This document shows, one piece after another, positions 1 to 64,000 of a DNA stretch of 64,000 bases. The position numbers and the translations under genes are program-made. Numbering within the stretch: position 1 is the stretch's first letter; every line of letters starts with the position of its first letter. The notes beneath the pieces were generated by a model that searched no databases, was not told the DNA's origin, and was given only the letters and a program-made list of their open reading frames with translations. The DNA comes from Demequina sp. B12 (GTDB lineage: Bacteria; Actinomycetota; Actinomycetes; Actinomycetales; Demequinaceae), in NCBI RefSeq assembly GCF_028823635.1, contig NZ_JAPEHU010000002.1:1-64000 (forward strand), given 5' to 3'.

Positions 1-16
1 GCGGGACACCATTTCA

Positions 17-55
17 CAGAAGGGCCGCCCCCACCAGGGCGGCCCTTCTGCATTT
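17..55 (+). terminator. Strong stem-loop terminator at the left edge
   Basis: A perfect 14-bp stem (17-30 pairing with 37-50) closes a 6-nt loop and is followed by a short CATTT tail. The stem is symmetric and the T run is short, so the direction is not certain. It probably ends a plus-strand gene lying left of the window. Confidence 0.75.
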
Positions 56-137
56 CCCCAGGTAACTTGCGTGTGTTTTCCACAGTGTTGACCTTTCTCG
101 CGATATCTCTTGGCATCCCCCGGTGTCGGTGACTACA

Positions 138-157
138 TTGGACGGACGGTCGTCCAA
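138..157. promoter_or_regulatory. Inverted repeat TTGGACG-N6-CGTCCAA
   Basis: Perfect 7-bp inverted repeat with a 6-bp centre, 35 bp upstream of the probable start of the acetyltransferase gene. The size and spacing would suit a dimeric regulator such as a TetR-type repressor, or a small hairpin in the 5' UTR. The assignment is inference only. Confidence 0.35.
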
Positions 158-191
158 CGAAGGACGCCTCACTCACACCCCGGGGAGCACC

Positions 192-776
192 ATGAGCGAG
201 TGCATCACACGTGTGGATCCAGACGACTCCTCACGGCTGAGCGAAATCGGTCAACTCACAGCCCTCGCATACCTCGCAGACGGACTGGTAGACCAAGCCC
301 ACCCGTACATCCCTCAGCTCAAGGACGCCCGCACCAGGGCTCACGATGCGGACTTGCTGATCATGGCGGACGGCGTCGACGGGCAAGGGTCAGTCATTGG
401 AACCATCACCGTGGTTCCACCAGGGTCCTCGCTTGCTGAACTAGCCGGACCCGACGAATACGAGCTGCGCATGCTCGCTGTGTCCCCGTTGGAACGCGGC
501 AGAGGCATCGGCGCAAACCTCACCCGCGCGGCCATGGAACGTGCCGTGAACAACGGTGCCCACCGCATCGTCCTGTCCACAATGGAGTCCATGCACGTCG
601 CCCACCGCCTCTACGAGAAACTGGGCTTCGAACGCCGAGAAGACCTCGACTGGACCGTCATCGACAACGCCGACGGTTCGATCACCCGTGTCACCAGCGC
701 AGACGCCGGCGACACCGTTGACGGCCACCTCGCCATCCGGCTCCTTGGCTACTCGTGGGAGCCTCCGCGTCCATAG
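192..776 (+). CDS. GNAT-family N-acetyltransferase
   Basis: Predicted 194-residue acetyl-CoA-dependent N-acyltransferase. The segment LRMLAVSPLERGRGIGANL matches GNAT motif A, with RGRGIG as the pyrophosphate loop. HRIVLSTMESMHVAHRLYEKLGFERR matches motif B, ending in the typical Y-x-x-x-GF-x-R. The substrate cannot be inferred. I chose ATG 192 because GGGGAGC precedes it; an in-frame GTG at 123 would add 23 residues that do not look like GNAT sequence. The gene is monocistronic, between the edge terminator and gatC, and an inverted repeat sits just upstream. Confidence 0.8.
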   Translation: MSECITRVDPDDSSRLSEIGQLTALAYLADGLVDQAHPYIPQLKDARTRAHDADLLIMADGVDGQGSVIGTITVVPPGSSLAELAGPDEYELRMLAVSPLERGRGIGANLTRAAMERAVNNGAHRIVLSTMESMHVAHRLYEKLGFERREDLDWTVIDNADGSITRVTSADAGDTVDGHLAIRLLGYSWEPPRP

Positions 777-817
777 TGGTGGGTTCACACTGAGGCCCAC
801 GCCATTAGACTCGTCGC

Positions 818-1117
818 ATGTCTTCCCTCGAACGTTCCGACGTGGCGCGCCTCGCGGCGCTCGCGCGTATTGATATGACCGATGAGGACCTTGACCGTCT
901 GTCTGGGCAGCTCGCTGCCATCGTGGACTCCGTGGCCAAGGTCGCTGAAGTGGCAGGACAAGATGTTCCCGCCACCTCACACCCCATCCCGATGAGCAAC
1001 GTCCACCGTGCAGACGAAGTCCGCCCCTCGCTCAGCCAAGAAGCAGCACTCTCCAGTGCTCCTCAGGCCGAAGACGGTCGGTTCCGTGTGCCGCAGATTC
1101 TTGGGGAGGAAGCATGA
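818..1117 (+). CDS. gatC: Asp-tRNA(Asn)/Glu-tRNA(Gln) amidotransferase subunit C
   Basis: Small 99-residue subunit of GatCAB, the cytoplasmic enzyme that converts Glu-tRNA(Gln) (and Asp-tRNA(Asn) where needed) to the correctly charged form. GatC wraps around GatA and stabilises the complex. The sequence has the usual opening with [20 protein letters not shown] and the [15 protein letters not shown]-like C-terminal stretch (here [15 protein letters not shown]). Length is normal. The stop overlaps the gatA start as ATGA. There is no Shine-Dalgarno; TAGACT at 806-811 ends 6 nt before the ATG, which suggests a leaderless transcript for the whole gatCAB operon. Confidence 0.95.
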
Positions 1118-2619
1118 CCGACTGGACCCGTGCCACAGCGGCACAGATGGTCGCTGCGCTCAAAGCAGGCGACGTCACCTCCGTTGAACTCACCCAAGCG
1201 CACCTCGACCGCATCGCCGCAGTCGACACTGACGTACACGCCTTCCTGCACATCGACGCCGAGGGCGCTCTCGCTACCGCGCGCGCCGTTGACGCCGCAC
1301 GGGCAGCGGGAGAGGAGCTTCCGGAACTCGCAGGCGTGCCGATCGCGGTCAAGGACATCCTCGTCACCGAGGGAATGCCGACGACCGCCGGCTCCACGAT
1401 CCTTGAAGGTTGGGTTCCCCAATACGACGCGACCGTGACGCGCAAGCTGCGCGAAGCACGGATGCCCATCCTGGGAAAGACCAACATGGATGAGTTCGCG
1501 ATGGGATCTTCCACTGAACACTCCGGCTTTGGCGCCACACACAACCCCTGGGACCTTGACCGTATTCCCGGTGGCTCCGGTGGTGGCTCCGCCGCAAGCC
1601 TGGCGGCATTTGAAGCACCGCTGGCCATCGGCTCTGACACCGGTGGTTCCATCCGCCAGCCCGCATCGGTCACCGCGACCGTGGGCGTGAAGCCCACCTA
1701 CGGTGGTGTGTCCCGCTACGGTGCCATCGCGCTAGCGAGCTCGCTCGACCAGCTGGGCCCGTGTGCCCGTACGGTCGAGGACGCCGCACTGCTTCACGAA
1801 GTCATGGGCGGACACGACCCCATGGACGCCACCAGCCTCAACGAGCCGGTGCCCTCCTGTGTCGCTGCCGCTCGTGAAGGTCGGGAAGCCGACCTCACCG
1901 GCGTGCGCATCGGCGTGATCAAGGAACTGTCCGGGGACGGATACCAGCCAGGCGTGGAGCAGCGCTTCGAGGAAAGCCTCGACAAGCTCAAGGCACTCGG
2001 CGCCGAAATCGTCGAGGTCTCGTGCCCGTCGTTCGAGTACGCGCTTGCGGCCTACTACCTGATCCTGCCTTCGGAAGCGTCCTCCAACCTTGCCAAGTTT
2101 GACTCTGTGCGCTTTGGCAAGAGAGTCGAAAAGGGCAACGTTGAACGCACCATGTCGGCCACGCGTGCAGAAGGCTTTGGCGACGAAGTCAAGCGCCGTA
2201 TCATCCTGGGCACCTACGCCCTGAGCGCCGGGTACTACGACGCCTACTACGGCTCCGCTCAGAAGGTCCGCACGCTCATCCAGCGTGACTTTGCCGCGGC
2301 CTTCGAGCAGGCCGACGTCCTCGTGAGCCCCACCACCCCCACGACGCCGTTCAAGTTGGGTGAACGCATCGACGACCCGCTCGCGATGTACCTCAACGAC
2401 GTGGCCACCATCCCCGCAAACCTTGCAGGCATCCCCGGAATGTCGCTTCCCTCGGGCTTGGCACCAGAGGACGGATTGCCCACAGGCTTCCAGATCCTGG
2501 CTCCGGCGCACGAGGACGCCCGGATGTACCGCATCGGCGCGGCGCTTGAGAAGGCGCTTGCCGACGAATGGGGCGGCCCCTTGGCGGCACAGGCCCCCGA
2601 GTTGGAGGTGGCCAAGTGA
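1114..2619 (+). CDS. gatA: GatCAB amidotransferase subunit A (glutaminase/amidase)
   Basis: Amidase-signature enzyme of 501 residues. It releases ammonia from glutamine and channels it to GatB for tRNA-dependent transamidation. The Ser-cisSer-Lys triad is visible as Lys80 (IAVKD), Ser155 (GGSGGGSA) and Ser179 (DTGGSIRQ). The glycine/serine-rich amidase signature is intact. The start overlaps gatC by 4 nt and the end overlaps gatB, so translation is coupled through the operon. Length matches the family. Confidence 0.97.
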
Positions 2620-4133
2620 GCGCCATGACCTACGACAAGGCGATGGAGCAGTTCGACCCGGTCTTCGGAATCGAAGTGCACATCGAACTGAACACCAAGA
2701 CCAAGATGTTCTGCGGCTGCGCCAACGAGTTCGGTGCCGAGCCGAACACGCAGGTCTGCCCCGTATGCCTGGGCCTGCCCGGATCGATGCCCGTCACGAA
2801 CGAGAAGGCCGTGGAGTCGGCGATTCGCCTGGGGCTAGCACTGGGATGTTCCATCCGCGAGTCCAGCCGGTTCGCCCGCAAGAACTACTTCTATCCAGAC
2901 CTGGCGAAGGACTACCAGATCTCGCAGTACGACGAGCCGACTTGCTACGACGGAAGCATCGACGTGGTGTTGGATGACGGTGAAGTGTTCACCATCGGCA
3001 TTGAGCGTGCGCACATGGAAGAAGACGCAGGCAAGAACACTCACGTGGGCGGCACCGGCGGTATTCAGGGTGCATCCCACTCCCTCGTGGACTACAACCG
3101 CGGCGGTGTGCCACTGGTCGAGATCGTGACCCGTCCCATTACCGGTGCGGGTGCCCGCACCGCTGAAGTCGCTCGCGCCTACGTGGCGACCATCCGCGAC
3201 TTTGTGAAGGCGCTCGACATCTCCGACGGTCGTATGGAACAGGGCTCGGTTCGTGCCGACGTCAACCTGTCCCTGCGCCCCAAGGCGGCGCCTGGCGAAG
3301 ACCAGAACGCAGTGCCGTTCGGAAAGCGTTCCGAGACCAAGAACGTGAACTCGCTGCGTGCCATCGAGCGCGCGATCCACCACGAGGCCGCGCGTCAGGC
3401 TGAGCTACTGCTCGCAGGCGAGCCTGTGGTGCAGGAGACCCGTCACTGGCACGAGGACACCGGGTCCACCACCCCCGGCCGTTCCAAGGAAGAAGCGGAG
3501 GACTACCGGTACTTCCCGGAGCCTGACCTGCTGCCCGTGGAGCCCAGCCGCGAGTGGGTCGAGGAACTCCGGAGCACCATCCCCGAGCACCCCGCGAAAA
3601 TGCGCGCGCGTCTCATGGAGGAATGGGGCTTCTCTGACCTGGACATGCGTGACGCCGTCAACGCCGATGCCCTGGACCTGATCGCCGCAACCGTGGCGGC
3701 CGGTGCCAAGGCACAGGCCGCACGCAAGTGGTGGATGGGCGAACTGGCCCGTACCGCCAACGACCGCGACGTCACTCTCCAAGAGCTGCCGGTCACCCCT
3801 GCACACGTGGCGGAACTCCAGGGACTCATCGACGACGGCAAGATCAACGACAAGTTGGCTCGTCAGGCGCTTGAAGGTGTACTTGCCGGCGAAGGCTCGC
3901 CCACTGAGGTGGTGGCTTCTCGGGGCCTCGAGGTCGTTTCCGACGACTCCGCCCTGGAGGCTGCCGTTGACGAAGCACTCGCCGCTCAGCCCGATGTCCT
4001 GGCGAAGATTCAGGACGGCAAGGTCCAGGCTGCTGGAGCCATCGTGGGAGCGGTCATGAAGGCCACCCGCGGTCAGGCCGATGCTGGGCGTGTGCGGGAA
4101 ATCATCCTGCAGCGTGCCGGGGTCGAAGGCTAG
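2616..4133 (+). CDS. gatB: GatCAB amidotransferase subunit B
   Basis: tRNA-binding and kinase/transamidase subunit of 505 residues. It phosphorylates the misacylated Glu or Asp and adds ammonia. [19 protein letters not shown] and [14 protein letters not shown] carry the N-terminal cradle and the zinc-type cysteines, and the C-terminal half contains the helical YqeY-like tail. I place the start at GTG 2616: it overlaps the gatA stop as GTGA and has GGAGGTGG about 5 nt upstream. ATG 2625, three codons later, is the alternative. A U-rich terminator follows, so gatCAB is a closed three-gene operon. Confidence 0.96.
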
Positions 4134-4162
4134 GCGCTGACGGCACACTGCTGACACGGCAT

Positions 4163-4217
4163 ACGCGCCGGGTCGTTCACCTCTTCCGGAGGGACGGCCC
4201 GGCGCGTTTTGTTTTTT
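4163..4217 (+). terminator. Rho-independent terminator of gatCAB
   Basis: Stem 4163-4176 with 4194-4207 (14 bp, one G-T wobble position) followed by GTTTTGTTTTTT. It lies between the convergent gatB and dipeptidase genes, and the T run favours the plus-strand direction. Confidence 0.88.
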
Positions 4218-4222
4218 CGCTG

Positions 4223-5602
4223 CTAGTCGGTGGCGTGAGTGGGGGTGCCGCTGGGAGAAGCTTCGGGCCGCGCCAGGGAGTTCAGCAGCAGCACCTGCGC
4301 CACGATGATCCGTTCGATCTCGTCCGGGTCGACGCTCTCGTCTGACGCGTGAACCCTGGCGAGGGCGACATCCTCGGGCCCCCACAGTACGAACTCGGCG
4401 CCAGGGGAGGCGTCGTGGAGGGTTTGCACGAGCGGAATCGAGCCGCCGGAGCCCGCCTCACCGGCGGGTTTGCCGAAAGCCTGAGCCATGGCCTCGCGGG
4501 CCGCAGCGTATCCAGGCCCCGACGTGTCGACACGGTACGGCGGTGCCGCCTTGATGGGCGTGACCTCCACCTGAGCACCCCATGGTGCGTGGGTGGACAG
4601 GTGGCGGACGAGCGCATCGAGTTCCGCCTGCGGATCAGCGCCGGGAACGATGCGCATGGAGATCTTCGCGCTTGCTTCCGGAAGAATCACATTGGACGAG
4701 TCCGCAATGCTGGTGGTGTCGATGCCGATCGCGTTGATGGATGGCTTGGCCCAGAGGCGGTCCGCAATGGTTCCGGTCCCCACGAGGGAGACACCCGGCA
4801 GGAGGTCAGCGCCCGCACGGAAGTCCTCCTCCGCCATGTCCGCGCCATCCCACGCTCCGCCGGTCACGCCTTCGACCGTGACGTCTCCGGCATCGTCTTG
4901 AAGCGTGGTGAGAAGCCGGGCCAGCGCCATCATGGCGTCGGGTGACGGACCTCCGTAGACGCCTGAGTGAAGCGGATGTTCCAGGGTGCGGACGGTGACG
5001 GTGCAGGACACGTCACCACGCAGGGCTGTGGTCATGACAGGCTCGCCCACGCGGAGGTTGCCCATATCCGCGATGACGAACAGATCGCAGGCAAAGAGGT
5101 CGGGATGCGCGTCCACAAACTCTTCGAGGTTGCTTTCCGTCTCTTCCATCCCCTCGATGATGATGCGCAGCGTGCAGGGGAAGTTGCCGTCGAATGCGCG
5201 CAGCGTCCCCAGGATGCTGACGAGTCCGGACTTGTCATCGGCGGCGCCACGGCCGTAGATGCGACCATCCCGGTGGGTAGCGGTCCAGGGGTCGGTGGTC
5301 CAGCCCTGAGACTCGGGTGCGGGCTGGACGTCGTAGTGGGCGTACAAGACGACGGTGGGCGAACCTTCCGGGCCGCGCACTTCACCGTAGATAGGCGGGT
5401 ATCCGTGGGGCACGTCTGCGAAATGTGCGTTCGGGACGCCTGCCTCGCGAAGTATCTCCAACGTTCGCTGCGCCATGCGTTCCACAGGCTCCGCAGGGAA
5501 GCCCGGGAACGCTACGGACGGCAGCGCGATCAGTTCTTCAAGGTCGCCGATCACCCCAGGCATGAGGGAGTGAACACGGGCAGAAACATCGTCAATGGTC
5601 AT
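4223..5602 (-). CDS. M20-family dipeptidase
   Basis: Zinc metallopeptidase of 459 residues, of the M20 dipeptidase type (CNDP/DapE-like). It should cleave dipeptides in the cytoplasm. Visible metal and catalytic motifs are YAHYDVQ (His89, Asp91), GRGAADDKSG (Asp122) and EGMEETES (Glu153/154), with a dimerisation (lid) domain in the middle. The ATG follows AAAGG. It starts 33 bp after the Dcu-like carrier gene and is probably co-transcribed with it. The exact peptide specificity is unknown. Confidence 0.9.
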   Translation of the reverse strand: MTIDDVSARVHSLMPGVIGDLEELIALPSVAFPGFPAEPVERMAQRTLEILREAGVPNAHFADVPHGYPPIYGEVRGPEGSPTVVLYAHYDVQPAPESQGWTTDPWTATHRDGRIYGRGAADDKSGLVSILGTLRAFDGNFPCTLRIIIEGMEETESNLEEFVDAHPDLFACDLFVIADMGNLRVGEPVMTTALRGDVSCTVTVRTLEHPLHSGVYGGPSPDAMMALARLLTTLQDDAGDVTVEGVTGGAWDGADMAEEDFRAGADLLPGVSLVGTGTIADRLWAKPSINAIGIDTTSIADSSNVILPEASAKISMRIVPGADPQAELDALVRHLSTHAPWGAQVEVTPIKAAPPYRVDTSGPGYAAAREAMAQAFGKPAGEAGSGGSIPLVQTLHDASPGAEFVLWGPEDVALARVHASDESVDPDEIERIIVAQVLLLNSLARPEASPSGTPTHATD

Positions 5603-5634
5603 GGGAGAAGCCTTTCACGAGCGCTCGGACAGGG

Positions 5635-6984
5635 TCATACCAAGGCTCCAATGGCGGCACCGGCGGCAACCGTCGTGACCACCATCACCAGCATCGGGAC
5701 GAAGAAACTGTGGTCCAGCAACTTGGTACCGAGCTTGGTAGAGCCCGTCTGGTCAAAGTTTGCGGCGGCGATCTGCGGGCCATTGGCGGGCAGCGTGTAC
5801 ACGCCACCGAGTGCGCCGGCCCACATACCGGTGATGATTCCCGGCGGCATTCCGGCGGCAAGACCGATGGGCACGATCGCACGCGTTGCCGTGGACTGGC
5901 TGGTGGTCATCGCTGCCACCAGGAACACCGCGACGGCGAACAAGAACGTCCAATCGGTCACCCATTCTCCTACGGTGCTGATGATGTAGTCCTGGTGTGC
6001 GGTGATGAACGTAGCGGTGAGCCAGGCGATTCCGAAAAGGGCAATCGCTGACACCATGCCAGCACTGAACACGGATTGGGTGGGGACGTCGCTCATCGTG
6101 GGCCGGCCCACGATGATGATGAGCGCCGCGACGACCAGCATGATCAGCACAATGGTCACCGTCATGGACACGGGCGTGGCAACGCCGTCCACGGTGGAAG
6201 AGGGGCGCAGGTCCGGGAAGATTCCGAATGTCACGATCGCCATCACGCCGGCGAGGAACACGAGTGCGGCGTTGCGGCCACGCGCGGTGTAGGTCAGGTG
6301 CGCCGATGCGCGGGCCCCATCGCTGGCGGCACCGGGTTGGGGGAGTTCTCCGGTGGCGATGCGGCGCTGGATCTCCGGGTCATCGTCGAAGTCGCGCCAC
6401 AGGTGGTTGGTGACGATCGCGGTCACGACGATGCCGATCACGCACGCCGGGATGGTGATCACCAAGATGGTGCCCAGGCCGAGGTTGTACGGGGCGACAT
6501 CGGTCAGGGTCAGCATGGCGGCCATGGCTGCGGAAACCGGCGAGGCAGCGAGCGCGATGCCGGACTGTACGACAGTGACGGTCAGTGGCCGCGAGGGGCG
6601 AATGCGGTTGCGGTACGACACGTCGTAGATCACTGGCAGCAGCGGATAGATGATGTTACCGGTGCCAGCGCCGGCACAGAACGCAAAAGCCGTCAGCGGT
6701 GCGATCACGGTGACTTGGCGCGGTCGCCTTTCGATCACCCGTGCCGCCATCGCCACCATCCAGTCGATTCCGCCGGACGCCTGCATGAGAGCCGCCGCGG
6801 TGACGACCGCGAGAATGATGAGGATCGCGTCCACGGGTGGCTCGCCGGGCGCCTCGCCGAAGACAAACACCAGCACAAACGTGCCCACGCCGCCCCACAC
6901 GCCCACGCCAATGCCGCTCGCGCGCGTACCCATGACGATCGCACCCAGCACCACGAGTGCCTCGAGCACAAAGATGATGTCCAC
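5635..6984 (-). CDS. Dcu-family C4-dicarboxylate transporter
   Basis: Polytopic membrane protein of 449 residues with about 10-12 hydrophobic segments. It resembles anaerobic C4-dicarboxylate carriers DcuA/DcuB (fumarate, succinate, malate or aspartate exchange). Supporting stretches are AFCAGAGTGNIIYPLLPVIYDVSYRNRIRPSRPL and the C-terminal TSQSTATRAIVPIGLAAGMPP (each read in part). The start is GTG. A dipeptidase follows in the same operon, so the pair may link peptide breakdown and dicarboxylate exchange. The direction of transport and whether it is DcuA- or DcuB-like cannot be decided. Confidence 0.85.
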   Translation of the reverse strand: MDIIFVLEALVVLGAIVMGTRASGIGVGVWGGVGTFVLVFVFGEAPGEPPVDAILIILAVVTAAALMQASGGIDWMVAMAARVIERRPRQVTVIAPLTAFAFCAGAGTGNIIYPLLPVIYDVSYRNRIRPSRPLTVTVVQSGIALAASPVSAAMAAMLTLTDVAPYNLGLGTILVITIPACVIGIVVTAIVTNHLWRDFDDDPEIQRRIATGELPQPGAASDGARASAHLTYTARGRNAALVFLAGVMAIVTFGIFPDLRPSSTVDGVATPVSMTVTIVLIMLVVAALIIIVGRPTMSDVPTQSVFSAGMVSAIALFGIAWLTATFITAHQDYIISTVGEWVTDWTFLFAVAVFLVAAMTTSQSTATRAIVPIGLAAGMPPGIITGMWAGALGGVYTLPANGPQIAAANFDQTGSTKLGTKLLDHSFFVPMLVMVVTTVAAGAAIGALV

Positions 6985-7016
6985 TCAGGTCCGCCCTCGC
7001 TCGCCGGTATGAGCCC

Positions 7017-7059
7017 GCATCGGCCCTTGAGCCGACTTTACGCCGGAACAGGCCGATGC
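7017..7059. repeat. Inverted pair of the GCATCGGC octamer
   Basis: GCATCGGCC (7017-7025) and GGCCGATGC (7051-7059) form a perfect 9-bp inverted repeat with a 25-nt loop, between the divergent dicarboxylate carrier and lacI-type genes. Both arms are copies of the octamer that is over-represented throughout this window. They could be a hairpin, an operator or two independent copies. Confidence 0.5.
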
Positions 7060-7103
7060 GCCTGGTAAGTCGCGTAGCGGCGGCGGGGGAATATCATCGG
7101 AGC

Positions 7104-8108
7104 ATGGACACCCCCGCGCGCATCAAACTCGCCGATGTCGCGGCCGCCGCCGGGGTGTCGGTTCCGACGGTTTCCAAGGTGGTCAACGGGCGTTACGGAG
7201 TTTCTGCCGCCACCACCGAAGCTGTCCAACGTGCCATCGACGAGTTGGGATACGCAGGTAACCTCTCCGCCGCAGCATTGCGTGCGGGCAAGACGCAAGT
7301 ACTGGGCGTGCTGGTGGCGGAGTTCGATCCCTTCGCGGCGGAACTGCTCAAAGGGGCGGACAAGGCGGCACGTGGGTCCGGCTATGAACTGCTCGCGCAC
7401 TCGGGTGGGTTCACGCATGGGTGGGAACGTCGCTCTCTGGCGCGTTTGGGGGGCACCCTGATCGACGGTGCGGTGATCGTGACACCCACGGTGCTCGACG
7501 GAGACATGGTGGTGCCCGTGGTTGCCGTTGACCCGCACTTTGGCCCCAACCGGCTTCCCACCATCGACGTCGACAACTTTGACGGGACCTTGCAAGCCAC
7601 CCACCACCTCATCGAACTGGGGCACCGGCGCATCGGCTTCCTGGGCGGCCGTAGCGAACTGGACTCGGCTCAGTCACGCGAAGGCGGTTTCCGCCACGCG
7701 CACGCGCAGGCTGGCCTCGAGGTTGACCCCACGCTCGTGGTGGAAGCGCGCTACCAAGCAGAGCTGGCCGCCACCATCACCGAGTCATGGCTCGACAGCG
7801 CCAACCCGCCTACCGCGATCGTGGGTGCGAACGATGTCTCGGCGATCGCGGCCATGAACGTCGCTCAGAACCGCGGACTCTCTGTGCCGGCGGATCTCTC
7901 GGTCGTGGGTTTTGACGATGTGCCCGACGCGGCACTCGCCACGCCCCCGCTGACGACCGTGCGTGAACCCTTGCACGACATGGGAGCGGCCGCGATGCAG
8001 ATGCTGCTCGACCGCATCGATGGCAACTCCACCGACACCCACGTGCGGCTCCCGATTGAACTCGTGCTGCGAGACTCGACGGCCCCGCCCCGTCCTGGGC
8101 GAGCGTGA
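7104..8108 (+). CDS. LacI-family transcriptional regulator
   Basis: Repressor-type regulator of 334 residues. The N-terminal LacI helix-turn-helix is IKLADVAAAAGVSVPTVSKVVNG (residues about 6-28), followed by the hinge helix AALRAG and a periplasmic-binding-protein-like sugar domain. ATG 7104 has TATCAT (7092-7097) 6 nt upstream and no Shine-Dalgarno, so the mRNA may be leaderless. The gene is divergent from the dipeptidase/Dcu operon and 12 nt upstream of a 2-hydroxyacid dehydrogenase. The ligand is unknown; either neighbour could be its target. Confidence 0.9.
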   Translation: MDTPARIKLADVAAAAGVSVPTVSKVVNGRYGVSAATTEAVQRAIDELGYAGNLSAAALRAGKTQVLGVLVAEFDPFAAELLKGADKAARGSGYELLAHSGGFTHGWERRSLARLGGTLIDGAVIVTPTVLDGDMVVPVVAVDPHFGPNRLPTIDVDNFDGTLQATHHLIELGHRRIGFLGGRSELDSAQSREGGFRHAHAQAGLEVDPTLVVEARYQAELAATITESWLDSANPPTAIVGANDVSAIAAMNVAQNRGLSVPADLSVVGFDDVPDAALATPPLTTVREPLHDMGAAAMQMLLDRIDGNSTDTHVRLPIELVLRDSTAPPRPGRA

Positions 8109-8120
8109 CAGACTAGCGCC

Positions 8121-9065
8121 GTGATCACTGTCTCCGTTCCCACCCCAGAAGTAGCCGATGCCATTGGCGAGGTCCCCGCCGACGTCCGCGTGGTGGTGTG
8201 GAACCCTGCGGAAAGTGACCCGCCCACCGCAGAACGCGACCACATCACGATGGCGTGCCTCGCGCATCGGACCGGTGGCCGCACCCTCTACGGCAGGCTC
8301 GGGACACTGCCTGCTCTGGCCGCAATCCAGATTCCCTCGGCCGGCTACGAGCACGCCGTGCCGTTCGTGCCTGCGGGGGTTGCCTTGTGCAATGCGCGTG
8401 GCGTGCATGACACGCGGACAGCGGAGATGGCGCTCCTGCTCACGCTCGCGTCTCAACGTGCACTGCCACGTTTCTTCGACGCTCAACAGCGGGGTGTCTG
8501 GGATGCGTACGAGACCGCGCCCTCTCTGGCCGATGCGCGCGTCCTCATCGTGGGCTACGGGTCCATTGGCGCCGCGATCGGGGCGCGCATGCGCGCTTGC
8601 GAAGCTCACGTTGAGGGGGTCGCTCGGTCGGCGCGTACCGCCCCCGACGGTGTCGTGGTGCACGCCGTCGAAGACCTGCCCGCGCTGCTGCCTCGGTTCG
8701 ACATCGTGGTGGTCGTGACCCCGCACGACGACAGCACCGACAAGTTGGTCGATGCGCGCTTCCTCGCCGCAATGCCCAACGACGCACTTCTGGTGAACGT
8801 GGGCCGGGGAGCCGTCGTGGATACCGACGCCCTGCTCGCAGAGGTCACGTCAGGACGGCTGCGCGCAGCGCTCGACGTGGTCGACCCAGAACCGCTACCC
8901 GAAGGTCACCCGCTGTACACGGCACCCGGCGTTATCCTGACTCCGCACGTGGCAGGCTTCGCGCAACTGACAGACCCACGCTACGTGGCGCTCGTCCACG
9001 CCCAAATCGACGCTCTCCGGTCAGGCGCGGGCCCCGTCAACGTGGTCGCCGTGGGCCGCGCCTAG
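8121..9065 (+). CDS. D-isomer-specific 2-hydroxyacid dehydrogenase
   Basis: NAD(P)-dependent oxidoreductase of 314 residues that interconverts 2-keto and 2-hydroxy acids. It has the Rossmann motif VGYGSIG (residues 144-150). The catalytic Arg is Arg229 (NVGRGAVVD), Glu is Glu257 (VVDPEPLPEGHPL) and His is His276 (TPHVAG). The start is GTG, 12 nt after the LacI-family gene, so co-transcription is likely. CAGACT lies 6 nt before the start and could also give a leaderless transcript. The substrate (glyoxylate, phosphoglycerate or other) is not evident. Confidence 0.88.
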   Translation: MITVSVPTPEVADAIGEVPADVRVVVWNPAESDPPTAERDHITMACLAHRTGGRTLYGRLGTLPALAAIQIPSAGYEHAVPFVPAGVALCNARGVHDTRTAEMALLLTLASQRALPRFFDAQQRGVWDAYETAPSLADARVLIVGYGSIGAAIGARMRACEAHVEGVARSARTAPDGVVVHAVEDLPALLPRFDIVVVVTPHDDSTDKLVDARFLAAMPNDALLVNVGRGAVVDTDALLAEVTSGRLRAALDVVDPEPLPEGHPLYTAPGVILTPHVAGFAQLTDPRYVALVHAQIDALRSGAGPVNVVAVGRA

Positions 9066-9078
9066 TCATCACGACTGG

Positions 9079-9468
9079 TCAGGCGAACTTCGACGAGTCG
9101 ACCAGCGCCTCCGCATCAGACCAGCGGATCCAACTGCTGACAATCTCGCCGATCTCATCGCGCAGCAGTTCGGCCTCAGCAATCGAGATCACATGCATGG
9201 CGCGTGCATCACGTGGCGCGAACTCCAGGTGCGGAAACCGCTGCGGCAGAAGACCCGCCTTATGGAAGATCAACGTGGCATACATGGAGCCCTTGGGATA
9301 GAAACTCGCCATCGCCCGGCCCTTGTAGGTGAACGTCGGCGTAGACCATCGGATGCACTCATCGATTCGTGAGTCTGAGACCAGCACAATGCGGCGCACC
9401 CTCTCAATGACCTCCTGCATGGGAGTGTCGTGGTGCGCCATCCAGACGTTGACCTCAGCGACGGTCAT
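9079..9468 (-). CDS. DUF1801 domain protein
   Basis: Protein of 129 residues matching the DUF1801 (YdhG-like) fold. Typical features are ERVRRIVLVSDSRIDECIRWSTPTF and YKGRAMASFYPK, with a C-terminal acidic helix. The family is widespread in bacteria and its biochemical role is not established. It starts 9 nt after the photolyase stop, so it is translated from the same message. Confidence 0.75.
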   Translation of the reverse strand: MTVAEVNVWMAHHDTPMQEVIERVRRIVLVSDSRIDECIRWSTPTFTYKGRAMASFYPKGSMYATLIFHKAGLLPQRFPHLEFAPRDARAMHVISIAEAELLRDEIGEIVSSWIRWSDAEALVDSSKFA

Positions 9469-9477
9469 ACCTCGAAA

Positions 9478-10824
9478 CTAGCGCGATCGCTGGGCTTTCG
9501 CGCGCTGGTACATCTCCAACGTCACCGCTCGCTCAGCCTTGTGGTCGAGCATCGGCGTGGGATATCCGGGAGTGTCCAACTCAGGGATCCACCGCTCTAC
9601 ATAGCGACGCTGGGGGTCGAACTTGTCCCGCTGTGACTCAGGATTGAAGATTCGAAAGAACGGCGCCGCGTCACGGCCTGTGCCAGCGACCCACTGCCAG
9701 TTCAGTTGGTTCTGGGCGTGGTCATAGTCGACGAGTGCACGCCGAAAGTGGTCTGCGCCGCGTTGCCATGGCACCCGCAAGTCCTTCACCAAGAAGCTCG
9801 CGACGACCATCCGCACACGATTGTGCATCCACCCGGTCTGCGCCAACTGACGCATCCCCGCATCCACCATCGGAAAGCCCGTGAGGCCGTCACGCCAAGC
9901 CATGAACGCGGCGTCCGCCTTGGTGCCGGCCACCCAGTCCTGATTGCTCAACACCGGGGTCAATGACTCGCGGCGTGCTCCAGGATGGTGGAAGAGGACG
10001 TCCGCATGGAACTCACGCCACGCCAACTCAGATTCGAAGATACGAGCACTCGGATGGTCATGGCGCGCAGCGGCAGCCAACACCGTACGCGGATGGATCT
10101 GACCGAACGCCAGCGCCGTGGACAGGTGAGAAGTGGAGTCAAGGTCCGGGCGGTCGCGTTCACTTTGGTAACGGTCAAGGGCATCGTCCACGAATGAGCC
10201 AAAGTCCGCCAGCACACGCTCCTCGCGAAACTCGTGCGGCGCGAGCAACGGATCCGTGGTGTCGCCGTGAGCGGCCATCTGGTCAAGATCCACATCCTGG
10301 TCCGATGCGCTCAGCCGGTCCCAGCCGTGTCCGTCCAGCGCGGGAGCAGGGGAGCGCCAGCCGTGCGCACGCCAGGACTCTCGGAACGGCGTGAACACCT
10401 TGTAAGGGTCCCCGTCGGACTTACGAACCCGGCCAGGAGCCACTGCGTACGGTGAACCCACGAACCGCAGTTCGCGGCCGTCCGCCTCAAGTGCAGTGCG
10501 CACCGCGTCTTGGGTCGCAACCCCTGAGGGGCTGAACTCCTGCGCCGCCCACACCACCGACGCATCGGCCTGACGCGCTGCCTCCGTGACGACCTGTGCG
10601 GGCTCCCCGCGACGGACCGACAATGCGCCGCCCATCGCTTCACGCAACTGCCATGCCACCCGGGCAAGGTGCGCCACCCGACGCCCCGACCAGAAGTGGA
10701 CTCCTGGCGTCCAACACATGATCGCCGCATGGTTGCGAGACTCAGCAGCGCTCGCGGCCGCAGGATTGTCGGCCAGCCGCATGTCGCGGCGCACCCACCA
10801 AAGACTGGAGTCAGGGACTGTCAT
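9478..10824 (-). CDS. phr: Deoxyribodipyrimidine photolyase
   Basis: Cryptochrome/photolyase-family protein of 448 residues. It uses light and FADH- to split cyclobutane pyrimidine dimers. The N-terminal antenna domain begins with LWWVRRDMRLADNPA. The C-terminal FAD domain contains ELAWREFHADVLFHH, LTGFPMVDAGMRQL, GWMHNRVRMVVASFLVKDL and DYDHAQNQLNWQWVAG, the classical signatures (each shown in part). Length is typical of class I CPD photolyases. The downstream DUF1801 gene is coupled. Confidence 0.93.
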   Translation of the reverse strand: MTVPDSSLWWVRRDMRLADNPAAASAAESRNHAAIMCWTPGVHFWSGRRVAHLARVAWQLREAMGGALSVRRGEPAQVVTEAARQADASVVWAAQEFSPSGVATQDAVRTALEADGRELRFVGSPYAVAPGRVRKSDGDPYKVFTPFRESWRAHGWRSPAPALDGHGWDRLSASDQDVDLDQMAAHGDTTDPLLAPHEFREERVLADFGSFVDDALDRYQSERDRPDLDSTSHLSTALAFGQIHPRTVLAAAARHDHPSARIFESELAWREFHADVLFHHPGARRESLTPVLSNQDWVAGTKADAAFMAWRDGLTGFPMVDAGMRQLAQTGWMHNRVRMVVASFLVKDLRVPWQRGADHFRRALVDYDHAQNQLNWQWVAGTGRDAAPFFRIFNPESQRDKFDPQRRYVERWIPELDTPGYPTPMLDHKAERAVTLEMYQRAKAQRSR

Positions 10825-10986
10825 GCCCGGTAGAACGGCGGCGGCCGCCCAGGTGTTCCCGGACGGCCGCCGCTGAAGGTGCAGTCTGCGGTGTTGTACG
10901 CGGACTGCGTATGGGCTGCCAGCCTCCCAAGGGGGGTGGTGGGAGGCGAACCCACAAGGAGAACTACTTTAAGGGATGTTTGGGGC

Positions 10987-11547
10987 CTACGCGTTCACCA
11001 GGGCGTGACGCTTGACGTGATCCACGGTCGCGTTGACGAAGTTTGCGAGGATGGCCTGCGAGGTCTCGTCCTGGACTGAGCCGTCGGCGGCGAATGCCTC
11101 GGGACGGAAGTGGAAGAAGGTCTCGGGCTGGCCCAAAGTGGCGGCGTTGAAGTGCCCCAGGATTGCACGCAGGTGCTGCTGAGCCGCGGCGGTGCCGGTC
11201 GTGCCGATCGAAGCGCCCATGATCGCCACGGGCTTGCCGTTGAAGGAGTTCTGGCCCCAGGGACGCGACGACCAGTCCAGAGCGTTCTTGAGGACGCCGG
11301 GGATCGAGCGCGAGTATTCGGGGGTCACGATGATGACGCCATCAACAGATTCGATGGCGTTCTTGAGCTCCACCGCAGACTCCGGGTAGGAGGCATCGAG
11401 TTCATAGTTGTAGAGCGGGAGGTCCTTGATCTCGATGATCTCGAACTGCGCGTCCGGGTCGGTGGCGAGTGCGGGAAGGGCGTTTGCGACGACGCGGTTG
11501 ATGGAGCCGGAAGCAATGGAGCCGACGATGATGCCGATGCGGGGCAT
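10987..11547 (-). CDS. NAD(P)H-dependent FMN reductase
   Basis: Flavodoxin-like oxidoreductase of 186 residues. It starts with the phosphate-binding loop IGIIVGSIASGSINR and carries the family motif TPEYSRSIPGVLKNALDW (residues about 73-90), which contacts the flavin. Such enzymes reduce FMN, quinones, azo dyes or chromate. GAAAGGA precedes the ATG. It is a single gene with open flanks of about 160-180 bp. A second, diverged family member lies at 24154-24795. Confidence 0.88.
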   Translation of the reverse strand: MPRIGIIVGSIASGSINRVVANALPALATDPDAQFEIIEIKDLPLYNYELDASYPESAVELKNAIESVDGVIIVTPEYSRSIPGVLKNALDWSSRPWGQNSFNGKPVAIMGASIGTTGTAAAQQHLRAILGHFNAATLGQPETFFHFRPEAFAADGSVQDETSQAILANFVNATVDHVKRHALVNA

Positions 11548-11726
11548 GCGGGTGTCCTTTCGATGAGATCACTGGGGAAGTGGCCACCAGCAGTGGTGGC
11601 TACATCGGCTCTAACAATACGTGATGTCTCAACTATTCCAAACGCAACTAAATTTCTTCCACAAGCCCCCGTGTAGACGCCCAGCAGACCCTGAGCTGTT
11701 CGCCGCCGCAGGGCAGTCCGGTGCGC

Positions 11727-12965
11727 TCAGTGAGTGCGAGGAACGAGCCGTTGCAGCTGAGTGACATGGTCGGGGGTGAGCTCCGCTACTGACGCGACGC
11801 CCAGCAACTTCATGGTCCGCACGATCTCACGGCGCAGAATGTCGATCGTGCGGTCCACACCCTCGCGGCCGCCGGCCATGAGCCCGTACAGGTATGCACG
11901 GCCTACGAGCGTGAAGTCCGCTCCCATGGCGAGCGCCGCGACGATGTCCGCGCCCGACATGATCCCGGTGTCGAGGATGATCTCGGCCTCGTCGCCGAGC
12001 TCCCGACGCACCTCCGGCAGCAGGTGGAACGGGATGGGCGCGCGGTCCAGCTGCCGGCCGCCGTGATTGCTCAGCACGATGCCGTCCGCGCCGGCGTCCA
12101 TCACGGCTTTTGCGTCCGCAACGGTCTGGATGCCCTTGACGAAGATCTTGCCGTTCCACTGCTCGCGGATCCACGCGAGGTCGTCGAAGTCCAGCGTGGG
12201 GTCGAACAGCGCGTCCAGCAGCTCGCCGATGGTGCCGTCCCACTCCGACAGCGACGCGAAGGTCAGCGGCTCTGTGGTGAGGAAGTTCACCCACCATTCG
12301 GGGCGCGGAATCGCGTTGAGTACGGTCTTGGGGGTCAGCTGCGGCGGGATGGTGAAGCCGTTGTAGCTGTCGCGCAGGCGGGCACCCGCGACGGGCACGT
12401 CCACCGTGACCAGCAGGGTGTCGAAGCCGGACTCCGCAGCGCGGGTCACGAGGTCCATCGACTTGTCGCGATCCTTCTGCATGTACAGCTGGAACCAGTT
12501 GCGACCGTCGGGGTTAGCCTTTGCCACACCCTCGGGCGAGGTGGTGCCCACGGTCGACAGTGAAAACGGGATGCCCGCCGCGGCCGCCGCAGACGCGCCG
12601 GCGCGCTCTCCCTCCGAATGCATCATGCGGGTGAAGCCCGTGGGTGCGATGCCAAATGGCAGGGCAGAGGTGCCGCCTGCGATCTCGACGGACGTGTCGA
12701 CGGCGGAGACGTCGCGCAGGATGGCCGGGTGGAACTCGATGTCCCGGAAGGCCTGGCGCGCGCGGGCGAGCGAGAGCTCCGCTTCGGCAGCGCCGTCGGT
12801 GTAGTCGAACGCGCCCTTGGGGGTGCGCCGCTTGGCGATCTTGCGTAGATCTGCGATGGTGTGCGCCTTCGCGAGCCGCCGCTTGCGTCCGTCCATCTCG
12901 AACTTCTTGAAGCGCATGAGCGGCGCCAGCTCGTTTGGCTTGGGGAAGTGTCGGTCTTGCTTCAC
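11727..12965 (-). CDS. lldD: FMN-dependent L-lactate dehydrogenase / alpha-hydroxy-acid oxidase
   Basis: Flavoenzyme of 412 residues that oxidises L-lactate to pyruvate at the membrane. The active-site signature [20 protein letters not shown] holds the catalytic His and Arg, followed by the phosphate-binding [18 protein letters not shown] stretch. It is last in the rhamnose operon, which makes sense because rhaE yields L-lactaldehyde and then L-lactate. I place the start at GTG 12965, preceded by GAAGGAG with 7 nt spacing. A GTG at 13004 overlaps the rhaB stop but has no ribosome site. Confidence 0.9.
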
Positions 12966-13000
12966 GTCAGACTCCTTCAGTCCTGGTACGCGCTGCGGTG

Positions 13001-14431
13001 TCACGAGTGGGGGTCGAATGAACGCGGTTCGAAGGTGCGCCGCACGAGGTCTCGCATCGACTCTAGAGTGCCGTCGATCGCGCCCAGCGCGCGACCTTGC
13101 ACCAGCACATTGCCCAGCGCTGTGGCCTCGACGGGACCGGCGATGACGGTCAGTCCGGAGTGGTCCGCCGTGCGCTGACAGAGCAGCTCGTTGAGCGCGC
13201 CGCCTCCCACCATGTGGATCGTGTCGACATGCTGCCCTGAGAGGGCCGATGCCGTGGCCACCGCCCGCGCGAATGCTTGGGCCAGGCTCTCGATGATCGA
13301 GCGGGCGAGTTCAGCGCGGCCGGACGGCGCGGCGAGGCCGCGCTCGGTGCACCACTGGGCGATGCGCGCGGGCATGTCCCCGGGGGCCATGAACACGGGG
13401 TCGTTCGCGTCGAAGACCGGAACGTCCGGGCCCACCGCAGCGGCCTCCGCGAGCAGACGCTCCAGGTTGATCTGCTCGCCGTCGCGCTCCCACGTGCGAA
13501 TGGACTCGCTCAGTAGCCATAGGCCCATGACGTTGTGCAGGAACCGCGTGCGGCCATCCACGCCGCCCTCGTTCGTGAAGTTGGCCTCGCGTGCAGCATC
13601 GGTGAGCACCGGCCGCTCGGTCTCGACGCCCACCAGGCCCCACGTCCCGCAGGAGATGTACGCGCCTCCCGACTCGCGCATCGGCGCTGCGACCACCGCG
13701 GAAGCGGTGTCATGGCTGCCCACGGCGACCACCTGTGCGTCGGCAAGGCCGGTGTGCTGTGCGGGCGCGGATAGCAGCGGGCCGATGCGAGTACCGGCTT
13801 CCACGAGTTCCGGCAGCAGGGAGGGGGTCAGGTTGAGCAGCGACACCAGCTCGTGGTCCCACTCGCGCGTCGCGACATCGAGCAGCCCGGTCGTGGAGGC
13901 GTTGGTGCGTTCGGCGACCTCGCGGCCGGTGAGCCAGTAGGCGAGCAGGTCCGGCACCAGCAGCAGGCGATCCGCGGCGGCCAGCACCGCGGAGTCCTCG
14001 GCCTCGAGCTGGTAGAGCGTGTTGAATGGCAGGAACTGCAACCCGCTGCGGCGGTAGAGATCCGCGAACGGCACGCGCGCATGCACGCGCTCCACGGCGA
14101 GCTCATTGCGGGCGTCGCGGTAGTGGAACGGCTCTCCGAGCGACCGACCAGCGCGGAGCAGTCCGTAGTCGACGGCCCATGAGTCGATGCCGATTGATGC
14201 GACGTCCTTCTCCCACGTGCGGGCGTCGCGCAGCCCATCCAGTGCCGCGCGGTACAGGCCCTGGATGTTCCAGTGCAGACCGTCGGGAAGCGAGACGGGG
14301 CCGTTCGCGAAGCGTGCGACCTGACGGATCCGCAGCGTGTCGGCACCGACGTGCCCCACCATGACGCGGCCGCTGGTGGCTCCCAGGTCGACCGCGGCGA
14401 CCGCCGCAGTAGACCCTGGTGCCGTGCTCAT
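13001..14431 (-). CDS. rhaB: Rhamnulokinase
   Basis: FGGY-family sugar kinase of 476 residues that phosphorylates L-rhamnulose to L-rhamnulose-1-phosphate. [16 protein letters not shown] is the N-terminal phosphate-1 motif. [27 protein letters not shown] and [15 protein letters not shown] (adenosine motif) follow in the usual order. The ATG overlaps the rhaE stop as ATGA. The reading frame stays open far upstream of this start, but that part is out-of-frame rhaE sequence and not kinase. Confidence 0.94.
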
Positions 14432-16464
14432 CGCAGGAAGGCGGCTGCCACGCCTGCGTCCACCGGCACGTGCAGGCCGGTGGTGTGGGTCATGTCGGGG
14501 CCGGTGAGGACCACGGCCGCATTCGCCACGTGCTCGGGCAGCACCTCGCGCTTCAGGATGGTGCGCTGGGCGTAGAACTTGCCCAGGTCGTCCTCCTCGA
14601 TGCCGTAGGTCTTGGCGCGGTTGGCGCCCCAGCCGCCGGCGAAGATGCCGGAGCCACGGACCACGCCGTCGGGATTGATGCCGTTGACCTTGATGCCGTG
14701 CTCGCCCAGCTCGACGGCGAGCAGTCGCACCTGGTGAGCCTGGTCGGCCTTGGTCGCGGAGTAGGCGATGTTGTTGGGGCCGGCGAAGACCGAGTTCTTG
14801 GACGCGATGTACAGGATGTCGCCGCCCATCTCCTGCGCGATCATCGCGCGCGCCGCGGCCTGCGAGACCAGAAACGATCCCTTGGCCATGACGTCGTGCT
14901 GGAGGTCCCAGTCCTTCTCGGTGGTCTCGAGCAACGGCTTGGACAACGACAGGCCAGCGTTGTTGACAATCAGGTCGATGCCGCCGAACGCGAGAACCGC
15001 CTCGTTCACCGCTGCCTGCACCGCATCGGCGCTGCTGACGTCGATCTGCACGCCCACCGCGACGTCGGTGGAGCCCAGCTCCGCCGCGGCCTCCTGGGCC
15101 TTGGCGAGATCGAGGTCCGCGATGACCACGCACGCGCCCTCGCCGGCCAGGCGCGTCGCGATGGCCTTGCCGATGCCCGAGGCCGCGCCGGTGACGAATG
15201 CGACGCGGGTCGCGTGCGACTTGGGCTTCGGCATCCGCTGGAGTTTGGCCTCCTCGAGGGCCCAGTACTCGATACGGAACTTCTCGTAGTCCGAGATGGG
15301 GGTGTACGTGGACAGGGCCTCAGCGCCGCGCATCACGTTGATGGCATTGATGTAGAACTCGGAGGCCACGCGTGCGGTCTGCTTGTTCGCGCCGAACGAG
15401 AACATGCCCACTCCGGGAACCAGCACGATCAGCGGATCTGCGCCGCGAATGGCGGGGGAGTCCTCGGTTGCGTGAGCGTCGTAGTACGCCTGGTAGTCGG
15501 CGCGGTACTCGGTGTGCAGCTCCTTGAGACGCGCGATGGCGTCCTCGACCGGAGCGTCCGCGGGCAGGTCGAGCACCATGGGCTTGACCTTGGTGCGCAG
15601 GAAGTGGTCGGGGCAGGACGTGCCCAGTGCGGCCAGGCGCGGGTGCTCGGCGCTCGCGAGGAAGTCCAGCACTTCGTCCGCGTCGGTGAAGTGGCCCACC
15701 ATGGGCTTGTCGGTCGATGCCAGGCCGCGAATCGTGGGAGCGAGCGCGGCCGCCTTGGCGCGTCGCGCATCGGCCTCCAGAGCACCGTAGCCCTCAAGCG
15801 CTGTGCCGAACGGGTTGGCCTTGCCGTGGCTCTTGATGTACGCGGCCGCGGTGTCGATGATCTGCAGCGAACGCGCCTCGCACTCCTCGGAGGTGTCGCC
15901 CCACGCGGTGATGCCGTGGCCGCCCAGGATGCAGCCGATCGCCTGCGGATTCGCCGCCTTGATCGCCGCGATGTCCAGGCCCAGCTGGAAACCGGGGCGG
16001 CGCCACGGCACCCACACCACCTGGTCGCCGAAGATCTTCTGCGTCAGCTCCTCGCCGTCGGCAGCGGTCGCGATCGCGATCCCGGAGTCCGGGTGGAGGT
16101 GGTCGACGTGCGCTGCGTCCACGAGGCCGTGCATCGCGGTATCGATGCTCGGAGCGGCGCCGCCCTTGCCGTGGAGGCAGAAGTCGAAGGCCGCGACCAT
16201 CTCGTCCTCACGGTCGATGCCGGGGTGGACGTCCACGAGCGCGCGCATGCGGTCCAGGCGTAGCGCTGCCAGGCCGGCTTCCTTGAGTGTGCCCAAGTCG
16301 CCACCGGAGCCCTTGACCCACACCAGCTCGGTGGGCTGGCCGGTGACCGGGTCGGTCTCGGTGCCCTTCGCAGATGTGTTGCCACCCGCGTAGTTGGTGT
16401 TCTTGGGGTCCGAGCCCAAGCGGTTCGAGCGCGTGATGAGGTCGGAGACCACGGGGTTCGTCAT
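14428..16464 (-). CDS. rhaE: Bifunctional rhamnulose-1-phosphate aldolase / short-chain dehydrogenase
   Basis: Two-domain enzyme of 678 residues of the RhaE/RhaEW type. The N-terminal class II aldolase half (about 1-410) has GGNTSAKG, HVDHLHPDSGIA and GGHGITAWG, with zinc-binding histidines. It splits rhamnulose-1-phosphate to DHAP and L-lactaldehyde. The C-terminal SDR half (about 420-678) has VTGAASGIGKAIA, NNAGLS and YSATKADQ, and should convert L-lactaldehyde to L-lactate with NAD. AAAGGA lies 8 nt before the ATG. Overlap with rhaB indicates coupling. Confidence 0.95.
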   Translation of the reverse strand: MTNPVVSDLITRSNRLGSDPKNTNYAGGNTSAKGTETDPVTGQPTELVWVKGSGGDLGTLKEAGLAALRLDRMRALVDVHPGIDREDEMVAAFDFCLHGKGGAAPSIDTAMHGLVDAAHVDHLHPDSGIAIATAADGEELTQKIFGDQVVWVPWRRPGFQLGLDIAAIKAANPQAIGCILGGHGITAWGDTSEECEARSLQIIDTAAAYIKSHGKANPFGTALEGYGALEADARRAKAAALAPTIRGLASTDKPMVGHFTDADEVLDFLASAEHPRLAALGTSCPDHFLRTKVKPMVLDLPADAPVEDAIARLKELHTEYRADYQAYYDAHATEDSPAIRGADPLIVLVPGVGMFSFGANKQTARVASEFYINAINVMRGAEALSTYTPISDYEKFRIEYWALEEAKLQRMPKPKSHATRVAFVTGAASGIGKAIATRLAGEGACVVIADLDLAKAQEAAAELGSTDVAVGVQIDVSSADAVQAAVNEAVLAFGGIDLIVNNAGLSLSKPLLETTEKDWDLQHDVMAKGSFLVSQAAARAMIAQEMGGDILYIASKNSVFAGPNNIAYSATKADQAHQVRLLAVELGEHGIKVNGINPDGVVRGSGIFAGGWGANRAKTYGIEEDDLGKFYAQRTILKREVLPEHVANAAVVLTGPDMTHTTGLHVPVDAGVAAAFLR

Positions 16465-16484
16465 GAGGGGGTCCTTTCGGGAAA

Positions 16485-16835
16485 TCAGTGAAGAAGGTCG
16501 GCCGCGTCAAGCTGGGTCTCCAGATGGAAGACCTCGGGAAGCTGGGGTGCGCCCTGGTCGGGCCGGGCGCCGTCGAGCGCCACGAAGAAGGAAGCCATCG
16601 CGGCTTCCCAGCGTGCGGTGCGCGGATCCGCGGCGAGTGCCGCTGCGGACGCCTCGTCGTCGTCCGTCTCGTAGACGCCCACCAGTAGTCCGTCGGGGCT
16701 CAGAAACAGGCTGTAGTGGCGCCGTCCCGCATCGCGAATCGCCTCGAGCATCTCGGGCCAGACGGCCCGGTGGGCGTCGACATACTCGTCGAGCCGGTCA
16801 GGGTCGACCTGCAGGGTAAAGCACACGCGAGGCAT
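16485..16835 (-). CDS. rhaM: L-rhamnose mutarotase
   Basis: Small 116-residue cytoplasmic protein of the RhaM/RhaU family, which interconverts alpha and beta anomers of L-rhamnose. Matching features are the start MPRVCFTLQVDPDRLDEYVD (trimmed here), HRAVWPEML with the catalytic His, RHYSLFL, and the tail LPEVFHLE. It sits between rhaI and rhaE, starts 3 bp after the rhaI stop and is surely translated with it. Confidence 0.93.
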   Translation of the reverse strand: MPRVCFTLQVDPDRLDEYVDAHRAVWPEMLEAIRDAGRRHYSLFLSPDGLLVGVYETDDDEASAAALAADPRTARWEAAMASFFVALDGARPDQGAPQLPEVFHLETQLDAADLLH

Positions 16836-16838
16836 GGC

Positions 16839-18005
16839 TCAGGCGCCCCATCCTGCCTGGGTCCCACCCACGCGCTCCGCCGCGATGCTGGCGAGATAAC
16901 CCGACTCCGCGAAGGCCGCCATGGGGTCACCTGGCAGTCCGCGGCTCTCGCGCCATGCGGCGAGATCGGGACGCACATCCGTGTAGAACGCGTCCATGAG
17001 GATGCCGTTGGCTCCCAGGACGTCGCCGGCGACCTGCGCTTCGGTCAGCGCGTCCCGGTCCACCAGCAGGGCTCGGGCAGTCATCTCCTGCACGTTCAGG
17101 ACGCTGCGGATCTGACCGGGGATCTTGTCCTCGATGTTGTGGCACTGATCGAGCATGAAGGCCGTGTCGCCGTCGTTGCCGTAGCCGCCGCCACGGATTA
17201 CCTCGACGATGATGCGGAACAGTTGGAACGGGTCAGCGGCGCCCACGATGAGGTCGTCGTCGGCATAGTTGCGCGAGTTGAAGTCGAAGGATCCCAACTT
17301 GCCCAGGCGCAGCAGCTGCATGACGATGAACTCGATGTTGGTGCTGGGGGCGTGGTGGCCCGTGTCAAGACACACGGTGGCGCGCTCGCCGAGGGCCGCC
17401 ACCTGGGCGTAGCTCGTACCCCAGTCCGGCACGTCCATGTGGTAGAAAGCCGGCTCGAAGATCTTGTACTCGAGCACCAGGCGCTGGTTCTCGCCGATGC
17501 GCGCGTAGATCTCTTGAAGGGCCTCGTGCATGCGGTCCTGGCGGCCGCGCATGTCGTCCTGGCCCGCGTAGTTGGTGCCGTCTGCGAGCCAGATCTTGAG
17601 GTCGCGCGATCCCGTCTGGTCCATGATGTCGATGCATTCGAGGTGGTGGTCGATGGCTTTGCGACGGATGCGGTCATCGCGGTGGGCAAGCGAACCCAGC
17701 TTGTAGTCCTCGTCCTGGAACGTGTTCGAGTTGATGGTGCCGAGCCGGACTCCCCGCTCCTCAGCATGCGCGCGCAATACGCCGTAGTCATCCACCTTGT
17801 CCCAAGGAATATGGAGAGCAACACTCGGAGCGAGTCCCGTGAACTTGTGGACTTGAGCGGCATCCGCGATCTTCTCGAAAGGATCGCGTGGAGTTCCTGG
17901 AGTCGTGAAGACCCGGAACCTCGTGCCGGAGTTACCAAACGCCCACGACGGGAGTTCGATTGCCTGTTCCTCGAGGCGGTGGGCGATGGCATCGAAGGCA
18001 GTCAT
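16839..18005 (-). CDS. rhaI: L-rhamnose isomerase (RhaI type)
   Basis: TIM-barrel isomerase of 388 residues that converts L-rhamnose to L-rhamnulose. It matches the Pseudomonas-type RhaI rather than E. coli RhaA. Visible metal-site segments are KIWLADGTNYAGQDD, VLEYKIFEPAFYHMDV, CLDTGHHAPSTNIEF and GSFDFNSRNYADDDL. ATG 18005 follows AAAGAAAG; codons upstream to 18212 lie in rhaS in another frame. The first ~80 codons look lower in GC than the rest of the gene, a possible recombination joint. Confidence 0.93.
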   Translation of the reverse strand: MTAFDAIAHRLEEQAIELPSWAFGNSGTRFRVFTTPGTPRDPFEKIADAAQVHKFTGLAPSVALHIPWDKVDDYGVLRAHAEERGVRLGTINSNTFQDEDYKLGSLAHRDDRIRRKAIDHHLECIDIMDQTGSRDLKIWLADGTNYAGQDDMRGRQDRMHEALQEIYARIGENQRLVLEYKIFEPAFYHMDVPDWGTSYAQVAALGERATVCLDTGHHAPSTNIEFIVMQLLRLGKLGSFDFNSRNYADDDLIVGAADPFQLFRIIVEVIRGGGYGNDGDTAFMLDQCHNIEDKIPGQIRSVLNVQEMTARALLVDRDALTEAQVAGDVLGANGILMDAFYTDVRPDLAAWRESRGLPGDPMAAFAESGYLASIAAERVGGTQAGWGA

Positions 18006-18051
18006 AGCTTCGCTTTCTTTCCAAGGGTTAACGGCGTCACACAGGGGAGGG

Positions 18052-18091
18052 GCGCTGGCCCGAGGCTCCAAGGGAGTCCTCGGACCAGCGC
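18052..18091 (-). terminator. Hairpin between rhaS and rhaI
   Basis: Stem 18052-18065 with 18078-18091 (14 bp, one mismatch) and a 12-nt loop. There is no T run on the minus strand. It may stabilise the 3' end of the transporter mRNA or lower read-through into the catabolic genes. Confidence 0.5.
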
Positions 18092-18105
18092 TGTTTGGCG
18101 TTCGT

Positions 18106-19167
18106 CTAGAAGTCGAAGTCGCCGATGTTGTCTGCGTCGAACACGTAGGGGTCTCCCAGCAGCACCACGCCGTCAGCGTCGACGGTGTACTCGCCGAGCT
18201 TGCCGGCTTCAAACATGTCGCCTTCGGCTCCGGTGATCTCTCCCTCGATCAGCGCCTTGGCGGCGTATGCGGCCAAGTAGCCCAAGTCGCCCGGGTTCCA
18301 CAGGGCGAACGCTTCGCAGGTTCCGTCCTCCACGTAGGAGCGCATCTGGTTCGGAGTGCCCAATCCGGTGATAGCCACTTCGCCCTTGTACTCAGAGGTC
18401 GACAGGTAGCGTGCTGCGGCTGCGACACCCACCGTGGTCGGTGAGACGATTCCCTTCAGGTCCGGGTAGGTCTGCAGAAGAGCGGCCGTCTTGTCGAAGG
18501 ACGTCTGGTCGTCGTCATCGCCGTACACCACATCCACCAACTCGATGTCGGGGTGATCTGCCGCAAGCATCTCTTCCATCAGCTCAATCCATGCGTTCTG
18601 GTTGGTCGCGTTCGCGGTTGCCGACAAGATGGCGATCTGACCCTCGTCGCCAATCTGCTCGGCGATCATGTCGACCTGCACCTGGGCGATGCCCTCGGCG
18701 GTTGCCTGGTTGATGAAGATGTCGCGGCAGTCAGGGTTGGTGTCCGAATCGAACGTCACGACCTTGACGCCATTGTCGCGAGCCTCATTCAAGGCATCGC
18801 AAATCGCCTCCGGGTCGTTCGCGGAAACCGCGATACCGCCGACTCCCTGCTGGGTGAGAGTGTTGATGTAGCTGACTTGTGCATCGGGTGCCGCTTCCGC
18901 GGGTCCCACTTCTGCGTAGGTGCCGCCGAACTCGCCAATGGCCTCCTCGCCACCCGCGTCGGAGGTGTCGAAGTAGGCGTTGCCCAGGTTCTTGGGGAGG
19001 AACGTGATCGCCAAGTTAGCGTCAGACCCTCCTTCGGCCGAGCCGCCACCGGTGGCGCTTGAGGTGGGGTCTGAGTCGGAGCCGCTGGAGCAACCGGCCA
19101 CCACCAGTGCGACCGTCATTGCCAGAGCGGCAAGACCGCCCTTCTTAGGGGTGAGTGAAGACGTCAT
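18106..19167 (-). CDS. rhaS: Rhamnose ABC transporter substrate-binding lipoprotein
   Basis: Lipoprotein of 353 residues with signal peptide and lipobox VALVVAGCSSG. It matches the periplasmic-binding protein family of ribose/autoinducer-2/rhamnose importers, with ANLAITFLPKNLGNAYFDTS at the mature N terminus and GLGTPNQMRSYVEDGTCEAF in the second lobe. Such proteins capture L-rhamnose outside the membrane and deliver it to RhaPQ. AAGGAAAAGGAAG precedes the ATG, whose first bases overlap the stop of the upstream permease (ATGA). Confidence 0.92.
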   Translation of the reverse strand: MTSSLTPKKGGLAALAMTVALVVAGCSSGSDSDPTSSATGGGSAEGGSDANLAITFLPKNLGNAYFDTSDAGGEEAIGEFGGTYAEVGPAEAAPDAQVSYINTLTQQGVGGIAVSANDPEAICDALNEARDNGVKVVTFDSDTNPDCRDIFINQATAEGIAQVQVDMIAEQIGDEGQIAILSATANATNQNAWIELMEEMLAADHPDIELVDVVYGDDDDQTSFDKTAALLQTYPDLKGIVSPTTVGVAAAARYLSTSEYKGEVAITGLGTPNQMRSYVEDGTCEAFALWNPGDLGYLAAYAAKALIEGEITGAEGDMFEAGKLGEYTVDADGVVLLGDPYVFDADNIGDFDF

Positions 19168-20285
19168 TGTGCTTCCTTTTCCTTGTGCTGCGATGGCTGT
19201 GCATCGGGGTTTGCATGACCAACCGCGGGAGCGGGCGTGGTGCCGCCAGCGGCTTCTCTGTTCCCGCGATGGCGCGCCCAGGAGGAGCGTGCCCACGCGA
19301 GAAGACTGGGGGAGACAACGGACACCACGAGGAGGGTGCCGGTGATGATGTTGATGACATCAGAGGTGACATTGGCGAGGCGGAGTGCGCTTGCCAGAAT
19401 GCCGATCAGGAACACGCCTGCGATGACGCCGTGGAGTGCGCCGCGTCCGCCAAAGATGGAGACGCCGCCCAGCAGGACTGCGGCGATCACACTGAGTTCG
19501 AGACCCGTGGCGTTGTCGCCGCGGGCGCTGCCGTAACGGAGCGTGTAGTAAATGCCGGCAAGGGCGGCGATGGTGCCCGAGGCGACGAACAACAGAAGCT
19601 TGGTGCGTTCGACTCGCACACCGGAGAACCGGGCGGCTTCCGATGACTGTCCGATGGCGAACACGCCCCGTCCGAATGGCGTGGCGTGGAGCAACAGTCC
19701 AAACCCGATCGCAAGGATGACGAACACGATCATGACGCTGGGGATGGGGGTACCCGGGATTTTTGAGGTCGCAAGGTCTGTCCAGGCGTCGGGAAAGCCG
19801 GTCACCGCCGTCGTGCCGAGGATTCCTACGGCGAGCCCTCGGAACAGAGCCAGGGTTCCGATCGTGACGGCCAGCGATGGGAGTCCCACCACGGTCACCA
19901 GGAATCCATTGATGAACCCTGCAATCGCGCCAACGGCCAATGCGGCGAGCATGGCCAGCGGAATGGGAAGCCCCGCCTGGTACAGGGTTCCGAAGGTGAC
20001 GCTCGACAATCCCACGACCGACGCGACCGAGAGGTCGATCTCGCCCGTCACGATGATCATGGTCATCGGCAATGCGATCAGCAGGATCGCCGCGATATCG
20101 AGCATGAGGTACGTGAGCGTGATGGGCGAGGAGAAGTTCGGTACGGCGACTGCGGCGACTACGTAGACGCCAATCACGGCAGCGACGATGGCGATCTCTC
20201 GAGTGAGGAGCGCACGCCGCCACCACGGACGCGAGTAGTCGCGGTAGGTACGGACAGTGGTCCGCTCTGCAACGGCGCTAGCCAC
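19164..20285 (-). CDS. rhaQ: Rhamnose ABC transporter permease 2
   Basis: Integral membrane permease of 373 residues, RbsC/AraH-like (BPD_transp_2 family), with about 8-10 membrane segments. Conserved stretches are MTMIIVTGEIDLSVASVVGL and the GVSIFGGRGALHGVIAGV loop that contacts the ATPase. The start is GTG 20285, preceded by AAGGAGG at 8 nt and overlapping the end of the other permease by 8 bp. An upstream TTG at 20309 has no ribosome site. The C-terminal tail is hydrophilic and Lys/Gln-rich. Confidence 0.9.
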   Translation of the reverse strand: MASAVAERTTVRTYRDYSRPWWRRALLTREIAIVAAVIGVYVVAAVAVPNFSSPITLTYLMLDIAAILLIALPMTMIIVTGEIDLSVASVVGLSSVTFGTLYQAGLPIPLAMLAALAVGAIAGFINGFLVTVVGLPSLAVTIGTLALFRGLAVGILGTTAVTGFPDAWTDLATSKIPGTPIPSVMIVFVILAIGFGLLLHATPFGRGVFAIGQSSEAARFSGVRVERTKLLLFVASGTIAALAGIYYTLRYGSARGDNATGLELSVIAAVLLGGVSIFGGRGALHGVIAGVFLIGILASALRLANVTSDVINIITGTLLVVSVVSPSLLAWARSSWARHRGNREAAGGTTPAPAVGHANPDAQPSQHKEKEAQ

Positions 20286-21366
20286 GGTGCGCCTCCTTGT
20301 CTTGGGCAACGGCGGGCGGTGGGGAACTGTCTTGTTCGGTATCTCGGAGTGCGAGAAGGCGGCGTTCTTGCCGGTTCGCCGCGAGCTTGTCCAGCACGAT
20401 CGCGCCGATGATCAGTACGCCGACCACCGCGCGCTGCCAGAAGTCCTCGACTCCTAGCACTGGCAGGGCACGGTTGATGGTGAGCAGCAGGTACGCGCCG
20501 ATGGCGGCACCGAACACTGAGCCTGACCCGCCAAAGATTGCGACGCCGCCGATGACGGCTGCGCCGACGGCCTCGAGTTCGAGACCCGAGCCCACTTGGG
20601 AGTTCACCGTTCCGTAGCGTGCCGCGTACAGGACTCCTGCGAGGCCGGCGAGTGAGCCGGACAAGACGAACGCGGACAGCACCCTGCGGCGGACCTTAAG
20701 TCCATAGAGGTTTGCCGCATCCGGATCGGAGCCAATGGCATAGAACTCGCGTCCGCCCCGTTGGGTGTACATGTACCAGCCGGCGATGGCCAGGACGATG
20801 AGCGCGATCACTGTGATGACCGGAATCCTGAACCACGATTGGGTGCCGAGTGCGAGGAAGTCCTGGGGCATGTCGGACGCGTTGATGCGGTCGGAGCCAG
20901 TCCACATCACGTTGATGCCGCGGTACGCATAGAGAGTGCCCAGCGTGATGACGAGTGACGGAACCTTCGCGAAGGCCACCAGGCAACCGTTGATGAGTCC
21001 CAGCAGCGCGCCACACGCAATGCCGATGAGAAACACCGTGGGCCAGGGGAGCCAGGAGAAGTCGATGAACACGCGACCCGTGAGATAGGCACTGAGGCCC
21101 ACCACGGAACCTACCGACAGGTCCACATTGCGTGTCACGATCACCATTGCTTGGCCCACCGCGACGATCATGAGGATCGCGGGGGTGACGAGTAGGTCGC
21201 GGAATCCGTCGCTGGAGAAGAGGAAGTTGGGGTTCTGCACCGTGGTGATCGCGATCACTGCAATCAAGGCTGCGAGGACTCCTGCCTCACGTGCCTTCCC
21301 AATGCGCCCCAGACGTGCGAGAACCTGGGACTGGGCCAGGATGCTCGTGGAACTGCTGTCACTCAT
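20278..21366 (-). CDS. rhaP: Rhamnose ABC transporter permease 1
   Basis: Permease of 362 residues of the same RbsC-like family as its downstream partner. It has QAMVIVTRNVDLSVGSVVGL and the coupling loop IGGVAIFGGSGSVFGAAIGA. Two non-identical permeases are usual for RhaSTPQ importers. The start overlaps the rhaT stop by 4 bp. Which of the two is P and which Q follows operon order only. Confidence 0.9.
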   Translation of the reverse strand: MSDSSSTSILAQSQVLARLGRIGKAREAGVLAALIAVIAITTVQNPNFLFSSDGFRDLLVTPAILMIVAVGQAMVIVTRNVDLSVGSVVGLSAYLTGRVFIDFSWLPWPTVFLIGIACGALLGLINGCLVAFAKVPSLVITLGTLYAYRGINVMWTGSDRINASDMPQDFLALGTQSWFRIPVITVIALIVLAIAGWYMYTQRGGREFYAIGSDPDAANLYGLKVRRRVLSAFVLSGSLAGLAGVLYAARYGTVNSQVGSGLELEAVGAAVIGGVAIFGGSGSVFGAAIGAYLLLTINRALPVLGVEDFWQRAVVGVLIIGAIVLDKLAANRQERRLLALRDTEQDSSPPPAVAQDKEAHRG

Positions 21367-22889
21367 GCTGCCGACTCCTTGCTGTGGGTAGCGGCGAACA
21401 TGACCGACTCGGGTGTGGCCTCGTCGCGATCGAGTTCGGCGGTGATGCGGCCCTCATGCACGACCAAGACTCGGTCAGCCATGCCGAGGACTTCAGGCAG
21501 CTCGGATGAGATCATCACGATGGCGAGGCCCATGCCAGCGAGCGTGGACAGGTCGCGGTGAACCTCCGACTTAGTGCCGATGTCGATGCCGCGGGTGGGT
21601 TCGTCAACGATGAGTACCGTGGGGTTGGTGGCAAGCCATTTGGCGAGTACGACCTTTTGCTGGTTGCCGCCGCTGAGTGTGCCGGCCTGAGCGTCTAGGG
21701 CGCTGGTCTTTACTTCAAGTCGAGAGGCCCAGCGCCGAGCTGCGTCGTTCTCTGCCGACGGCCACAGGAGACCGTACTTTGTGAGGCTGCGACGAATAGC
21801 AAGTGTCGTGTTGCGCGCCACGGTGGAATCGAGAATCACACCTTGATTGCGGCGATCTTCTGGCACGAGGGCGATCCCGGCGCCCATCGCGTTGGCTGGG
21901 TCATGCTTCCTGATCGCTTTTCCGTTGACGGACACTGTTCCAGAGGAGTAGTCGTCGACTCCGAAGATGGCGCGCGCGATCTCGCTGCGGCCTGCGCCGA
22001 CGAGCCCCGCTAGCGCCACGATCTCGCCGGACTTCACTGAGAAGGAGACGTCGTGGAACAGTCCACGTTGGCTGAGGCCTTCGACAACCAGCACATCCTC
22101 GCCAATCGACGCCGGCTCCTTGGGGTACAGCGTGGTGACATCGCGGCCCACCATCTGGCGCACGAGTTCGTCGACGCTGGTGTCTTCGATCGCGGTGGTG
22201 GCGACGTACTCCCCGTCACGCATGATCGTGACGGTGTCGCATAGGTCAAACACTTCGTCGAAGCGGTGCGAGATGAACAGAAGGGCGCGGCCTTCGTCTC
22301 GCAAGGCCCGAGCCACCTTGAAGAGACGTTCTACTTCGACGCCAGAGAGTGCCGCAGTGGGTTCGTCCATGATGAGGACGCGGGCGTCGAGCGAGATGGC
22401 CTTTGCGATCTCCACGATTTGCTGGTCCGCAATGGACAGGCCACGTGTGGGCCGGTCCGGGTCCAGAGAGACTCCAAGCTGGTCGAAGAGTGCCGTGACT
22501 TGGGTGCGCATGGAACGCCGGTCAACACCACGCAGTCCGCGCACGGGCTGGCGTCCCATGAAGATGTTCTCCGTCACCGAGAGGTCGGGGAACAGTGTGG
22601 GCTCTTGGTAGATGACTGCGATGCCGGCATCTTTGGACTGGGCGGTGTTGGAGAAGTTGACGCTCTCTCCTGCGAGTTCGACTGTGCCTGCGTCGCGTTG
22701 GTGGACGCCGGCGATGATCTTGACGAGCGTGGACTTGCCTGCACCGTTCTCGCCGATCAGTGCGTGGATGCTGTGCGATTCCATGCGCAGGGAGCCGCTC
22801 TTGAGTGCCATTACGGACCCGAAGGACTTGGATACACGGTCGAGCAACAGTGCGGGCCGTTGCTCGACGCGGGGGACAGGCGTCGACAT
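21363..22889 (-). CDS. rhaT: Rhamnose ABC transporter ATP-binding protein
   Basis: Tandem ATPase of 508 residues, RbsA-like, that drives the RhaPQ permeases. The first domain has Walker A GENGAGKST, signature GLSIADQQ and Walker B VLIMDEPTAAL. The second domain has a degenerate Walker A (LVGAGRSEI), signature LSGGNQQK and Walker B VLIVDEPTRGID. I start at ATG 22889, with CTGGAG 7 nt upstream, rather than ATG 22913, which lacks a ribosome site. It is the first gene of the rha operon and lies directly behind the operator-flanked promoter. Confidence 0.93.
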   Translation of the reverse strand: MSTPVPRVEQRPALLLDRVSKSFGSVMALKSGSLRMESHSIHALIGENGAGKSTLVKIIAGVHQRDAGTVELAGESVNFSNTAQSKDAGIAVIYQEPTLFPDLSVTENIFMGRQPVRGLRGVDRRSMRTQVTALFDQLGVSLDPDRPTRGLSIADQQIVEIAKAISLDARVLIMDEPTAALSGVEVERLFKVARALRDEGRALLFISHRFDEVFDLCDTVTIMRDGEYVATTAIEDTSVDELVRQMVGRDVTTLYPKEPASIGEDVLVVEGLSQRGLFHDVSFSVKSGEIVALAGLVGAGRSEIARAIFGVDDYSSGTVSVNGKAIRKHDPANAMGAGIALVPEDRRNQGVILDSTVARNTTLAIRRSLTKYGLLWPSAENDAARRWASRLEVKTSALDAQAGTLSGGNQQKVVLAKWLATNPTVLIVDEPTRGIDIGTKSEVHRDLSTLAGMGLAIVMISSELPEVLGMADRVLVVHEGRITAELDRDEATPESVMFAATHSKESAA

Positions 22890-22916
22890 TGACACTCCAG
22901 TTTCAGTCGCCATTGA

Positions 22917-22928
22917 TGAAACGATTCA
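22917..22928. promoter_or_regulatory. LacI-type operator 1 of the rha operon
   Basis: TGAAACGATTCA, a near-palindrome with the central CG typical of LacI-family operators. It lies at about +3 to +14 of the predicted rhaT transcript, so a bound repressor would block initiation. It matches operator 2 at 11 of 12 positions. Confidence 0.8.
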
Positions 22929-22937
22929 AGTAGGTTC

Positions 22938-22966
22938 AATGTAGGGCCGACGGCAACACCTGTCAA
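22938..22966 (-). promoter_or_regulatory. Sigma-70-type promoter of the rha operon
   Basis: On the minus strand TTGACA (22966-22961) and TACATT (22943-22938) are separated by 17 bp, a near-consensus housekeeping promoter. A further inverted repeat CGGCAAC/GTTGCCG (22951-22957, 22971-22977) surrounds the -35 box and could bind a second regulator. Confidence 0.82.
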
Positions 22967-22986
22967 AGGGGTTGCCGTCACGGAAA

Positions 22987-22998
22987 TGTAACGATTCA
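22987..22998. promoter_or_regulatory. LacI-type operator 2 of the rha operon
   Basis: TGTAACGATTCA, centred 70 bp from operator 1 and upstream of the -35 box. Seventy bp is close to seven helical turns, so both sites face the same side of the DNA and could be bridged by a repressor tetramer. It is also 89 bp upstream of the repressor gene itself, which allows autoregulation. Confidence 0.75.
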
Positions 22999-23086
22999 AT
23001 AGGCAGGGCGGCACGGTGCGTGTTTTTGACCGATGCTCTAAAACCTGTGGCAGGATCACGTCACAGTCGTGATGGAGGAAAGTGAC

Positions 23087-24100
23087 ATGGGCGTCAGCGT
23101 GAAGCAAGTCGCGCAGCTAGCAGGGGTGTCAGTTGGCACGGTCTCGAACGTCCTCAACCGACCCGACACCGTCCGCCCCGAGACGATCCACCGTGTCCAC
23201 GACGCCATCGAGGCCTTGGGTTACGTCCGCAACGACGCAGCCCGGCAGCTACGCGCAGGGCAGTCCAATCAGATTGCGCTCATTGTGCTGGACATGGGTA
23301 ACCCCTTCTTCACGGATGTCGCGCGCGGCGCAGAAGACCGGGCCGCGCACTACGGGCGAACCCTGCTGCTCGCAAACTCGGATGAGTCGGCTACGCGAGA
23401 AGCCGCCCACCTCGACCAGTTCGAGCGCCAACGGGTGTCGGGAGTCCTCCTGGTTCCCACAGCAGACGCAGCCGAACACGTGGCCAGACTGCGCGCACGG
23501 GGAGTTCCCGTGGTGTTGGTGGACCGGGGGTCCGGGGACCACACCATCGCTTCCGTGGCGGTCGATGACGTGTCAGGCGGGCGGCTCGCGGCGATGCACG
23601 TGCTGGCGCAGGGCCGCGAGCGGATTGCCTTCGTGGGCGGCCCCAGTTCGCTTCACCAGGTTCGGGATCGTTGTGCGGGGGCGAGGGCTGCCGTTCGTGA
23701 GGCTGGTGCGGACGACCTCATCGTGGTGGATACCCCAGGCCTGACTCTAGATGCGGGTCGGGAGGCCGGCGAGCGCCTACGAGCGATGGTGCGTGCTGGC
23801 ACCTGTGATGCGATCCTCGCGGCCAACGACCTGATCGCCATCGGGCTGCAGCAGGCGCTACTGGCAGGACCCGACGGCGTGAGAATCCCCGAGGATGTGG
23901 CACTCGTCGGCTATGACGACATCGCGTTCGCAGCAGCGGCAGTGGTGCCCATTACGTCGGTGCGTCAGCCACGAGATGCCATCGGCTCGACAGCCGTCGA
24001 TCTGCTGGTTGCGGAGGGCGAGAAGTCCACGAATGATGCCCGCCAACATGTGGTGTACCAGCCCGAACTCGTCGTCCGTGCTTCTTCGCAGCCCGGGTGA
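23087..24100 (+). CDS. LacI-family repressor of rhamnose genes
   Basis: Regulator of 337 residues with the helix-turn-helix VSVKQVAQLAGVSVGTVSNV at the extreme N terminus, followed by LNRPDTVRPET and a sugar-binding domain (YDDIAFAAAAVVPITSVRQP near the end). GGAGGAAAG precedes ATG 23087. It is divergent from rhaT and two LacI-type operators lie in between, so control of the rha operon is a strong inference. Many bacteria use AraC-type RhaRS instead; this is the LacI-type arrangement. Confidence 0.9.
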   Translation: MGVSVKQVAQLAGVSVGTVSNVLNRPDTVRPETIHRVHDAIEALGYVRNDAARQLRAGQSNQIALIVLDMGNPFFTDVARGAEDRAAHYGRTLLLANSDESATREAAHLDQFERQRVSGVLLVPTADAAEHVARLRARGVPVVLVDRGSGDHTIASVAVDDVSGGRLAAMHVLAQGRERIAFVGGPSSLHQVRDRCAGARAAVREAGADDLIVVDTPGLTLDAGREAGERLRAMVRAGTCDAILAANDLIAIGLQQALLAGPDGVRIPEDVALVGYDDIAFAAAAVVPITSVRQPRDAIGSTAVDLLVAEGEKSTNDARQHVVYQPELVVRASSQPG

Positions 24101-24153
24101 CAGCGCGGTGATCGGCTGCCTGTCACAGTGCCGGAGGCGGCGCCTGTGCCCCT

Positions 24154-24795
24154 TTACGCGACGGGGATGCCCTCGACTGGGCTGACAGGCGCGGGGCCCG
24201 CGGTCAGAACTTCTGCGACCGGGTCCGTGGTGGAGGCCACGGCATCGGTGCGGCGCACATGCACGGTCAGCCCTGCGGCCGCTGACATCAGGTCGCGGGC
24301 CTCATCGATGAGGTCAGGGTCGACCGCGGCGCCGGAGCCGTCAAATGCCTCCGGGGTGGCAAACAAGACGGTCTCCGGCTGCGAACGCAGTGCAGCCCCC
24401 ACGTCGGTCAGGACCGTACGGAGGTGCTGAAGGGACGCGAACCGCGGAAGTGGGCCTACGCTCACGCCCGCGATGATCGTGGGCGTGCCTTCAAGCGCGC
24501 TCGGACCTCCCGCGGTGCCCGCCCAATCGATAGCGTTCTTCAACGCGCCCGGAATGGAGCGTTCCACCGTGGGGGCCAGCACCACGATGCCGTCGAGCTC
24601 GGCGATGGACCTCCGCCATTCGTGCGCCGGGGTCGGGACGGGGACGTCGTCGTACGGGGCGTGGTGGGGGAGTCGTTGCGCGTCGAGGGGGACAACTGTG
24701 GTGTGATCAGGAGCCGCATCGGTGAGGAGCCGAATGAGCTGGTGCTGTGTGCGGGCAAGGGGCATCGAGCCAATCAGTAGGCCGAGCGTCGTCAC
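24154..24795 (-). CDS. NAD(P)H-dependent FMN reductase-like protein
   Basis: Flavodoxin-fold protein of 213 residues with the family motif ERSIPGALKNAIDW (compare YSRSIPGVLKNALDW in the gene at 10987-11547). The P-loop-like start TLGLLIGSMPLARTQHQ is less conserved. It probably reduces flavin or quinone substrates. The start GTG 24795 is preceded by AGGAGA. It converges with the rhamnose repressor gene and is followed upstream by a MerR regulator on the same strand, about 126 bp away. Confidence 0.75.
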   Translation of the reverse strand: MTTLGLLIGSMPLARTQHQLIRLLTDAAPDHTTVVPLDAQRLPHHAPYDDVPVPTPAHEWRRSIAELDGIVVLAPTVERSIPGALKNAIDWAGTAGGPSALEGTPTIIAGVSVGPLPRFASLQHLRTVLTDVGAALRSQPETVLFATPEAFDGSGAAVDPDLIDEARDLMSAAAGLTVHVRRTDAVASTTDPVAEVLTAGPAPVSPVEGIPVA

Positions 24796-24921
24796 GGAGG
24801 TCTCCTGGTGAGCTATGGGGCTGAGCACCGAATGTGCCGCCCATGATTACCGTTCCCAACGCTGAGAGTGCTGAGTTATTCCCCTGGTACGTCCGTGACG
24901 CCGCGTCGTGCGTGTCGGGGT

Positions 24922-25704
24922 TTACGACAACTCTCGGCCAGCATAGATGTCTGCCGCATCACGCAGAAGGACCGCCGCACCGGGGGCAACCTCGTCATAG
25001 TTGCGGCGGAATCGCTCGTCGTCGACGTACATCTGAGTGAGCCCGCGGTAGGTCTCTGCAGTAGGGGTCCAGAACAGTGAGACCCAGGCGTAGTGCTTGG
25101 CGACAATCTCCTGAACCTCCGCGGAGTCCGCCGCGAAGCCCACGCGAATCGCGGCTCCCAGCGCCTCCACGACCTCGCGGTGGGTGTCCAGGTGTTGCTG
25201 TTGCCCCTCCTTGCCCAGCGCCTCCCACTTGGCGTTGGACTGGTCCACAGCGTCGTCGCCCCAGCGTTCACGTGCTTCTGGTTCATGCTTGCGGCGGTCA
25301 AAGCCGTCGAGGATGTCCTCGTTTGTCATGGGAGTTCCCTTCTCTAATGAATCGATGGTGCTGGCCACGGTCGCCGCCAGGCGTGCAAAGCGATCTCGCT
25401 CGGCCACGAGTCCAGCGAGGTGGTCGCGGAGCGCGGCGATGGTGACGGTGGGGTCGTCGGTGTCGACGATCGTGGCGATGCCTGCCAAGGGTGTTCCGAG
25501 TTCACGGAGCACCAAGATGTGCTGCAGGCGGAGCAGTTCTGCGCGCCCGTAGTGGCGCCGGCCGTCGTGACCGGTCCAGGCGGGCGCTAGGAGGCCGATG
25601 CTGTCGTAGTACCGCAGGGTGCGGGACGTGACGCCGGTGAGGCGTGAGATCTGAGCGATGTCGAGGAAGGTCTCCTCCGCATCGGCCGGTGCTGTGGTGT
25701 TCAT
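24922..25704 (-). CDS. MerR-family regulator with TipAS-type effector domain
   Basis: Regulator of 260 residues. The N-terminal MerR winged helix is FLDIAQISRLTGVTSRTLRYYD followed by IGLLAP, and a coiled coil lies at about 85-130. The C-terminal part (about 125-260, with GFDRRKHEPEARERWG and LTQMYVDDERFRRNY) matches the TipAS drug-binding domain, which traps cyclic thiopeptides in Streptomyces. An internal ATG at 25329 with AAGGGA 6 nt upstream could produce the effector domain alone, as for TipAS. It has its own 19-bp-spacer promoter. Confidence 0.88.
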   Translation of the reverse strand: MNTTAPADAEETFLDIAQISRLTGVTSRTLRYYDSIGLLAPAWTGHDGRRHYGRAELLRLQHILVLRELGTPLAGIATIVDTDDPTVTIAALRDHLAGLVAERDRFARLAATVASTIDSLEKGTPMTNEDILDGFDRRKHEPEARERWGDDAVDQSNAKWEALGKEGQQQHLDTHREVVEALGAAIRVGFAADSAEVQEIVAKHYAWVSLFWTPTAETYRGLTQMYVDDERFRRNYDEVAPGAAVLLRDAADIYAGRELS

Positions 25705-25711
25705 GGAAACC

Positions 25712-25742
25712 AGCGTAGAAGTTGACGTTACGTCAATGTCAA
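25712..25742 (-). promoter_or_regulatory. MerR-type promoter (19-bp spacer) of the TipA-like gene
   Basis: On the minus strand TTGACA (25742-25737), a 19-bp spacer and TACGCT (25717-25712). The perfect palindrome TTGACGTTACGTCAA (25722-25736) fills most of the spacer. Over-long spacers with a centred palindrome are diagnostic for MerR activators, so autoregulation is likely. The -10 ends 7 nt before the ATG, giving a leaderless mRNA. Confidence 0.85.
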
Positions 25743-25800
25743 GCGGAGTTTTCCTGCCCCCAGAACAACACGAGCACACGCAAGTTCTAGACTCGCCACT

Positions 25801-27498
25801 ATGACGCAGACGCCAGACATCAAGCCACGCTCACGCCAGGTCACCGACGGACTCGAAGCAACCGCGTCGCGCGGCATGCTCCGTGCCGTAGGTCTGGGCG
25901 ACGAAGACTTCGCGAAGCCCCAAATCGGCATCGCCTCCTCCTGGAACGAAATCACGCCCTGCAACCTGTCGCTCCAGCGCCTGGCACAAGGCTCCAAGGA
26001 AGGCGTCCACGCAGGCGGCGGTTACCCGCTCGAGTTCGGCACCATCTCCGTCTCCGACGGCATCTCCATGGGCCACGAGGGCATGCACTTCTCGCTCGTC
26101 TCGCGCGACCTCATCGCCGACTCCGTCGAAACCGTCATGATGGCCGAACGCCTCGACGGCTCCGTCCTCCTCGCCGGCTGCGACAAGTCCCTGCCCGGCA
26201 TGCTCATGGCCGCCGCGCGACTCGACCTCGCATCGGTCTTCCTCTACGCAGGCTCGATCATGCCCGGCCACGTGAAGCTGAGTGACGGCACCGAGAAGGA
26301 CGTCACCATCATCGACGCCTTCGAAGCCGTTGGCGCTTGCGCTCGCGGTCTCATGTCGGAAGAGGACCGCCTGGCCATCGAGAAGGCGATCTGCCCCGGT
26401 GAAGGTGCGTGCGGCGGCATGTACACCGCCAACACCATGGCTTCCGTGGGCGAAGCGCTCGGCATGTCCATTCCCGGTTCCGCGTCCCCGCCCAGCCCCG
26501 ACCGTCGCCGCGACTACTACGCCCACAAGTCCGGCGAAGCCGTCGTCAACATGCTGCGCAAGGGAATCACTGCCCGCGACATCATGACCAAGGAAGCGTT
26601 CGAAAACGCCATCGCCGTGGTCATGGCCTTCGGCGGCTCGACCAATGCGGTCCTGCACTTGCTGGCCATTGCGAACGAGGCCGAGGTGGACCTCACCCTC
26701 GACGACTTTGCCCGCGTCGCAGACCGCACCCCGCATCTGGGAGACCTCAAGCCCTTTGGTCAGTTCGTGATGAACGACGTGGACCGCGTGGGCGGCGTCC
26801 CCGCCGTGATGAACACCCTGCTGGAAGCGGGCCTCATGCACGGCGACGTCATGACCGTGACCGGTAAGACTCTTGCGGAGAACATGGCGGAGCTCAAGCC
26901 CGCCACGATCGACGGCCGTGTGGTCCGCCAGCTCAACAACCCCATCCACAAGACCGGTGGCATCACCATCCTCAAGGGCTCGCTTGCCCCTGAAGGTGCG
27001 GTCGTGAAGTCCGCTGGCTTCGATGACTCCGTGTTTGAGGCCACCGCACGTGTGTTCGACCGTGAGCGCGCCGCACTGGACGCGCTCGAGGACGGCACCA
27101 TTCAGGCCGGCGACTGCGTGGTGATCCGCTACGAAGGGCCCAAGGGCGGCCCCGGCATGCGCGAAATGCTTGCGATCACCGCAGCCATTAAGGGTGCGGG
27201 ACTGGGGAAGGACGTCCTGCTTGTCACGGACGGTCGTTTCTCCGGAGGCACCACCGGCCTGTGTGTGGGACACATCGCCCCCGAGGCCGTCGACGCTGGC
27301 CCCATCGCGTTCGTGCGTGACGGGGACAAGATCACCCTGAACGTTGCCGATGGTTCGCTCGAACTTCACGTCTCCGACGAAGAGATGGCGGCACGCCGCG
27401 ACGGGTGGGAGCCCATCGCGCCTCGCTACACCAGGGGCGTTCTGGGCAAGTACCAGAAGCTCGTGGGTTCCGCGTCTAAGGGTGCGGTGCTCAGCTAA
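25801..27498 (+). CDS. ilvD: Dihydroxy-acid dehydratase
   Basis: Iron-sulfur dehydratase of 565 residues that makes 2-keto acids in the valine, isoleucine and leucine pathways. The three cluster-ligand cysteines are placed as in the family: Cys54 (NEITPCN), Cys127 (AGCDKSLPG) and Cys204 ([14 protein letters not shown]). The C-terminal [20 protein letters not shown] is intact. There is no Shine-Dalgarno; TAGACT (25788-25793) ends 7 nt before the ATG, so a leaderless mRNA is likely. It lies upstream of the ilvBNC operon but has its own terminator-like hairpin. Confidence 0.97.
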
Positions 27499-27562
27499 TC
27501 TCCCCAGGCCGTAGATACACGGCGGTGAATCGTTGCCTCAGCGCCCCTGGCCGTAGATTTTC
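27499..27562 (-). repeat. Dimeric CTACGGCC intergenic element, copy A
   Basis: Minus-strand copy of a repeat made of two half-sites (reverse of GGCCGTAGAT at 27507 and at 27549), exactly 42 nt apart. The CCGCCGTGTATCTACGGCC block is shared with copy D at 63541-63559. The left half-site doubles as part of the strong hairpin at 27540-27578. Confidence 0.75.
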
Positions 27563-27578
27563 TGCGGCCAGGGGCGCT
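27540..27578 (+). terminator. Strong hairpin downstream of ilvD
   Basis: Perfect 14-bp stem 27540-27553 with 27565-27578 and an 11-nt loop. No T run follows, so it may act as an mRNA 3' stabiliser, a Rho-dependent end or a repeat palindrome as well as a terminator. It overlaps repeat copy A. Confidence 0.65.
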
Positions 27579-27702
27579 GTTGCGTGTGGGGTGGGGGTGC
27601 GCCTTCCTCCGGACATGGCCCGAGTCAGGCCGATGCTTGGCTTACGTTCCGTAGCCAACCTGAGTCGCACATCGGTCCTGGTCAGGTGAGGAATGCGTCG
27701 GT

Positions 27703-27768
27703 AACCTACGGCTAGGAGCGCTCATTGCGCCAGATCCCGCCGAGTCTCTACGGCTGCAGGAAACGGGG
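27703..27768 (+). repeat. Dimeric CTACGGC intergenic element, copy B
   Basis: Diverged plus-strand copy with CTACGGC at 27706-27712 and 27748-27754, again 42 nt apart, and CCCGCCG before the second half-site. It is inverted relative to copy A. The rest of 27579-27826 holds no gene I can support, only one GCCGATGC octamer at about 27631. Confidence 0.6.
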
Positions 27769-27826
27769 AGTGCGCGTCTCAATATATAAGACCGTGAACC
27801 ACAATGTGAGATTCTTTGTCCAGATG

Positions 27827-27856
27827 GTGACATCCTGTCCCAGGCGGGCGTAGAGT
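27827..27856 (+). promoter_or_regulatory. Promoter of the ilvB leader/ilvBNC operon
   Basis: GTGACA (27827-27832), an 18-bp spacer and TAGAGT (27851-27856). The -10 box ends 7 nt before the leader-peptide ATG, so transcription should begin at or next to that codon. Confidence 0.65.
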
Positions 27857-27863
27857 CTTCAAC

Positions 27864-27905
27864 ATGCAGGCGATCCTTCTAGTTATCTGGCGCGCGGACG
27901 CTTAA
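27864..27905 (+). CDS. ilvB leader peptide ([13 protein letters not shown])
   Basis: Thirteen-codon ORF whose codons 4-8 read Ile-Leu-Leu-Val-Ile, the three end products of the downstream pathway in one run. It has no Shine-Dalgarno and probably starts at the 5' end of the message. Ribosomes starved for any branched-chain amino acid would stall here. The 5' arm of the following hairpin (27890-27900) is inside codons 9-13, so ribosome position can control folding. Leader peptides before ilvB are known in Corynebacterium and Streptomyces; this exact peptide is read directly here. Confidence 0.88.
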
Positions 27906-27965
27906 GTCCCCACCCAGGCAACGTCCGCGCGCAGACCCCGACAGCCACCAGGCCTCGGGGTTTTT
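27890..27965 (+). promoter_or_regulatory. Transcription attenuator of ilvBNC
   Basis: Two structures follow the leader codons. Hairpin 1 is a perfect 11-bp stem, 27890-27900 with 27922-27932. The terminator is ACCCCGA (27935-27941) with TCGGGGT (27955-27961), followed by TTTTT. I could not find an obvious antiterminator pairing by eye; folding is needed to define the switch. Confidence 0.82.
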
Positions 27966-28024
27966 CCATGAAGGAGGCGGACAGAAGAACTGCCTCACCA
28001 CCGATCGACTCAACGGGAGAGAAG

Positions 28025-29854
28025 ATGGCACAGGTCAAGGCCCCTAAGCCTTCTGCGTTAGCACCGCAGCCTCAAGCCCTCGCACAGGCCACCAATGGCC
28101 AAGAGATGACGGGCGCTCAGGCGATCATCAAGTCGCTAGAGTGCGCGGGCGCAACCGACGTCTTCGGTTTGCCCGGCGGGGCCATCCTTCCCACCTACGA
28201 CCCCCTCATGGACTCGCAGCGCCTGCGCCACATCCTGGTGCGCCACGAGCAGGGTGCCGGCCACGCCGCCCAGGGCTACGCACACGCCACCGGCAAGCCC
28301 GGCGTCTGCATCGCCACCTCCGGACCCGGTGCCACCAACCTGGTGACCCCCATCGCGGATGCCAACATGGACTCCATCCCCATGGTGGCCATCACCGGCC
28401 AGGTGGGTGCCGCCATGATCGGCACGGATGCCTTCCAGGAAGCGGACATCGTGGGCATCACCGCCCCCATCACCAAGCACAACGTGCTGGTGACGGACCC
28501 CAACGAGATCCCCAAGGCCATCGCCGAGGCGTTCTACATTGCGACCCACGGACGCCCCGGCCCCGTGCTCGTCGACATCGCGAAGTCCGCGCAGCAGTCG
28601 CCCATGACCTTCCAGTGGCCCGAACGGATCGAACTGCCTGGCTTCAACTCGGGCGCCCGCCCGCACGCCAAGACCGTTCAGGAAGCCGCGCGCCTGCTCG
28701 CCACCTCCCGCCGCCCCGTGCTCTACGTGGGTGGTGGTGTGATCCGTTCCGGAGCATCGGCCGGACTGCGCAAGCTCACCGACCTGTCCGGCGCTGCCGT
28801 CACCACTACCTTGATGGCCCGTGGCGCACTGCCCGACTCGCACCCGCAGCACCTGGGCATGCCCGGCATGCACGGCACCGTCGCTGCCGTGGCGGCCCTG
28901 CAGAAGGCAGACCTGGTCGTGGCATTGGGTGCACGCTTTGACGACCGTGTCACCGGCAAGCTCGAATCGTTTGCCCCGAACGCCACCATCGTGCACGCAG
29001 ACATTGACCCCGCGGAGATCGGCAAGAACCGCGCCGTCGACGTGCCCATCGTGGGTGACCTCAAAGACGTGTTCGAAGCTCTGGTGCCAGCACTGGAAGA
29101 AGAACACCGCAAGCACGGCAAGCCGGACCTCGAAGCCTGGTGGGCGCAGCTCGACGACTGGCGCAACACCTACGGCCTGGGCTACGTCCCCACGGACGAC
29201 GACCTGAGCGCCCCCCAGCACGTGATTCAGCGCCTGGGAGAAATCTCCGGCCCGGACACCATCTTCACGTCCGGCGTGGGTCAGCACCAGATGTGGGCCA
29301 GCCAGTTCATCAAGTACGAACGTCCCAACACGTGGATCAACTCGGGCGGACTGGGCACCATGGGCTTCTCCGTGCCTGCCGCGATGGGAGCCAAGGTGGG
29401 CGAACCGGACCGCACCGTGTGGTCCATCGACGGTGACGGATGCTTCCAGATGACCAACCAGGAACTCGTGACCTGCGCCATCAACGAGATCCCCATCAAG
29501 GTGGCGATCATCAACAACTCGTCACTGGGCATGGTGCGCCAGTGGCAGACGCTGTTCTACAACCAGCGCTACTCCAACACGGACCTGCACACCGGGCACG
29601 GCACCGCCCGTATCCCGGACTTCGTAAAGCTGGCCGATGCGATGGGTTGCGTGGGCCTGCGTTGCGAGTCCGATGCCGACGTGGACGCCACGATCAAGCG
29701 CGCCATGGAGATCAACGACCAGCCAGTGGTCGTGGACTTCACGGTGTCGCGCGACGCCATGGTGTGGCCGATGGTCGCAGCCGGAACGTCAAACGACGAG
29801 ATTCAGTACGCACGCGGCATTGCCCCCGAGTGGGACCGCGGCGAGGAGGAATAA
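28025..29854 (+). CDS. ilvB: Acetolactate synthase large (catalytic) subunit
   Basis: ThDP-dependent enzyme of 609 residues. It condenses two pyruvates, or pyruvate and 2-ketobutyrate, as the first common step to valine, leucine and isoleucine. GGAILPTYD and the catalytic Glu in [15 protein letters not shown] lie in the N-terminal domain. The ThDP/Mg motif is [29 protein letters not shown] (read in parts). ATG 28025 follows GGGAGAGAAG. The first ~40 residues are a Pro/Ala/Gln-rich extension. It is followed 4 nt later by ilvN. Confidence 0.97.
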
Positions 29855-29858
29855 GACC

Positions 29859-30377
29859 ATGACTAGGCACACTCTTTCCGTCCTCGTAGAGAACAAGCCC
29901 GGCGTGCTCGCACGCGTCGCCGGTCTGTTCTCGCGCCGGGCATTCAACATCCACTCGCTCGCGGTGGGTCAGACGGAGCACCCCGAGATCTCCCGCATCA
30001 CCGTGGTGGTCGACGTAGACGAACTGCCGCTCGAACAGGTCACCAAGCAGCTCAACAAGCTGGTGCACGTTCTCAAGATCGTCGAGTTGGAACGCGAGAA
30101 GTCGGTCCAGCGCGACTTGCTGCTTGTCAAGGTCCGAGCAGACGCCCGCCAGCGCGCAGACGTCCTGCAAATCGTGGACCTGTTCCGCGCCCACGTCGTC
30201 GACGTCGCCTCCGACTCGCTCGTCATCGAAGCAGTCGGCGCACCCGAGAAGCTCGAAGCGCTGCTCGCGGCACTGAGCGCCCACGACGTCCGCGAAATCG
30301 TCCAGTCCGGAACCGTGGCCATCGGCCGTGGTGGCCGGTCCATCACCGAGCGTGCCTTCGAGCGCGCCACCGCGTAA
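29859..30377 (+). CDS. ilvN: Acetolactate synthase small (regulatory) subunit
   Basis: Regulatory subunit of 172 residues that activates IlvB and confers valine feedback inhibition. The N-terminal ACT domain is LSVLVENKPGVLARVAGLFSRRAFNIHSL (read in parts), with the conserved NKPGVLxRV loop. The C-terminal domain has VKVRADARQRADVLQIVDLFRAHVVDV. GAGGAGGA inside the ilvB end serves as ribosome site. Confidence 0.96.
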   Translation: MTRHTLSVLVENKPGVLARVAGLFSRRAFNIHSLAVGQTEHPEISRITVVVDVDELPLEQVTKQLNKLVHVLKIVELEREKSVQRDLLLVKVRADARQRADVLQIVDLFRAHVVDVASDSLVIEAVGAPEKLEALLAALSAHDVREIVQSGTVAIGRGGRSITERAFERATA

Positions 30378-30404
30378 CGCAACCACACGGTTACTCAACT
30401 GTGA

Positions 30405-32533
<2,129 letters not shown>

Positions 32534-32552
32534 CACCGCACCCTGATGCGTT

Positions 32553-32607
32553 CTGGCAGTCACTGAGTGCACGAAACAGCCGTTTTGTGACACTCAGTGA
32601 CTGCCAG
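32553..32607. terminator. Long perfect hairpin between leuB and ilvE
   Basis: Perfect 17-bp stem, CTGGCAGTCACTGAGTG (32553-32569) with its complement at 32591-32607. The 21-nt loop contains a second imperfect pairing (CACGAAA with TTTTGTG). There is no T run and the next gene continues in the same direction, so it is more likely an mRNA-processing or stabilising element, or a dispersed palindrome, than a full terminator. Confidence 0.6.
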
Positions 32608-32638
32608 CGCACCACCACAAACTAAGGAAGGCTCTGAA

Positions 32639-33748
32639 GTGACTGACACCGCCACCACGTCCAACGCCGGGGCCTTCGAGGTCCGCCCCAACCCAGCGCC
32701 CACAAGCGCCGCGGCACGGGCGGAAGCGTTGGCAGACCTGCGCTTTGGAGTGCAGTTCACCGACCACATGGCGCGCATGCAGTGGCGCAAAGACGAGGGT
32801 TGGAACGACCGCCGCGTGGAAGCGTATGCTCCGCTGCAGTTGGACCCTGCCGCCGCCGTGCTGCATTACGCGCAAGAGATTTTCGAGGGCCTCAAGGTCT
32901 ACCGCTGGGAAGACGGGTCGCTGCACCTGTTCCGCCCGGTCGCGAACGCCGAGCGCTTCAACCGGTCCGCGAGGCGGCTCGCCATGCCGGAACTGCCCGT
33001 CGAGGACTTCCTTGGGTCCATTGAGGCGTTGGTAGCGGTGGACGGCGAGTGGGTGCCCGGCTCGGAAGAGTCCAGCCTGTATTTGCGTCCCTTCATGTTC
33101 GCCTCGGAAGCGTTCCTAGGGGTCCGTCCGGCGCACGTCATGGACTACCTGCTCATTGCGTCGCCGGTTGGGCCGTACTTCCCGGGCGGTGTGAAGCCCG
33201 TGTCGATTTGGGTCGCTACCGACTACCACCGCGCAGGGCCCGGTGGCACGGGTGCCGCGAAGTGTGGTGGCAACTATGCGGCCAGTCTGCTTCCGCAGCA
33301 GGAGGCCTATGCTCACGGATGTCAGCAGGTGATGTTCCTCGATGCCCGTGAGGGCAAGTTCCTTGAGGAACTGGGTGGCATGAACCTGTTCGTGGTGCGT
33401 GCTGACGGCACCATCGAGACTCCCCGCCTGACGGGCACCATCCTTGAAGGAATCACCCGGTCGAGCGTCATTCAGTTGCTGGAAGACGACGGCAAGAAGG
33501 TAGTGGAGCGCGACATCACGCTCGCGGAGATCACCGCAGGCATTGACTCGGGCGACATCGCGGAGATTTTCGCCTGCGGGACTGCGGCTGTGGTCACTCC
33601 AGTGGGGCGGTTGGCGTCAGAGTCGTTCGACGTGACCGTTGGCACGGGAGATGCGGGTTCGGTGACGATGGCGATTCGTGAACGCCTCACTGACGTTCAG
33701 TACGGTCGCGCTGATGACGTCTACGGCTGGATGCACCGCGTCGGGTGA
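32639..33748 (+). CDS. ilvE: Branched-chain amino acid aminotransferase
   Basis: Fold-type IV PLP enzyme of 369 residues that performs the last transamination to valine, leucine and isoleucine. EIFEGLKVYRWEDGSLHLFRP and AAKCGGNYAASLLPQQEA, with the PLP lysine in AAKCGG, are typical. Start GTG 32639 follows AAGGAAGG at 8 nt; upstream in-frame codons lie within the hairpin. The stop overlaps the next gene (GTGA). A second ilvE paralogue is at 55568-56674. Confidence 0.95.
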   Translation: MTDTATTSNAGAFEVRPNPAPTSAAARAEALADLRFGVQFTDHMARMQWRKDEGWNDRRVEAYAPLQLDPAAAVLHYAQEIFEGLKVYRWEDGSLHLFRPVANAERFNRSARRLAMPELPVEDFLGSIEALVAVDGEWVPGSEESSLYLRPFMFASEAFLGVRPAHVMDYLLIASPVGPYFPGGVKPVSIWVATDYHRAGPGGTGAAKCGGNYAASLLPQQEAYAHGCQQVMFLDAREGKFLEELGGMNLFVVRADGTIETPRLTGTILEGITRSSVIQLLEDDGKKVVERDITLAEITAGIDSGDIAEIFACGTAAVVTPVGRLASESFDVTVGTGDAGSVTMAIRERLTDVQYGRADDVYGWMHRVG

Positions 33749-34461
33749 GCATCGTCGACACCGTCTGGGGTGACGTGACGACGCAGGTTGCCGCCACGCC
33801 AGCATCGGCGCTATGGCCGCTTGCCGCGGTGGTGGTGTGTGTGCTGGTCCCGCAGTTGTGGCATGTGGTGCGTCACGTTGTCACTGTGGTGCACGAGGTG
33901 GGGCACGCCTTCATTGCGACTCTGCTGGGGCGCAAGGTGCGCGGGATCCGGCTGCATGCTGATACCTCCGGATTGACAACACATGCTGGGTCCGCGAGGC
34001 GGTTGCCGCTGGCATTGACTGCGTTTGCTGGCTATCCCGCACCTGCATTGGTGGGGATTGGTGCGGCAGCTGTGATCCATGCCGGCTATGTGTTCGGACT
34101 GTTGTGGGCCGCGGTGATGGTGCTGATTGTCGTGCTGGTGCAGATGCGCAATGTGTACGGATTCCTCGTGGTTGCGACATTGCTTGCGGGCCTGGGGTGG
34201 TTGGCGTGGGCTGGCCCTGACGCGTGGCGCGTGGCGGTGGCCTACGGCTTGGCGTGGTTGCTGCTGCTGGGTGCCGTGCGTGCCGTGGTGGAACTGAGCC
34301 GGACACGACGCCGCGGCGGTGGGCGTGGGTCCGATGCCGACACGCTCGCCTCGCTCACCAGGATTCCCGGCGCGGTGTGGGTAGCGGTGTTCTGGCTGGT
34401 CGCAGTAGGTTGTGCACTGTGGGGGACATGGTTGATGGTGGCGCAGATCGCGCTGTGGTGA
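33745..34461 (+). CDS. M50B-like membrane metallopeptidase
   Basis: Membrane protein of 238 residues with about six hydrophobic segments. It has a zinc motif HEVGHAF at about residues 52-58 in the first third and a later small-residue/PAPALVG segment, as in PF13398-type M50B peptidases. The substrate is unknown. The start GTG overlaps the ilvE stop, so it is read through from the BCAA operon, although a functional link is not obvious. Codon use is richer in G and T than the ilv genes. Confidence 0.75.
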   Translation: MSIVDTVWGDVTTQVAATPASALWPLAAVVVCVLVPQLWHVVRHVVTVVHEVGHAFIATLLGRKVRGIRLHADTSGLTTHAGSARRLPLALTAFAGYPAPALVGIGAAAVIHAGYVFGLLWAAVMVLIVVLVQMRNVYGFLVVATLLAGLGWLAWAGPDAWRVAVAYGLAWLLLLGAVRAVVELSRTRRRGGGRGSDADTLASLTRIPGAVWVAVFWLVAVGCALWGTWLMVAQIALW

Positions 34462-34976
34462 CAGTTCGGGTAGGGCTGTGGTCGTTGGGGCTCCGCCTCG
34501 TTCTGGTGGCAGTCGCTGGCTTTGTGCTGACTGCGGTTCCGGAGAACTACTCGACGTGGGATAGGCCCGGGGCATCAGTGTTGCCTTCTGAGCGGACGAT
34601 GCCGGTGTGGGGCAACGTGGTGGTGGCGGCCGTCATGGCCGCGAGTATCGTGAGCATCGCTGTGGGGTGGTGGTTGAGGCGACGTCCTGCGGCACGTGGA
34701 ACGACGTTGCTTGGTGTGCACCGCTGGCTTGCAGTCGTCACGTTGGTGGGGCTGACGTGGTGGGCGGCCGTACTGCTCGTCTCACAGGTGACGTCCATGC
34801 TTCCTCAGGAGGGGGTGATGGCGGTCAGGGGTGGGCCTTTCCTCTACCTCGATGCGTTCGTCGCCACGGTGGCGGGAGTCACTGGCATCGTGGTGCTGCG
34901 AGACCTGATCCTCCTCACACGCGCCGCACGGGTGCGGGGTGTTCAAGCCGCTGAGCAGCCCGCGTCGCGGCAGTGA
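34428..34976 (+). CDS. Hypothetical four-TM membrane protein
   Basis: Protein of about 182 residues with four predicted membrane helices (VGLWSLGLRLVLVAVAGFVLT, VVVAAVMAASIVSIAVGWW, a segment around LAVVTLVGLTWWAAVLLV, and FVATVAGVTGIVVLRDLILL; approximate). I recognise no family. It overlaps the M50B-like gene. The start may be ATG 34428 or GTG 34458, which forms a GTGA overlap; neither has a well-placed ribosome site. Context suggests translation together with the preceding peptidase gene. Confidence 0.55.
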   Translation: MVDGGADRAVVTVRVGLWSLGLRLVLVAVAGFVLTAVPENYSTWDRPGASVLPSERTMPVWGNVVVAAVMAASIVSIAVGWWLRRRPAARGTTLLGVHRWLAVVTLVGLTWWAAVLLVSQVTSMLPQEGVMAVRGGPFLYLDAFVATVAGVTGIVVLRDLILLTRAARVRGVQAAEQPASRQ

Positions 34977-35009
34977 CTCAGGTCACAGCGACCACGTGAC
35001 CTTCGGTAC

Positions 35010-35037
35010 CGTAACTTACGGCGCCGTAGGTTACGAT
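35010..35037 (+). promoter_or_regulatory. 26-bp palindromic operator over the acyl-CoA synthetase -10 box
   Basis: GTAACTTACGGC (35011-35022) and GCCGTAGGTTAC (35023-35034) form a 24-bp palindrome with one mismatched pair, extended by a C/G pair at 35010/35035. The right arm overlaps TACGAT (35032-35037), which is 5 nt from the ATG. This suits a TetR-family repressor of fatty-acid metabolism; the regulator is not in the window. Confidence 0.75.
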
Positions 35038-35042
35038 TGAGT

Positions 35043-36857
35043 ATGGCTTCCCTTGAGTTGACGTCCCCCGGTCTGGTGACCGTTGAGGACCACATGAACC
35101 TCACCGCAATGCTTGAGGCGCGCGCATCGGCGAACCCGAGTGCCCCCTTTGCCGAGGCAAAGGACGCGGCCGGTGAGTGGTTCACAGTGTCGCTGGGTGA
35201 GTTCCGCGACCGGGTAAACGCAGTGGCCAAGGGTTTGATGGTTCAGGGCGTGAAGCCGGGCGACCGTGTGGGACTCATGGCTGACACCAGCTTGGAGTGG
35301 TCAGTCCTGGACTTTGCTGTCCTCGCTGCTGGCGGCGTGACCGTCCCGATCTATCCGTCGTCTTCCGCATCGCAGTGTGCGTGGATCATTGAGGACGCCG
35401 GGATCTCTGTGGTGGGTGTCCAGTCGGAAGCGAACCAGGAGATGGTCAGCGGGCTTGCCTCCGCGCCGCAGGTCATTGCTCTGACCGCCCAGGGACTTGA
35501 TGAAGTTGCTGCGGCAGGACAGGGCGTCAGCGACGTGGACCTTGCTGCACGCACAGAAGACGTCACTCTTGATGACTTGATGAGCATCATCTATACCTCG
35601 GGCACCACGGGCCGCCCCAAGGGTGCGATGCTGACGCACCGGAACATGGTGGAGCACGCTGCCAACGTGGAAGCTGACCCGTCGTTTGGCGGGTTCGTTC
35701 AGGGGGACCGTACCCGCGTGCTGCTCTTCCTGCCGTTGTCGCACATCTTTGCCCGGTTCGCGATGATCCTTGCACTCAGTGCTGGTTCGGTCATTGGCTA
35801 CACCTCGAACCACAAGACGCTGGTCGCGGACCTCGCAGCATTCAAGCCTACGTGGATGCCGTTGGTGCCGCGCGTGTTCGAAACCATCTACAACCGTGCC
35901 GACACGTCGATGTCGGGTGTGCGCAAGGTGCTGTTCCGCTGGTCCGCGCATGTGGCACGTGATGTGTCCCGCGCGCAGGAGGCCGGTTCCGTCAGTGCGA
36001 GCCTGAAGGCCCGCTACAAGGTGGCCGATGCTCTGGTGCTGTCGAAGATTCGCCGCCTGTTGGGTGGCAACCTGGATTACGTGCTAGCGGGCGGCGCCAA
36101 GCTCACCCCTGAGATTGGTCACTACTTCAGTGGCTTGGGCATCACTGTGATGCAGGGCTACGGCCTGACGGAGACCTCGTCGGCTGTGGGTGGCACCCCC
36201 ACGGATGACAACCGCATGGGCACGGTAGGCCGCCCCATCGCTGGTAACTCGGTCATGGTGGACGACGAGGGCGAGATCCTCGTCAAGGGCATCTGCCTGT
36301 TCTCCGGCTACTGGAATGCGCCTGAGGCGACCGCTCAGGTGATGCGTGATGGCTGGTTCGCCACGGGTGACCTGGGCGAAATCGTGGACGGCATGCTGAC
36401 CATTACTGGTCGCAAGAAGGAAATCCTGGTGCTGTCGTCGGGCAAGAACATTCAGCCCGCCATCCTTGAAGACTCCATCCGTTCCCACCCGGCCATTCAG
36501 GACTCCGTGGTCGTAGGCGATGGCCGCCACTTTGTCTCGGCCGTGGTGACGCTCGACCCGGTGCTGCTGCCCGACTGGCTGGCAGCTCACGACCTTCCTG
36601 AGATGAACGTCGAAGAGGCGTCGGTTAACGAGAAGGTGCGTGAACTGATTGGTCGCGCGATCGCATCGGCCAATGAGAAGGTGTCGCGCGCAGAGGCCAT
36701 CAAGGAGTACCGCATCCTTCCGCGCGAGTTCTCTGAGGCCAAGGAAGAGATGACGGCGTCGCTGAAGATTCGCCGTGCCGTGGTGCAGGAGCACTTTGCG
36801 GATGTGATCGAGTCGATCTACTCGCAGAACAAGCCCACCCCTCCGAGCGCCGCGTAA
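35043..36857 (+). CDS. Long-chain fatty-acid-CoA ligase (acyl-CoA synthetase)
   Basis: ANL-superfamily enzyme of 604 residues that activates fatty acids as acyl-AMP and then acyl-CoA (FadD15-like). The AMP-binding P-loop is IIYTSGTTGRPKGAMLTHRN. The A5/A7 segments appear as VMQGYGLTETSSAVGG and DGWFATGDLGEI, and the C-terminal hinge as TGRKKEILVLSSGKNIQP. ATG 35043 lacks a Shine-Dalgarno and is probably leaderless, under the palindromic operator immediately upstream. Confidence 0.93.
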   Translation: MASLELTSPGLVTVEDHMNLTAMLEARASANPSAPFAEAKDAAGEWFTVSLGEFRDRVNAVAKGLMVQGVKPGDRVGLMADTSLEWSVLDFAVLAAGGVTVPIYPSSSASQCAWIIEDAGISVVGVQSEANQEMVSGLASAPQVIALTAQGLDEVAAAGQGVSDVDLAARTEDVTLDDLMSIIYTSGTTGRPKGAMLTHRNMVEHAANVEADPSFGGFVQGDRTRVLLFLPLSHIFARFAMILALSAGSVIGYTSNHKTLVADLAAFKPTWMPLVPRVFETIYNRADTSMSGVRKVLFRWSAHVARDVSRAQEAGSVSASLKARYKVADALVLSKIRRLLGGNLDYVLAGGAKLTPEIGHYFSGLGITVMQGYGLTETSSAVGGTPTDDNRMGTVGRPIAGNSVMVDDEGEILVKGICLFSGYWNAPEATAQVMRDGWFATGDLGEIVDGMLTITGRKKEILVLSSGKNIQPAILEDSIRSHPAIQDSVVVGDGRHFVSAVVTLDPVLLPDWLAAHDLPEMNVEEASVNEKVRELIGRAIASANEKVSRAEAIKEYRILPREFSEAKEEMTASLKIRRAVVQEHFADVIESIYSQNKPTPPSAA

Positions 36858-36878
36858 GCGGCACACCGCAGCAGGGGG

Positions 36879-39335
36879 CTACTCCTGCTCGAAAACGCCT
36901 AACCGTTCGGCGTACGCCACGGCCTGCATCCGGTCGCTTGCTTTGAGTTTGCGCAGCAGCAGGCGGATCTGAGTGCGGACGGTGTTGATCGACACGAAGC
37001 GCTGCTGAGCGATCTCCGTGTTGGTGGCACCGTTGCGGAGGGCCTTGAGGTTTTCGCGGTCCACTGGTGTGAGCGGCGCTAGTGTTGCGCGGTGCCAGTG
37101 GCGAGTGTCCGTGGCTGCCTCGGACAGTACTCGGGCCAGTTCGGGTGAACATTGGTCCAAGTAGTTCATGAGGTCGTCGAAGTCCTCTGCTGTCACGAAC
37201 CTCAGGCCTACCCGGAGCAAGCCTGCTGAGGTGCCGCGTAGCGTCGCTTCCAGACGTTGCACCGCTGCGGCCGGGGAATCCATCCGCAGGTGTGCCACGG
37301 CGGCGATGGCGCCAGCGATGGCGCGGGAACGTGGCGCGGTGCAAATCGAGTCGACCTGCTCGACGGCCTCCATCGCTTCCCCTGCGCGGTCGAGCGCCAG
37401 CATGACAAGCGCCTCAGCGGTGAGGGTGAACCACTCCTGAGGCGGTCGGCTGCGGATCAGCCGCAAGGCGGTCACCACGTCACCCACAGCGAGCGTGGCC
37501 ATGGTGGTAGCGCCCAAGATCGCGGCGCTGGGCCGCCCGTCCGCCCAGTAGTGGCTGCTGCGTTGGAGGGAGTCTTGGAGCAGCCGGCGGTCCATGGAGT
37601 CCGGGGTCAACACCGCGTGCATCATGAGGACAAAAGCTTCCGCCACTGACCGGGACGGCGCTTGTTTGCGGCGTTCTGCCAAAAACTCTGTGAGGTGGAG
37701 GGCGCGTTCATCATCGCCCCATTCCAGGACCACCAGCGCATCGGTGAAGGACGAGCCCAGGTCATCGCGATGGTCGGGTGCGTAGCCCAGGAAGACTTCG
37801 TGAGTCAGCGCGGCCTGGGAGTCAGCCATGGCGGTGCGGCTGTTGGGGTTGTGATGTGACCGCATGACGGACGTAAACAGCAGCGCCTGCATATTGTCGT
37901 CGACTTGAGTGGCTGCCCAGAAGGGGATGTACATCTCTGCGGCGAGGTTTTCGGCGACGGTGGCGTCCTTCGCGGCGAGCGACAGGAGCCCGGGGTGGCT
38001 GTTGTCGCCCAAGAGCTCCTCGACCTCGGCTAGCAGGCGCATGGTGTCGCTGCGTTGGCCTAGCGACATGTGAGCCATGACCTGCCGGGTGACGACCTGG
38101 AGCTTCTCGAAAGGGGAGCGAGGCCGGCGCATGGCCAGTTGTGACAAGGCTGCCAGGTAGAACTGTTCGGACACTGCGGGTGTGAGGGTTTGCCGCGAAC
38201 GGTACTCGCCTGCGATGAGCAGCATTGCAGGGAAATGGCGCAGCTGAGCCCACGGCACTGCGGTGATGGCCTGGATGATGACGGCTGGCGGCGACAGGAG
38301 GAAGAAGCGCAGATTCTTCCAGATGAGGCTTTCCGCTTGGCCTACCTGCCCGAGTGCCAGCAAGTAGTAGACCTGCATACCCAGGTGGTCGTTGGCTTGG
38401 GTTGCGGCAAGACCGTCGCGGAGTGCTGCAAGGTTCGCGTCCGGGCTGCGATATCGCTGGACCGCTTCCCATACCTCTGGATGCCATTCCATGACGGATT
38501 GGCCTGTTTCAGGATCGACCTCGTGAGTTCCCAGGGGGAGCATCCGGATGCGTTCAAAGTTGGCGTGCACGGTGGTGCGGTCGTGGTGGGCGCCCGTCAG
38601 CAGTTCGGCCGATGCGCGCCTCAGGTGGGAGGCGCGGCGCAACAGTTGCATCATGGTGCTGGAGTCACGGCGTTCGGGTTGGACGTCGATGAACCTGGTG
38701 GCCAACTCTGTGACGAGGTGCAGGTCGAGGCGAACGTCGGGGTCTGCCCAGGGTGATGAGCCTTCTGCGGTGCGCAGCATTTCGAGCCTGCGGCGTACAA
38801 GTGCGGGGTTGCCGCGGTACCGTCCGGTGAGGGATGCGTACATCGTGGCGGGGGCGTCGATTTCGTTGAGTTGCGCGAGGCACGTCACTTCGACGGCGCT
38901 CAGCGCGAGGTCGGCCTCGGTCATCACATGCACGTCGTCGACGGGCAGCGGGGGCGGAAGGTCCAGCGATCTGACGACTACGCGGGGACGGTGGGGGAGT
39001 TGAGTGAGGGCGACGAGTTGTTCCCACAGTGGGTCGTCGTCGGTGAGCTCCACCTTGCTGATGAAGTAGACCGGAGCGCTCGCGGACGCGGGGTCCGCGA
39101 TGGTTTCTTCGATTCCGCGTCTGTTGGTGAACCACCAGGTCTTGGTTCCCGTGTGGGATTCGATACGGGCTTGGCACTGGCGCATCCAGGTGGTGGCGCC
39201 CCAACTGGGCAGTGCCGCGATAACGGTGATGGTGGCGAGGTCTCGCAGGCTGCGGACTTCCGTGGCTCGCTCAAGCAACGCCCATGAGGAGTGTGTCCCC
39301 ATGGCGTGTTTGGGTGCCATTACGTCACCTGCCAT
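36879..39335 (-). CDS. Large LuxR-family regulator with degenerate P-loop
   Basis: Protein of up to 818 residues. The last ~60 residues form a LuxR/GerE helix-turn-helix (LTPVDRENLKALRNGATNTEIAQQ...INTVRTQIRLLLRKL). The long middle is alpha-helical and TPR-like, as in MalT/LAL regulators. At the N terminus the expected Walker A reads ALPSWGATTW, lacking the GKT lysine, so ATP binding is doubtful. ATG 39335 or ATG 39320 (AGGTGA upstream) may start it. It is divergent from a surface adhesin and may control it. Confidence 0.85.
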   Translation of the reverse strand: MAGDVMAPKHAMGTHSSWALLERATEVRSLRDLATITVIAALPSWGATTWMRQCQARIESHTGTKTWWFTNRRGIEETIADPASASAPVYFISKVELTDDDPLWEQLVALTQLPHRPRVVVRSLDLPPPLPVDDVHVMTEADLALSAVEVTCLAQLNEIDAPATMYASLTGRYRGNPALVRRRLEMLRTAEGSSPWADPDVRLDLHLVTELATRFIDVQPERRDSSTMMQLLRRASHLRRASAELLTGAHHDRTTVHANFERIRMLPLGTHEVDPETGQSVMEWHPEVWEAVQRYRSPDANLAALRDGLAATQANDHLGMQVYYLLALGQVGQAESLIWKNLRFFLLSPPAVIIQAITAVPWAQLRHFPAMLLIAGEYRSRQTLTPAVSEQFYLAALSQLAMRRPRSPFEKLQVVTRQVMAHMSLGQRSDTMRLLAEVEELLGDNSHPGLLSLAAKDATVAENLAAEMYIPFWAATQVDDNMQALLFTSVMRSHHNPNSRTAMADSQAALTHEVFLGYAPDHRDDLGSSFTDALVVLEWGDDERALHLTEFLAERRKQAPSRSVAEAFVLMMHAVLTPDSMDRRLLQDSLQRSSHYWADGRPSAAILGATTMATLAVGDVVTALRLIRSRPPQEWFTLTAEALVMLALDRAGEAMEAVEQVDSICTAPRSRAIAGAIAAVAHLRMDSPAAAVQRLEATLRGTSAGLLRVGLRFVTAEDFDDLMNYLDQCSPELARVLSEAATDTRHWHRATLAPLTPVDRENLKALRNGATNTEIAQQRFVSINTVRTQIRLLLRKLKASDRMQAVAYAERLGVFEQE

Positions 39336-39748
39336 CGGCCTTCCGCTTCCGCCCTTCCGGTAGGGCGCTTCGTAGCAACCGGTGCCACGCAGTTTCCCTC
39401 AGCGCAGTCGGTATCCAGTGACCGTATCCCACGGGGGGCTGTGTGCTTGACCTCCTGGCGTTTCACATGGGGTGAACCTGGGGGGTGATTTCTGGTGGAA
39501 CCCCGGCTTTTGCGGATCTATCAGGTGTTGTACTGCCGTCAGTTCAAGCGTGGCCGCACCGCGTTTGAGCCTCCATTTCCCGCATGCGTGCGCCCCTGGG
39601 AGCGGCGTCACTGTGTGCTGCCTTGAAACGGGTCACATGGCCGATGAGGGGTGCCGGGAGGTGGTGAGCCTCGGGTGGAGGGGGACCCGGGGCTTGACCT
39701 TTGACAGCAAACGACGGTGCCCCCGGCACCGCGCTGAGGGAGATTCAC
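39336..39748. other. 413-bp divergent intergenic region, regulator/adhesin
   Basis: No gene is supported here. TTGACC (39694-39699) and TTGACA (39701-39706) resemble -35 boxes for the adhesin gene but no convincing -10 follows. A short inverted repeat TTCAC-ATGG-GGTGAA occurs near 39461-39475. GAGGGAG near 39736 is the adhesin ribosome site. Confidence 0.4.
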
Positions 39749-42700
39749 ATGACGTCCACGCACACGGCCGTAGGCCGCTGGCGGGAAACTCGTCACCTTG
39801 TTCGTGTGGCCGTGGCGGCCCTGATGGTGGCCGCGTTGTCGGTCCTGGGTTTGCAGGCGGTTCCTGCGCAGGCCGCGACCGCTGGTGTCACGTTGTCCAT
39901 CGAGTACGGGGGCCAGACCTACAACGGCGATGCGCTGGTTGAACCCGGCCAGACGTACACTGCCCGCCTGCAGTACTCGGTGCCGCAGTTAACGCCGGGC
40001 GGTTCGGTGACGGTGCAGGTTCCGGATGGCATCACCGTGCCTGCGGGGGCGCTGACTGTGCCCAGCGGCAACACGATTGTGGAGTCGTTGGCGTTGGATA
40101 GTGACGGCAACGTGGTGTTGACGTTCCAGAACCCTCTTGATGGCACTGTCGATCAGGGCGTGATCGCTTTTGACTTCCAGTTTGACGCCCCGTCGACGGG
40201 CACGGGATATCGCACTGTCACGTGGACGGTGGGGGAACAGACCGTCAGCGTGGATCTCATTGTGCGGGAGCCTGGCGACGAGCTACGCCCCGCGCTGACC
40301 AACACGACTGCGAAGTCTGTGGGCACGCATCGGCTCAACTCTGCGGTGACCCGTGACGCTGCCGGACAGGTGCAGCTCGCTCCTTCAGTGACCACCTTGC
40401 CTGTGCCCTACACGTTGCGGGTGGACAGCGTGGAGGCACGGTCCGGCGTGGATGTGGTCGACACGTTGAGTGACTACCTGCGCTACGACGCCACCACGTT
40501 CTATGGCTCGATCGTGACGTGGGACGCGGATGGCTTCAACAGGACCAGTGCGCCGTTCCCCTTGGGTACTCCTGTGGTGTCGGGTGACTCGGTCACCTTT
40601 GCGAACCTGGATTTGCCTGCGAACTCGCGTCTGTACATCACATACAACGCGTATGTGCGGTCCGAACGTGTCGCTGACCTTCGGGCCGCGCTTCAGGCAG
40701 CGGCCGATGCCATCGACCCTGTCAAGGGAGGCTCTTACACGCAGCCGCTGGCCAATCAGGTCACCGCTGGGGGCGTGAGCGCCCGGGTGCAGACCACCAT
40801 TGGCGGGCGTATCGCGGCAGAGCCCACGCCAAGCCTGAGCTCCGCGTTCCAGAAGCGTTCCAACCTGGCTAGCCAAGTCATGGTGGAAGTGACCGATGCA
40901 GGCGAGCTTTCCGCTCCCGTGGTGGTGAACTACACCTTGCGCGCCAATCTCACTCGGTTCGCGGACTTTGTGGGCACCCGCCACGAGTTGTCCCGCAACG
41001 TCGTCCTCACGGACACGCTGCCGCAAGCCGCCGTGTGGAACCTGGACTCGAGCGCGATCTCCGCAAACGGGTTTGTCCTGACCCCAGCATCGGCCACCTG
41101 TGAAGCCGCTGCGGACTTCAGTGATGACGTGTGCGTGAACCAGTACCGCTTCACTGACGCGGGTCAGACGCTCGAGGTGAACTTTGGGCAGGACGTCACC
41201 GCGAACATGTCCGTCACCGCGGAGGCCGCCTGGCATTCGTTCCAGGGTTTGTCTGCGGACCACGATCCGGACGGTTTGCCTCAGGTGCAGACGCGGTACC
41301 GCATCATCAACGACGGCTACTTCGACTACAGCGACGACAAGAGCCACTACCGCGCACGGCACACACGCTCGCTGCTGGTGCCCAGGCCTCCCGGCAGCGT
41401 CATTGACGACCCCACGGAGTTTGCTAAGACCACGGACGGCTCGTTTGTGTTGCGCCCGGGGGAATCGGCGCACGTGCCCTACACCTTCACCATCGCCAAC
41501 GGTGCGGTGCCGAACCTGAACCAGGCGCGTTTCATCGATGAGGTGGACACCACGGTGTTCGACATCAGCGATCTAGAAGCGATCCGAGCCTCGATCGTGG
41601 GCACCTATGACGGACGTTCGGGCCTGTCGGGGGACGACTTCACTGTGGTCCGCAGCGGTGACTCGTTGGTGTTCACGCTGTCGGACACGTTCGGCTCGGC
41701 AGTGGCTGGCGGCGTTGACCTGGCCGCTCCGGTGACCAAGCGTCTTCAGTACAGCTTTGCGCTACCCACCCATCCCGTAGAAGGCAAGCAGACCGTTCAC
41801 CTCACCAACACGGCGCGTGTCGAAGCCGATGACGTGGAGTCGTACACGTGGGTATCGGAAGCCACTGGTCGGGCATCGACGTATGGCGACGAGCTGGAAG
41901 TAGAGAAGGTTCTGTACTCCGGCCAGGGTGAGTGGACACGCAACCTGCGTGTAGAGCTCACCCCAGATGGATCGCTTGCACAGGACACCTTCATTTACCG
42001 CGTGAACCTGATTCCGCACGGTGACTACTCGGGCGTGCGGATTATCCCGTTGGAGGATGTGATCCCCGAAGGCTTGACCTTTGAGGGGTTTGTCGCTGAT
42101 GGCGACCTCGACGCAGGTACGGTGTCCAGCACCACGACTACTTCCATGGGCGGCAACGTTTCGGCAACCTGGAACGCGGCTGACTCGACCGTTGAGATTG
42201 AGCAAATGCCCGGCACCACACTGCCCGCCGGCGCGTCCGTGGGCGTGAACTTCAAGGTGACTGTCGATGACTTCACCGAGAACGTCCCCGTGGTCAACCG
42301 CATCGGCTCTGCAACAGCCACCATCACGCCTTCCGACGGCTACCCGCTGATGGTGGTGAAGGCTGACTCGGAGCGGCCTGAGGTGCGGATCACGGACCGT
42401 GACGCGCGTTTCACCGTGACCGGCCCTGACAACCAGGTCATCACGGAAGACGCGTTCGTTGTTGACGGCCAGCTCATGGTGGAAGACGCCGCCGGTGCCG
42501 ACAGCGCGATTGTCATTCCGGAAGACCCAGCCATGCCGGGTGGAATCCCCGCAGGGCGTTACGCGATCACGGAGACGGTCGCACCCCAGGGCTACGCACT
42601 CGCGACAGCGCCCGTGTATGCCACGATCACGGATACGGGAACCTCCGCTCCGGTGACGCTGTTCAATGACCCCGTTGAGCCCACGACGACTCCCAGCCAG

Positions 42701-42964
42701 GAGCCCACACCTGAGCCCACTGGAGGCTCCAGTGTGGAGCCCAGCCCGGTTCCAACCGTGGAGCCCACAGTTGTTCCGAGCGTTGATCCGACGCCCGGAC
42801 AGCCGCATGAAACGCAGACTCCTGCACCGGAGTCTGACGGTGATGCGGATCAGGGGGGAACCCAGCTGGCCAGCACCGGTGTGCAGGCCACTGGATTGGT
42901 CCTGGCAAGCACCCTTCTGCTTGCGCTTGGATTTGGGTTGATGGCATTGCGCCGCCGTCACTAG
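39749..42964 (+). CDS. Sortase-anchored (LAxTG) surface adhesin with SpaA-type domain
   Basis: Secreted 1071-residue protein. A signal peptide covers about 1-43 (VAVAALMVAALSVLGLQAVPAQA). Several beta-rich domains with conserved Asn/Asp resemble isopeptide-forming adhesin domains. A SpaA-like prealbumin domain near 870-980 includes AGRYAITETVAPQGYALATA. A Pro/Thr/Glu-rich wall-spanning stretch follows, then LASTG, a hydrophobic helix and RRRH. LAxTG is the class E sortase signal of actinobacteria. The ligand is unknown; the gene is divergent from the LuxR-type regulator. Confidence 0.88.
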   Translation: MTSTHTAVGRWRETRHLVRVAVAALMVAALSVLGLQAVPAQAATAGVTLSIEYGGQTYNGDALVEPGQTYTARLQYSVPQLTPGGSVTVQVPDGITVPAGALTVPSGNTIVESLALDSDGNVVLTFQNPLDGTVDQGVIAFDFQFDAPSTGTGYRTVTWTVGEQTVSVDLIVREPGDELRPALTNTTAKSVGTHRLNSAVTRDAAGQVQLAPSVTTLPVPYTLRVDSVEARSGVDVVDTLSDYLRYDATTFYGSIVTWDADGFNRTSAPFPLGTPVVSGDSVTFANLDLPANSRLYITYNAYVRSERVADLRAALQAAADAIDPVKGGSYTQPLANQVTAGGVSARVQTTIGGRIAAEPTPSLSSAFQKRSNLASQVMVEVTDAGELSAPVVVNYTLRANLTRFADFVGTRHELSRNVVLTDTLPQAAVWNLDSSAISANGFVLTPASATCEAAADFSDDVCVNQYRFTDAGQTLEVNFGQDVTANMSVTAEAAWHSFQGLSADHDPDGLPQVQTRYRIINDGYFDYSDDKSHYRARHTRSLLVPRPPGSVIDDPTEFAKTTDGSFVLRPGESAHVPYTFTIANGAVPNLNQARFIDEVDTTVFDISDLEAIRASIVGTYDGRSGLSGDDFTVVRSGDSLVFTLSDTFGSAVAGGVDLAAPVTKRLQYSFALPTHPVEGKQTVHLTNTARVEADDVESYTWVSEATGRASTYGDELEVEKVLYSGQGEWTRNLRVELTPDGSLAQDTFIYRVNLIPHGDYSGVRIIPLEDVIPEGLTFEGFVADGDLDAGTVSSTTTTSMGGNVSATWNAADSTVEIEQMPGTTLPAGASVGVNFKVTVDDFTENVPVVNRIGSATATITPSDGYPLMVVKADSERPEVRITDRDARFTVTGPDNQVITEDAFVVDGQLMVEDAAGADSAIVIPEDPAMPGGIPAGRYAITETVAPQGYALATAPVYATITDTGTSAPVTLFNDPVEPTTTPSQEPTPEPTGGSSVEPSPVPTVEPTVVPSVDPTPGQPHETQTPAPESDGDADQGGTQLASTGVQATGLVLASTLLLALGFGLMALRRRH

Positions 42965-42980
42965 ATCTAGCAGGACCCTT

Positions 42981-43026
42981 GGACGACCACAGCCACCCTC
43001 CCGGCTGTGGTCGTCCTTGTTTTTTC
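42981..43026 (+). terminator. Rho-independent terminator of the adhesin gene
   Basis: Perfect 14-bp stem 42981-42994 with 43003-43016, an 8-nt loop and TTGTTTTTTC. It cleanly separates the adhesin from the cystine-importer leader region. Confidence 0.92.
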
Positions 43027-43071
43027 TTGACAGTGGGAATAGCGGCGTCGTAGCCGTGGTTAAATCCCTCC

Positions 43072-43164
43072 ATGAGCGTTACCTCGACTAGCACCCTGTC
43101 ACGCCTCCCGCACCGCGGGCTCGGCATGATGTGCTGTCGTGCCGCCATGATGTGTTGTTGCTGA
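43072..43164 (+). CDS. Cysteine-rich leader peptide upstream of cystine importer
   Basis: Thirty-codon ORF whose second half reads GLGMMCCRAAMMCCC then stop: five Cys and four Met codons in twelve. It has no Shine-Dalgarno. TTAAAT (43060-43065), preceded by TGG as an extended -10, ends 6 nt before the ATG, so the peptide is probably leaderless. Polycysteine leaderless ORFs that sense cysteine are described in mycobacteria; here the downstream genes encode a cystine-type importer. It likely stalls ribosomes when Cys-tRNA is scarce. Confidence 0.82.
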   Translation: MSVTSTSTLSRLPHRGLGMMCCRAAMMCCC

Positions 43165-43346
43165 CAACACCGCTCTGCTGAGCGAGCCGCTGAGAAAGCT
43201 CCCCACCTGGCCAGTCCAGGTGCGTGTGTAGCCCTGCGGCACCCCTGGCTCCCGTAGCCGTCCTGGCTCCTACAGCCTCACATGTATGCGCGCCACCCTT
43301 GCGTGGTGAGTGTCCCCATCTGTATCCGTCGTTGTACCCCACCCAA

Positions 43347-43408
43347 GCATCGGCCCGTGTGAGCGTTCTTGTGAACGTTGTGCACTGGTGATCCCAGTGG
43401 GCCGATGC
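43347..43408 (+). promoter_or_regulatory. Predicted three-way RNA junction before the cystine importer
   Basis: Outer stem GCATCGGCCC (43347-43356) with GGGCCGATGC (43399-43408), 10 bp perfect. Inside are hairpin A, AGCGTTC/GAACGTT (43362-43368, 43373-43379, one G-T pair), and hairpin B, ACTGG/CCAGT (43384-43388, 43394-43398). It ends 31 nt before the importer ATG. The outer arms are also copies of the window-wide octamer, so chance pairing is possible. A separate hairpin, CACCTGG/CCAGGTG, occurs near 43206. Confidence 0.5.
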
Positions 43409-43439
43409 GCCCCCTCCCGCCCTACGAAAGGCACCTGAC

Positions 43440-44279
43440 ATGAAGACTCGTTTTGCTCTCCCCGCTGCGCTGGTGGCGTCCGCTCTGGCCCTCACCGCTT
43501 GCTCTGCCGCTGACTCCGACGCGGACCCCACTGCGATCGGCAGCGCCGCCGCTGGTACTGACACGTCGCTGACGGACATTCAGGAGGCGGGTGTCATCGT
43601 GGTCGGCACGGAAGGCACGTACCGTCCGTTCACCTTCCACGCCGATGGCACCGGTGAGTTGACCGGATACGACGTCGAGGTGTCGCGCGCTGTGGCAGCG
43701 GTACTGGGCGTTGAGATCCAGTTCGAGGAGACCCAGTGGGATGCACTGCTGACCGGTCTTGAGGCAGGCCGCTTTGACGCCGTGGCCAACCAGGTGGGCG
43801 TCACTCCTGAACGTGAAGAGGTGTACGAGTTCTCCGCGCCTTACACGTTCTCCAACGGTGTGGTGGTGGTCCGCGATGACTACAACGAGATCAGCTCCTG
43901 GGATGACATCGAAGGCAAGACCCTGGCGCAGTCGCTCACGTCCGCGTTCGGCACTTTGGCGAAGGAGTCTGGCGCCAACATTGAAGCGATCGAAGGCTGG
44001 GCTCAGTCGGTGGAACTGCTCAACCAGGGCCGCGTGGACGCCACCATCAACGACAAGCTCACCTGGCTGGACTACAAGCTCGAAACCGGAGCCGAAGGAC
44101 TGAAGGTTGCGTTGGAAACGGACGAGGGTTCGCGTAGCGCCTTCGCGTTTGCCGGCGGTGACGAAGCACTTGCCCAGGCAGTGACCGATGCCCTGGCTAC
44201 TCTGGAAGCAGACGGCACGCTCGCCGAGCTGTCGCAGCAGTTCTTTGGTGACGACGTTTCTGTGGAGTCTGCTTCCTAA
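43440..44279 (+). CDS. tcyA: Cystine-type ABC transporter substrate-binding lipoprotein
   Basis: Lipoprotein of 279 residues with lipobox LALTACSA (Cys21). The mature part matches the FliY/TcyA cystine-binding group: VVGTEGTYRPFTFHADGTGE then LTGYDVEV, and FDAVANQVGVTPEREEVYEFSAPYT (in parts). That family binds cystine or related sulfur amino acids. GAAAGG precedes the ATG. The stop overlaps the permease start by one base (TAATG). The cysteine-rich leader upstream independently supports a cystine or cysteine substrate. Confidence 0.87.
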   Translation: MKTRFALPAALVASALALTACSAADSDADPTAIGSAAAGTDTSLTDIQEAGVIVVGTEGTYRPFTFHADGTGELTGYDVEVSRAVAAVLGVEIQFEETQWDALLTGLEAGRFDAVANQVGVTPEREEVYEFSAPYTFSNGVVVVRDDYNEISSWDDIEGKTLAQSLTSAFGTLAKESGANIEAIEGWAQSVELLNQGRVDATINDKLTWLDYKLETGAEGLKVALETDEGSRSAFAFAGGDEALAQAVTDALATLEADGTLAELSQQFFGDDVSVESAS

Positions 44280-44947
44280 TGGACATTGACTGGTCCCTGT
44301 TCTGGGATTCCCTAGGACCCCTGGCGCTAGCAGCGGTTGCTGGCACCATTCCGCTTGCGCTGGCATCGTTCGCGCTGGGCATGGTGTTGGCGGTGGGAGC
44401 GGCGCTCGCGCGCCTGTCCCGCAACCGTCTAGTGTCTGCGCTGGCGCGGCTGTACATTTCCGTGATTCGCGGAACGCCGCTGCTGGTGCAGTTGTTTGTG
44501 GTGTTCTATGGACTGCCGTCATTGGGACTGGTCATTGATCCCTGGCCCAGCGCCATCATTGCTCTGTCGCTCAACGTGGGTGGTTACGCCGCGGAAGTGG
44601 TGCGAGCCGCCATCTTGTCCGTTGACAAGGGCCAATGGGAAGCGGCCTACATGGTGGGGATGTCACGACGCACGGCCCTGAGGCGGGTCATCCTGCCTCA
44701 GGCCGCGCGTGTGGCAGTCCCGCCGCTGTCCAACACCTTCATTTCTTTGGTGAAAGACACCTCGTTGACGTCGCTGATTCTGGTCAGCGAAATGTTCCGC
44801 AAAGCCCAAGAGATCGCGGCCTTCACTCAGGAGTTCATGCTCCTGTACATCGAGGCCGGCATTGTGTACTGGGTGATCTGCCTGGCGCTCTCGTCCGGTC
44901 AGTTGCGGATTGAAAGGAGGCTGGAACGCCATGTCGCAGTTGCCTGA
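44279..44947 (+). CDS. tcyB: Cystine-type ABC transporter permease
   Basis: Polar-amino-acid permease of 222 residues (HisM/TcyB-like), with about five membrane helices. It has the coupling (EAA) loop WEAAYMVGMSRRTALRRVIL followed by PQAARVAVPPLSNTFISLVKDTSL. It forms the membrane channel with the neighbouring ATPase. Translation is coupled to the binding-protein gene; the 3' end overlaps the ATPase start by 17 bp. Confidence 0.9.
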   Translation: MDIDWSLFWDSLGPLALAAVAGTIPLALASFALGMVLAVGAALARLSRNRLVSALARLYISVIRGTPLLVQLFVVFYGLPSLGLVIDPWPSAIIALSLNVGGYAAEVVRAAILSVDKGQWEAAYMVGMSRRTALRRVILPQAARVAVPPLSNTFISLVKDTSLTSLILVSEMFRKAQEIAAFTQEFMLLYIEAGIVYWVICLALSSGQLRIERRLERHVAVA

Positions 44948-45740
44948 TCAGCCCGTCACTGGCGGCGCGCCGTTGCTATCTGTCGCTGGAGTTTCCAAGG
45001 CCTTTGGTGACAACCAGGTGCTTCAGTCCGTTGACTTGACCGTTGAACGCGGTGAAGTGGTCGCCATCATTGGCGCCTCCGGCTCCGGCAAAACCACGCT
45101 GCTGCGCTGCCTCAACGGACTAGAGACGCCCGATGCCGGAGTAGTGCGGGTAGGCGACGTGTCCGTGGACTTTGGGGCCGGGTTTGCTGGACGTGGGGGA
45201 GCGAAGGCGCTGGAGCGGGCACGTGGCACCCTGCGCGACCAGTCCGCCATGGTGTTCCAGCACTACAACCTGTTCCCTCACCGCACCGTCATTGAGAACG
45301 TGGTCGAAGGCCCCGTGGTGGTGCAGGGGCGGGCGCGGGAGGACGCGTTAGAAGATGCCCGCGCCCTGTTGGAGCGCGTGGGGCTTGGCGACAAGGCCGA
45401 TGCCTATCCTCACCAGCTTTCCGGCGGCCAGCAGCAGCGCGTAGGCATTGTGCGCGCGCTGGCGTTGAAGCCTGAACTGCTGCTGTTCGACGAGCCCACG
45501 TCAGCGTTGGACCCCGAGCTCGTGGGCGACGTGCTGCTGCTTATGCGCGACCTGGCCGCCGAGGGCTGGACCATGGTGGTAGTCACCCACGAACTGCAGT
45601 TCGCCCGCGAGGTGGCTTCCAAGGTGGCGTTCGTGGACTCCGGCGCTGTGCTGGAAATGGGGCCGCCCGCCCAGGTGCTGGGCGCTCCCCAGGAAGAGCG
45701 GACCCAACAGTTTGTGCGGCGGCTGACGCATCCGTTGTAG
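44931..45740 (+). CDS. tcyC: Cystine-type ABC transporter ATP-binding protein
   Basis: ATPase of 269 residues (GlnQ/TcyC-like). Walker A is IGASGSGKTTLLRCLNGLE, the Q-loop region MVFQHYNLFPHRTVIENV, the signature LSGGQQQRVGIVRAL, and Walker B LLLFDEPTSALDPEL, with the H-loop in VVTHEL. ATG 44931 follows AAAGGAGG. It completes a three-gene importer operon with the binding protein and permease. Confidence 0.92.
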   Translation: MSQLPDQPVTGGAPLLSVAGVSKAFGDNQVLQSVDLTVERGEVVAIIGASGSGKTTLLRCLNGLETPDAGVVRVGDVSVDFGAGFAGRGGAKALERARGTLRDQSAMVFQHYNLFPHRTVIENVVEGPVVVQGRAREDALEDARALLERVGLGDKADAYPHQLSGGQQQRVGIVRALALKPELLLFDEPTSALDPELVGDVLLLMRDLAAEGWTMVVVTHELQFAREVASKVAFVDSGAVLEMGPPAQVLGAPQEERTQQFVRRLTHPL

Positions 45741-45810
45741 CGGGTGTGGTGTGCGGTTCGCTGGTGCTTGTGGCGCGTCGATGGTCGCTTAGCGGTGGGG
45801 TCGTAGTCGC

Positions 45811-46191
45811 CTAGCGGCGGCGTAGGTTCTCGCCTGCCGGCGCCGCGAGCGTGTGCCGCTGGCCAAACAGGTCCGCGCGCCCGTAGTCCGCGAACTGCAC
45901 CGTGACCCGGTTGGGGTCTGCTTCCACGATGCTCACGTTGATCCACGCGCCCTCATGTAGCAACTCCCAGGGGTCGGCCAGGGCGCTGAGGCCGTGGGCG
46001 TGCAAGTAGTCGACGGCTTGGTCGTGCGGGCGTGGAGCGGCAAGCGCCGTTCCGAAGACCGTGCACGGCGACCACAGTTCGCTGTCCCCGACGATGACTC
46101 CCACGAGTTCGCCGTCTTCCCTGTGGACTGGCCTGTGTTCCTGCCAGTTCACGGGCGTGGTGCGGGCGATGGCCTGGTCTGTCGATGGCAT
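45811..46191 (-). CDS. Hypothetical protein under MerR-type promoter
   Basis: Protein of 126 residues with no signal peptide or membrane segment and no family I recognise. Its core reads EDGELVGVIVGDSELWSPC followed by a Trp- and acid-rich region with WELLHEGAWINVSIVEADP. It is divergent from a MerR-family gene, and its promoter has the 19-bp spacer expected of a MerR target, so it is the likely regulated gene. TAGGAT ends 7 nt before ATG 46191, giving a leaderless start. Confidence 0.65.
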   Translation of the reverse strand: MPSTDQAIARTTPVNWQEHRPVHREDGELVGVIVGDSELWSPCTVFGTALAAPRPHDQAVDYLHAHGLSALADPWELLHEGAWINVSIVEADPNRVTVQFADYGRADLFGQRHTLAAPAGENLRRR

Positions 46192-46198
46192 GCGCTCG

Positions 46199-46229
46199 AT
46201 CCTAAAAGTTGACACTATGTGAAGGTCAA
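46199..46229 (-). promoter_or_regulatory. MerR-type promoter with 19-bp spacer
   Basis: Minus strand: TTGACC (46229-46224), 19-bp spacer, TAGGAT (46204-46199). The spacer contains the imperfect palindrome TTCACATAGTGTCAA. The adjacent divergent MerR-family gene is the obvious regulator. Confidence 0.78.
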
Positions 46230-46265
46230 GGGTGAAGGCCGCATGGGCCGTGAGGGGGAGTGTCC

Positions 46266-47015
46266 GTGGATCTGTCGATAGGTCAGGTTGCCAAGCGCAC
46301 GGGGGTCTCGGCGCGCATGTTGCGCCACTACGACCATCTGGGGCTGTTCCCACCTTCCCGAGTCAGCGACAACGGATACCGCTGGTACGGGGTGGAAATG
46401 CTGCCGCGTCTCTACCGCATCGTCTCCCTGCGCCGGGCTGGTGTGGGCCTTGGTGAGATTGCTCGCATCCTTGACGAGCACACCAGTGAAGCCGATGCGC
46501 TGCGTCAGCACCTTGCCGAGGTGAGAGCGGAGCAGGCGCGTTTGGAGGTGTTGGCGGCGTCGATTGAGGAGCAGATTGCGCGGTTGGATGGGGCGCGAGT
46601 GGAAGACCCGGAGGCGTTGCGAGGTGAGTATCGCCGCGAGTTTGCCCAGCTGGTTGACCGTTTGAAGATCCAGTACCCAGCGGGGCTGGTGGAGTCCTAC
46701 GCGGCCTATGCGCGTGGAATGGAATCCATGTCTGTGGCCGACATTGAGCACGTGGTGGCGGCCTCTGCGGAGGTGATGAGTCGACTCGCGGAGATGGCGA
46801 GGCGAGGTGTGTCCGTGGACTCTGACGAGGCCCAGCGCGGTGTGGCCGACCACTACGCATTGCTTACTCAGTCGGTGCCGCTGTCCGTTGACGCCTACGG
46901 CGCGTTAGGGCGGTCGTATGTGGACGATCCACTGCAGCATTCGATTGTGGTGTCTTTTGGAGGCGAGTTGCCCGAGTGGCTGCGGCAGGCGATCGAGGTG
47001 TTCGCTGGACGGTAG
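46266..47015 (+). CDS. MerR-family regulator with TipAS-like C-terminal domain
   Basis: Regulator of 249 residues. The N-terminal MerR domain is SIGQVAKRTGVSARMLRHYDHLGLFPPSRVSDNGYRWYG (read in parts), followed by a coiled coil (about 75-115). The C-terminal ~135 residues share the GVSVDSDEAQRGVADHY and GRSYVDDPLQHS pattern of TipAS-like binding domains. I start at GTG 46266, with GAGGGGG 7 nt upstream; GTG 46260 is too close to that site. The ligand is unknown. Confidence 0.85.
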   Translation: MDLSIGQVAKRTGVSARMLRHYDHLGLFPPSRVSDNGYRWYGVEMLPRLYRIVSLRRAGVGLGEIARILDEHTSEADALRQHLAEVRAEQARLEVLAASIEEQIARLDGARVEDPEALRGEYRREFAQLVDRLKIQYPAGLVESYAAYARGMESMSVADIEHVVAASAEVMSRLAEMARRGVSVDSDEAQRGVADHYALLTQSVPLSVDAYGALGRSYVDDPLQHSIVVSFGGELPEWLRQAIEVFAGR

Positions 47016-47073
47016 GTCTCTTGGCGGATGCTGCCGGGATGCGGGGCCTCGGAGCGAACGTTAGCCTCCGACT

Positions 47074-47502
47074 ATGGCGATCAAGTTGGAGAATGTCGGG
47101 ATCGCGGTCCGTGACCTGGACCAGGCGATCAACTTCTTTGTAGACCTAGGTCTCACCGTCATGGGGCGGGACGAGGTCAGCGGCGAGTGGGCCTCCACCG
47201 CAGTGGGCTTGGACGGCAATCACGCCAAGATCGCGATGCTCCAAACACCGGACGGGCAGGGCGTCATTGAGTTGTTCCAGTACCTGCATCCCGAACCGAT
47301 TGAGCGCGAGCCCGTCGCTCCCAACGAGGTTGGGATGCACAGGGTGGCTTTCTCAGTAGGTGACATCGACGCCGCGTTGGAGATCGCCGCACGGCACGGA
47401 TGCCACCCACTGCGCGGTGTTGCCACCTATGGCGATGTGTACAAGTTGACGTATGTGCGCGGCCCCAGCGGGATTATCGTGATGCTGGCGCAGGCGTTGT
47501 GA
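47074..47502 (+). CDS. VOC-family (glyoxalase-like) protein
   Basis: Protein of 142 residues with two beta-alpha-beta-beta-beta modules: LENVGIAVRDLDQAINFFVDLGL and MHRVAFSVGDIDAALEIAARHG. Metal-binding glutamates are plausible at GVIELFQYLHP. The family includes glyoxalases, dioxygenases and antibiotic-binding proteins, and the specific reaction is unknown. TAGCCT ends 6 nt before the ATG and there is no Shine-Dalgarno, so a leaderless mRNA is likely. Confidence 0.82.
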   Translation: MAIKLENVGIAVRDLDQAINFFVDLGLTVMGRDEVSGEWASTAVGLDGNHAKIAMLQTPDGQGVIELFQYLHPEPIEREPVAPNEVGMHRVAFSVGDIDAALEIAARHGCHPLRGVATYGDVYKLTYVRGPSGIIVMLAQAL

Positions 47503-47653
47503 GGCTTGGGCACTTTGGACTGGCTGTCGCGGTGGGTAGGCGTCGACTACGCAACTGGCAGGGTGTGCTCATTCCGTCTTGGGTGGCGAGTCGCTAGATT
47601 GGCTCCACACCCGTGTGCGGGCCTACCGAGGGGGAAGTGTGTAGGCAGAAATT

Positions 47654-47866
47654 GTGGGAAGCGTCCAGACGTTTGGCATATCGAGCATGGGTGTCTTCGT
47701 ACTGGCACTCATGGCACTTGTGATCGTTGACATTGCACGCGGCGAGCCGAGGGTGGCTCCCAAGTGGGTCTGGGTTGGCATTACGGTCTTCCTCTTTCCG
47801 ATCGGCCCGGTCCTCTACTTGCTGTGGGGGCGGCGGCGTCGGCACGTCCGAGAGGTCCAGCCTTGA
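47654..47866 (+). CDS. Small membrane protein, PLDc_N-like
   Basis: Seventy-residue protein with two membrane helices (MGVFVLALMALVIVDIA and VWVGITVFLFPIGPVLYLLWG). The second helix ends in FPIGPVLYLLWGRRR, the hallmark of the cardiolipin-synthase N-terminal (PLDc_N) domain found alone in many small actinobacterial proteins. The role is unknown. The GTG start is uncertain and lacks a good ribosome site. Confidence 0.6.
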   Translation: MGSVQTFGISSMGVFVLALMALVIVDIARGEPRVAPKWVWVGITVFLFPIGPVLYLLWGRRRRHVREVQP

Positions 47867-47971
47867 CAGTCCAGTAGAGCCTCGAAGGGAGCAACTCGTC
47901 AGCACACCCCCACGGTAGGAGTGTGAGTTGTGCGTCCAGGTCGTTCTGGACCGCGCCAAGTGCAGGGCGCG

Positions 47972-48871
47972 CTACATTGCCGGCATTTGTGGGATGGACG
48001 CTCCGGGCATAATCGCGGTCAAATCGTGGTAGATCGATTCCAGGGTTTCAGTAGCATTCCGGACGGCCTTAGTGTCCGGCGCACCCTGCTCAAGCTCCTG
48101 TTCGACCTCGACGAGGACCGGCACGAGTCCCATCAACGCTTCCAGGTCAGACGGATCCTTCTCAACGCTAGATGGGTGCCGTACGACCGAGATGACGAAC
48201 GACCGTAGGCGCCTGGCCCATGCAGCGAGATCATCCGATTCGACGAGTCCGAGCGACCGCTGCAAACGCTTCAGCGTCTCATCGCCAGAGCGGTTGAGGG
48301 CGCGATCGATGCGTGCATCGAGGTGGGCAACTGTCTGGGTCAAGTACTCGATTTGCTCGGCGGCAGGATTGTCAGATTGCCGCAGTGACACCAAGTCTGC
48401 AGTGCGAGATACTGGAGTCTCAGCGGATTCAGGGTGGTCGAGTGCGTAACGCGCCGCCTTGTCAATCGCAGCCACTGCCTTTGCCGCCTCGTCCACGACA
48501 ACCCCGTACCGAATGACGCGTGAGTCTTTGATGTCAAACCTCGGGAGTTCTCCCGGCTTCGCGATGTGGATGGTGGGCTTGCGAAACGCATGCGCGATGG
48601 CGAGCTCGTAGTACACATTTGGGTTCGCGCCAGTCAGATCGGCCACAACCAGTTTCGCGTCGAGTATCGCCTTCACAATTGCCGGAGTAACTTCACCGGG
48701 GTTGGCGTCGCCGTCGGCACGGCGAACATCGGTAACGTGCGCCGGCACCAATGCGGGGGTGAGGATGTGATTCATGACTAGGTCACTGTTCTTGCGTTCT
48801 GGTGACTCGTCGTCACCAATCGGAGAAATGAAGAAGCAATCCTCGCGCGGAGCGTCCTGCGGCACTGACAT
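47972..48871 (-). CDS. TIR-like / nucleoside-deoxyribosyltransferase-like protein
   Basis: Protein of 299 residues. The N-terminal ~130 residues have the pattern CFFISPIGDDESPERKNSD, a later KLVVADLTGANPNVYYELAIAHA and KPTIHIAK. This is typical of TIR-like or nucleoside 2-deoxyribosyltransferase-like Rossmann domains found in bacterial immune proteins. The C-terminal half is charged and probably helical. ATG 48871 or GTG 48865 (GGAAGG 8 nt upstream) starts it. An HNH nuclease gene precedes it on the same strand. Confidence 0.65.
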   Translation of the reverse strand: MSVPQDAPREDCFFISPIGDDESPERKNSDLVMNHILTPALVPAHVTDVRRADGDANPGEVTPAIVKAILDAKLVVADLTGANPNVYYELAIAHAFRKPTIHIAKPGELPRFDIKDSRVIRYGVVVDEAAKAVAAIDKAARYALDHPESAETPVSRTADLVSLRQSDNPAAEQIEYLTQTVAHLDARIDRALNRSGDETLKRLQRSLGLVESDDLAAWARRLRSFVISVVRHPSSVEKDPSDLEALMGLVPVLVEVEQELEQGAPDTKAVRNATETLESIYHDLTAIMPGASIPQMPAM

Positions 48872-49041
48872 GGCCTTCCGTCGGGCTGATGGTGTTGCGT
48901 CGAACCTTAGCGCTTGACTTGATTTAGCAACATAACTCGGCGACCGTTTCTGACCAGTCGGGGGCTTCGATTCGATACCGGAGGCCCAAGCGGTGGAGCG
49001 TGCCTGGTCCACGCACACCTGGAACGAAGCACTCGTGTGCC

Positions 49042-49917
49042 CTACCCCCGCGTGAACACCTCAAACCGCTCGGCCAGGCGCTCGCGGTCGGGCTGTTCCG
49101 CACGCCGCGCAGGCAACGTAATCTTCACGCCGTGCATTTCCTGCAAGCCGTGCCGCAGCATCGGCCCGTCTACTTCGTCTAGCAGGCGTGCGTTGATCCG
49201 GATCTCGTAGTCAGGGGAGACGCCCAGGAAGTTGGCGTCGTAGGCGGCGTGGTGGATCTTGCACATTGCCATGCCGTTAGTCACCGTGGCGTCCCCAGAA
49301 TGCGAAGAGTCTGCAGTGATGTGGGCGGCGTCCAATAGCTCGCCGTGTTTGAAGCGGCAGACGGTGCATTGGGTGTCGTAGGCGCGCATCACCATGGCGC
49401 GGAATGCAGGCTGATGCACCCGGCGCTTCGCCAGGTACTCGGCGTAGCCTCGCTCCACCACGGACGCCTCGCCTGGAGAGAACCCAGATAGTTCCTCCAA
49501 GCTGATCAACACGTGGGATTCGGCTTCATTGACGTGAGCCACGCGAGCGGGATACACGATTTGGTAGACGTTCGGCTGCAGTTTCCGGAACAGCAAAACC
49601 GGAACACCAAGCCGGTGAGCCGCGATGAGTTTGCGGTTGTCTCCGCCACTACCGCCAGCACGGAAGTCGTAGCGCCAGATGCCCGGCGAAACCTCTTCAT
49701 CCGCGTATGGGCCATCTGCAGAGGAGACCACACTTAACGTGGCCTCAAGCGGCTTGGGGTTGCGAATGCCACGCGAACGGTCAATCAAGGGCATCGACTC
49801 ACCGCCCACTGTGAAGTCCAGCAGTTCCTGACGGCTCACAATCGAAGACGACAGAAACCGCGCGGCCACCTCATCAAAGATCTGCCCCCGCAAAGCCGCA
49901 CTCACCGGTGATTCCAT
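49042..49917 (-). CDS. HNH endonuclease
   Basis: Nuclease of about 291 residues. The C-terminal HNH domain runs from about 190: TQCTVCRFKHGELLDAAHI, then GDATVTNGMAMCKIHHAAYDANF, with the metal-binding His/Asn/His and a Cys pair. The N-terminal half (GIRNPKPLEATLSVVSS, YDFRAGGSGGDNRKLIAA) resembles proteins annotated as putative restriction endonucleases. ATG 49917 is the likely start; a longer frame to 49998 is open. The target is unknown. Confidence 0.82.
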   Translation of the reverse strand: MESPVSAALRGQIFDEVAARFLSSSIVSRQELLDFTVGGESMPLIDRSRGIRNPKPLEATLSVVSSADGPYADEEVSPGIWRYDFRAGGSGGDNRKLIAAHRLGVPVLLFRKLQPNVYQIVYPARVAHVNEAESHVLISLEELSGFSPGEASVVERGYAEYLAKRRVHQPAFRAMVMRAYDTQCTVCRFKHGELLDAAHITADSSHSGDATVTNGMAMCKIHHAAYDANFLGVSPDYEIRINARLLDEVDGPMLRHGLQEMHGVKITLPARRAEQPDRERLAERFEVFTRG

Positions 49918-50056
49918 TCCCGCAGCTTGCCGTAACTTGCCTCGCAAAGCTAGCGCGCGCATCGGCCCGGCAAAATCCAGCCCAGCCAAACCGCACATAA
50001 GCCATCAAACCTGGCATTCGTGGGAATGCCGCCGCGCTGCTGTTCGTTGCCAGAAC

Positions 50057-50707
50057 ATGAGCACTGTGGGCATCATTGGCGCTGGCAACATTGGGTTCAA
50101 CGTCGCAAAGGCGGCGATCGCGGCGGGGCACAGGGTGGTGATCTCGAACTCGCGCGGACCGGACACGCTTCACGACACCATCGACCAGTTGGGGCATAGT
50201 CACGCCAGAGCCGCGACCGTGGAAGAAGCCGCCAGGGCAGGGGACCTCGTGCTTGTGGCTGTCCCGCTTCACGCCATTCGGGACCTGCCGCGGGAGCCCC
50301 TGGAGGACACCGTGGTCCTAGACGCCACCAACTACTATCCAGAACGCGACGGCCGCATCGCCACGCTCGACAGCAACCTGTCCACCACCAGTGAACTCCT
50401 GCAACGCCACCTGCCCCACAGTCACGTAGTGAAGGCGTTCAACCACATCAACGCTAAAGACATCCCCGCCCACGGACTCCCCGCCGGCACAGAAGACCGC
50501 CGTGCCCTCGCCATCGCAGGCGCAGACCCCGGAGCGAAAGCCGTGGTGCGAGCATTTCTCGACACCCTGGGCTACGACGCCGTTGACCTTGGCGGGCTTT
50601 CCAAGTCGTGGCGCGTGGAGCGAGACACCCCGGCATACGGCGTCCGCATGAACGCCGAACAGCTCAAAGAAGCGGTCGCGACCACCAAACGCGTGCATCA
50701 GCACTAG
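50057..50707 (+). CDS. NADP-binding oxidoreductase (F420-dependent reductase-like)
   Basis: Dinucleotide-binding protein of 216 residues. The Rossmann motif [22 protein letters not shown] is at residues 4-25, followed by SNSRGPDTL as NADP phosphate-recognition loop. [17 protein letters not shown] and [15 protein letters not shown] match the NADP/F420 oxidoreductase family (PF03807). Substrate unknown. ATG 50057 gives the standard N terminus. A 7-bp hairpin (50716-50722 with 50730-50736) follows the stop. Confidence 0.82.
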
Positions 50708-50749
50708 CGGGAGCACCCGCACGCCCGTGGTGCGGGAGGAACTCAGGGC

Positions 50750-50771
50750 ATCGTTCGTCCTTAAGAACGAT
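50750..50771. promoter_or_regulatory. Inverted repeat ATCGTTC-N8-GAACGAT
   Basis: Perfect 7-bp arms around an 8-bp centre, about 90 bp upstream of the exporter operon. It may be an operator for a regulator located elsewhere; no TetR or MarR gene adjoins it. Confidence 0.4.
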
Positions 50772-50862
50772 TCGAGCCCGTAGCCCTACCGGATGTCGGA
50801 GGGCCGTCTTACTCTGTTGTGATGCGCCGGAGATCCTGGCGCGTTCACCGAGGAGGGGCAAC

Positions 50863-51834
50863 GTGGCAGAACTTGCCATTGAGACTCACGGCCTGGTCAA
50901 GACTTACGGCGAAACCAGGGCCGTTGATGGGATTGACCTTGCGATTGAACGTGGCGGAGTCCACGGCTTTCTAGGCCCCAACGGGGCAGGAAAAACTACG
51001 GCGATCCGGATGCTCGCCACCCTCATTAGGGCCGATGCCGGCACAGGCACCGTTCTTGGCTACGACATTGCGCGTCAAGCCGACGAGGTTCGCTCCCGTG
51101 TGTCGCTCACCGGCCAGTTTGCGTCCGTCGACGAAGACCTGACAGGCCGCGAGAACCTGCGCCTCATCGCGAAGTTGTACGGATTCGGTGGCGCGGGCGC
51201 GACCAAACGTGCAAACGAGCTACTCGAAGCGTTTGGCTTGGCAGAGGCCGGCGACCGAGTCGTCAAGAAGTACTCCGGAGGAATGCGCAGGCGCATCGAC
51301 ATTGCCGCGTCGATCGTGGTGACACCGGAACTGCTGTTCCTGGACGAACCCACCACCGGACTAGACCCACGCAGTCGCAATGAGGTGTGGGACATCGTGC
51401 GCGCCATGGTGGACTTTGGCACCACCGTGATGCTCACCACCCAGTACCTGGACGAGGCCGACCAACTGGCCGACCGCATCTCCGTGATCGACACCGGCAA
51501 GATCATCGCCGAAGGCACCGCCACGGAACTCAAAGCCTCTGTGGGATCCGGCACGCTTCACGTGCGTGTCATGGACCGCGACCAGCGTGACAATGCGCGT
51601 AGTTTGCTGACGCGCGAGCTGGACGTCCCCGTTGATGTGACTGCCGACCCGCAAGCGCTCACTGCAGCGATTGACGATCGCGGCCGCGTCACGCGTGCCC
51701 TCACAGCGTTGGATGAATCAGGCATCGGCATTGCTCAGTTCTCGCTCGGTCAACCCAGTTTGGATGAAGTGTTCCTTGCGCTGACCGGCCACGCCGCGGA
51801 CGAACCGACCACCCAAGAGGAGGACGCAGCATGA
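50863..51834 (+). CDS. DrrA-type ABC exporter ATP-binding protein
   Basis: ATPase of 323 residues of the daunorubicin-resistance (DrrA) family, which powers drug or lipid export through ABC-2 permeases. Walker A is [15 protein letters not shown], the signature [15 protein letters not shown], Walker [17 protein letters not shown], and the C-terminal DrrA-type tail is present. Start GTG 50863 follows GAGGAGGGG. The stop overlaps the permease start (ATGA). The substrate is unknown. Confidence 0.9.
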
Positions 51835-52679
51835 GTACCGAAGAAGCTGTCGCTCCTGTTGAGCGTGCGCCTCAAGCCCACGCCATTGCATCGGCGCTGT
51901 CCTCGACCGAACGCCCAGCCCGCCCCAGCGCGCTGTCGACGTCCGTGACGTTTGGCTGGCGTGCACTCCTGAAGATCAAGCACGTGCCCGAGCAACTGTT
52001 CGACGTCACGGTGTTCCCCGTCATCATGACTCTGCTGTTTACGTACCTCTTTGGTGGTGCGATTGCAGGATCCGTGTCCGAGTACATCGCGTACATCGCC
52101 CCCGGTGTGCTGGTGCAGTCAGTCCTGTTCATCACTATGTACACCGGCACCACGCTGCGGACAGACATCGATAAGGGCGTGTTTGACCGGTTCCGCTCGC
52201 TGCCCATCTGGCGTCCGTCGCCCCTGGTCGGCATGCTGCTGGGAGACGCCGTACGGTTCATTGTTGCCGCGATCGTGACGTCGATCGTGTGCCTGCTGAT
52301 TGGGTGGCGTCCCGGTGGTGGCTTTGTAGGAGTGGTGCTTGGCGTCGCGCTGCTGCTGGTGTTCGCATTCTCGCTGGGATGGATCTGGACGTTCCTGTCA
52401 CTGATCCTCCGCACACCCGGAGCCATCATGGGTGTCGCCAGCTTTGTGTTGATGCCGCTGCTGTTCGGTTCCAACATCTTCGTGGACCCTTCCACCATGC
52501 CCGGCTGGTTGCAAGCCTGGGTGGACGTCAACCCTGTGTCGGACCTGGTGACCGCAGTTCGCGCGCTGATGAACGGCACCGAGCTGGGCAGCGAACTAGG
52601 GATCACCTTGCTGTGGTCCGCGGTGCTGGTGAGCGTCTTCGGCTCCCTGACCATGTGGAAATACCGCAACCCGCGCTAA
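51831..52679 (+). CDS. DrrB-type ABC-2 permease
   Basis: Membrane permease of 282 residues with six predicted helices and the ABC-2/DrrB signature. Recognisable segments are [42 protein letters not shown] and the C-terminal [22 protein letters not shown]. The partner of the preceding ATPase by overlap and family. The N-terminal ~40 residues are a hydrophilic extension. A 15-bp hairpin follows. Confidence 0.9.
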
Positions 52680-52701
52680 CAATCCGAGGTGTTGGGAAGT
52701 C

Positions 52702-52736
52702 CTCTCCGGCGTGTCTTGACCAGACACGCCGGAGAG
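52702..52736 (+). terminator. Hairpin after the exporter operon
   Basis: Perfect 15-bp stem 52702-52716 with 52722-52736 and a 5-nt loop. No T run follows, but stability is high and the position right after the permease stop fits a terminator. Confidence 0.72.
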
Positions 52737-52784
52737 CCCGGCGCGGCGTCCAGAGCATGCCCACAAATGCGGCAAAATCTTCCG

Positions 52785-53204
52785 GTGACTTCTGCGCTCG
52801 ACCTCGAACTCCGTACCTACTTCCGCACCCTTGACGCCGCCCTGGCCGACTTCGCACTGCCGCTAGGAGCGGTCGACAAAGTCCGCGATGTGACTCGCGG
52901 TCTGCGCTACGAACACATCTACATCCCCGAGTCCCGCTCGTACATTGCGCTCGAACCGCTCGGCGCAGAAAAGCCCGTGGCCTACATCACGTCCGTGTAT
53001 GTGGCGCTCCACCCACAGGACGGCGAATCGCAGTGGATTGAGCTTCCCGGCGCCGTCGCCGACGGTCCTCTCAGCGGGAGCGGGGACACCCCTGCGGCAG
53101 CCGCGGCACCGGCAAAGCCCGTCAAGCCCGCAGAGCCCGTGATCCTGACATGCTCGTCCTGCTTCACCAACCTCCCCGCCACAGGAGTGTGCGACTACTG
53201 CTGA
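52785..53204 (+). CDS. Hypothetical protein with C-terminal zinc ribbon
   Basis: Protein of 139 residues. The first ~90 residues form an unrecognised alpha/beta domain (LELRTYFRTLDAALADFALP, YIPESRSYIALEPLG). An Ala/Pro/Lys linker leads to ILTCSSCFTNLPATGVCDYC, two CxxC knuckles that should bind one zinc. GTG 52785 has CAAAAT ending 6 nt upstream and no Shine-Dalgarno, suggesting a leaderless transcript. Confidence 0.65.
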   Translation: MTSALDLELRTYFRTLDAALADFALPLGAVDKVRDVTRGLRYEHIYIPESRSYIALEPLGAEKPVAYITSVYVALHPQDGESQWIELPGAVADGPLSGSGDTPAAAAAPAKPVKPAEPVILTCSSCFTNLPATGVCDYC

Positions 53205-53345
53205 CACGTGCGCGGGCGCTTCCGCGCTCGTTGTGTTGCGGGTCTGGGAGCGTCAATGCGTGGTCTAGTTTGTCCACAGATGCGCGGTTCCGCTTTCGCT
53301 TGAGTCCGTGCGTGGGTAGCGTGCCAAGGCATGGGGGAACCTCAC

Positions 53346-53969
53346 ATGCCACGAGTTCTTGTTACTTCCGCGCGCCGTGCTGGTGCTGTTGTAGCCGCAG
53401 TCGCGCTGCTGACGTTGACCGCGTGTACCGGGGGCGGCACTACTACTGCCACGCCTACGCCTGACGAGTCGCCTACTGCTGTCGTCACGGAGTCGCCCAG
53501 CGCTTCGCCTACACCTACCGCGTTAACCGAAGAGGACGTGCTCGCGGCGTTGCCTGAGGCCGCAAAGTCCGAGAGCTTCGATGGCGCGGTAGCATTCTCG
53601 GCTTTCATGGCAGGTGAGTCGCAAGCACTGGCGCGTACGGGAGATACGTCACTGTTCGCGTATCTTTCGGACGCTGGCTGTCAGTTCTGCCTGAGCGTGC
53701 TTGAGCGCGCGGAAGAGGATGCGCGGCTTGGCTTGACGATGGCCGGAGGCGAGCTTGAGTTCGATGTGTGGGGAGCGGGTCAGGGACTTCAGACTGACGG
53801 CACTTGGGTTGTCGACCTACCGATCGAAATTGCGGCCATGACCTACTTTGAGCCCGACGGGACAGTCGCCTCAGAGGTGCCCGCCGATTCTCTGGTTGGG
53901 CGGTTCCACATGGAATGGGGTGGGGAGAGGTTCTCGCTGCTCGAAGTCGCGACAGTTGATGAGAACTGA
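53346..53969 (+). CDS. DUF6318-like secreted lipoprotein
   Basis: Lipoprotein of 207 residues with signal peptide and lipobox LLTLTACTGG, then a Thr/Pro/Ser-rich linker. The folded part includes FSAFMAGESQALARTGDTSL and the Cys pair in SDAGCQFCLS. This pattern resembles DUF6318 proteins of actinobacteria, whose function is not known. GGGGGAA lies 7 nt before the ATG. The stop and the next start overlap as TGATG. Confidence 0.7.
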   Translation: MPRVLVTSARRAGAVVAAVALLTLTACTGGGTTTATPTPDESPTAVVTESPSASPTPTALTEEDVLAALPEAAKSESFDGAVAFSAFMAGESQALARTGDTSLFAYLSDAGCQFCLSVLERAEEDARLGLTMAGGELEFDVWGAGQGLQTDGTWVVDLPIEIAAMTYFEPDGTVASEVPADSLVGRFHMEWGGERFSLLEVATVDEN

Positions 53970-55021
53970 TGTGGCGCGTCGTGCTCGGAAAGTCCTGCTC
54001 GCTGCTTGCCCTCATCCTTGCTCTTGTCGTTACTCCACCTGCGCATGCAGTCGCACCGGGGGACTGTGAAGGTACCTGCCTCGATCGATCGTGGCGGGGT
54101 AACACTTCTAAGAGCGACGTGGCTGTAGAACTCGAAGAAGTACTGCACGAAACTAGGCCGGTGGTCTCGTCAGGACCTCAGCCTAAGTTTGTGCGTGCTC
54201 CGATGTGTTTGGGCTGGTTCGCGGAGACGGAGGATCCGTTGTTGAACTCGCCTCCGGAGTTCTATGGTGTGGTGCCTTCGTGTCCTGGGACTGAGGTAGA
54301 GGTGCCTGCGGATATGTGTCCCAGTGGTGAGGCGGTCAGGGATCCGCTGTGGCAGTCAGACCCCGTGACCGACACTGCATACGGGCCATGGCGACGGGTG
54401 ACCGGCTACACCTGCGCCACAGATCCGGTGCATGCGGCAGCGATCAACGCATGGCAGTCCATGACCATCACCCCACCCGGCTACACGTGGTGGCCAGGGG
54501 ACGGATGGACCACCACCAGTTGGGGTTTGTTCCCCACCGTGGACGACACACCCCAAACAGTGACCGTGAACCTCGCTGGAACCGATGTGATGCTTCGTGC
54601 CACCCCCACACGCTGGGTGTGGACCCAAACAGACGGCACCACCCATCCCATGACACGTGCAGACTCATCCCAAGCAGACACCCCACCGGTAGCGTTCGCA
54701 CGCGGACCAGAACGACGCACCCAACTGGCTCTCACCACCACGTGGGAGGGACATTACAGCCTCAACAACGCCACCACCTGGATCCAAGCACCAGGCACTG
54801 CCACCACCACCAACCCGCCACAAAGCCTGCACATCTACAACCCCAAACCACGCCTGGTGGACTGTGACCTCAACGGCCACTGCAACTCAGGACAAACCGC
54901 CCCCACCGGCCCAGTGCCCACCATCACCGACCCCGACGCAGACGGCACCGACAACCACACCATCCCCGACAACCACATCGAGGACTACCTCGAGAAGACC
55001 GGGGTAGGGCAGTCGCGTTAG
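53969..55021 (+). CDS. Secreted PKD-like protein
   Basis: Exported protein of 350 residues with a signal peptide (LLALILALVVTPPAHA). The mature part has a Cys-rich N-terminal segment and a beta-rich domain (TVNLAGTDVMLRATPTRWVW, LALTTTWEGHYSL) like PKD-type folds common beside DUF6318 lipoproteins. No anchor is visible. Base usage changes sharply near 54350: before it the coding strand is G/T-rich, after it A/C-rich. It is translated together with the lipoprotein gene. Confidence 0.65.
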   Translation: MWRVVLGKSCSLLALILALVVTPPAHAVAPGDCEGTCLDRSWRGNTSKSDVAVELEEVLHETRPVVSSGPQPKFVRAPMCLGWFAETEDPLLNSPPEFYGVVPSCPGTEVEVPADMCPSGEAVRDPLWQSDPVTDTAYGPWRRVTGYTCATDPVHAAAINAWQSMTITPPGYTWWPGDGWTTTSWGLFPTVDDTPQTVTVNLAGTDVMLRATPTRWVWTQTDGTTHPMTRADSSQADTPPVAFARGPERRTQLALTTTWEGHYSLNNATTWIQAPGTATTTNPPQSLHIYNPKPRLVDCDLNGHCNSGQTAPTGPVPTITDPDADGTDNHTIPDNHIEDYLEKTGVGQSR

Positions 55022-55023
55022 CG

Positions 55024-55407
55024 TCAGTCGATCACCGCAACGGCGTCGATCTCGACCAAGGCTTCGGGGCGCGCGAGGCCTGCAACTTTCACCACAGTCA
55101 GCGGCACGGGGTGGTCGCCCCACACCTCTTGGGCGCCGCCGAACGCCTCCTGGACGTCAGCATCGGCGTGCAGGTAGATGGTGAGTTTGGCGACATCGGT
55201 CTGTGACGCACCAGCAGCGGTGAGGACCTGCAGAACATTGCGCAGCGCTTGCTCCGTTTGGTCCACCACATCGCCTGTGATGTGTCCGTCGGTGTCGGTG
55301 CCGTTCTGGCCGCCCACATAGAGCGTTGTGGAACCCGTCGCCACTACTCCATGCGAAAACACGATCGAGGTGTGCATCCCTTCGGGGTTGATGTGCGTGA
55401 TCGCCAT
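55024..55407 (-). CDS. ridA: RidA-family enamine/imine deaminase
   Basis: Protein of 127 residues of the RidA/YjgF family. RidA hydrolyses reactive enamine and imine intermediates released by PLP enzymes, for example 2-aminoacrylate, and so protects IlvE. Typical parts are VGGQNGTDTDGHITGDVVDQ, TEQALRNVLQVLTAAGAS and the C-terminal LARPEALVEIDAVAVI. The canonical substrate arginine should be the Arg in ARPEALVEIDAVA. GGAGGAG precedes ATG 55407. It is divergent from an ilvE paralogue. Confidence 0.88.
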   Translation of the reverse strand: MAITHINPEGMHTSIVFSHGVVATGSTTLYVGGQNGTDTDGHITGDVVDQTEQALRNVLQVLTAAGASQTDVAKLTIYLHADADVQEAFGGAQEVWGDHPVPLTVVKVAGLARPEALVEIDAVAVID

Positions 55408-55485
55408 GGCTGCTCCTCCGTTGGGGCTGATTCTGGGGTTTCTTCTCCTTTGACGGTACGTCCGTACCACCGCGAACGCGACCGG

Positions 55486-55546
55486 AATCTACGGCCAGGG
55501 CCTCGGATCGAGGCAAACCCCGCCGCGCATGTACGGCCAGGGGAGA
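55486..55546 (+). repeat. Dimeric CTACGGCC intergenic element, copy C
   Basis: ATCTACGGCC (55487-55496) and ATGTACGGCC (55529-55538), 42 nt apart, followed by AGGGGAGA. It lies between divergent ridA and ilvE2 and ends 10 nt before the ilvE2 -10 box, so a protein bound here could affect both promoters. Confidence 0.75.
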
Positions 55547-55567
55547 TGGCGCGGATAGGGTGACGGA

Positions 55568-56674
55568 ATGGACGTTTCGCCCACCATCACCGCCGCTGAC
55601 TACACGCTGACACGCAACCCTCACGCCGCATCAGACGCTGAACGCGCCGCGGCCATGGAGTCGCCTGCCTTCGGCATGGTGTTCACCGACCACCTGGCCC
55701 GCGCCACCTGGACCCTCGACGGTGGTTGGGGCGACCGCCGCGTTGAGCCGTTCCAGAACCTCAGCCTTCACCCGGCAGCGACTGTGCTGCACTACTCGCA
55801 GCAGGTGTTCGAAGGACTCAAGGCCTACCGCTGGGAAGACGGCTCCATACGCCTGTTCCGTCCGGAAATGAACGCAGCACGCATGGCGGCGTCGGCGGCA
55901 CGGCTGCAGCTGCCCGCCGTGAGTGAAGACGACTTCATGGCATCCATCGAAGCCCTGATCGCCACGGACGGAGCGTGGGTCCCGACCACGGGAGAGTCCA
56001 GCCTCTACCTGCGACCATTCCTCCTTGGCACGGAAGCATGCCTGGGTGTGCGGCCATCACACCAGGTCGAGTACCTGGTGATGGCAAGCCCCGTGGGCTC
56101 GTACTTCTCCGGTGGCGTGCGGCCCGTCTCGATTTGGGTAGCCCAAGGCTTCCACCGTGCAGGCGAAGGTGGAACGGGCCAGGCGAAGACCGGCGGTAAC
56201 TATGCAGGTTCGCTCTTGCCGCAGCAGCAGGCGCAGGATAACGGCTGCGACCAGGTGCTGTTCCTCGACGCCAAGCAAGACAAGTACATCGAAGAACTGG
56301 GCGGGATGAACGTGTTCGCTGTGCGGCGCGACGGCACCATTTGGACGCCGCGCGTCACCGGCACCATCTTGGAAGGCGTGACCCGCGCATCGGTCCTTCA
56401 GTTGTTGCGTGACGAAGGCCGCGACGTGGTGGAGCGTGACATCTCGCTCGACGACCTGCGCGCAGGAATCGAAGATGGCTCGGTCGTGGAACTGTTCGCA
56501 TGCGGAACCGCCGCCGTGATCACCCCCATGGCCCGTCTGGTATCCCCAGACTTCGATGTGGTGGTCGCCGACGGCGGTCCTGGCGCGTTGACCATGCGCC
56601 TACGAGGCCGGCTCACTGACATCCAGTACGGCCGCGCAGAAGACCCATACGGCTGGATGCGCCGGGTCGCCTAG
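55568..56674 (+). CDS. ilvE: Branched-chain aminotransferase, second copy
   Basis: Fold-type IV PLP aminotransferase of 368 residues, paralogous to the gene at 32639-33748 along its whole length: both have FTDHLAR/FTDHMAR, QQVFEGLKAYRWEDGSIRLF and the PLP lysine in QAKTGGNYAGSLLPQQQA. TAGGGT ends 6 nt before the ATG, so it is probably leaderless. It stands alone beside ridA, unlike the first copy in the ilvBNC operon. It may favour a different keto acid. Confidence 0.93.
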   Translation: MDVSPTITAADYTLTRNPHAASDAERAAAMESPAFGMVFTDHLARATWTLDGGWGDRRVEPFQNLSLHPAATVLHYSQQVFEGLKAYRWEDGSIRLFRPEMNAARMAASAARLQLPAVSEDDFMASIEALIATDGAWVPTTGESSLYLRPFLLGTEACLGVRPSHQVEYLVMASPVGSYFSGGVRPVSIWVAQGFHRAGEGGTGQAKTGGNYAGSLLPQQQAQDNGCDQVLFLDAKQDKYIEELGGMNVFAVRRDGTIWTPRVTGTILEGVTRASVLQLLRDEGRDVVERDISLDDLRAGIEDGSVVELFACGTAAVITPMARLVSPDFDVVVADGGPGALTMRLRGRLTDIQYGRAEDPYGWMRRVA

Positions 56675-56685
56675 ACGCGGGTCGC

Positions 56686-57669
56686 CTAGTCGTTGTCAGG
56701 AATGTAGAGGCGTTCCAGCAACTCCATGAACTCGTCCCAGGTGACGGCACTTTCGATAACCGTGGGTCCGGTGACGACGTAGTACATGACGTCGCTCTGG
56801 GGCGCTTGGATGACGGCGTCGAGGCTCGTGGGGCTGACCATGCCGATCGCAGTGGGAGGTAGGCCGGGCTTCCCGTACGTGTTGTACGGACTGTCGGTTT
56901 CGAGCTGTTCCACGGTGGGATACAGCGACTCGCTGCCCAACGCGTACATCAACGGCGAGTCGACCTGCAAACTCATGTCCGCCGCAAGCCGGTTGGCGAT
57001 CACGTCTGCAACGGCCTGGTACCCGCTCTGCTCAGTGCCTTCGGGCACCTCCGCCTGGACAATGGACGCTGCAATGACGGTGGCCTGCCATTCGTCACGA
57101 GGGATTCCGGCCGCGCTGAGGGACTCGGGCATCTGCGCAGTGATGAGTTGCGCCATGCGCTCCAGCGACACGGACGGTTCAACGTCGTAGGTGCCTTCCC
57201 CTAGCCAGCCTTCGGCGTTGCCGTCGGCCTCGGGAGGAAGGGCCGATGTGATGGCGGCCAGAGCGTGGTCCGCGCTCACCCCGTAGAGCTCGGCGATCTG
57301 GGCGGCAGCGTCCTTCGGGTGAGACTCCGCGGTGATGTCCACAGTGCCTTCCGCGATGGCCTCGGTGGCGGTGTCGGGGGAAGTGGAAGTCTCCGCAGTG
57401 GGGAGACCCGACGGGAAGGCGTCGGGGTCCGCACTGCCGCTGGCTGCCGGTCCCACCACGGTTGTGGAGGGCTGTGCCAACGACACCAAGCCGAAGGCGC
57501 CCGCCCCCACAAGGCCGATGCTGGCAACGGTCGTGGCGCTGGCGCGCGCCACGCGCTGGCGGCGTACTTGGTGGGTGATGTGCTGGTGGCTGTGCGCCAG
57601 GTGGGACTGAGTGAACAGACGTGCGCCGGCATCGGCGATCGAGGCGAACTGCTGGTGGGTGGTGCTCAT
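56686..57669 (-). CDS. MltG-fold membrane protein, probable sigma-factor partner
   Basis: Single-pass protein of 327 residues: cytoplasmic 1-42, helix about 43-67, then an extracellular part. The outer domain follows MltG/YceG with LGEGTYDV, IANRLAADMSLQVDSP, and DSPYNTYGKPGLPPTAIG. Where MltG has the catalytic Glu in SIVE, this protein has Gln205 (ASIVQAE), so lytic activity may be lost. It overlaps the upstream ECF sigma gene by 4 nt, the usual place of an anti-sigma factor. Confidence 0.75.
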   Translation of the reverse strand: MSTTHQQFASIADAGARLFTQSHLAHSHQHITHQVRRQRVARASATTVASIGLVGAGAFGLVSLAQPSTTVVGPAASGSADPDAFPSGLPTAETSTSPDTATEAIAEGTVDITAESHPKDAAAQIAELYGVSADHALAAITSALPPEADGNAEGWLGEGTYDVEPSVSLERMAQLITAQMPESLSAAGIPRDEWQATVIAASIVQAEVPEGTEQSGYQAVADVIANRLAADMSLQVDSPLMYALGSESLYPTVEQLETDSPYNTYGKPGLPPTAIGMVSPTSLDAVIQAPQSDVMYYVVTGPTVIESAVTWDEFMELLERLYIPDND

Positions 57670-58229
57670 CGTTGTGCTCCTTCGGTGCTGTGAACGGCGA
57701 CGGTGTCGCGTGGTGGGGCGTCGAAGTCGACGTCCGTGACACGGGTTCTGAGAGTGGCGACCGCGTCATGGAGGTGGCGTTTGACGGTGCCGTCCGCGAT
57801 GCTGAGTTCCGCGGCAATCGACGCGACCGTTTTGTCCTCCAAGAAGCGCAGCACCACACAGGCGCGTTGCTTGGGTGGCAATGTGAGGATGGCTTGGTGG
57901 AGGTCCACGCTTTGTGTGACGTGGTTCTCTGGGCCGGGCGTGATGGCCGATGCGTCGGCGAAGTTCCCGTCGTCTCCCGTGGCCCGCTGAGGCCGGGTTT
58001 GGGTGCGCCGATGGCCGTCGATGAAAGCGGACGAGATCGCCCTCTTCACATAGACGTGCGCCTCGTTGAGGCTGCCGGAACGTCGATTCGAGCGGAACGT
58101 GCGGACCAAAGCATCTTGGAGAAGGTCCTCCGCTTCGGCGGCGTCACCGGTCAATACGTAGGCGTACCCGAACAAGGATGAGGCTCGGGAGCGCATCAGT
58201 TCGTCGAGAGTATTGGCCCACGCGCTCAT
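57666..58229 (-). CDS. ECF-type RNA polymerase sigma factor 1
   Basis: Sigma-70-family ECF factor of 187 residues. Region 2 includes AEDLLQDALVRTFRSNRRSG and AHVYVKRAISSAFIDGHRR; region 4 has LPPKQRACVVLRFLEDKTVASIAAEL with IADGTVKRHLHDA (in parts). I start at ATG 58229, where GACAAT ends 6 nt upstream; longer frames to 58262 and 58298 are open. It is paralogous to the sigma at 59878-60462 and coupled to the MltG-fold gene. Confidence 0.9.
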   Translation of the reverse strand: MSAWANTLDELMRSRASSLFGYAYVLTGDAAEAEDLLQDALVRTFRSNRRSGSLNEAHVYVKRAISSAFIDGHRRTQTRPQRATGDDGNFADASAITPGPENHVTQSVDLHQAILTLPPKQRACVVLRFLEDKTVASIAAELSIADGTVKRHLHDAVATLRTRVTDVDFDAPPRDTVAVHSTEGAQR

Positions 58230-58344
58230 GCGGTCATTGTCCTGGTTGTCATGCTTGCTCATACGCAGCCCAGGGGCAAAACGTTGAGCCCGCCTCACAG
58301 AAGATTCCGCGACTGTCGGTGGTGCCGTTTAGCCTTGACACACC

Positions 58345-58884
58345 ATGAAGCAACCCGTCCCGGAGTATCGCCTCACACGCAGGCGCGGCCAACGCCGCAT
58401 CATCCTGCGCGTGGAAGGCGACGGGCAGGTCAAAGTCAGTGCGCCTCCGAACACGGCCACGCGCACCATCGACGCTTTCGTGGTTTCGAAGGCCGCATGG
58501 ATCGCAGAACGGACAGCTTTGCTGGCGGAGATGGAGCCCGCGTTGGTTCCCGGACCACAAGCCGATGCTCTGCGCGCCCACATGCGCAGCGACGTGGCAC
58601 GCCTGATGCCTCTGTGGTGTGCTCGGATGGGCGTAGAGACGTTGCCGAAGGTGACAATCAAGATCATGAAGTCCCGGTGGGGTTCATGCAACGCCGTGCG
58701 CCACACCATCTCCCTCAACCTGGAACTGGCGCGTCGCGGTACTGACGCGTTGGAGTACGTCATCGTCCACGAACTCGCTCATGTGTTTGAGCAGAACCAT
58801 GGCCCGGCGTTTTATGCCCTCATGGACCGGCACCTGCCGGACTGGAAACAGCGGCGCGCCCACCTCAACACCCTGCAAAGGTAG
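58345..58884 (+). CDS. YgjP-type (DUF45) metalloprotease-like protein
   Basis: Protein of 179 residues of the YgjP/DUF45 family (SprT-like zincin). MKSRWGSCNAVRHTISLNLEL is the conserved entry motif. HELAHVFEQNHGPAFYALMDRH supplies two zinc histidines and the catalytic Glu, with a third His in NHGP. E. coli YgjP is a cytoplasmic protein of uncertain substrate. It lies alone between two minus-strand sigma modules; TAGCCT is 9 nt before the ATG. Confidence 0.88.
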   Translation: MKQPVPEYRLTRRRGQRRIILRVEGDGQVKVSAPPNTATRTIDAFVVSKAAWIAERTALLAEMEPALVPGPQADALRAHMRSDVARLMPLWCARMGVETLPKVTIKIMKSRWGSCNAVRHTISLNLELARRGTDALEYVIVHELAHVFEQNHGPAFYALMDRHLPDWKQRRAHLNTLQR

Positions 58885-58918
58885 ACGCGCCGCTCGGCCC
58901 TGCGTTCCGGCGTCCGGG

Positions 58919-59881
58919 TTAGTCGAGGTTCTCTGGAGCCCCAGGCACCCTGGCGTTGACCTGGCCATCAACAAGACTGAACACCGTTGGCTCAGTGCCC
59001 GCAAGAACCACCTGGTAAGCACGAACGTCCGTGGGGATGCTTGCCTGCACGGTGACGGTGAAGGAGTTTCCATCAAGGATGTACTCGGGAGTGGCGCGTT
59101 CACCGTCGGGCGCGAGGTAGCCCTCCAGCGGCACCGCGACAGTGCCGCTCACGGTGACTCCGGGATCCAACACAAAGGTGCCGTTCTCGGAGTCGGCGCG
59201 TGCGCCGGGTTGACGGCTGTACCACGGCAGTTCCGGCGCCACCGAGAAGGAGGTGCCGCCGTATTGAAGGTCCGTCACCGGAGCGCCCTCCACCTCGATG
59301 AACACGCCCTGCGAGTCGCGCTCGATCAGGATGTCCTGGTCGGTGATGTTGGTGAGCCGCCACTCCACTTCCAACGCAGCGCCAGCGTCCCCGTCCTCCG
59401 TGTAACTGACGGACGCCCGTGCATCCACCAATGCGCTGGAACCCACCCATGCCGGTTCACAGTCCATGCCCGCACAGGTGAAGGCCGCTTGCGCATCCGC
59501 GCGCATCAGTGGATCGCTCTGCGCACGGAACTGCGCGGACTCCCACAGCACCATCCCGTCATTCGAGCGAAGCTCAGCCGTGGGCGCTGTGGGCGCCGTG
59601 ACGCCGTCCGAGAGGCCGTCCGTCACGGCAGCATCGGCCCCACTCGCAGCACTTGCGGCCCCCTCATCAGGACCAGCGAGGCGTGGAGCGTACACACTGC
59701 CTGCCGCGACTAGCGCTACCGCCCCCGCCGCAGACGCGCCGTGGACCATCTGGCGCCGACGCCGCGCACGCCGCACCGTTGCCACCGCACCCCGGGCATC
59801 GGCTCCCCATGCTGTGTCGCTGAAGCTGCTGCCAGCATCGTCAATCAAGGAGGACAGTTCGTTCTGGAAAGCGGTACTCAT
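58919..59881 (-). CDS. Membrane protein paired with ECF sigma factor 2
   Basis: Single-pass protein of 320 residues: cytoplasmic 1-46 with a basic stretch VRRARRRRQ, helix about 47-66, then an extracellular beta-rich domain (EVEWRLTNITDQDILIERDS, VSGTVAVPLEGYL). The layout parallels the MltG-fold partner of sigma 1, although the outer domain differs and I recognise no family. The ATG overlaps the sigma 2 stop (ATGA). It is probably an anti-sigma or sensor; this is inference from position. Confidence 0.65.
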   Translation of the reverse strand: MSTAFQNELSSLIDDAGSSFSDTAWGADARGAVATVRRARRRRQMVHGASAAGAVALVAAGSVYAPRLAGPDEGAASAASGADAAVTDGLSDGVTAPTAPTAELRSNDGMVLWESAQFRAQSDPLMRADAQAAFTCAGMDCEPAWVGSSALVDARASVSYTEDGDAGAALEVEWRLTNITDQDILIERDSQGVFIEVEGAPVTDLQYGGTSFSVAPELPWYSRQPGARADSENGTFVLDPGVTVSGTVAVPLEGYLAPDGERATPEYILDGNSFTVTVQASIPTDVRAYQVVLAGTEPTVFSLVDGQVNARVPGAPENLD

Positions 59882-60462
59882 GCGCGTGCTCCGTTCGTGG
59901 TCATTCGAGAGGATGGTCGGGTCAGCAGCGGAACACTTGCCGCGGCGTCATCAATGTCCGAAGGGTGAAGCCCGTAGTCGACTCCGCGCTGGCGAAGAGT
60001 GGCAGTGGCGTCCGACAGGTACTTGCGCACCGTGCCGGGGGATAGGCCCAGCCGTTGGCTGATGTCCACCGCGCTATAGCCGTCGAAGAACCGCATCACC
60101 ATGCAGGTGCGCTCACGGGGCGTGAGCCCAGCGAGCGCGTGCAGGAGAGCGTTGCGGTTGACGACCGCCGCCGTGGGGTCTGGAGCAGCAGCATCGGTGT
60201 GCGGAGTCAGTTCGCTTTCTTCAGGGCGAGCCCGCCTGCGTCGATGCGAGTCAATCGCCGCCGATTGCATAGCGCGTTTCACATACGCATGCGCCTCATT
60301 CACGGTGACTGAGCCGCGGCCACTACGGAAAGTCTTGACGAGCGCATCCTGCAGCAAGTCCTCCGCCGCATGGTGGTTGCCCGTCAACGCCACGGCATAC
60401 CCGTGAAGTGCGGCTCCACGCTCCGCGAGTAACGCCTCCACTGTCGCTGCCCACGTACCCAC
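59878..60462 (-). CDS. ECF-type RNA polymerase sigma factor 2
   Basis: ECF sigma factor of 194 residues. Region 2 has AEDLLQDALVKTFRSGRGSV and AHAYVKRAMQSAAIDSHRR; region 4 has LTPRERTCMVMRFFDGYSAV and LGLSPGTVRKYLSDA. Identity with sigma 1 is high through region 2, pointing to duplication. Start GTG 60462 has GAGGGGG 4-5 nt upstream. It is transcribed away from the cimA leader. Confidence 0.9.
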   Translation of the reverse strand: MGTWAATVEALLAERGAALHGYAVALTGNHHAAEDLLQDALVKTFRSGRGSVTVNEAHAYVKRAMQSAAIDSHRRRRARPEESELTPHTDAAAPDPTAAVVNRNALLHALAGLTPRERTCMVMRFFDGYSAVDISQRLGLSPGTVRKYLSDATATLRQRGVDYGLHPSDIDDAAASVPLLTRPSSRMTTNGARA

Positions 60463-60589
60463 GTGACCCCCTCATCGTTCGCATTGCGGTCATGGTCTCA
60501 CCAGGAAGTACGGCTCCCGGCCGGCAAACGCGGGGATGAGTGGCCCACGGGGGTACCTGCTCCACGGACGCTGTGCAATACTGAACCCG
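60463..60589. other. Divergent spacer between sigma 2 and the cimA leader
   Basis: No gene is supported. It must hold the sigma 2 promoter on the minus strand and the cimA promoter on the plus strand. AATACT (60577-60582) ends 7 nt before the leader-peptide ATG and is the best -10 candidate; no good -35 is visible. Confidence 0.4.
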
Positions 60590-60616
60590 ATGCACACCGC
60601 GATCATCATTCTGTAG
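60590..60616 (+). CDS. cimA leader peptide (MHTAIIIL)
   Basis: Eight-codon ORF ending Ile-Ile-Ile-Leu-stop, upstream of the gene for the first step of the citramalate route to isoleucine. It lacks a Shine-Dalgarno; AATACT is 7 nt upstream, so the peptide likely starts at the 5' end of the RNA. The final G of its stop codon is the first base of the next hairpin. Isoleucine starvation would stall a ribosome here. Confidence 0.82.
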   Translation: MHTAIIIL

Positions 60617-60673
60617 CGCGTCGGCGAGAGTATTCCCGACGCGCAGCCTCCCGCACCCTTGGGAGGCTTTTTT
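60616..60673 (+). promoter_or_regulatory. Transcription attenuator of cimA
   Basis: Hairpin 1: GCGCGTCGG (60616-60624) with CCGACGCGC (60636-60644). Terminator: GCCTCCC (60646-60652) with GGGAGGC (60661-60667) and TTTTTT. The order (peptide, GC-rich hairpin, U-tailed terminator) repeats that of ilvB. I see no clear antiterminator by eye. Confidence 0.85.
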
Positions 60674-60762
60674 GTTGGGATGACTCTCCGGCACCGCCAC
60701 AAGCACCGCCGCCCCGCGGCCGGGCGCAACGGAATGATGGCACTTCACAAGGAGCACACACC

Positions 60763-62358
60763 ATGACGGATCTCGAAGTAGAGGTCTACGACACCACCCT
60801 GCGGGATGGCGCACAGCAAGAAGGCATGAACCTGTCCGTCGCGGACAAGATGGCGATTGCCCCGCTTCTGGATGAACTGGGTGTGGGCATTATTGAAGGC
60901 GGATGGCCGGGTGCTGTCCCCAAGGACACCGAGTTCTTTGGGCTCGTTGCCAAGGAGCTGTCGTTCAAGAACGCGCAGTTCGCGGCCTTCGGCATGACTC
61001 GTAAGACGGGCACCACTGCCGCCGCTGACCCGCAGGTGCGCGCGCTGCTCGATTCCGAGGCGCCCATCATCACGCTGGTGTGCAAGTCAGATATTCGCCA
61101 TGCGGAACGTGCTCTGCGCGTCAGCCCTGACGAGAACCTGGCGATGATCGAGGAAACCTTTGCGTTCCTCACCGGCGAAGGCCGCCGCGTCATCATGGAC
61201 GCAGAACACTTCTTTGACGGCTACCGCTACGACGCCGACTACGCCGTGCGCGCCCTCCAGGCCGCGATCAACGGCGGCGCCGACACCCTGTGCCTGTGCG
61301 ACACCAACGGCGGAATGCTCCCCGACGATGTCACCGAGATTGTTCGTGCCGTGGGGTCTCGCGTCGATGTGCCGCTGGGCATGCACGCTCACAACGACTC
61401 CGGCTGCGCCGTCGCGAACTCGATGGCCGCGGTTGCTGCCGGTGCCACCCACGTCCAGGGCTGCATCAACGGCTACGGCGAGCGCACCGGCAACGCCGAC
61501 ATCGTGACCGTGGTCGCGAACCTGGAGATCAAGAAGGGGCTCACGGTCTTGAAGGGCGACGGGCTCACCGAAGCCACCCGCATCGCCCACGCCATCTCCG
61601 AGATCACCAACATCGCCCCCTTCGCACGCCAGCCCTACGTGGGCTCCAGTGCCTTTGCGCACAAGGCCGGCTTGCACGCATCGGCCATCCGCGTGGATCC
61701 CGACCTGTACCAGCACACCCAGCCCGAACTCGTGGGTAACGGGCTCCGCATGCTGGTCTCCGACATGGCAGGCCGTGCTTCGATCGAACTCAAGGGCAAA
61801 GAGCTCGGATTCGATCTGGAAGGCCAGGGCGAACTTCTGGGCCGCGTCACCGAGCGTGTGAAGCACGCGGAAGCCGCCGGGTACACCTTTGATGCCGCCG
61901 ATGCCTCATTTGAGTTGCTCCTGCGCGACGAGTTGGGCGAAGACAACACCTTCTGGGACGTCGAGACCTGGCGTGTGCGCGTCTCGTCCAAGTTGGGTGA
62001 CCCCACAGACGCCGATGCTGAGGCGATCGTGAAGCTCCTCGCCGGTGGCCAGCGCCACGTTTCTGTGGGCGAAGGAAACGGTCCCGTCAACGCGCTCGAC
62101 CATGCGCTCAGGACCGCGCTGGTGGCGGCGTATCCCGAGATCGACCACTTCGAGCTGACCGACTTCAAGGTCCGCATCATGGAAGCTTCCCACGGCACCG
62201 ACGCTGTGACTCGTGTCCTCATCACCACCGTTCACCGCGAGACAGGGGAGACCTGGCGCACGGTGGGCGTGGGCCCGAACATCATCGAGGCCGCATGGGA
62301 GTCCATGGTGGATTCGCTGGTCTACGGATTGTTGAAGGCCGGTGTGGAGCGCCGGTAA
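60763..62358 (+). CDS. cimA: (R)-citramalate synthase
   Basis: DRE-TIM metallolyase of 531 residues. It condenses pyruvate and acetyl-CoA to citramalate, the threonine-independent entry to isoleucine. YDTTLRDGAQQEGMNLSVAD holds the metal/catalytic Arg-Asp, HAHNDSGCAVANSM the metal-binding HxH, and GYGERTGNADI the substrate Gly/Arg loop. A C-terminal LeuA-type regulatory domain (about 400-531) gives isoleucine feedback. The length and C-terminal form favour CimA over 2-isopropylmalate synthase. AAGGAG lies 8 nt upstream. Confidence 0.9.
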   Translation: MTDLEVEVYDTTLRDGAQQEGMNLSVADKMAIAPLLDELGVGIIEGGWPGAVPKDTEFFGLVAKELSFKNAQFAAFGMTRKTGTTAAADPQVRALLDSEAPIITLVCKSDIRHAERALRVSPDENLAMIEETFAFLTGEGRRVIMDAEHFFDGYRYDADYAVRALQAAINGGADTLCLCDTNGGMLPDDVTEIVRAVGSRVDVPLGMHAHNDSGCAVANSMAAVAAGATHVQGCINGYGERTGNADIVTVVANLEIKKGLTVLKGDGLTEATRIAHAISEITNIAPFARQPYVGSSAFAHKAGLHASAIRVDPDLYQHTQPELVGNGLRMLVSDMAGRASIELKGKELGFDLEGQGELLGRVTERVKHAEAAGYTFDAADASFELLLRDELGEDNTFWDVETWRVRVSSKLGDPTDADAEAIVKLLAGGQRHVSVGEGNGPVNALDHALRTALVAAYPEIDHFELTDFKVRIMEASHGTDAVTRVLITTVHRETGETWRTVGVGPNIIEAAWESMVDSLVYGLLKAGVERR

Positions 62359-62431
62359 TGCGGCGCGCGTTCGGCTACGCCGGTAACGAAACGGGTCAAT
62401 CAACGATCTGAGCCGTGGACACAATGGATCC

Positions 62432-63481
62432 ATGCACGGTGAGTACAAGGTTCCAGGCGGCAAACTCGTGGTCGCGGATGTTGAAGTATCCGGCGACAGC
62501 CTGTCGCGAGTCGTCATCTCCGGTGACTTCTTCCTTGAGCCTGCGGAAGCACTGCTCGACATTCGGCTCGCCCTCACGGGCCTGCCTGCCAACTCCACCG
62601 TGGGAACGCTCGCGGCGGTCGTGGAGCGGGCAGCCGGACCAGACGCTCACTTTGTGGGGTTCAGTCCGGAAGCAGTCGCGATCGCAGTGCGGCGCGCGCT
62701 CGGTCACGCCACCAGCTGGGGTGACCACACGTTCGACATCCTCCACGATGAGCCCCGTGAGCCTCACCTGCAGATGGCACTCGATGACGTCATCACACGG
62801 GAGGTAGCGGCAGGCCGGCGCGCGCCCACGCTACGTATCTGGGAGTGGGCGTCCAACGCCGTCATCATCGGATCGTTCCAGTCGCTGCGCAATGAGGTTG
62901 ACCCTGAGGGTGCCGCCAAGCACGACATCACCGTCACTCGCCGTGTGTCCGGCGGTGGCGCGATGTTTGTGCAGCCGGGCAACACCATCACCTATTCGCT
63001 GTCGGTACCGACGTCCCTCGTGGAGGGACTGTCGTTTGAGCAGTCCTACGCCTTCCTAGACGACTGGGTGCTGGGTGCCCTCGCTGACGTGGGAATCAAA
63101 GCCCGCTATGTGCCCTTGAACGACATCGCTTCCGAGGCGGGCAAGATCGCCGGCGCCGCCCAGAAGCGATACTCCTCAGGAGCGGTGCTTCACCACGTGA
63201 CCATGGCGTACGACATCGACGCGGACGCCATGCTGGAAACGCTGCGCATCGGCCGCGAGAAGATGTCAGACAAAGGCACCAAGAGCGCTAACAAGCGCGT
63301 GGACCCTCTGCGCAGTCAGACGGGGATGGCCCGCGAAGACGTGATCGCCGCGTTCCTCGACCACTTTGCTAGCCGCTATGCGACCCAATCCAGCGCGGTC
63401 TCCCCGGACGAACTCGCCAAGGCTCAGGCGGAAGTGGACAGCAAGTTCTCCACTCCCGAGTGGATCGGGTTGGTGCCGTAA
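62432..63481 (+). CDS. Lipoate-protein ligase A with domain order reversed
   Basis: Protein of 349 residues. Residues 1-~95 (HGEYKVPGGKLVVADVEV, GDFFLEPAEALLDIR) look like the LplA C-terminal accessory domain. Residues ~105-349 form the catalytic BPL/LplA/LipB domain with VTRRVSGGGAMFVQPGNTITYSL and KIAGAAQKRYSSGAVLHHVT, where the Lys is catalytic. It should attach lipoate to dehydrogenase E2 or glycine-cleavage H proteins. CACAAT ends 6 nt before the ATG. Confidence 0.85.
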   Translation: MHGEYKVPGGKLVVADVEVSGDSLSRVVISGDFFLEPAEALLDIRLALTGLPANSTVGTLAAVVERAAGPDAHFVGFSPEAVAIAVRRALGHATSWGDHTFDILHDEPREPHLQMALDDVITREVAAGRRAPTLRIWEWASNAVIIGSFQSLRNEVDPEGAAKHDITVTRRVSGGGAMFVQPGNTITYSLSVPTSLVEGLSFEQSYAFLDDWVLGALADVGIKARYVPLNDIASEAGKIAGAAQKRYSSGAVLHHVTMAYDIDADAMLETLRIGREKMSDKGTKSANKRVDPLRSQTGMAREDVIAAFLDHFASRYATQSSAVSPDELAKAQAEVDSKFSTPEWIGLVP

Positions 63482-63506
63482 CTGGGCCAGCGGAAAACCC
63501 GCCTGA

Positions 63507-63567
63507 AAACTACGGCGAGGGCGCGCATCGGCCCTCATCCCCGCCGTGTATCTACGGCCAGGGGAAA
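63507..63567 (+). repeat. Dimeric CTACGGCC intergenic element, copy D
   Basis: AACTACGGCG (63508-63517) and ATCTACGGCC (63550-63559), 42 nt apart, with CCGCCGTGTATCTACGGCC before AGGGGAAA. It lies between the convergent lipoate ligase and VIT-family genes and also contains one GCATCGGC octamer. Confidence 0.75.
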
Positions 63568-63580
63568 GGGGCGCGCTGCG

Positions 63581-64000
63581 TTAGATTGCGGTACCGATCA
63601 GCGCACCGATGCCCCAGGTGATCCCCATGGCCAGCGCGCCACCCACGATGTTCCTGATGATCGCCCGCGTGCGCGGTGAGTGAGCCAGGCGCGAAGACGT
63701 GTAGCCAGTGAGTGACACTGCGATCAGCACCGCGATGTAGGTGGCGGGGACCTGGGCGGATGTGGGCACCAGCAGGATCGTCAGCAACGGCAGTAGGCCG
63801 CCCAGCGTGAAGGCGCACAGCGATGCCCACGCCGCGTGCCAGGGGTTGGTGATTTCTTCGGGGTCGATTCCCAGGTGCATCCGCGAGTGGATTCCTAGGG
63901 GATCGTGGGCGGTCTGCTCCTCGGCGGCCTTGCGCGCGGTTTCTTCGCTCATGCCCGTCTCGACATTGAGTTGGACCAGTTGTTCCAGCTCCCATTCGGG
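63581..64000 (-). CDS. VIT1/CCC1-family transporter (5' end outside window)
   Basis: Partial gene; 139 codons are visible and the start lies right of the window. The protein resembles the VIT1/CCC1 iron/manganese transporter family: an acidic cytoplasmic segment (ETARKAAEEQTAHDPLGIHS), then GIDPEEITNPWHAAWASLCAF and three further helices ending at IGALIGTAI. The family moves Fe2+ or Mn2+ across membranes. The frame is open to the edge (PEWELEQLVQLNVETG). Confidence 0.88.
   Translation of the reverse strand, partial: PEWELEQLVQLNVETGMSEETARKAAEEQTAHDPLGIHSRMHLGIDPEEITNPWHAAWASLCAFTLGGLLPLLTILLVPTSAQVPATYIAVLIAVSLTGYTSSRLAHSPRTRAIIRNIVGGALAMGITWGIGALIGTAI

Follow-up and report, generated by a model that had tools for sequence, protein, structure and literature searches.

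A putative cysteine-responsive leader attenuator before a cystine-type import operon of Demequina, with a probable SigR-type promoter in one clade

The importer operon and its leader ORF

The window, i.e. the whole stretch of DNA analysed here, comprises the first 64,000 nt of contig NZ_JAPEHU010000002.1 of Demequina sp. B12. A short Cys-rich ORF in this window lies between the terminator of a surface-protein gene and three genes for an ABC importer, with the following features:

42981-43016, + strand: intrinsic terminator, a 14-bp stem followed by TTGTTTTTTC, 3' of the upstream surface-protein gene
43072-43164, + strand: leader ORF of 30 codons, predicted to be leaderless, MSVTSTSTLSRLPHRGLGMMCCRAAMMCCC followed by a stop codon
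43132-43137, + strand: first Cys cluster (codons 21-22), at the conserved (C/S)C(R/G/C) site
43153-43161, + strand: terminal Cys cluster (codons 28-30), adjoining the stop codon
43165-43439, + strand: untranslated spacer with C over G, structured in most relatives and without a U-tract; candidate Rho-loading region
43427-43431, + strand: AAAGG, Shine-Dalgarno sequence of the importer's first gene
43440-44279, + strand: cystine-type substrate-binding lipoprotein (SBP_bac_3, PF00497; PRK11260 at E 2.7e-49, below its cut-off)
44279-44947, + strand: ABC permease (PF00528; PRK15100 at E 2.8e-74, below its cut-off)
44931-45740, + strand: ABC ATPase (PF00005; TcyN model at E 6.8e-97, below its cut-off)

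The ORF itself is as the preliminary description had it: the sequence confirms 30 codons, a Cys-rich end (its last twelve codons read MMCCRAAMMCCC) and the absence of a purine-rich Shine-Dalgarno sequence before the ATG at 43072. Between its stop codon and the first gene of the importer lie 275 untranslated nt. The strong terminator at 42981-43016 separates the leader transcript from the upstream surface-protein gene (39701-42964), which encodes a large protein with an SpaA prealbumin-like domain, a C-terminal LASTG, a hydrophobic segment and a basic tail; from these features the protein is likely sortase-anchored.

The three genes had been called tcyABC-like, which holds in the sense that cystine-transport models were the best NCBIfam match for all three proteins and cystine ABC proteins are thus their nearest relatives there, although none of the three reached the curated equivalog cut-offs of these models. 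The closest solved structure to the binding protein is 2yln/3zsf (E 1.1e-63; next best 4.2e-37), listed only as 'amino-acid binding protein', which we take to be the gonococcal L-cystine receptor. Downstream of the operon, at 46260-47015, is a MerR-type regulator with a TipAS domain.

Conservation of the leader and the signal it may sense

A search of the genus placed the importer's first gene in 14 of 44 Demequina genomes, at 15 loci, with two loci in one genome (G039) and a fragmented copy in another (G011). An intact Cys-rich short ORF was present at 14 of these loci, its stop codon 163-275 nt 5' of the importer gene, while at the fifteenth (L017, from the 50%-complete genome G011) leader and gene were both frameshifted; this locus was excluded from the alignments and from the promoter count below. 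Conservation of Cys codons before orthologous importers, which the preliminary description had named as decisive for its proposal, was therefore found, and a predicted leaderless Cys leader of the mycobacterial type before a cystine-type importer is supported. Across the 14 aligned leaders (C/S)C(R/G/C) is kept at codons 18-23, the last twelve codons hold two to five Cys in every case, and the last or penultimate residue is Cys in 12, while the N-terminal half is variable. The window's leader alone among those compared has five Cys in its last twelve codons; that of L014 is short (22 aa) and that of L016 the most divergent.

Overlapping ORFs are abundant in this GC-rich DNA, and the leader could in principle be a chance ORF within an ordinary 5' untranslated region. 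Shuffled sequences speak against this: ATG-initiated ORFs 15-40 codons long that carry (C/S)C(R/G/C/M) within the last twelve codons occurred in 15/15 real 400-nt upstream regions vs 1.5% of 1500 dinucleotide shuffles. Asking instead for at least two Cys in the last twelve codons was less telling (15/15 vs 10% of shuffles), and at least five were found in 1/15 real regions vs 0/1500 shuffles. The Cys leader is moreover conserved at 15 loci and in further genera while the spacer diverges, and this comparison of sequences already refutes the chance-ORF reading, to which we give a negligible probability.

A leader sequence model built from the 14 intact Demequina leaders and run over the 44 genomes recovered the 15 loci at E 8.8e-7 or better, the next match scoring 22.5 bits (E 3e-4); among the matches listed, weak ones occurred from 22.5 bits down, in all genomes. 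Since the 14 training leaders match by construction, the informative parts are this score gap and the match in G011, which lay outside the model. The codon UGU accounts for 34 of 51 leader Cys codons vs 45 of 133 in ORFs of the window (Fisher p 1e-4), with the caveat that the leaders are related and not independent.

The same genome carries a second polycysteine leader, upstream of cysK:

-273 to -165 relative to cysK (locus L249; G000:C30, about 273151-273258): SD-led leader MSNAPRTDATFAPASTMCTCAPCLCCCMCAEGCCL, with Cys at 9 of 35 residues

It is regarded as SD-led because GGAGGG precedes it. While cysK is found in 43/44 genomes of the genus, 30 cysK loci were examined, and a counterpart leader with five to nine Cys was present at all 30, ending in CCL at 26. 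Given that two cysteine operons carry different Cys leaders, cysteine is, on sequence grounds, likely the signal sensed.

Outside the genus, the importer's first gene was found order-wide in 98 of 396 genomes, ten of them Demequina. A strict leader filter (18-36 residues with a stop codon, CC near the end) was applied to the best 80 named loci. Among these it retained a leader at 12/18 loci of Cellulomonas, Actinotalea, an uncultured Cellulomonadaceae bacterium and Flavimobilis (11/17 for Cellulomonadaceae, plus Flavimobilis, placed by NCBI in Jonesiaceae), vs 1/56 loci of other genera, with shuffles at 1.1-2.0%. It also retained five of six Demequina loci, the sixth (L144, the same locus as L016) failing only because it has no adjacent Cys. 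With a looser filter, 23 of the best 80 named loci had a leader. Scanning 80 of the other 88 order-wide loci gave a patchy picture, with only scattered candidate leaders (e.g. G341/G316, G396/G380 and G051/G386).

These leaders also bear on a proposal of the preliminary description, that the Met pairs beside the Cys codons could let the leader respond to Met-tRNA as well and act as a dual sensor. There are two to four Met in the last twelve codons of all seven leaders of the window's clade (clade A, defined below), and several cysK leaders likewise have Met beside Cys. Against this, the 14 Demequina leaders have one to five internal Met, but there are none in 10 of the 12 from Cellulomonas and relatives, in the last twelve codons of 4/7 clade-B leaders or in a group of cysK leaders (e.g. 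L266-L268), and the importer is of the cystine type. Cys, by comparison, numbers at least two in all 26 leaders (14 of Demequina and 12 of Cellulomonas and relatives), some of which hold just two. In the folds of L005 and L006, ATG codons lie within CATGCC/GGCATG arms before the first Cys cluster, whereas L007 has CTCGCC/GGCGAG in their place, having lost one Met on both sides at once, so that the Met codons change along with their pairing partners. The Met codons are thus better explained by predicted pairing than by sensing, although the Met richness of clade A near the Cys codons remains unexplained in detail by pairing. Simple comparison removes the proposed methionine sensor, which is left unsupported and which we consider improbable.

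Cys, Met and His are Cu(I) ligands, and the Demequina leaders are Met-rich, so that a peptide binding copper or another thiophilic metal might make this a metal-responsive leader. We hold this to be the more improbable still of the two, as the conserved Cys, no more than about ten codons from the stop, would not yet have left the exit tunnel, the Cys spacing is variable, Met is missing from most leaders of the Cellulomonas relatives, and both the operon and the second leader concern cysteine functions.

Promoters and a probable thiol-stress link

Upstream of the leader ORF, two conserved boxes were recognised:

43035-43040, + strand: GGGAAT, -35 box of a SigR/SigH-type promoter; GGAAT kept in 7/7 clade-A loci, N18/19 from GTT
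43059-43061, + strand: GTT, -10 box, 10 nt before the ATG in 7/7 clade-A loci and overlapped by TTAAAT at 43060-43065

The -10 box previously placed 6 nt before the ATG is present as TTAAAT (followed by the six nucleotides CCCTCC and then the ATG), but this account is incomplete, the promoter of the clade being GGGAAT-N18-GTT, probably of the ECF (SigR/SigH) type. TTGACA at 43027-43032, with which the interval first described begins, was considered as a -35 box and rejected: it is not conserved, and at a distance of 27 nt from TTAAAT it has no partner; GGGAAT is the upstream box that is kept. Clade A, supported at 100/99 in the binding-protein tree, has GGAAT-N18/19-GTT-N10-ATG at 7/7 aligned loci, all seven of them without TANNNT. 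In the sister group, clade B, TANNNT stands exactly 7 nt before the ATG at 6/7 loci, without GGAAT-GTT; at L014 neither promoter type was found. In the excluded locus L017, GGAAT-N19-GTT is visible. The spacer between the promoter boxes drifts, with 0/13 columns invariant across L004-L007.

The boxes agree with the SigH promoter consensus of Corynebacterium, GGAAT-N18-19-GTT, or more fully gGGAAta and t/cGTTgaa, as given in the relevant part of PMC10012870. The genome has a matching sigma factor and anti-sigma factor, SigH_actino (TIGR02947) at 317.6 bits (cut-off 251.55) and RsrA (TIGR03988) at 75.1 bits (cut-off 62.5), sigR being located at 495-1193 of L138 with rsrA next at 1195-1434. GGGAAT-N18-GTT also occurs at sigR, 9 nt 5' of an in-frame ATG located 24 codons ahead of the gene's next ATG. 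Use of this upstream ATG would lengthen SigR by 24 codons, resembling the long SigR' isoform named for Streptomyces in the portion of PMC4921905 consulted.

The pattern GGGAAT-N18/19-GTT has 31 copies in the genome vs three for a reversed control. Some copies lie 0-58 nt 5' of the starts predicted for six redox-type genes, which encode an Ohr peroxiredoxin, a Dps-like ferritin, a CoA-disulfide-reductase-like enzyme, a NamA-like old yellow enzyme, an LLM oxidoreductase and a CoA-binding protein. Among the 30 sites inspected, 19 are inside a same-strand ORF of at least 180 aa, and two of the redox-gene sites (L047 and L049) lie across an opposite-strand ORF of at least 180 aa.

GTT is preceded by G in the importer promoter (GTGGTTAAAT) and by C at all seven sites found upstream of sigR and these six genes. 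In addition, a TGTGGT box that fits neither TANNNT nor GGAAT-GTT occurs about 10-12 nt before the start codon at L142, L143, L147, L149, L159, L169, L205 and L206, and such a box without GGAAT is common to loci of Cellulomonas relatives and L014. For these two reasons another factor may read the importer -10 element; the attenuator would then be as proposed below, with the GGAAT-GTT match belonging to a promoter of a sigma factor other than SigR. The GTGGTT context shared with the TGTGGT box, and CGTT at the genome's other candidate SigR sites, favour this alternative, while GGAAT with N18/19 to GTT, kept at 7/7 loci despite the drifting spacer and in the absence of TANNNT, argues against it. 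We judge it unlikely, though well short of negligible, and consider it likely from the sequence, if not certain, that SigR targets the clade-A importer leader.

RNA folding, the downstream step and the proposed mechanism

Two hairpins were predicted in the leader RNA:

43090-43135, + strand: hairpin inside the leader ORF, tentative (MFE fold), its 3' arm reaching the first Cys cluster
43347-43408, + strand: predicted hairpin GCATCGGCCC...GGGCCGATGC, just upstream of the ribosome-binding site

The outer arms of the second, GCATCGG/CCGATGC, are kept in four of four loci (L004-L007). A single consensus structure for all 14 leaders was rejected: RNAalifold found just eight pairs, with a covariation term of +0.23 that brings no gain, because the pairing register moves between groups; it is for want of a common consensus that the hairpin at 43090-43135 is termed tentative. 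Mean fold z-scores were -1.0 for the leader ORF (p 6e-4) and -1.6 for the spacer (p 1.5e-5) vs -0.07 for coding controls, the sequences being related and not independent. C exceeds G in 14/14 spacers (mean difference 0.16 vs a window spread of 0.074), while the C-over-G bias of the window's own 200 nt behind the leader reaches no more than the 5% level within the window.

No intrinsic terminator was found in the window between leader and importer gene, no run of more than three T occurred behind the leader at any of the 14 loci (the longest being 2-3), and no Rfam match reached the gathering score within the window. Classical transcription attenuation was accordingly rejected, there being no terminator with a U-tract between leader and gene. 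Two ways of coupling translation of the leader to expression of the importer were then weighed. The first is Rho-type termination in the C-rich spacer, which we put forward tentatively and with a little less than even confidence from the present analysis, and against which it must be said that the spacer, though C-rich, is well folded (mean z -1.6).

The second is translational attenuation as in M. smegmatis, where the ribosome-binding site is buried by RNA between leader and gene until a ribosome stalls at the Cys codons and exposes it, a mechanism cited for mycobacterial Cys leaders in the accessible parts of PMC13236596 and PMC9031893. The greater structure of leader and spacer relative to coding controls would fit, and masking a ribosome raised the predicted access in L005 (from 0.52 to 0.65-0.67) and L014 (from 0.38 to 0.58-0.65). 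Over all 14 loci, however, masking barely altered the mean predicted access of Shine-Dalgarno and start (0.45, 0.48 and 0.48 with the ribosome at the first Cys, the last Cys and the stop vs 0.45 free, equilibrium folding being a weak test), and the main predicted partner of the Shine-Dalgarno sequence was no further than 45 nt from the gene start at 13/14 loci. Anti-SD pairing was set aside, as no common complement was seen in the compared leaders and constrained folds gave no release on average; L011 has a 7-base complement of its own SD region (GCCTTTC) and L007 a shorter one only. We regard release of the ribosome-binding site as the less likely of the two and lean towards Rho-type termination, the weakest step of the model.

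Taken as a whole, we assign a probability of roughly 0.7 to the reading of this locus as a cysteine-responsive leader attenuator of a cystine-import operon with a SigR-type promoter, a reading favoured by the fixed spacing of promoter and ATG in both promoter types (10 nt in 7/7, 7 nt in 6/7). From the promoter spacing, transcription would start at the ATG or within one base of it, so that the mRNA would begin with the leader ORF and a ribosome could initiate on it directly at the 5' end. With Cys-tRNA plentiful, the ribosome would pass both Cys clusters and leave at the stop codon; the C-rich untranslated RNA would then be exposed, transcription would end prematurely, Rho being the most likely agent, and the importer would be made in small amounts only. 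With Cys-tRNA short, the ribosome would be expected to stall on the conserved Cys codons at or near the stop, where it might shield the C-rich RNA or alter its folding, and polymerase would reach the importer genes.

Given a clade-A promoter of the SigR/SigH type, transcripts of the operon would be expected chiefly during thiol-oxidative stress, so that thiol stress would open transcription and cysteine shortage would let it through. More speculatively, and with slightly less than even confidence, the locus may be a two-input gate in which an ECF thiol-stress sigma factor controls the leaderless mRNA and stalling at Cys codons controls its extension into the importer. With a housekeeping-type promoter in the sister species, one clade would have rewired the attenuator into the disulfide-stress response, beside the genus-widespread cysK leader.

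Polycysteine leaderless short ORFs of mycobacteria are reportedly the subject of work by Canestrari et al. in 2020 (Mol. Microbiol. 114:93). The Demequina leader resembles these ORFs in being short, predicted at the 5' end, without a Shine-Dalgarno sequence, with Cys clustered near the stop, and before a cysteine-related operon. It differs in that the leaders of Demequinaceae, Cellulomonadaceae and Flavimobilis precede a cystine importer, that the Demequina Cys fall into two short clusters with a SigR-type promoter in one clade, and that the predicted sequestration of the ribosome-binding site was not found at most loci here. Polycysteine leaderless short ORFs in mycobacteria are described in the consulted part of Shell et al. 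2015 (PMC4633059), and Seliverstov et al. 2005 (PMC1262725) predicted Cys leader peptides ahead of the cys operons in Mycobacterium and P. acnes and of cbs in B. longum; in the sections of the latter seen here no terminator was found, Rho was suggested and the prediction was termed weak. As in those leaders, Cys runs adjoin the stop here and there is no terminator, and the cysK leader is of that kind; unlike them, the present leader precedes a cystine importer, and those sections name neither this importer nor Demequina or Cellulomonas.

The likeness to the SigR/SigH regulons of Streptomyces, Corynebacterium and Mycobacterium comprises GGAAT-N18-19-GTT, the sigR-rsrA pair and antioxidant-type targets; here, unlike there, the box precedes a predicted leaderless Cys leader and reads GGTT, not CGTT. 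In the literature surveyed (mostly without subscription papers), no Cys leader was seen as a SigR/SigH target, and none was described from these families, upstream of a cystine importer or downstream of a SigR-type promoter. Sensing of this kind has precedents in mycobacteria, while the combination of a Cys leader and a thiol-stress promoter before a cystine importer looks new. These data suggest that cysteine-responsive leader peptides are widespread in Actinomycetota and not solely a mycobacterial device. The occurrence of the same device under two promoter types in sister clades offers a way to ask how the supply of charged tRNA and the oxidation state of the amino acid (through SigR) are combined.

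A minor observation concerns two words over-represented in the window, GCATCGGC and GCCGATGC, with 33 and 27 copies vs five and three for their reversed forms. For the former, a special regulatory role was rejected: it recurs throughout the window, mostly unpaired and also inside genes, and its abundance probably reflects codon usage (GCC GAT GC), so that only its hairpin arrangement in L004-L007 is retained.
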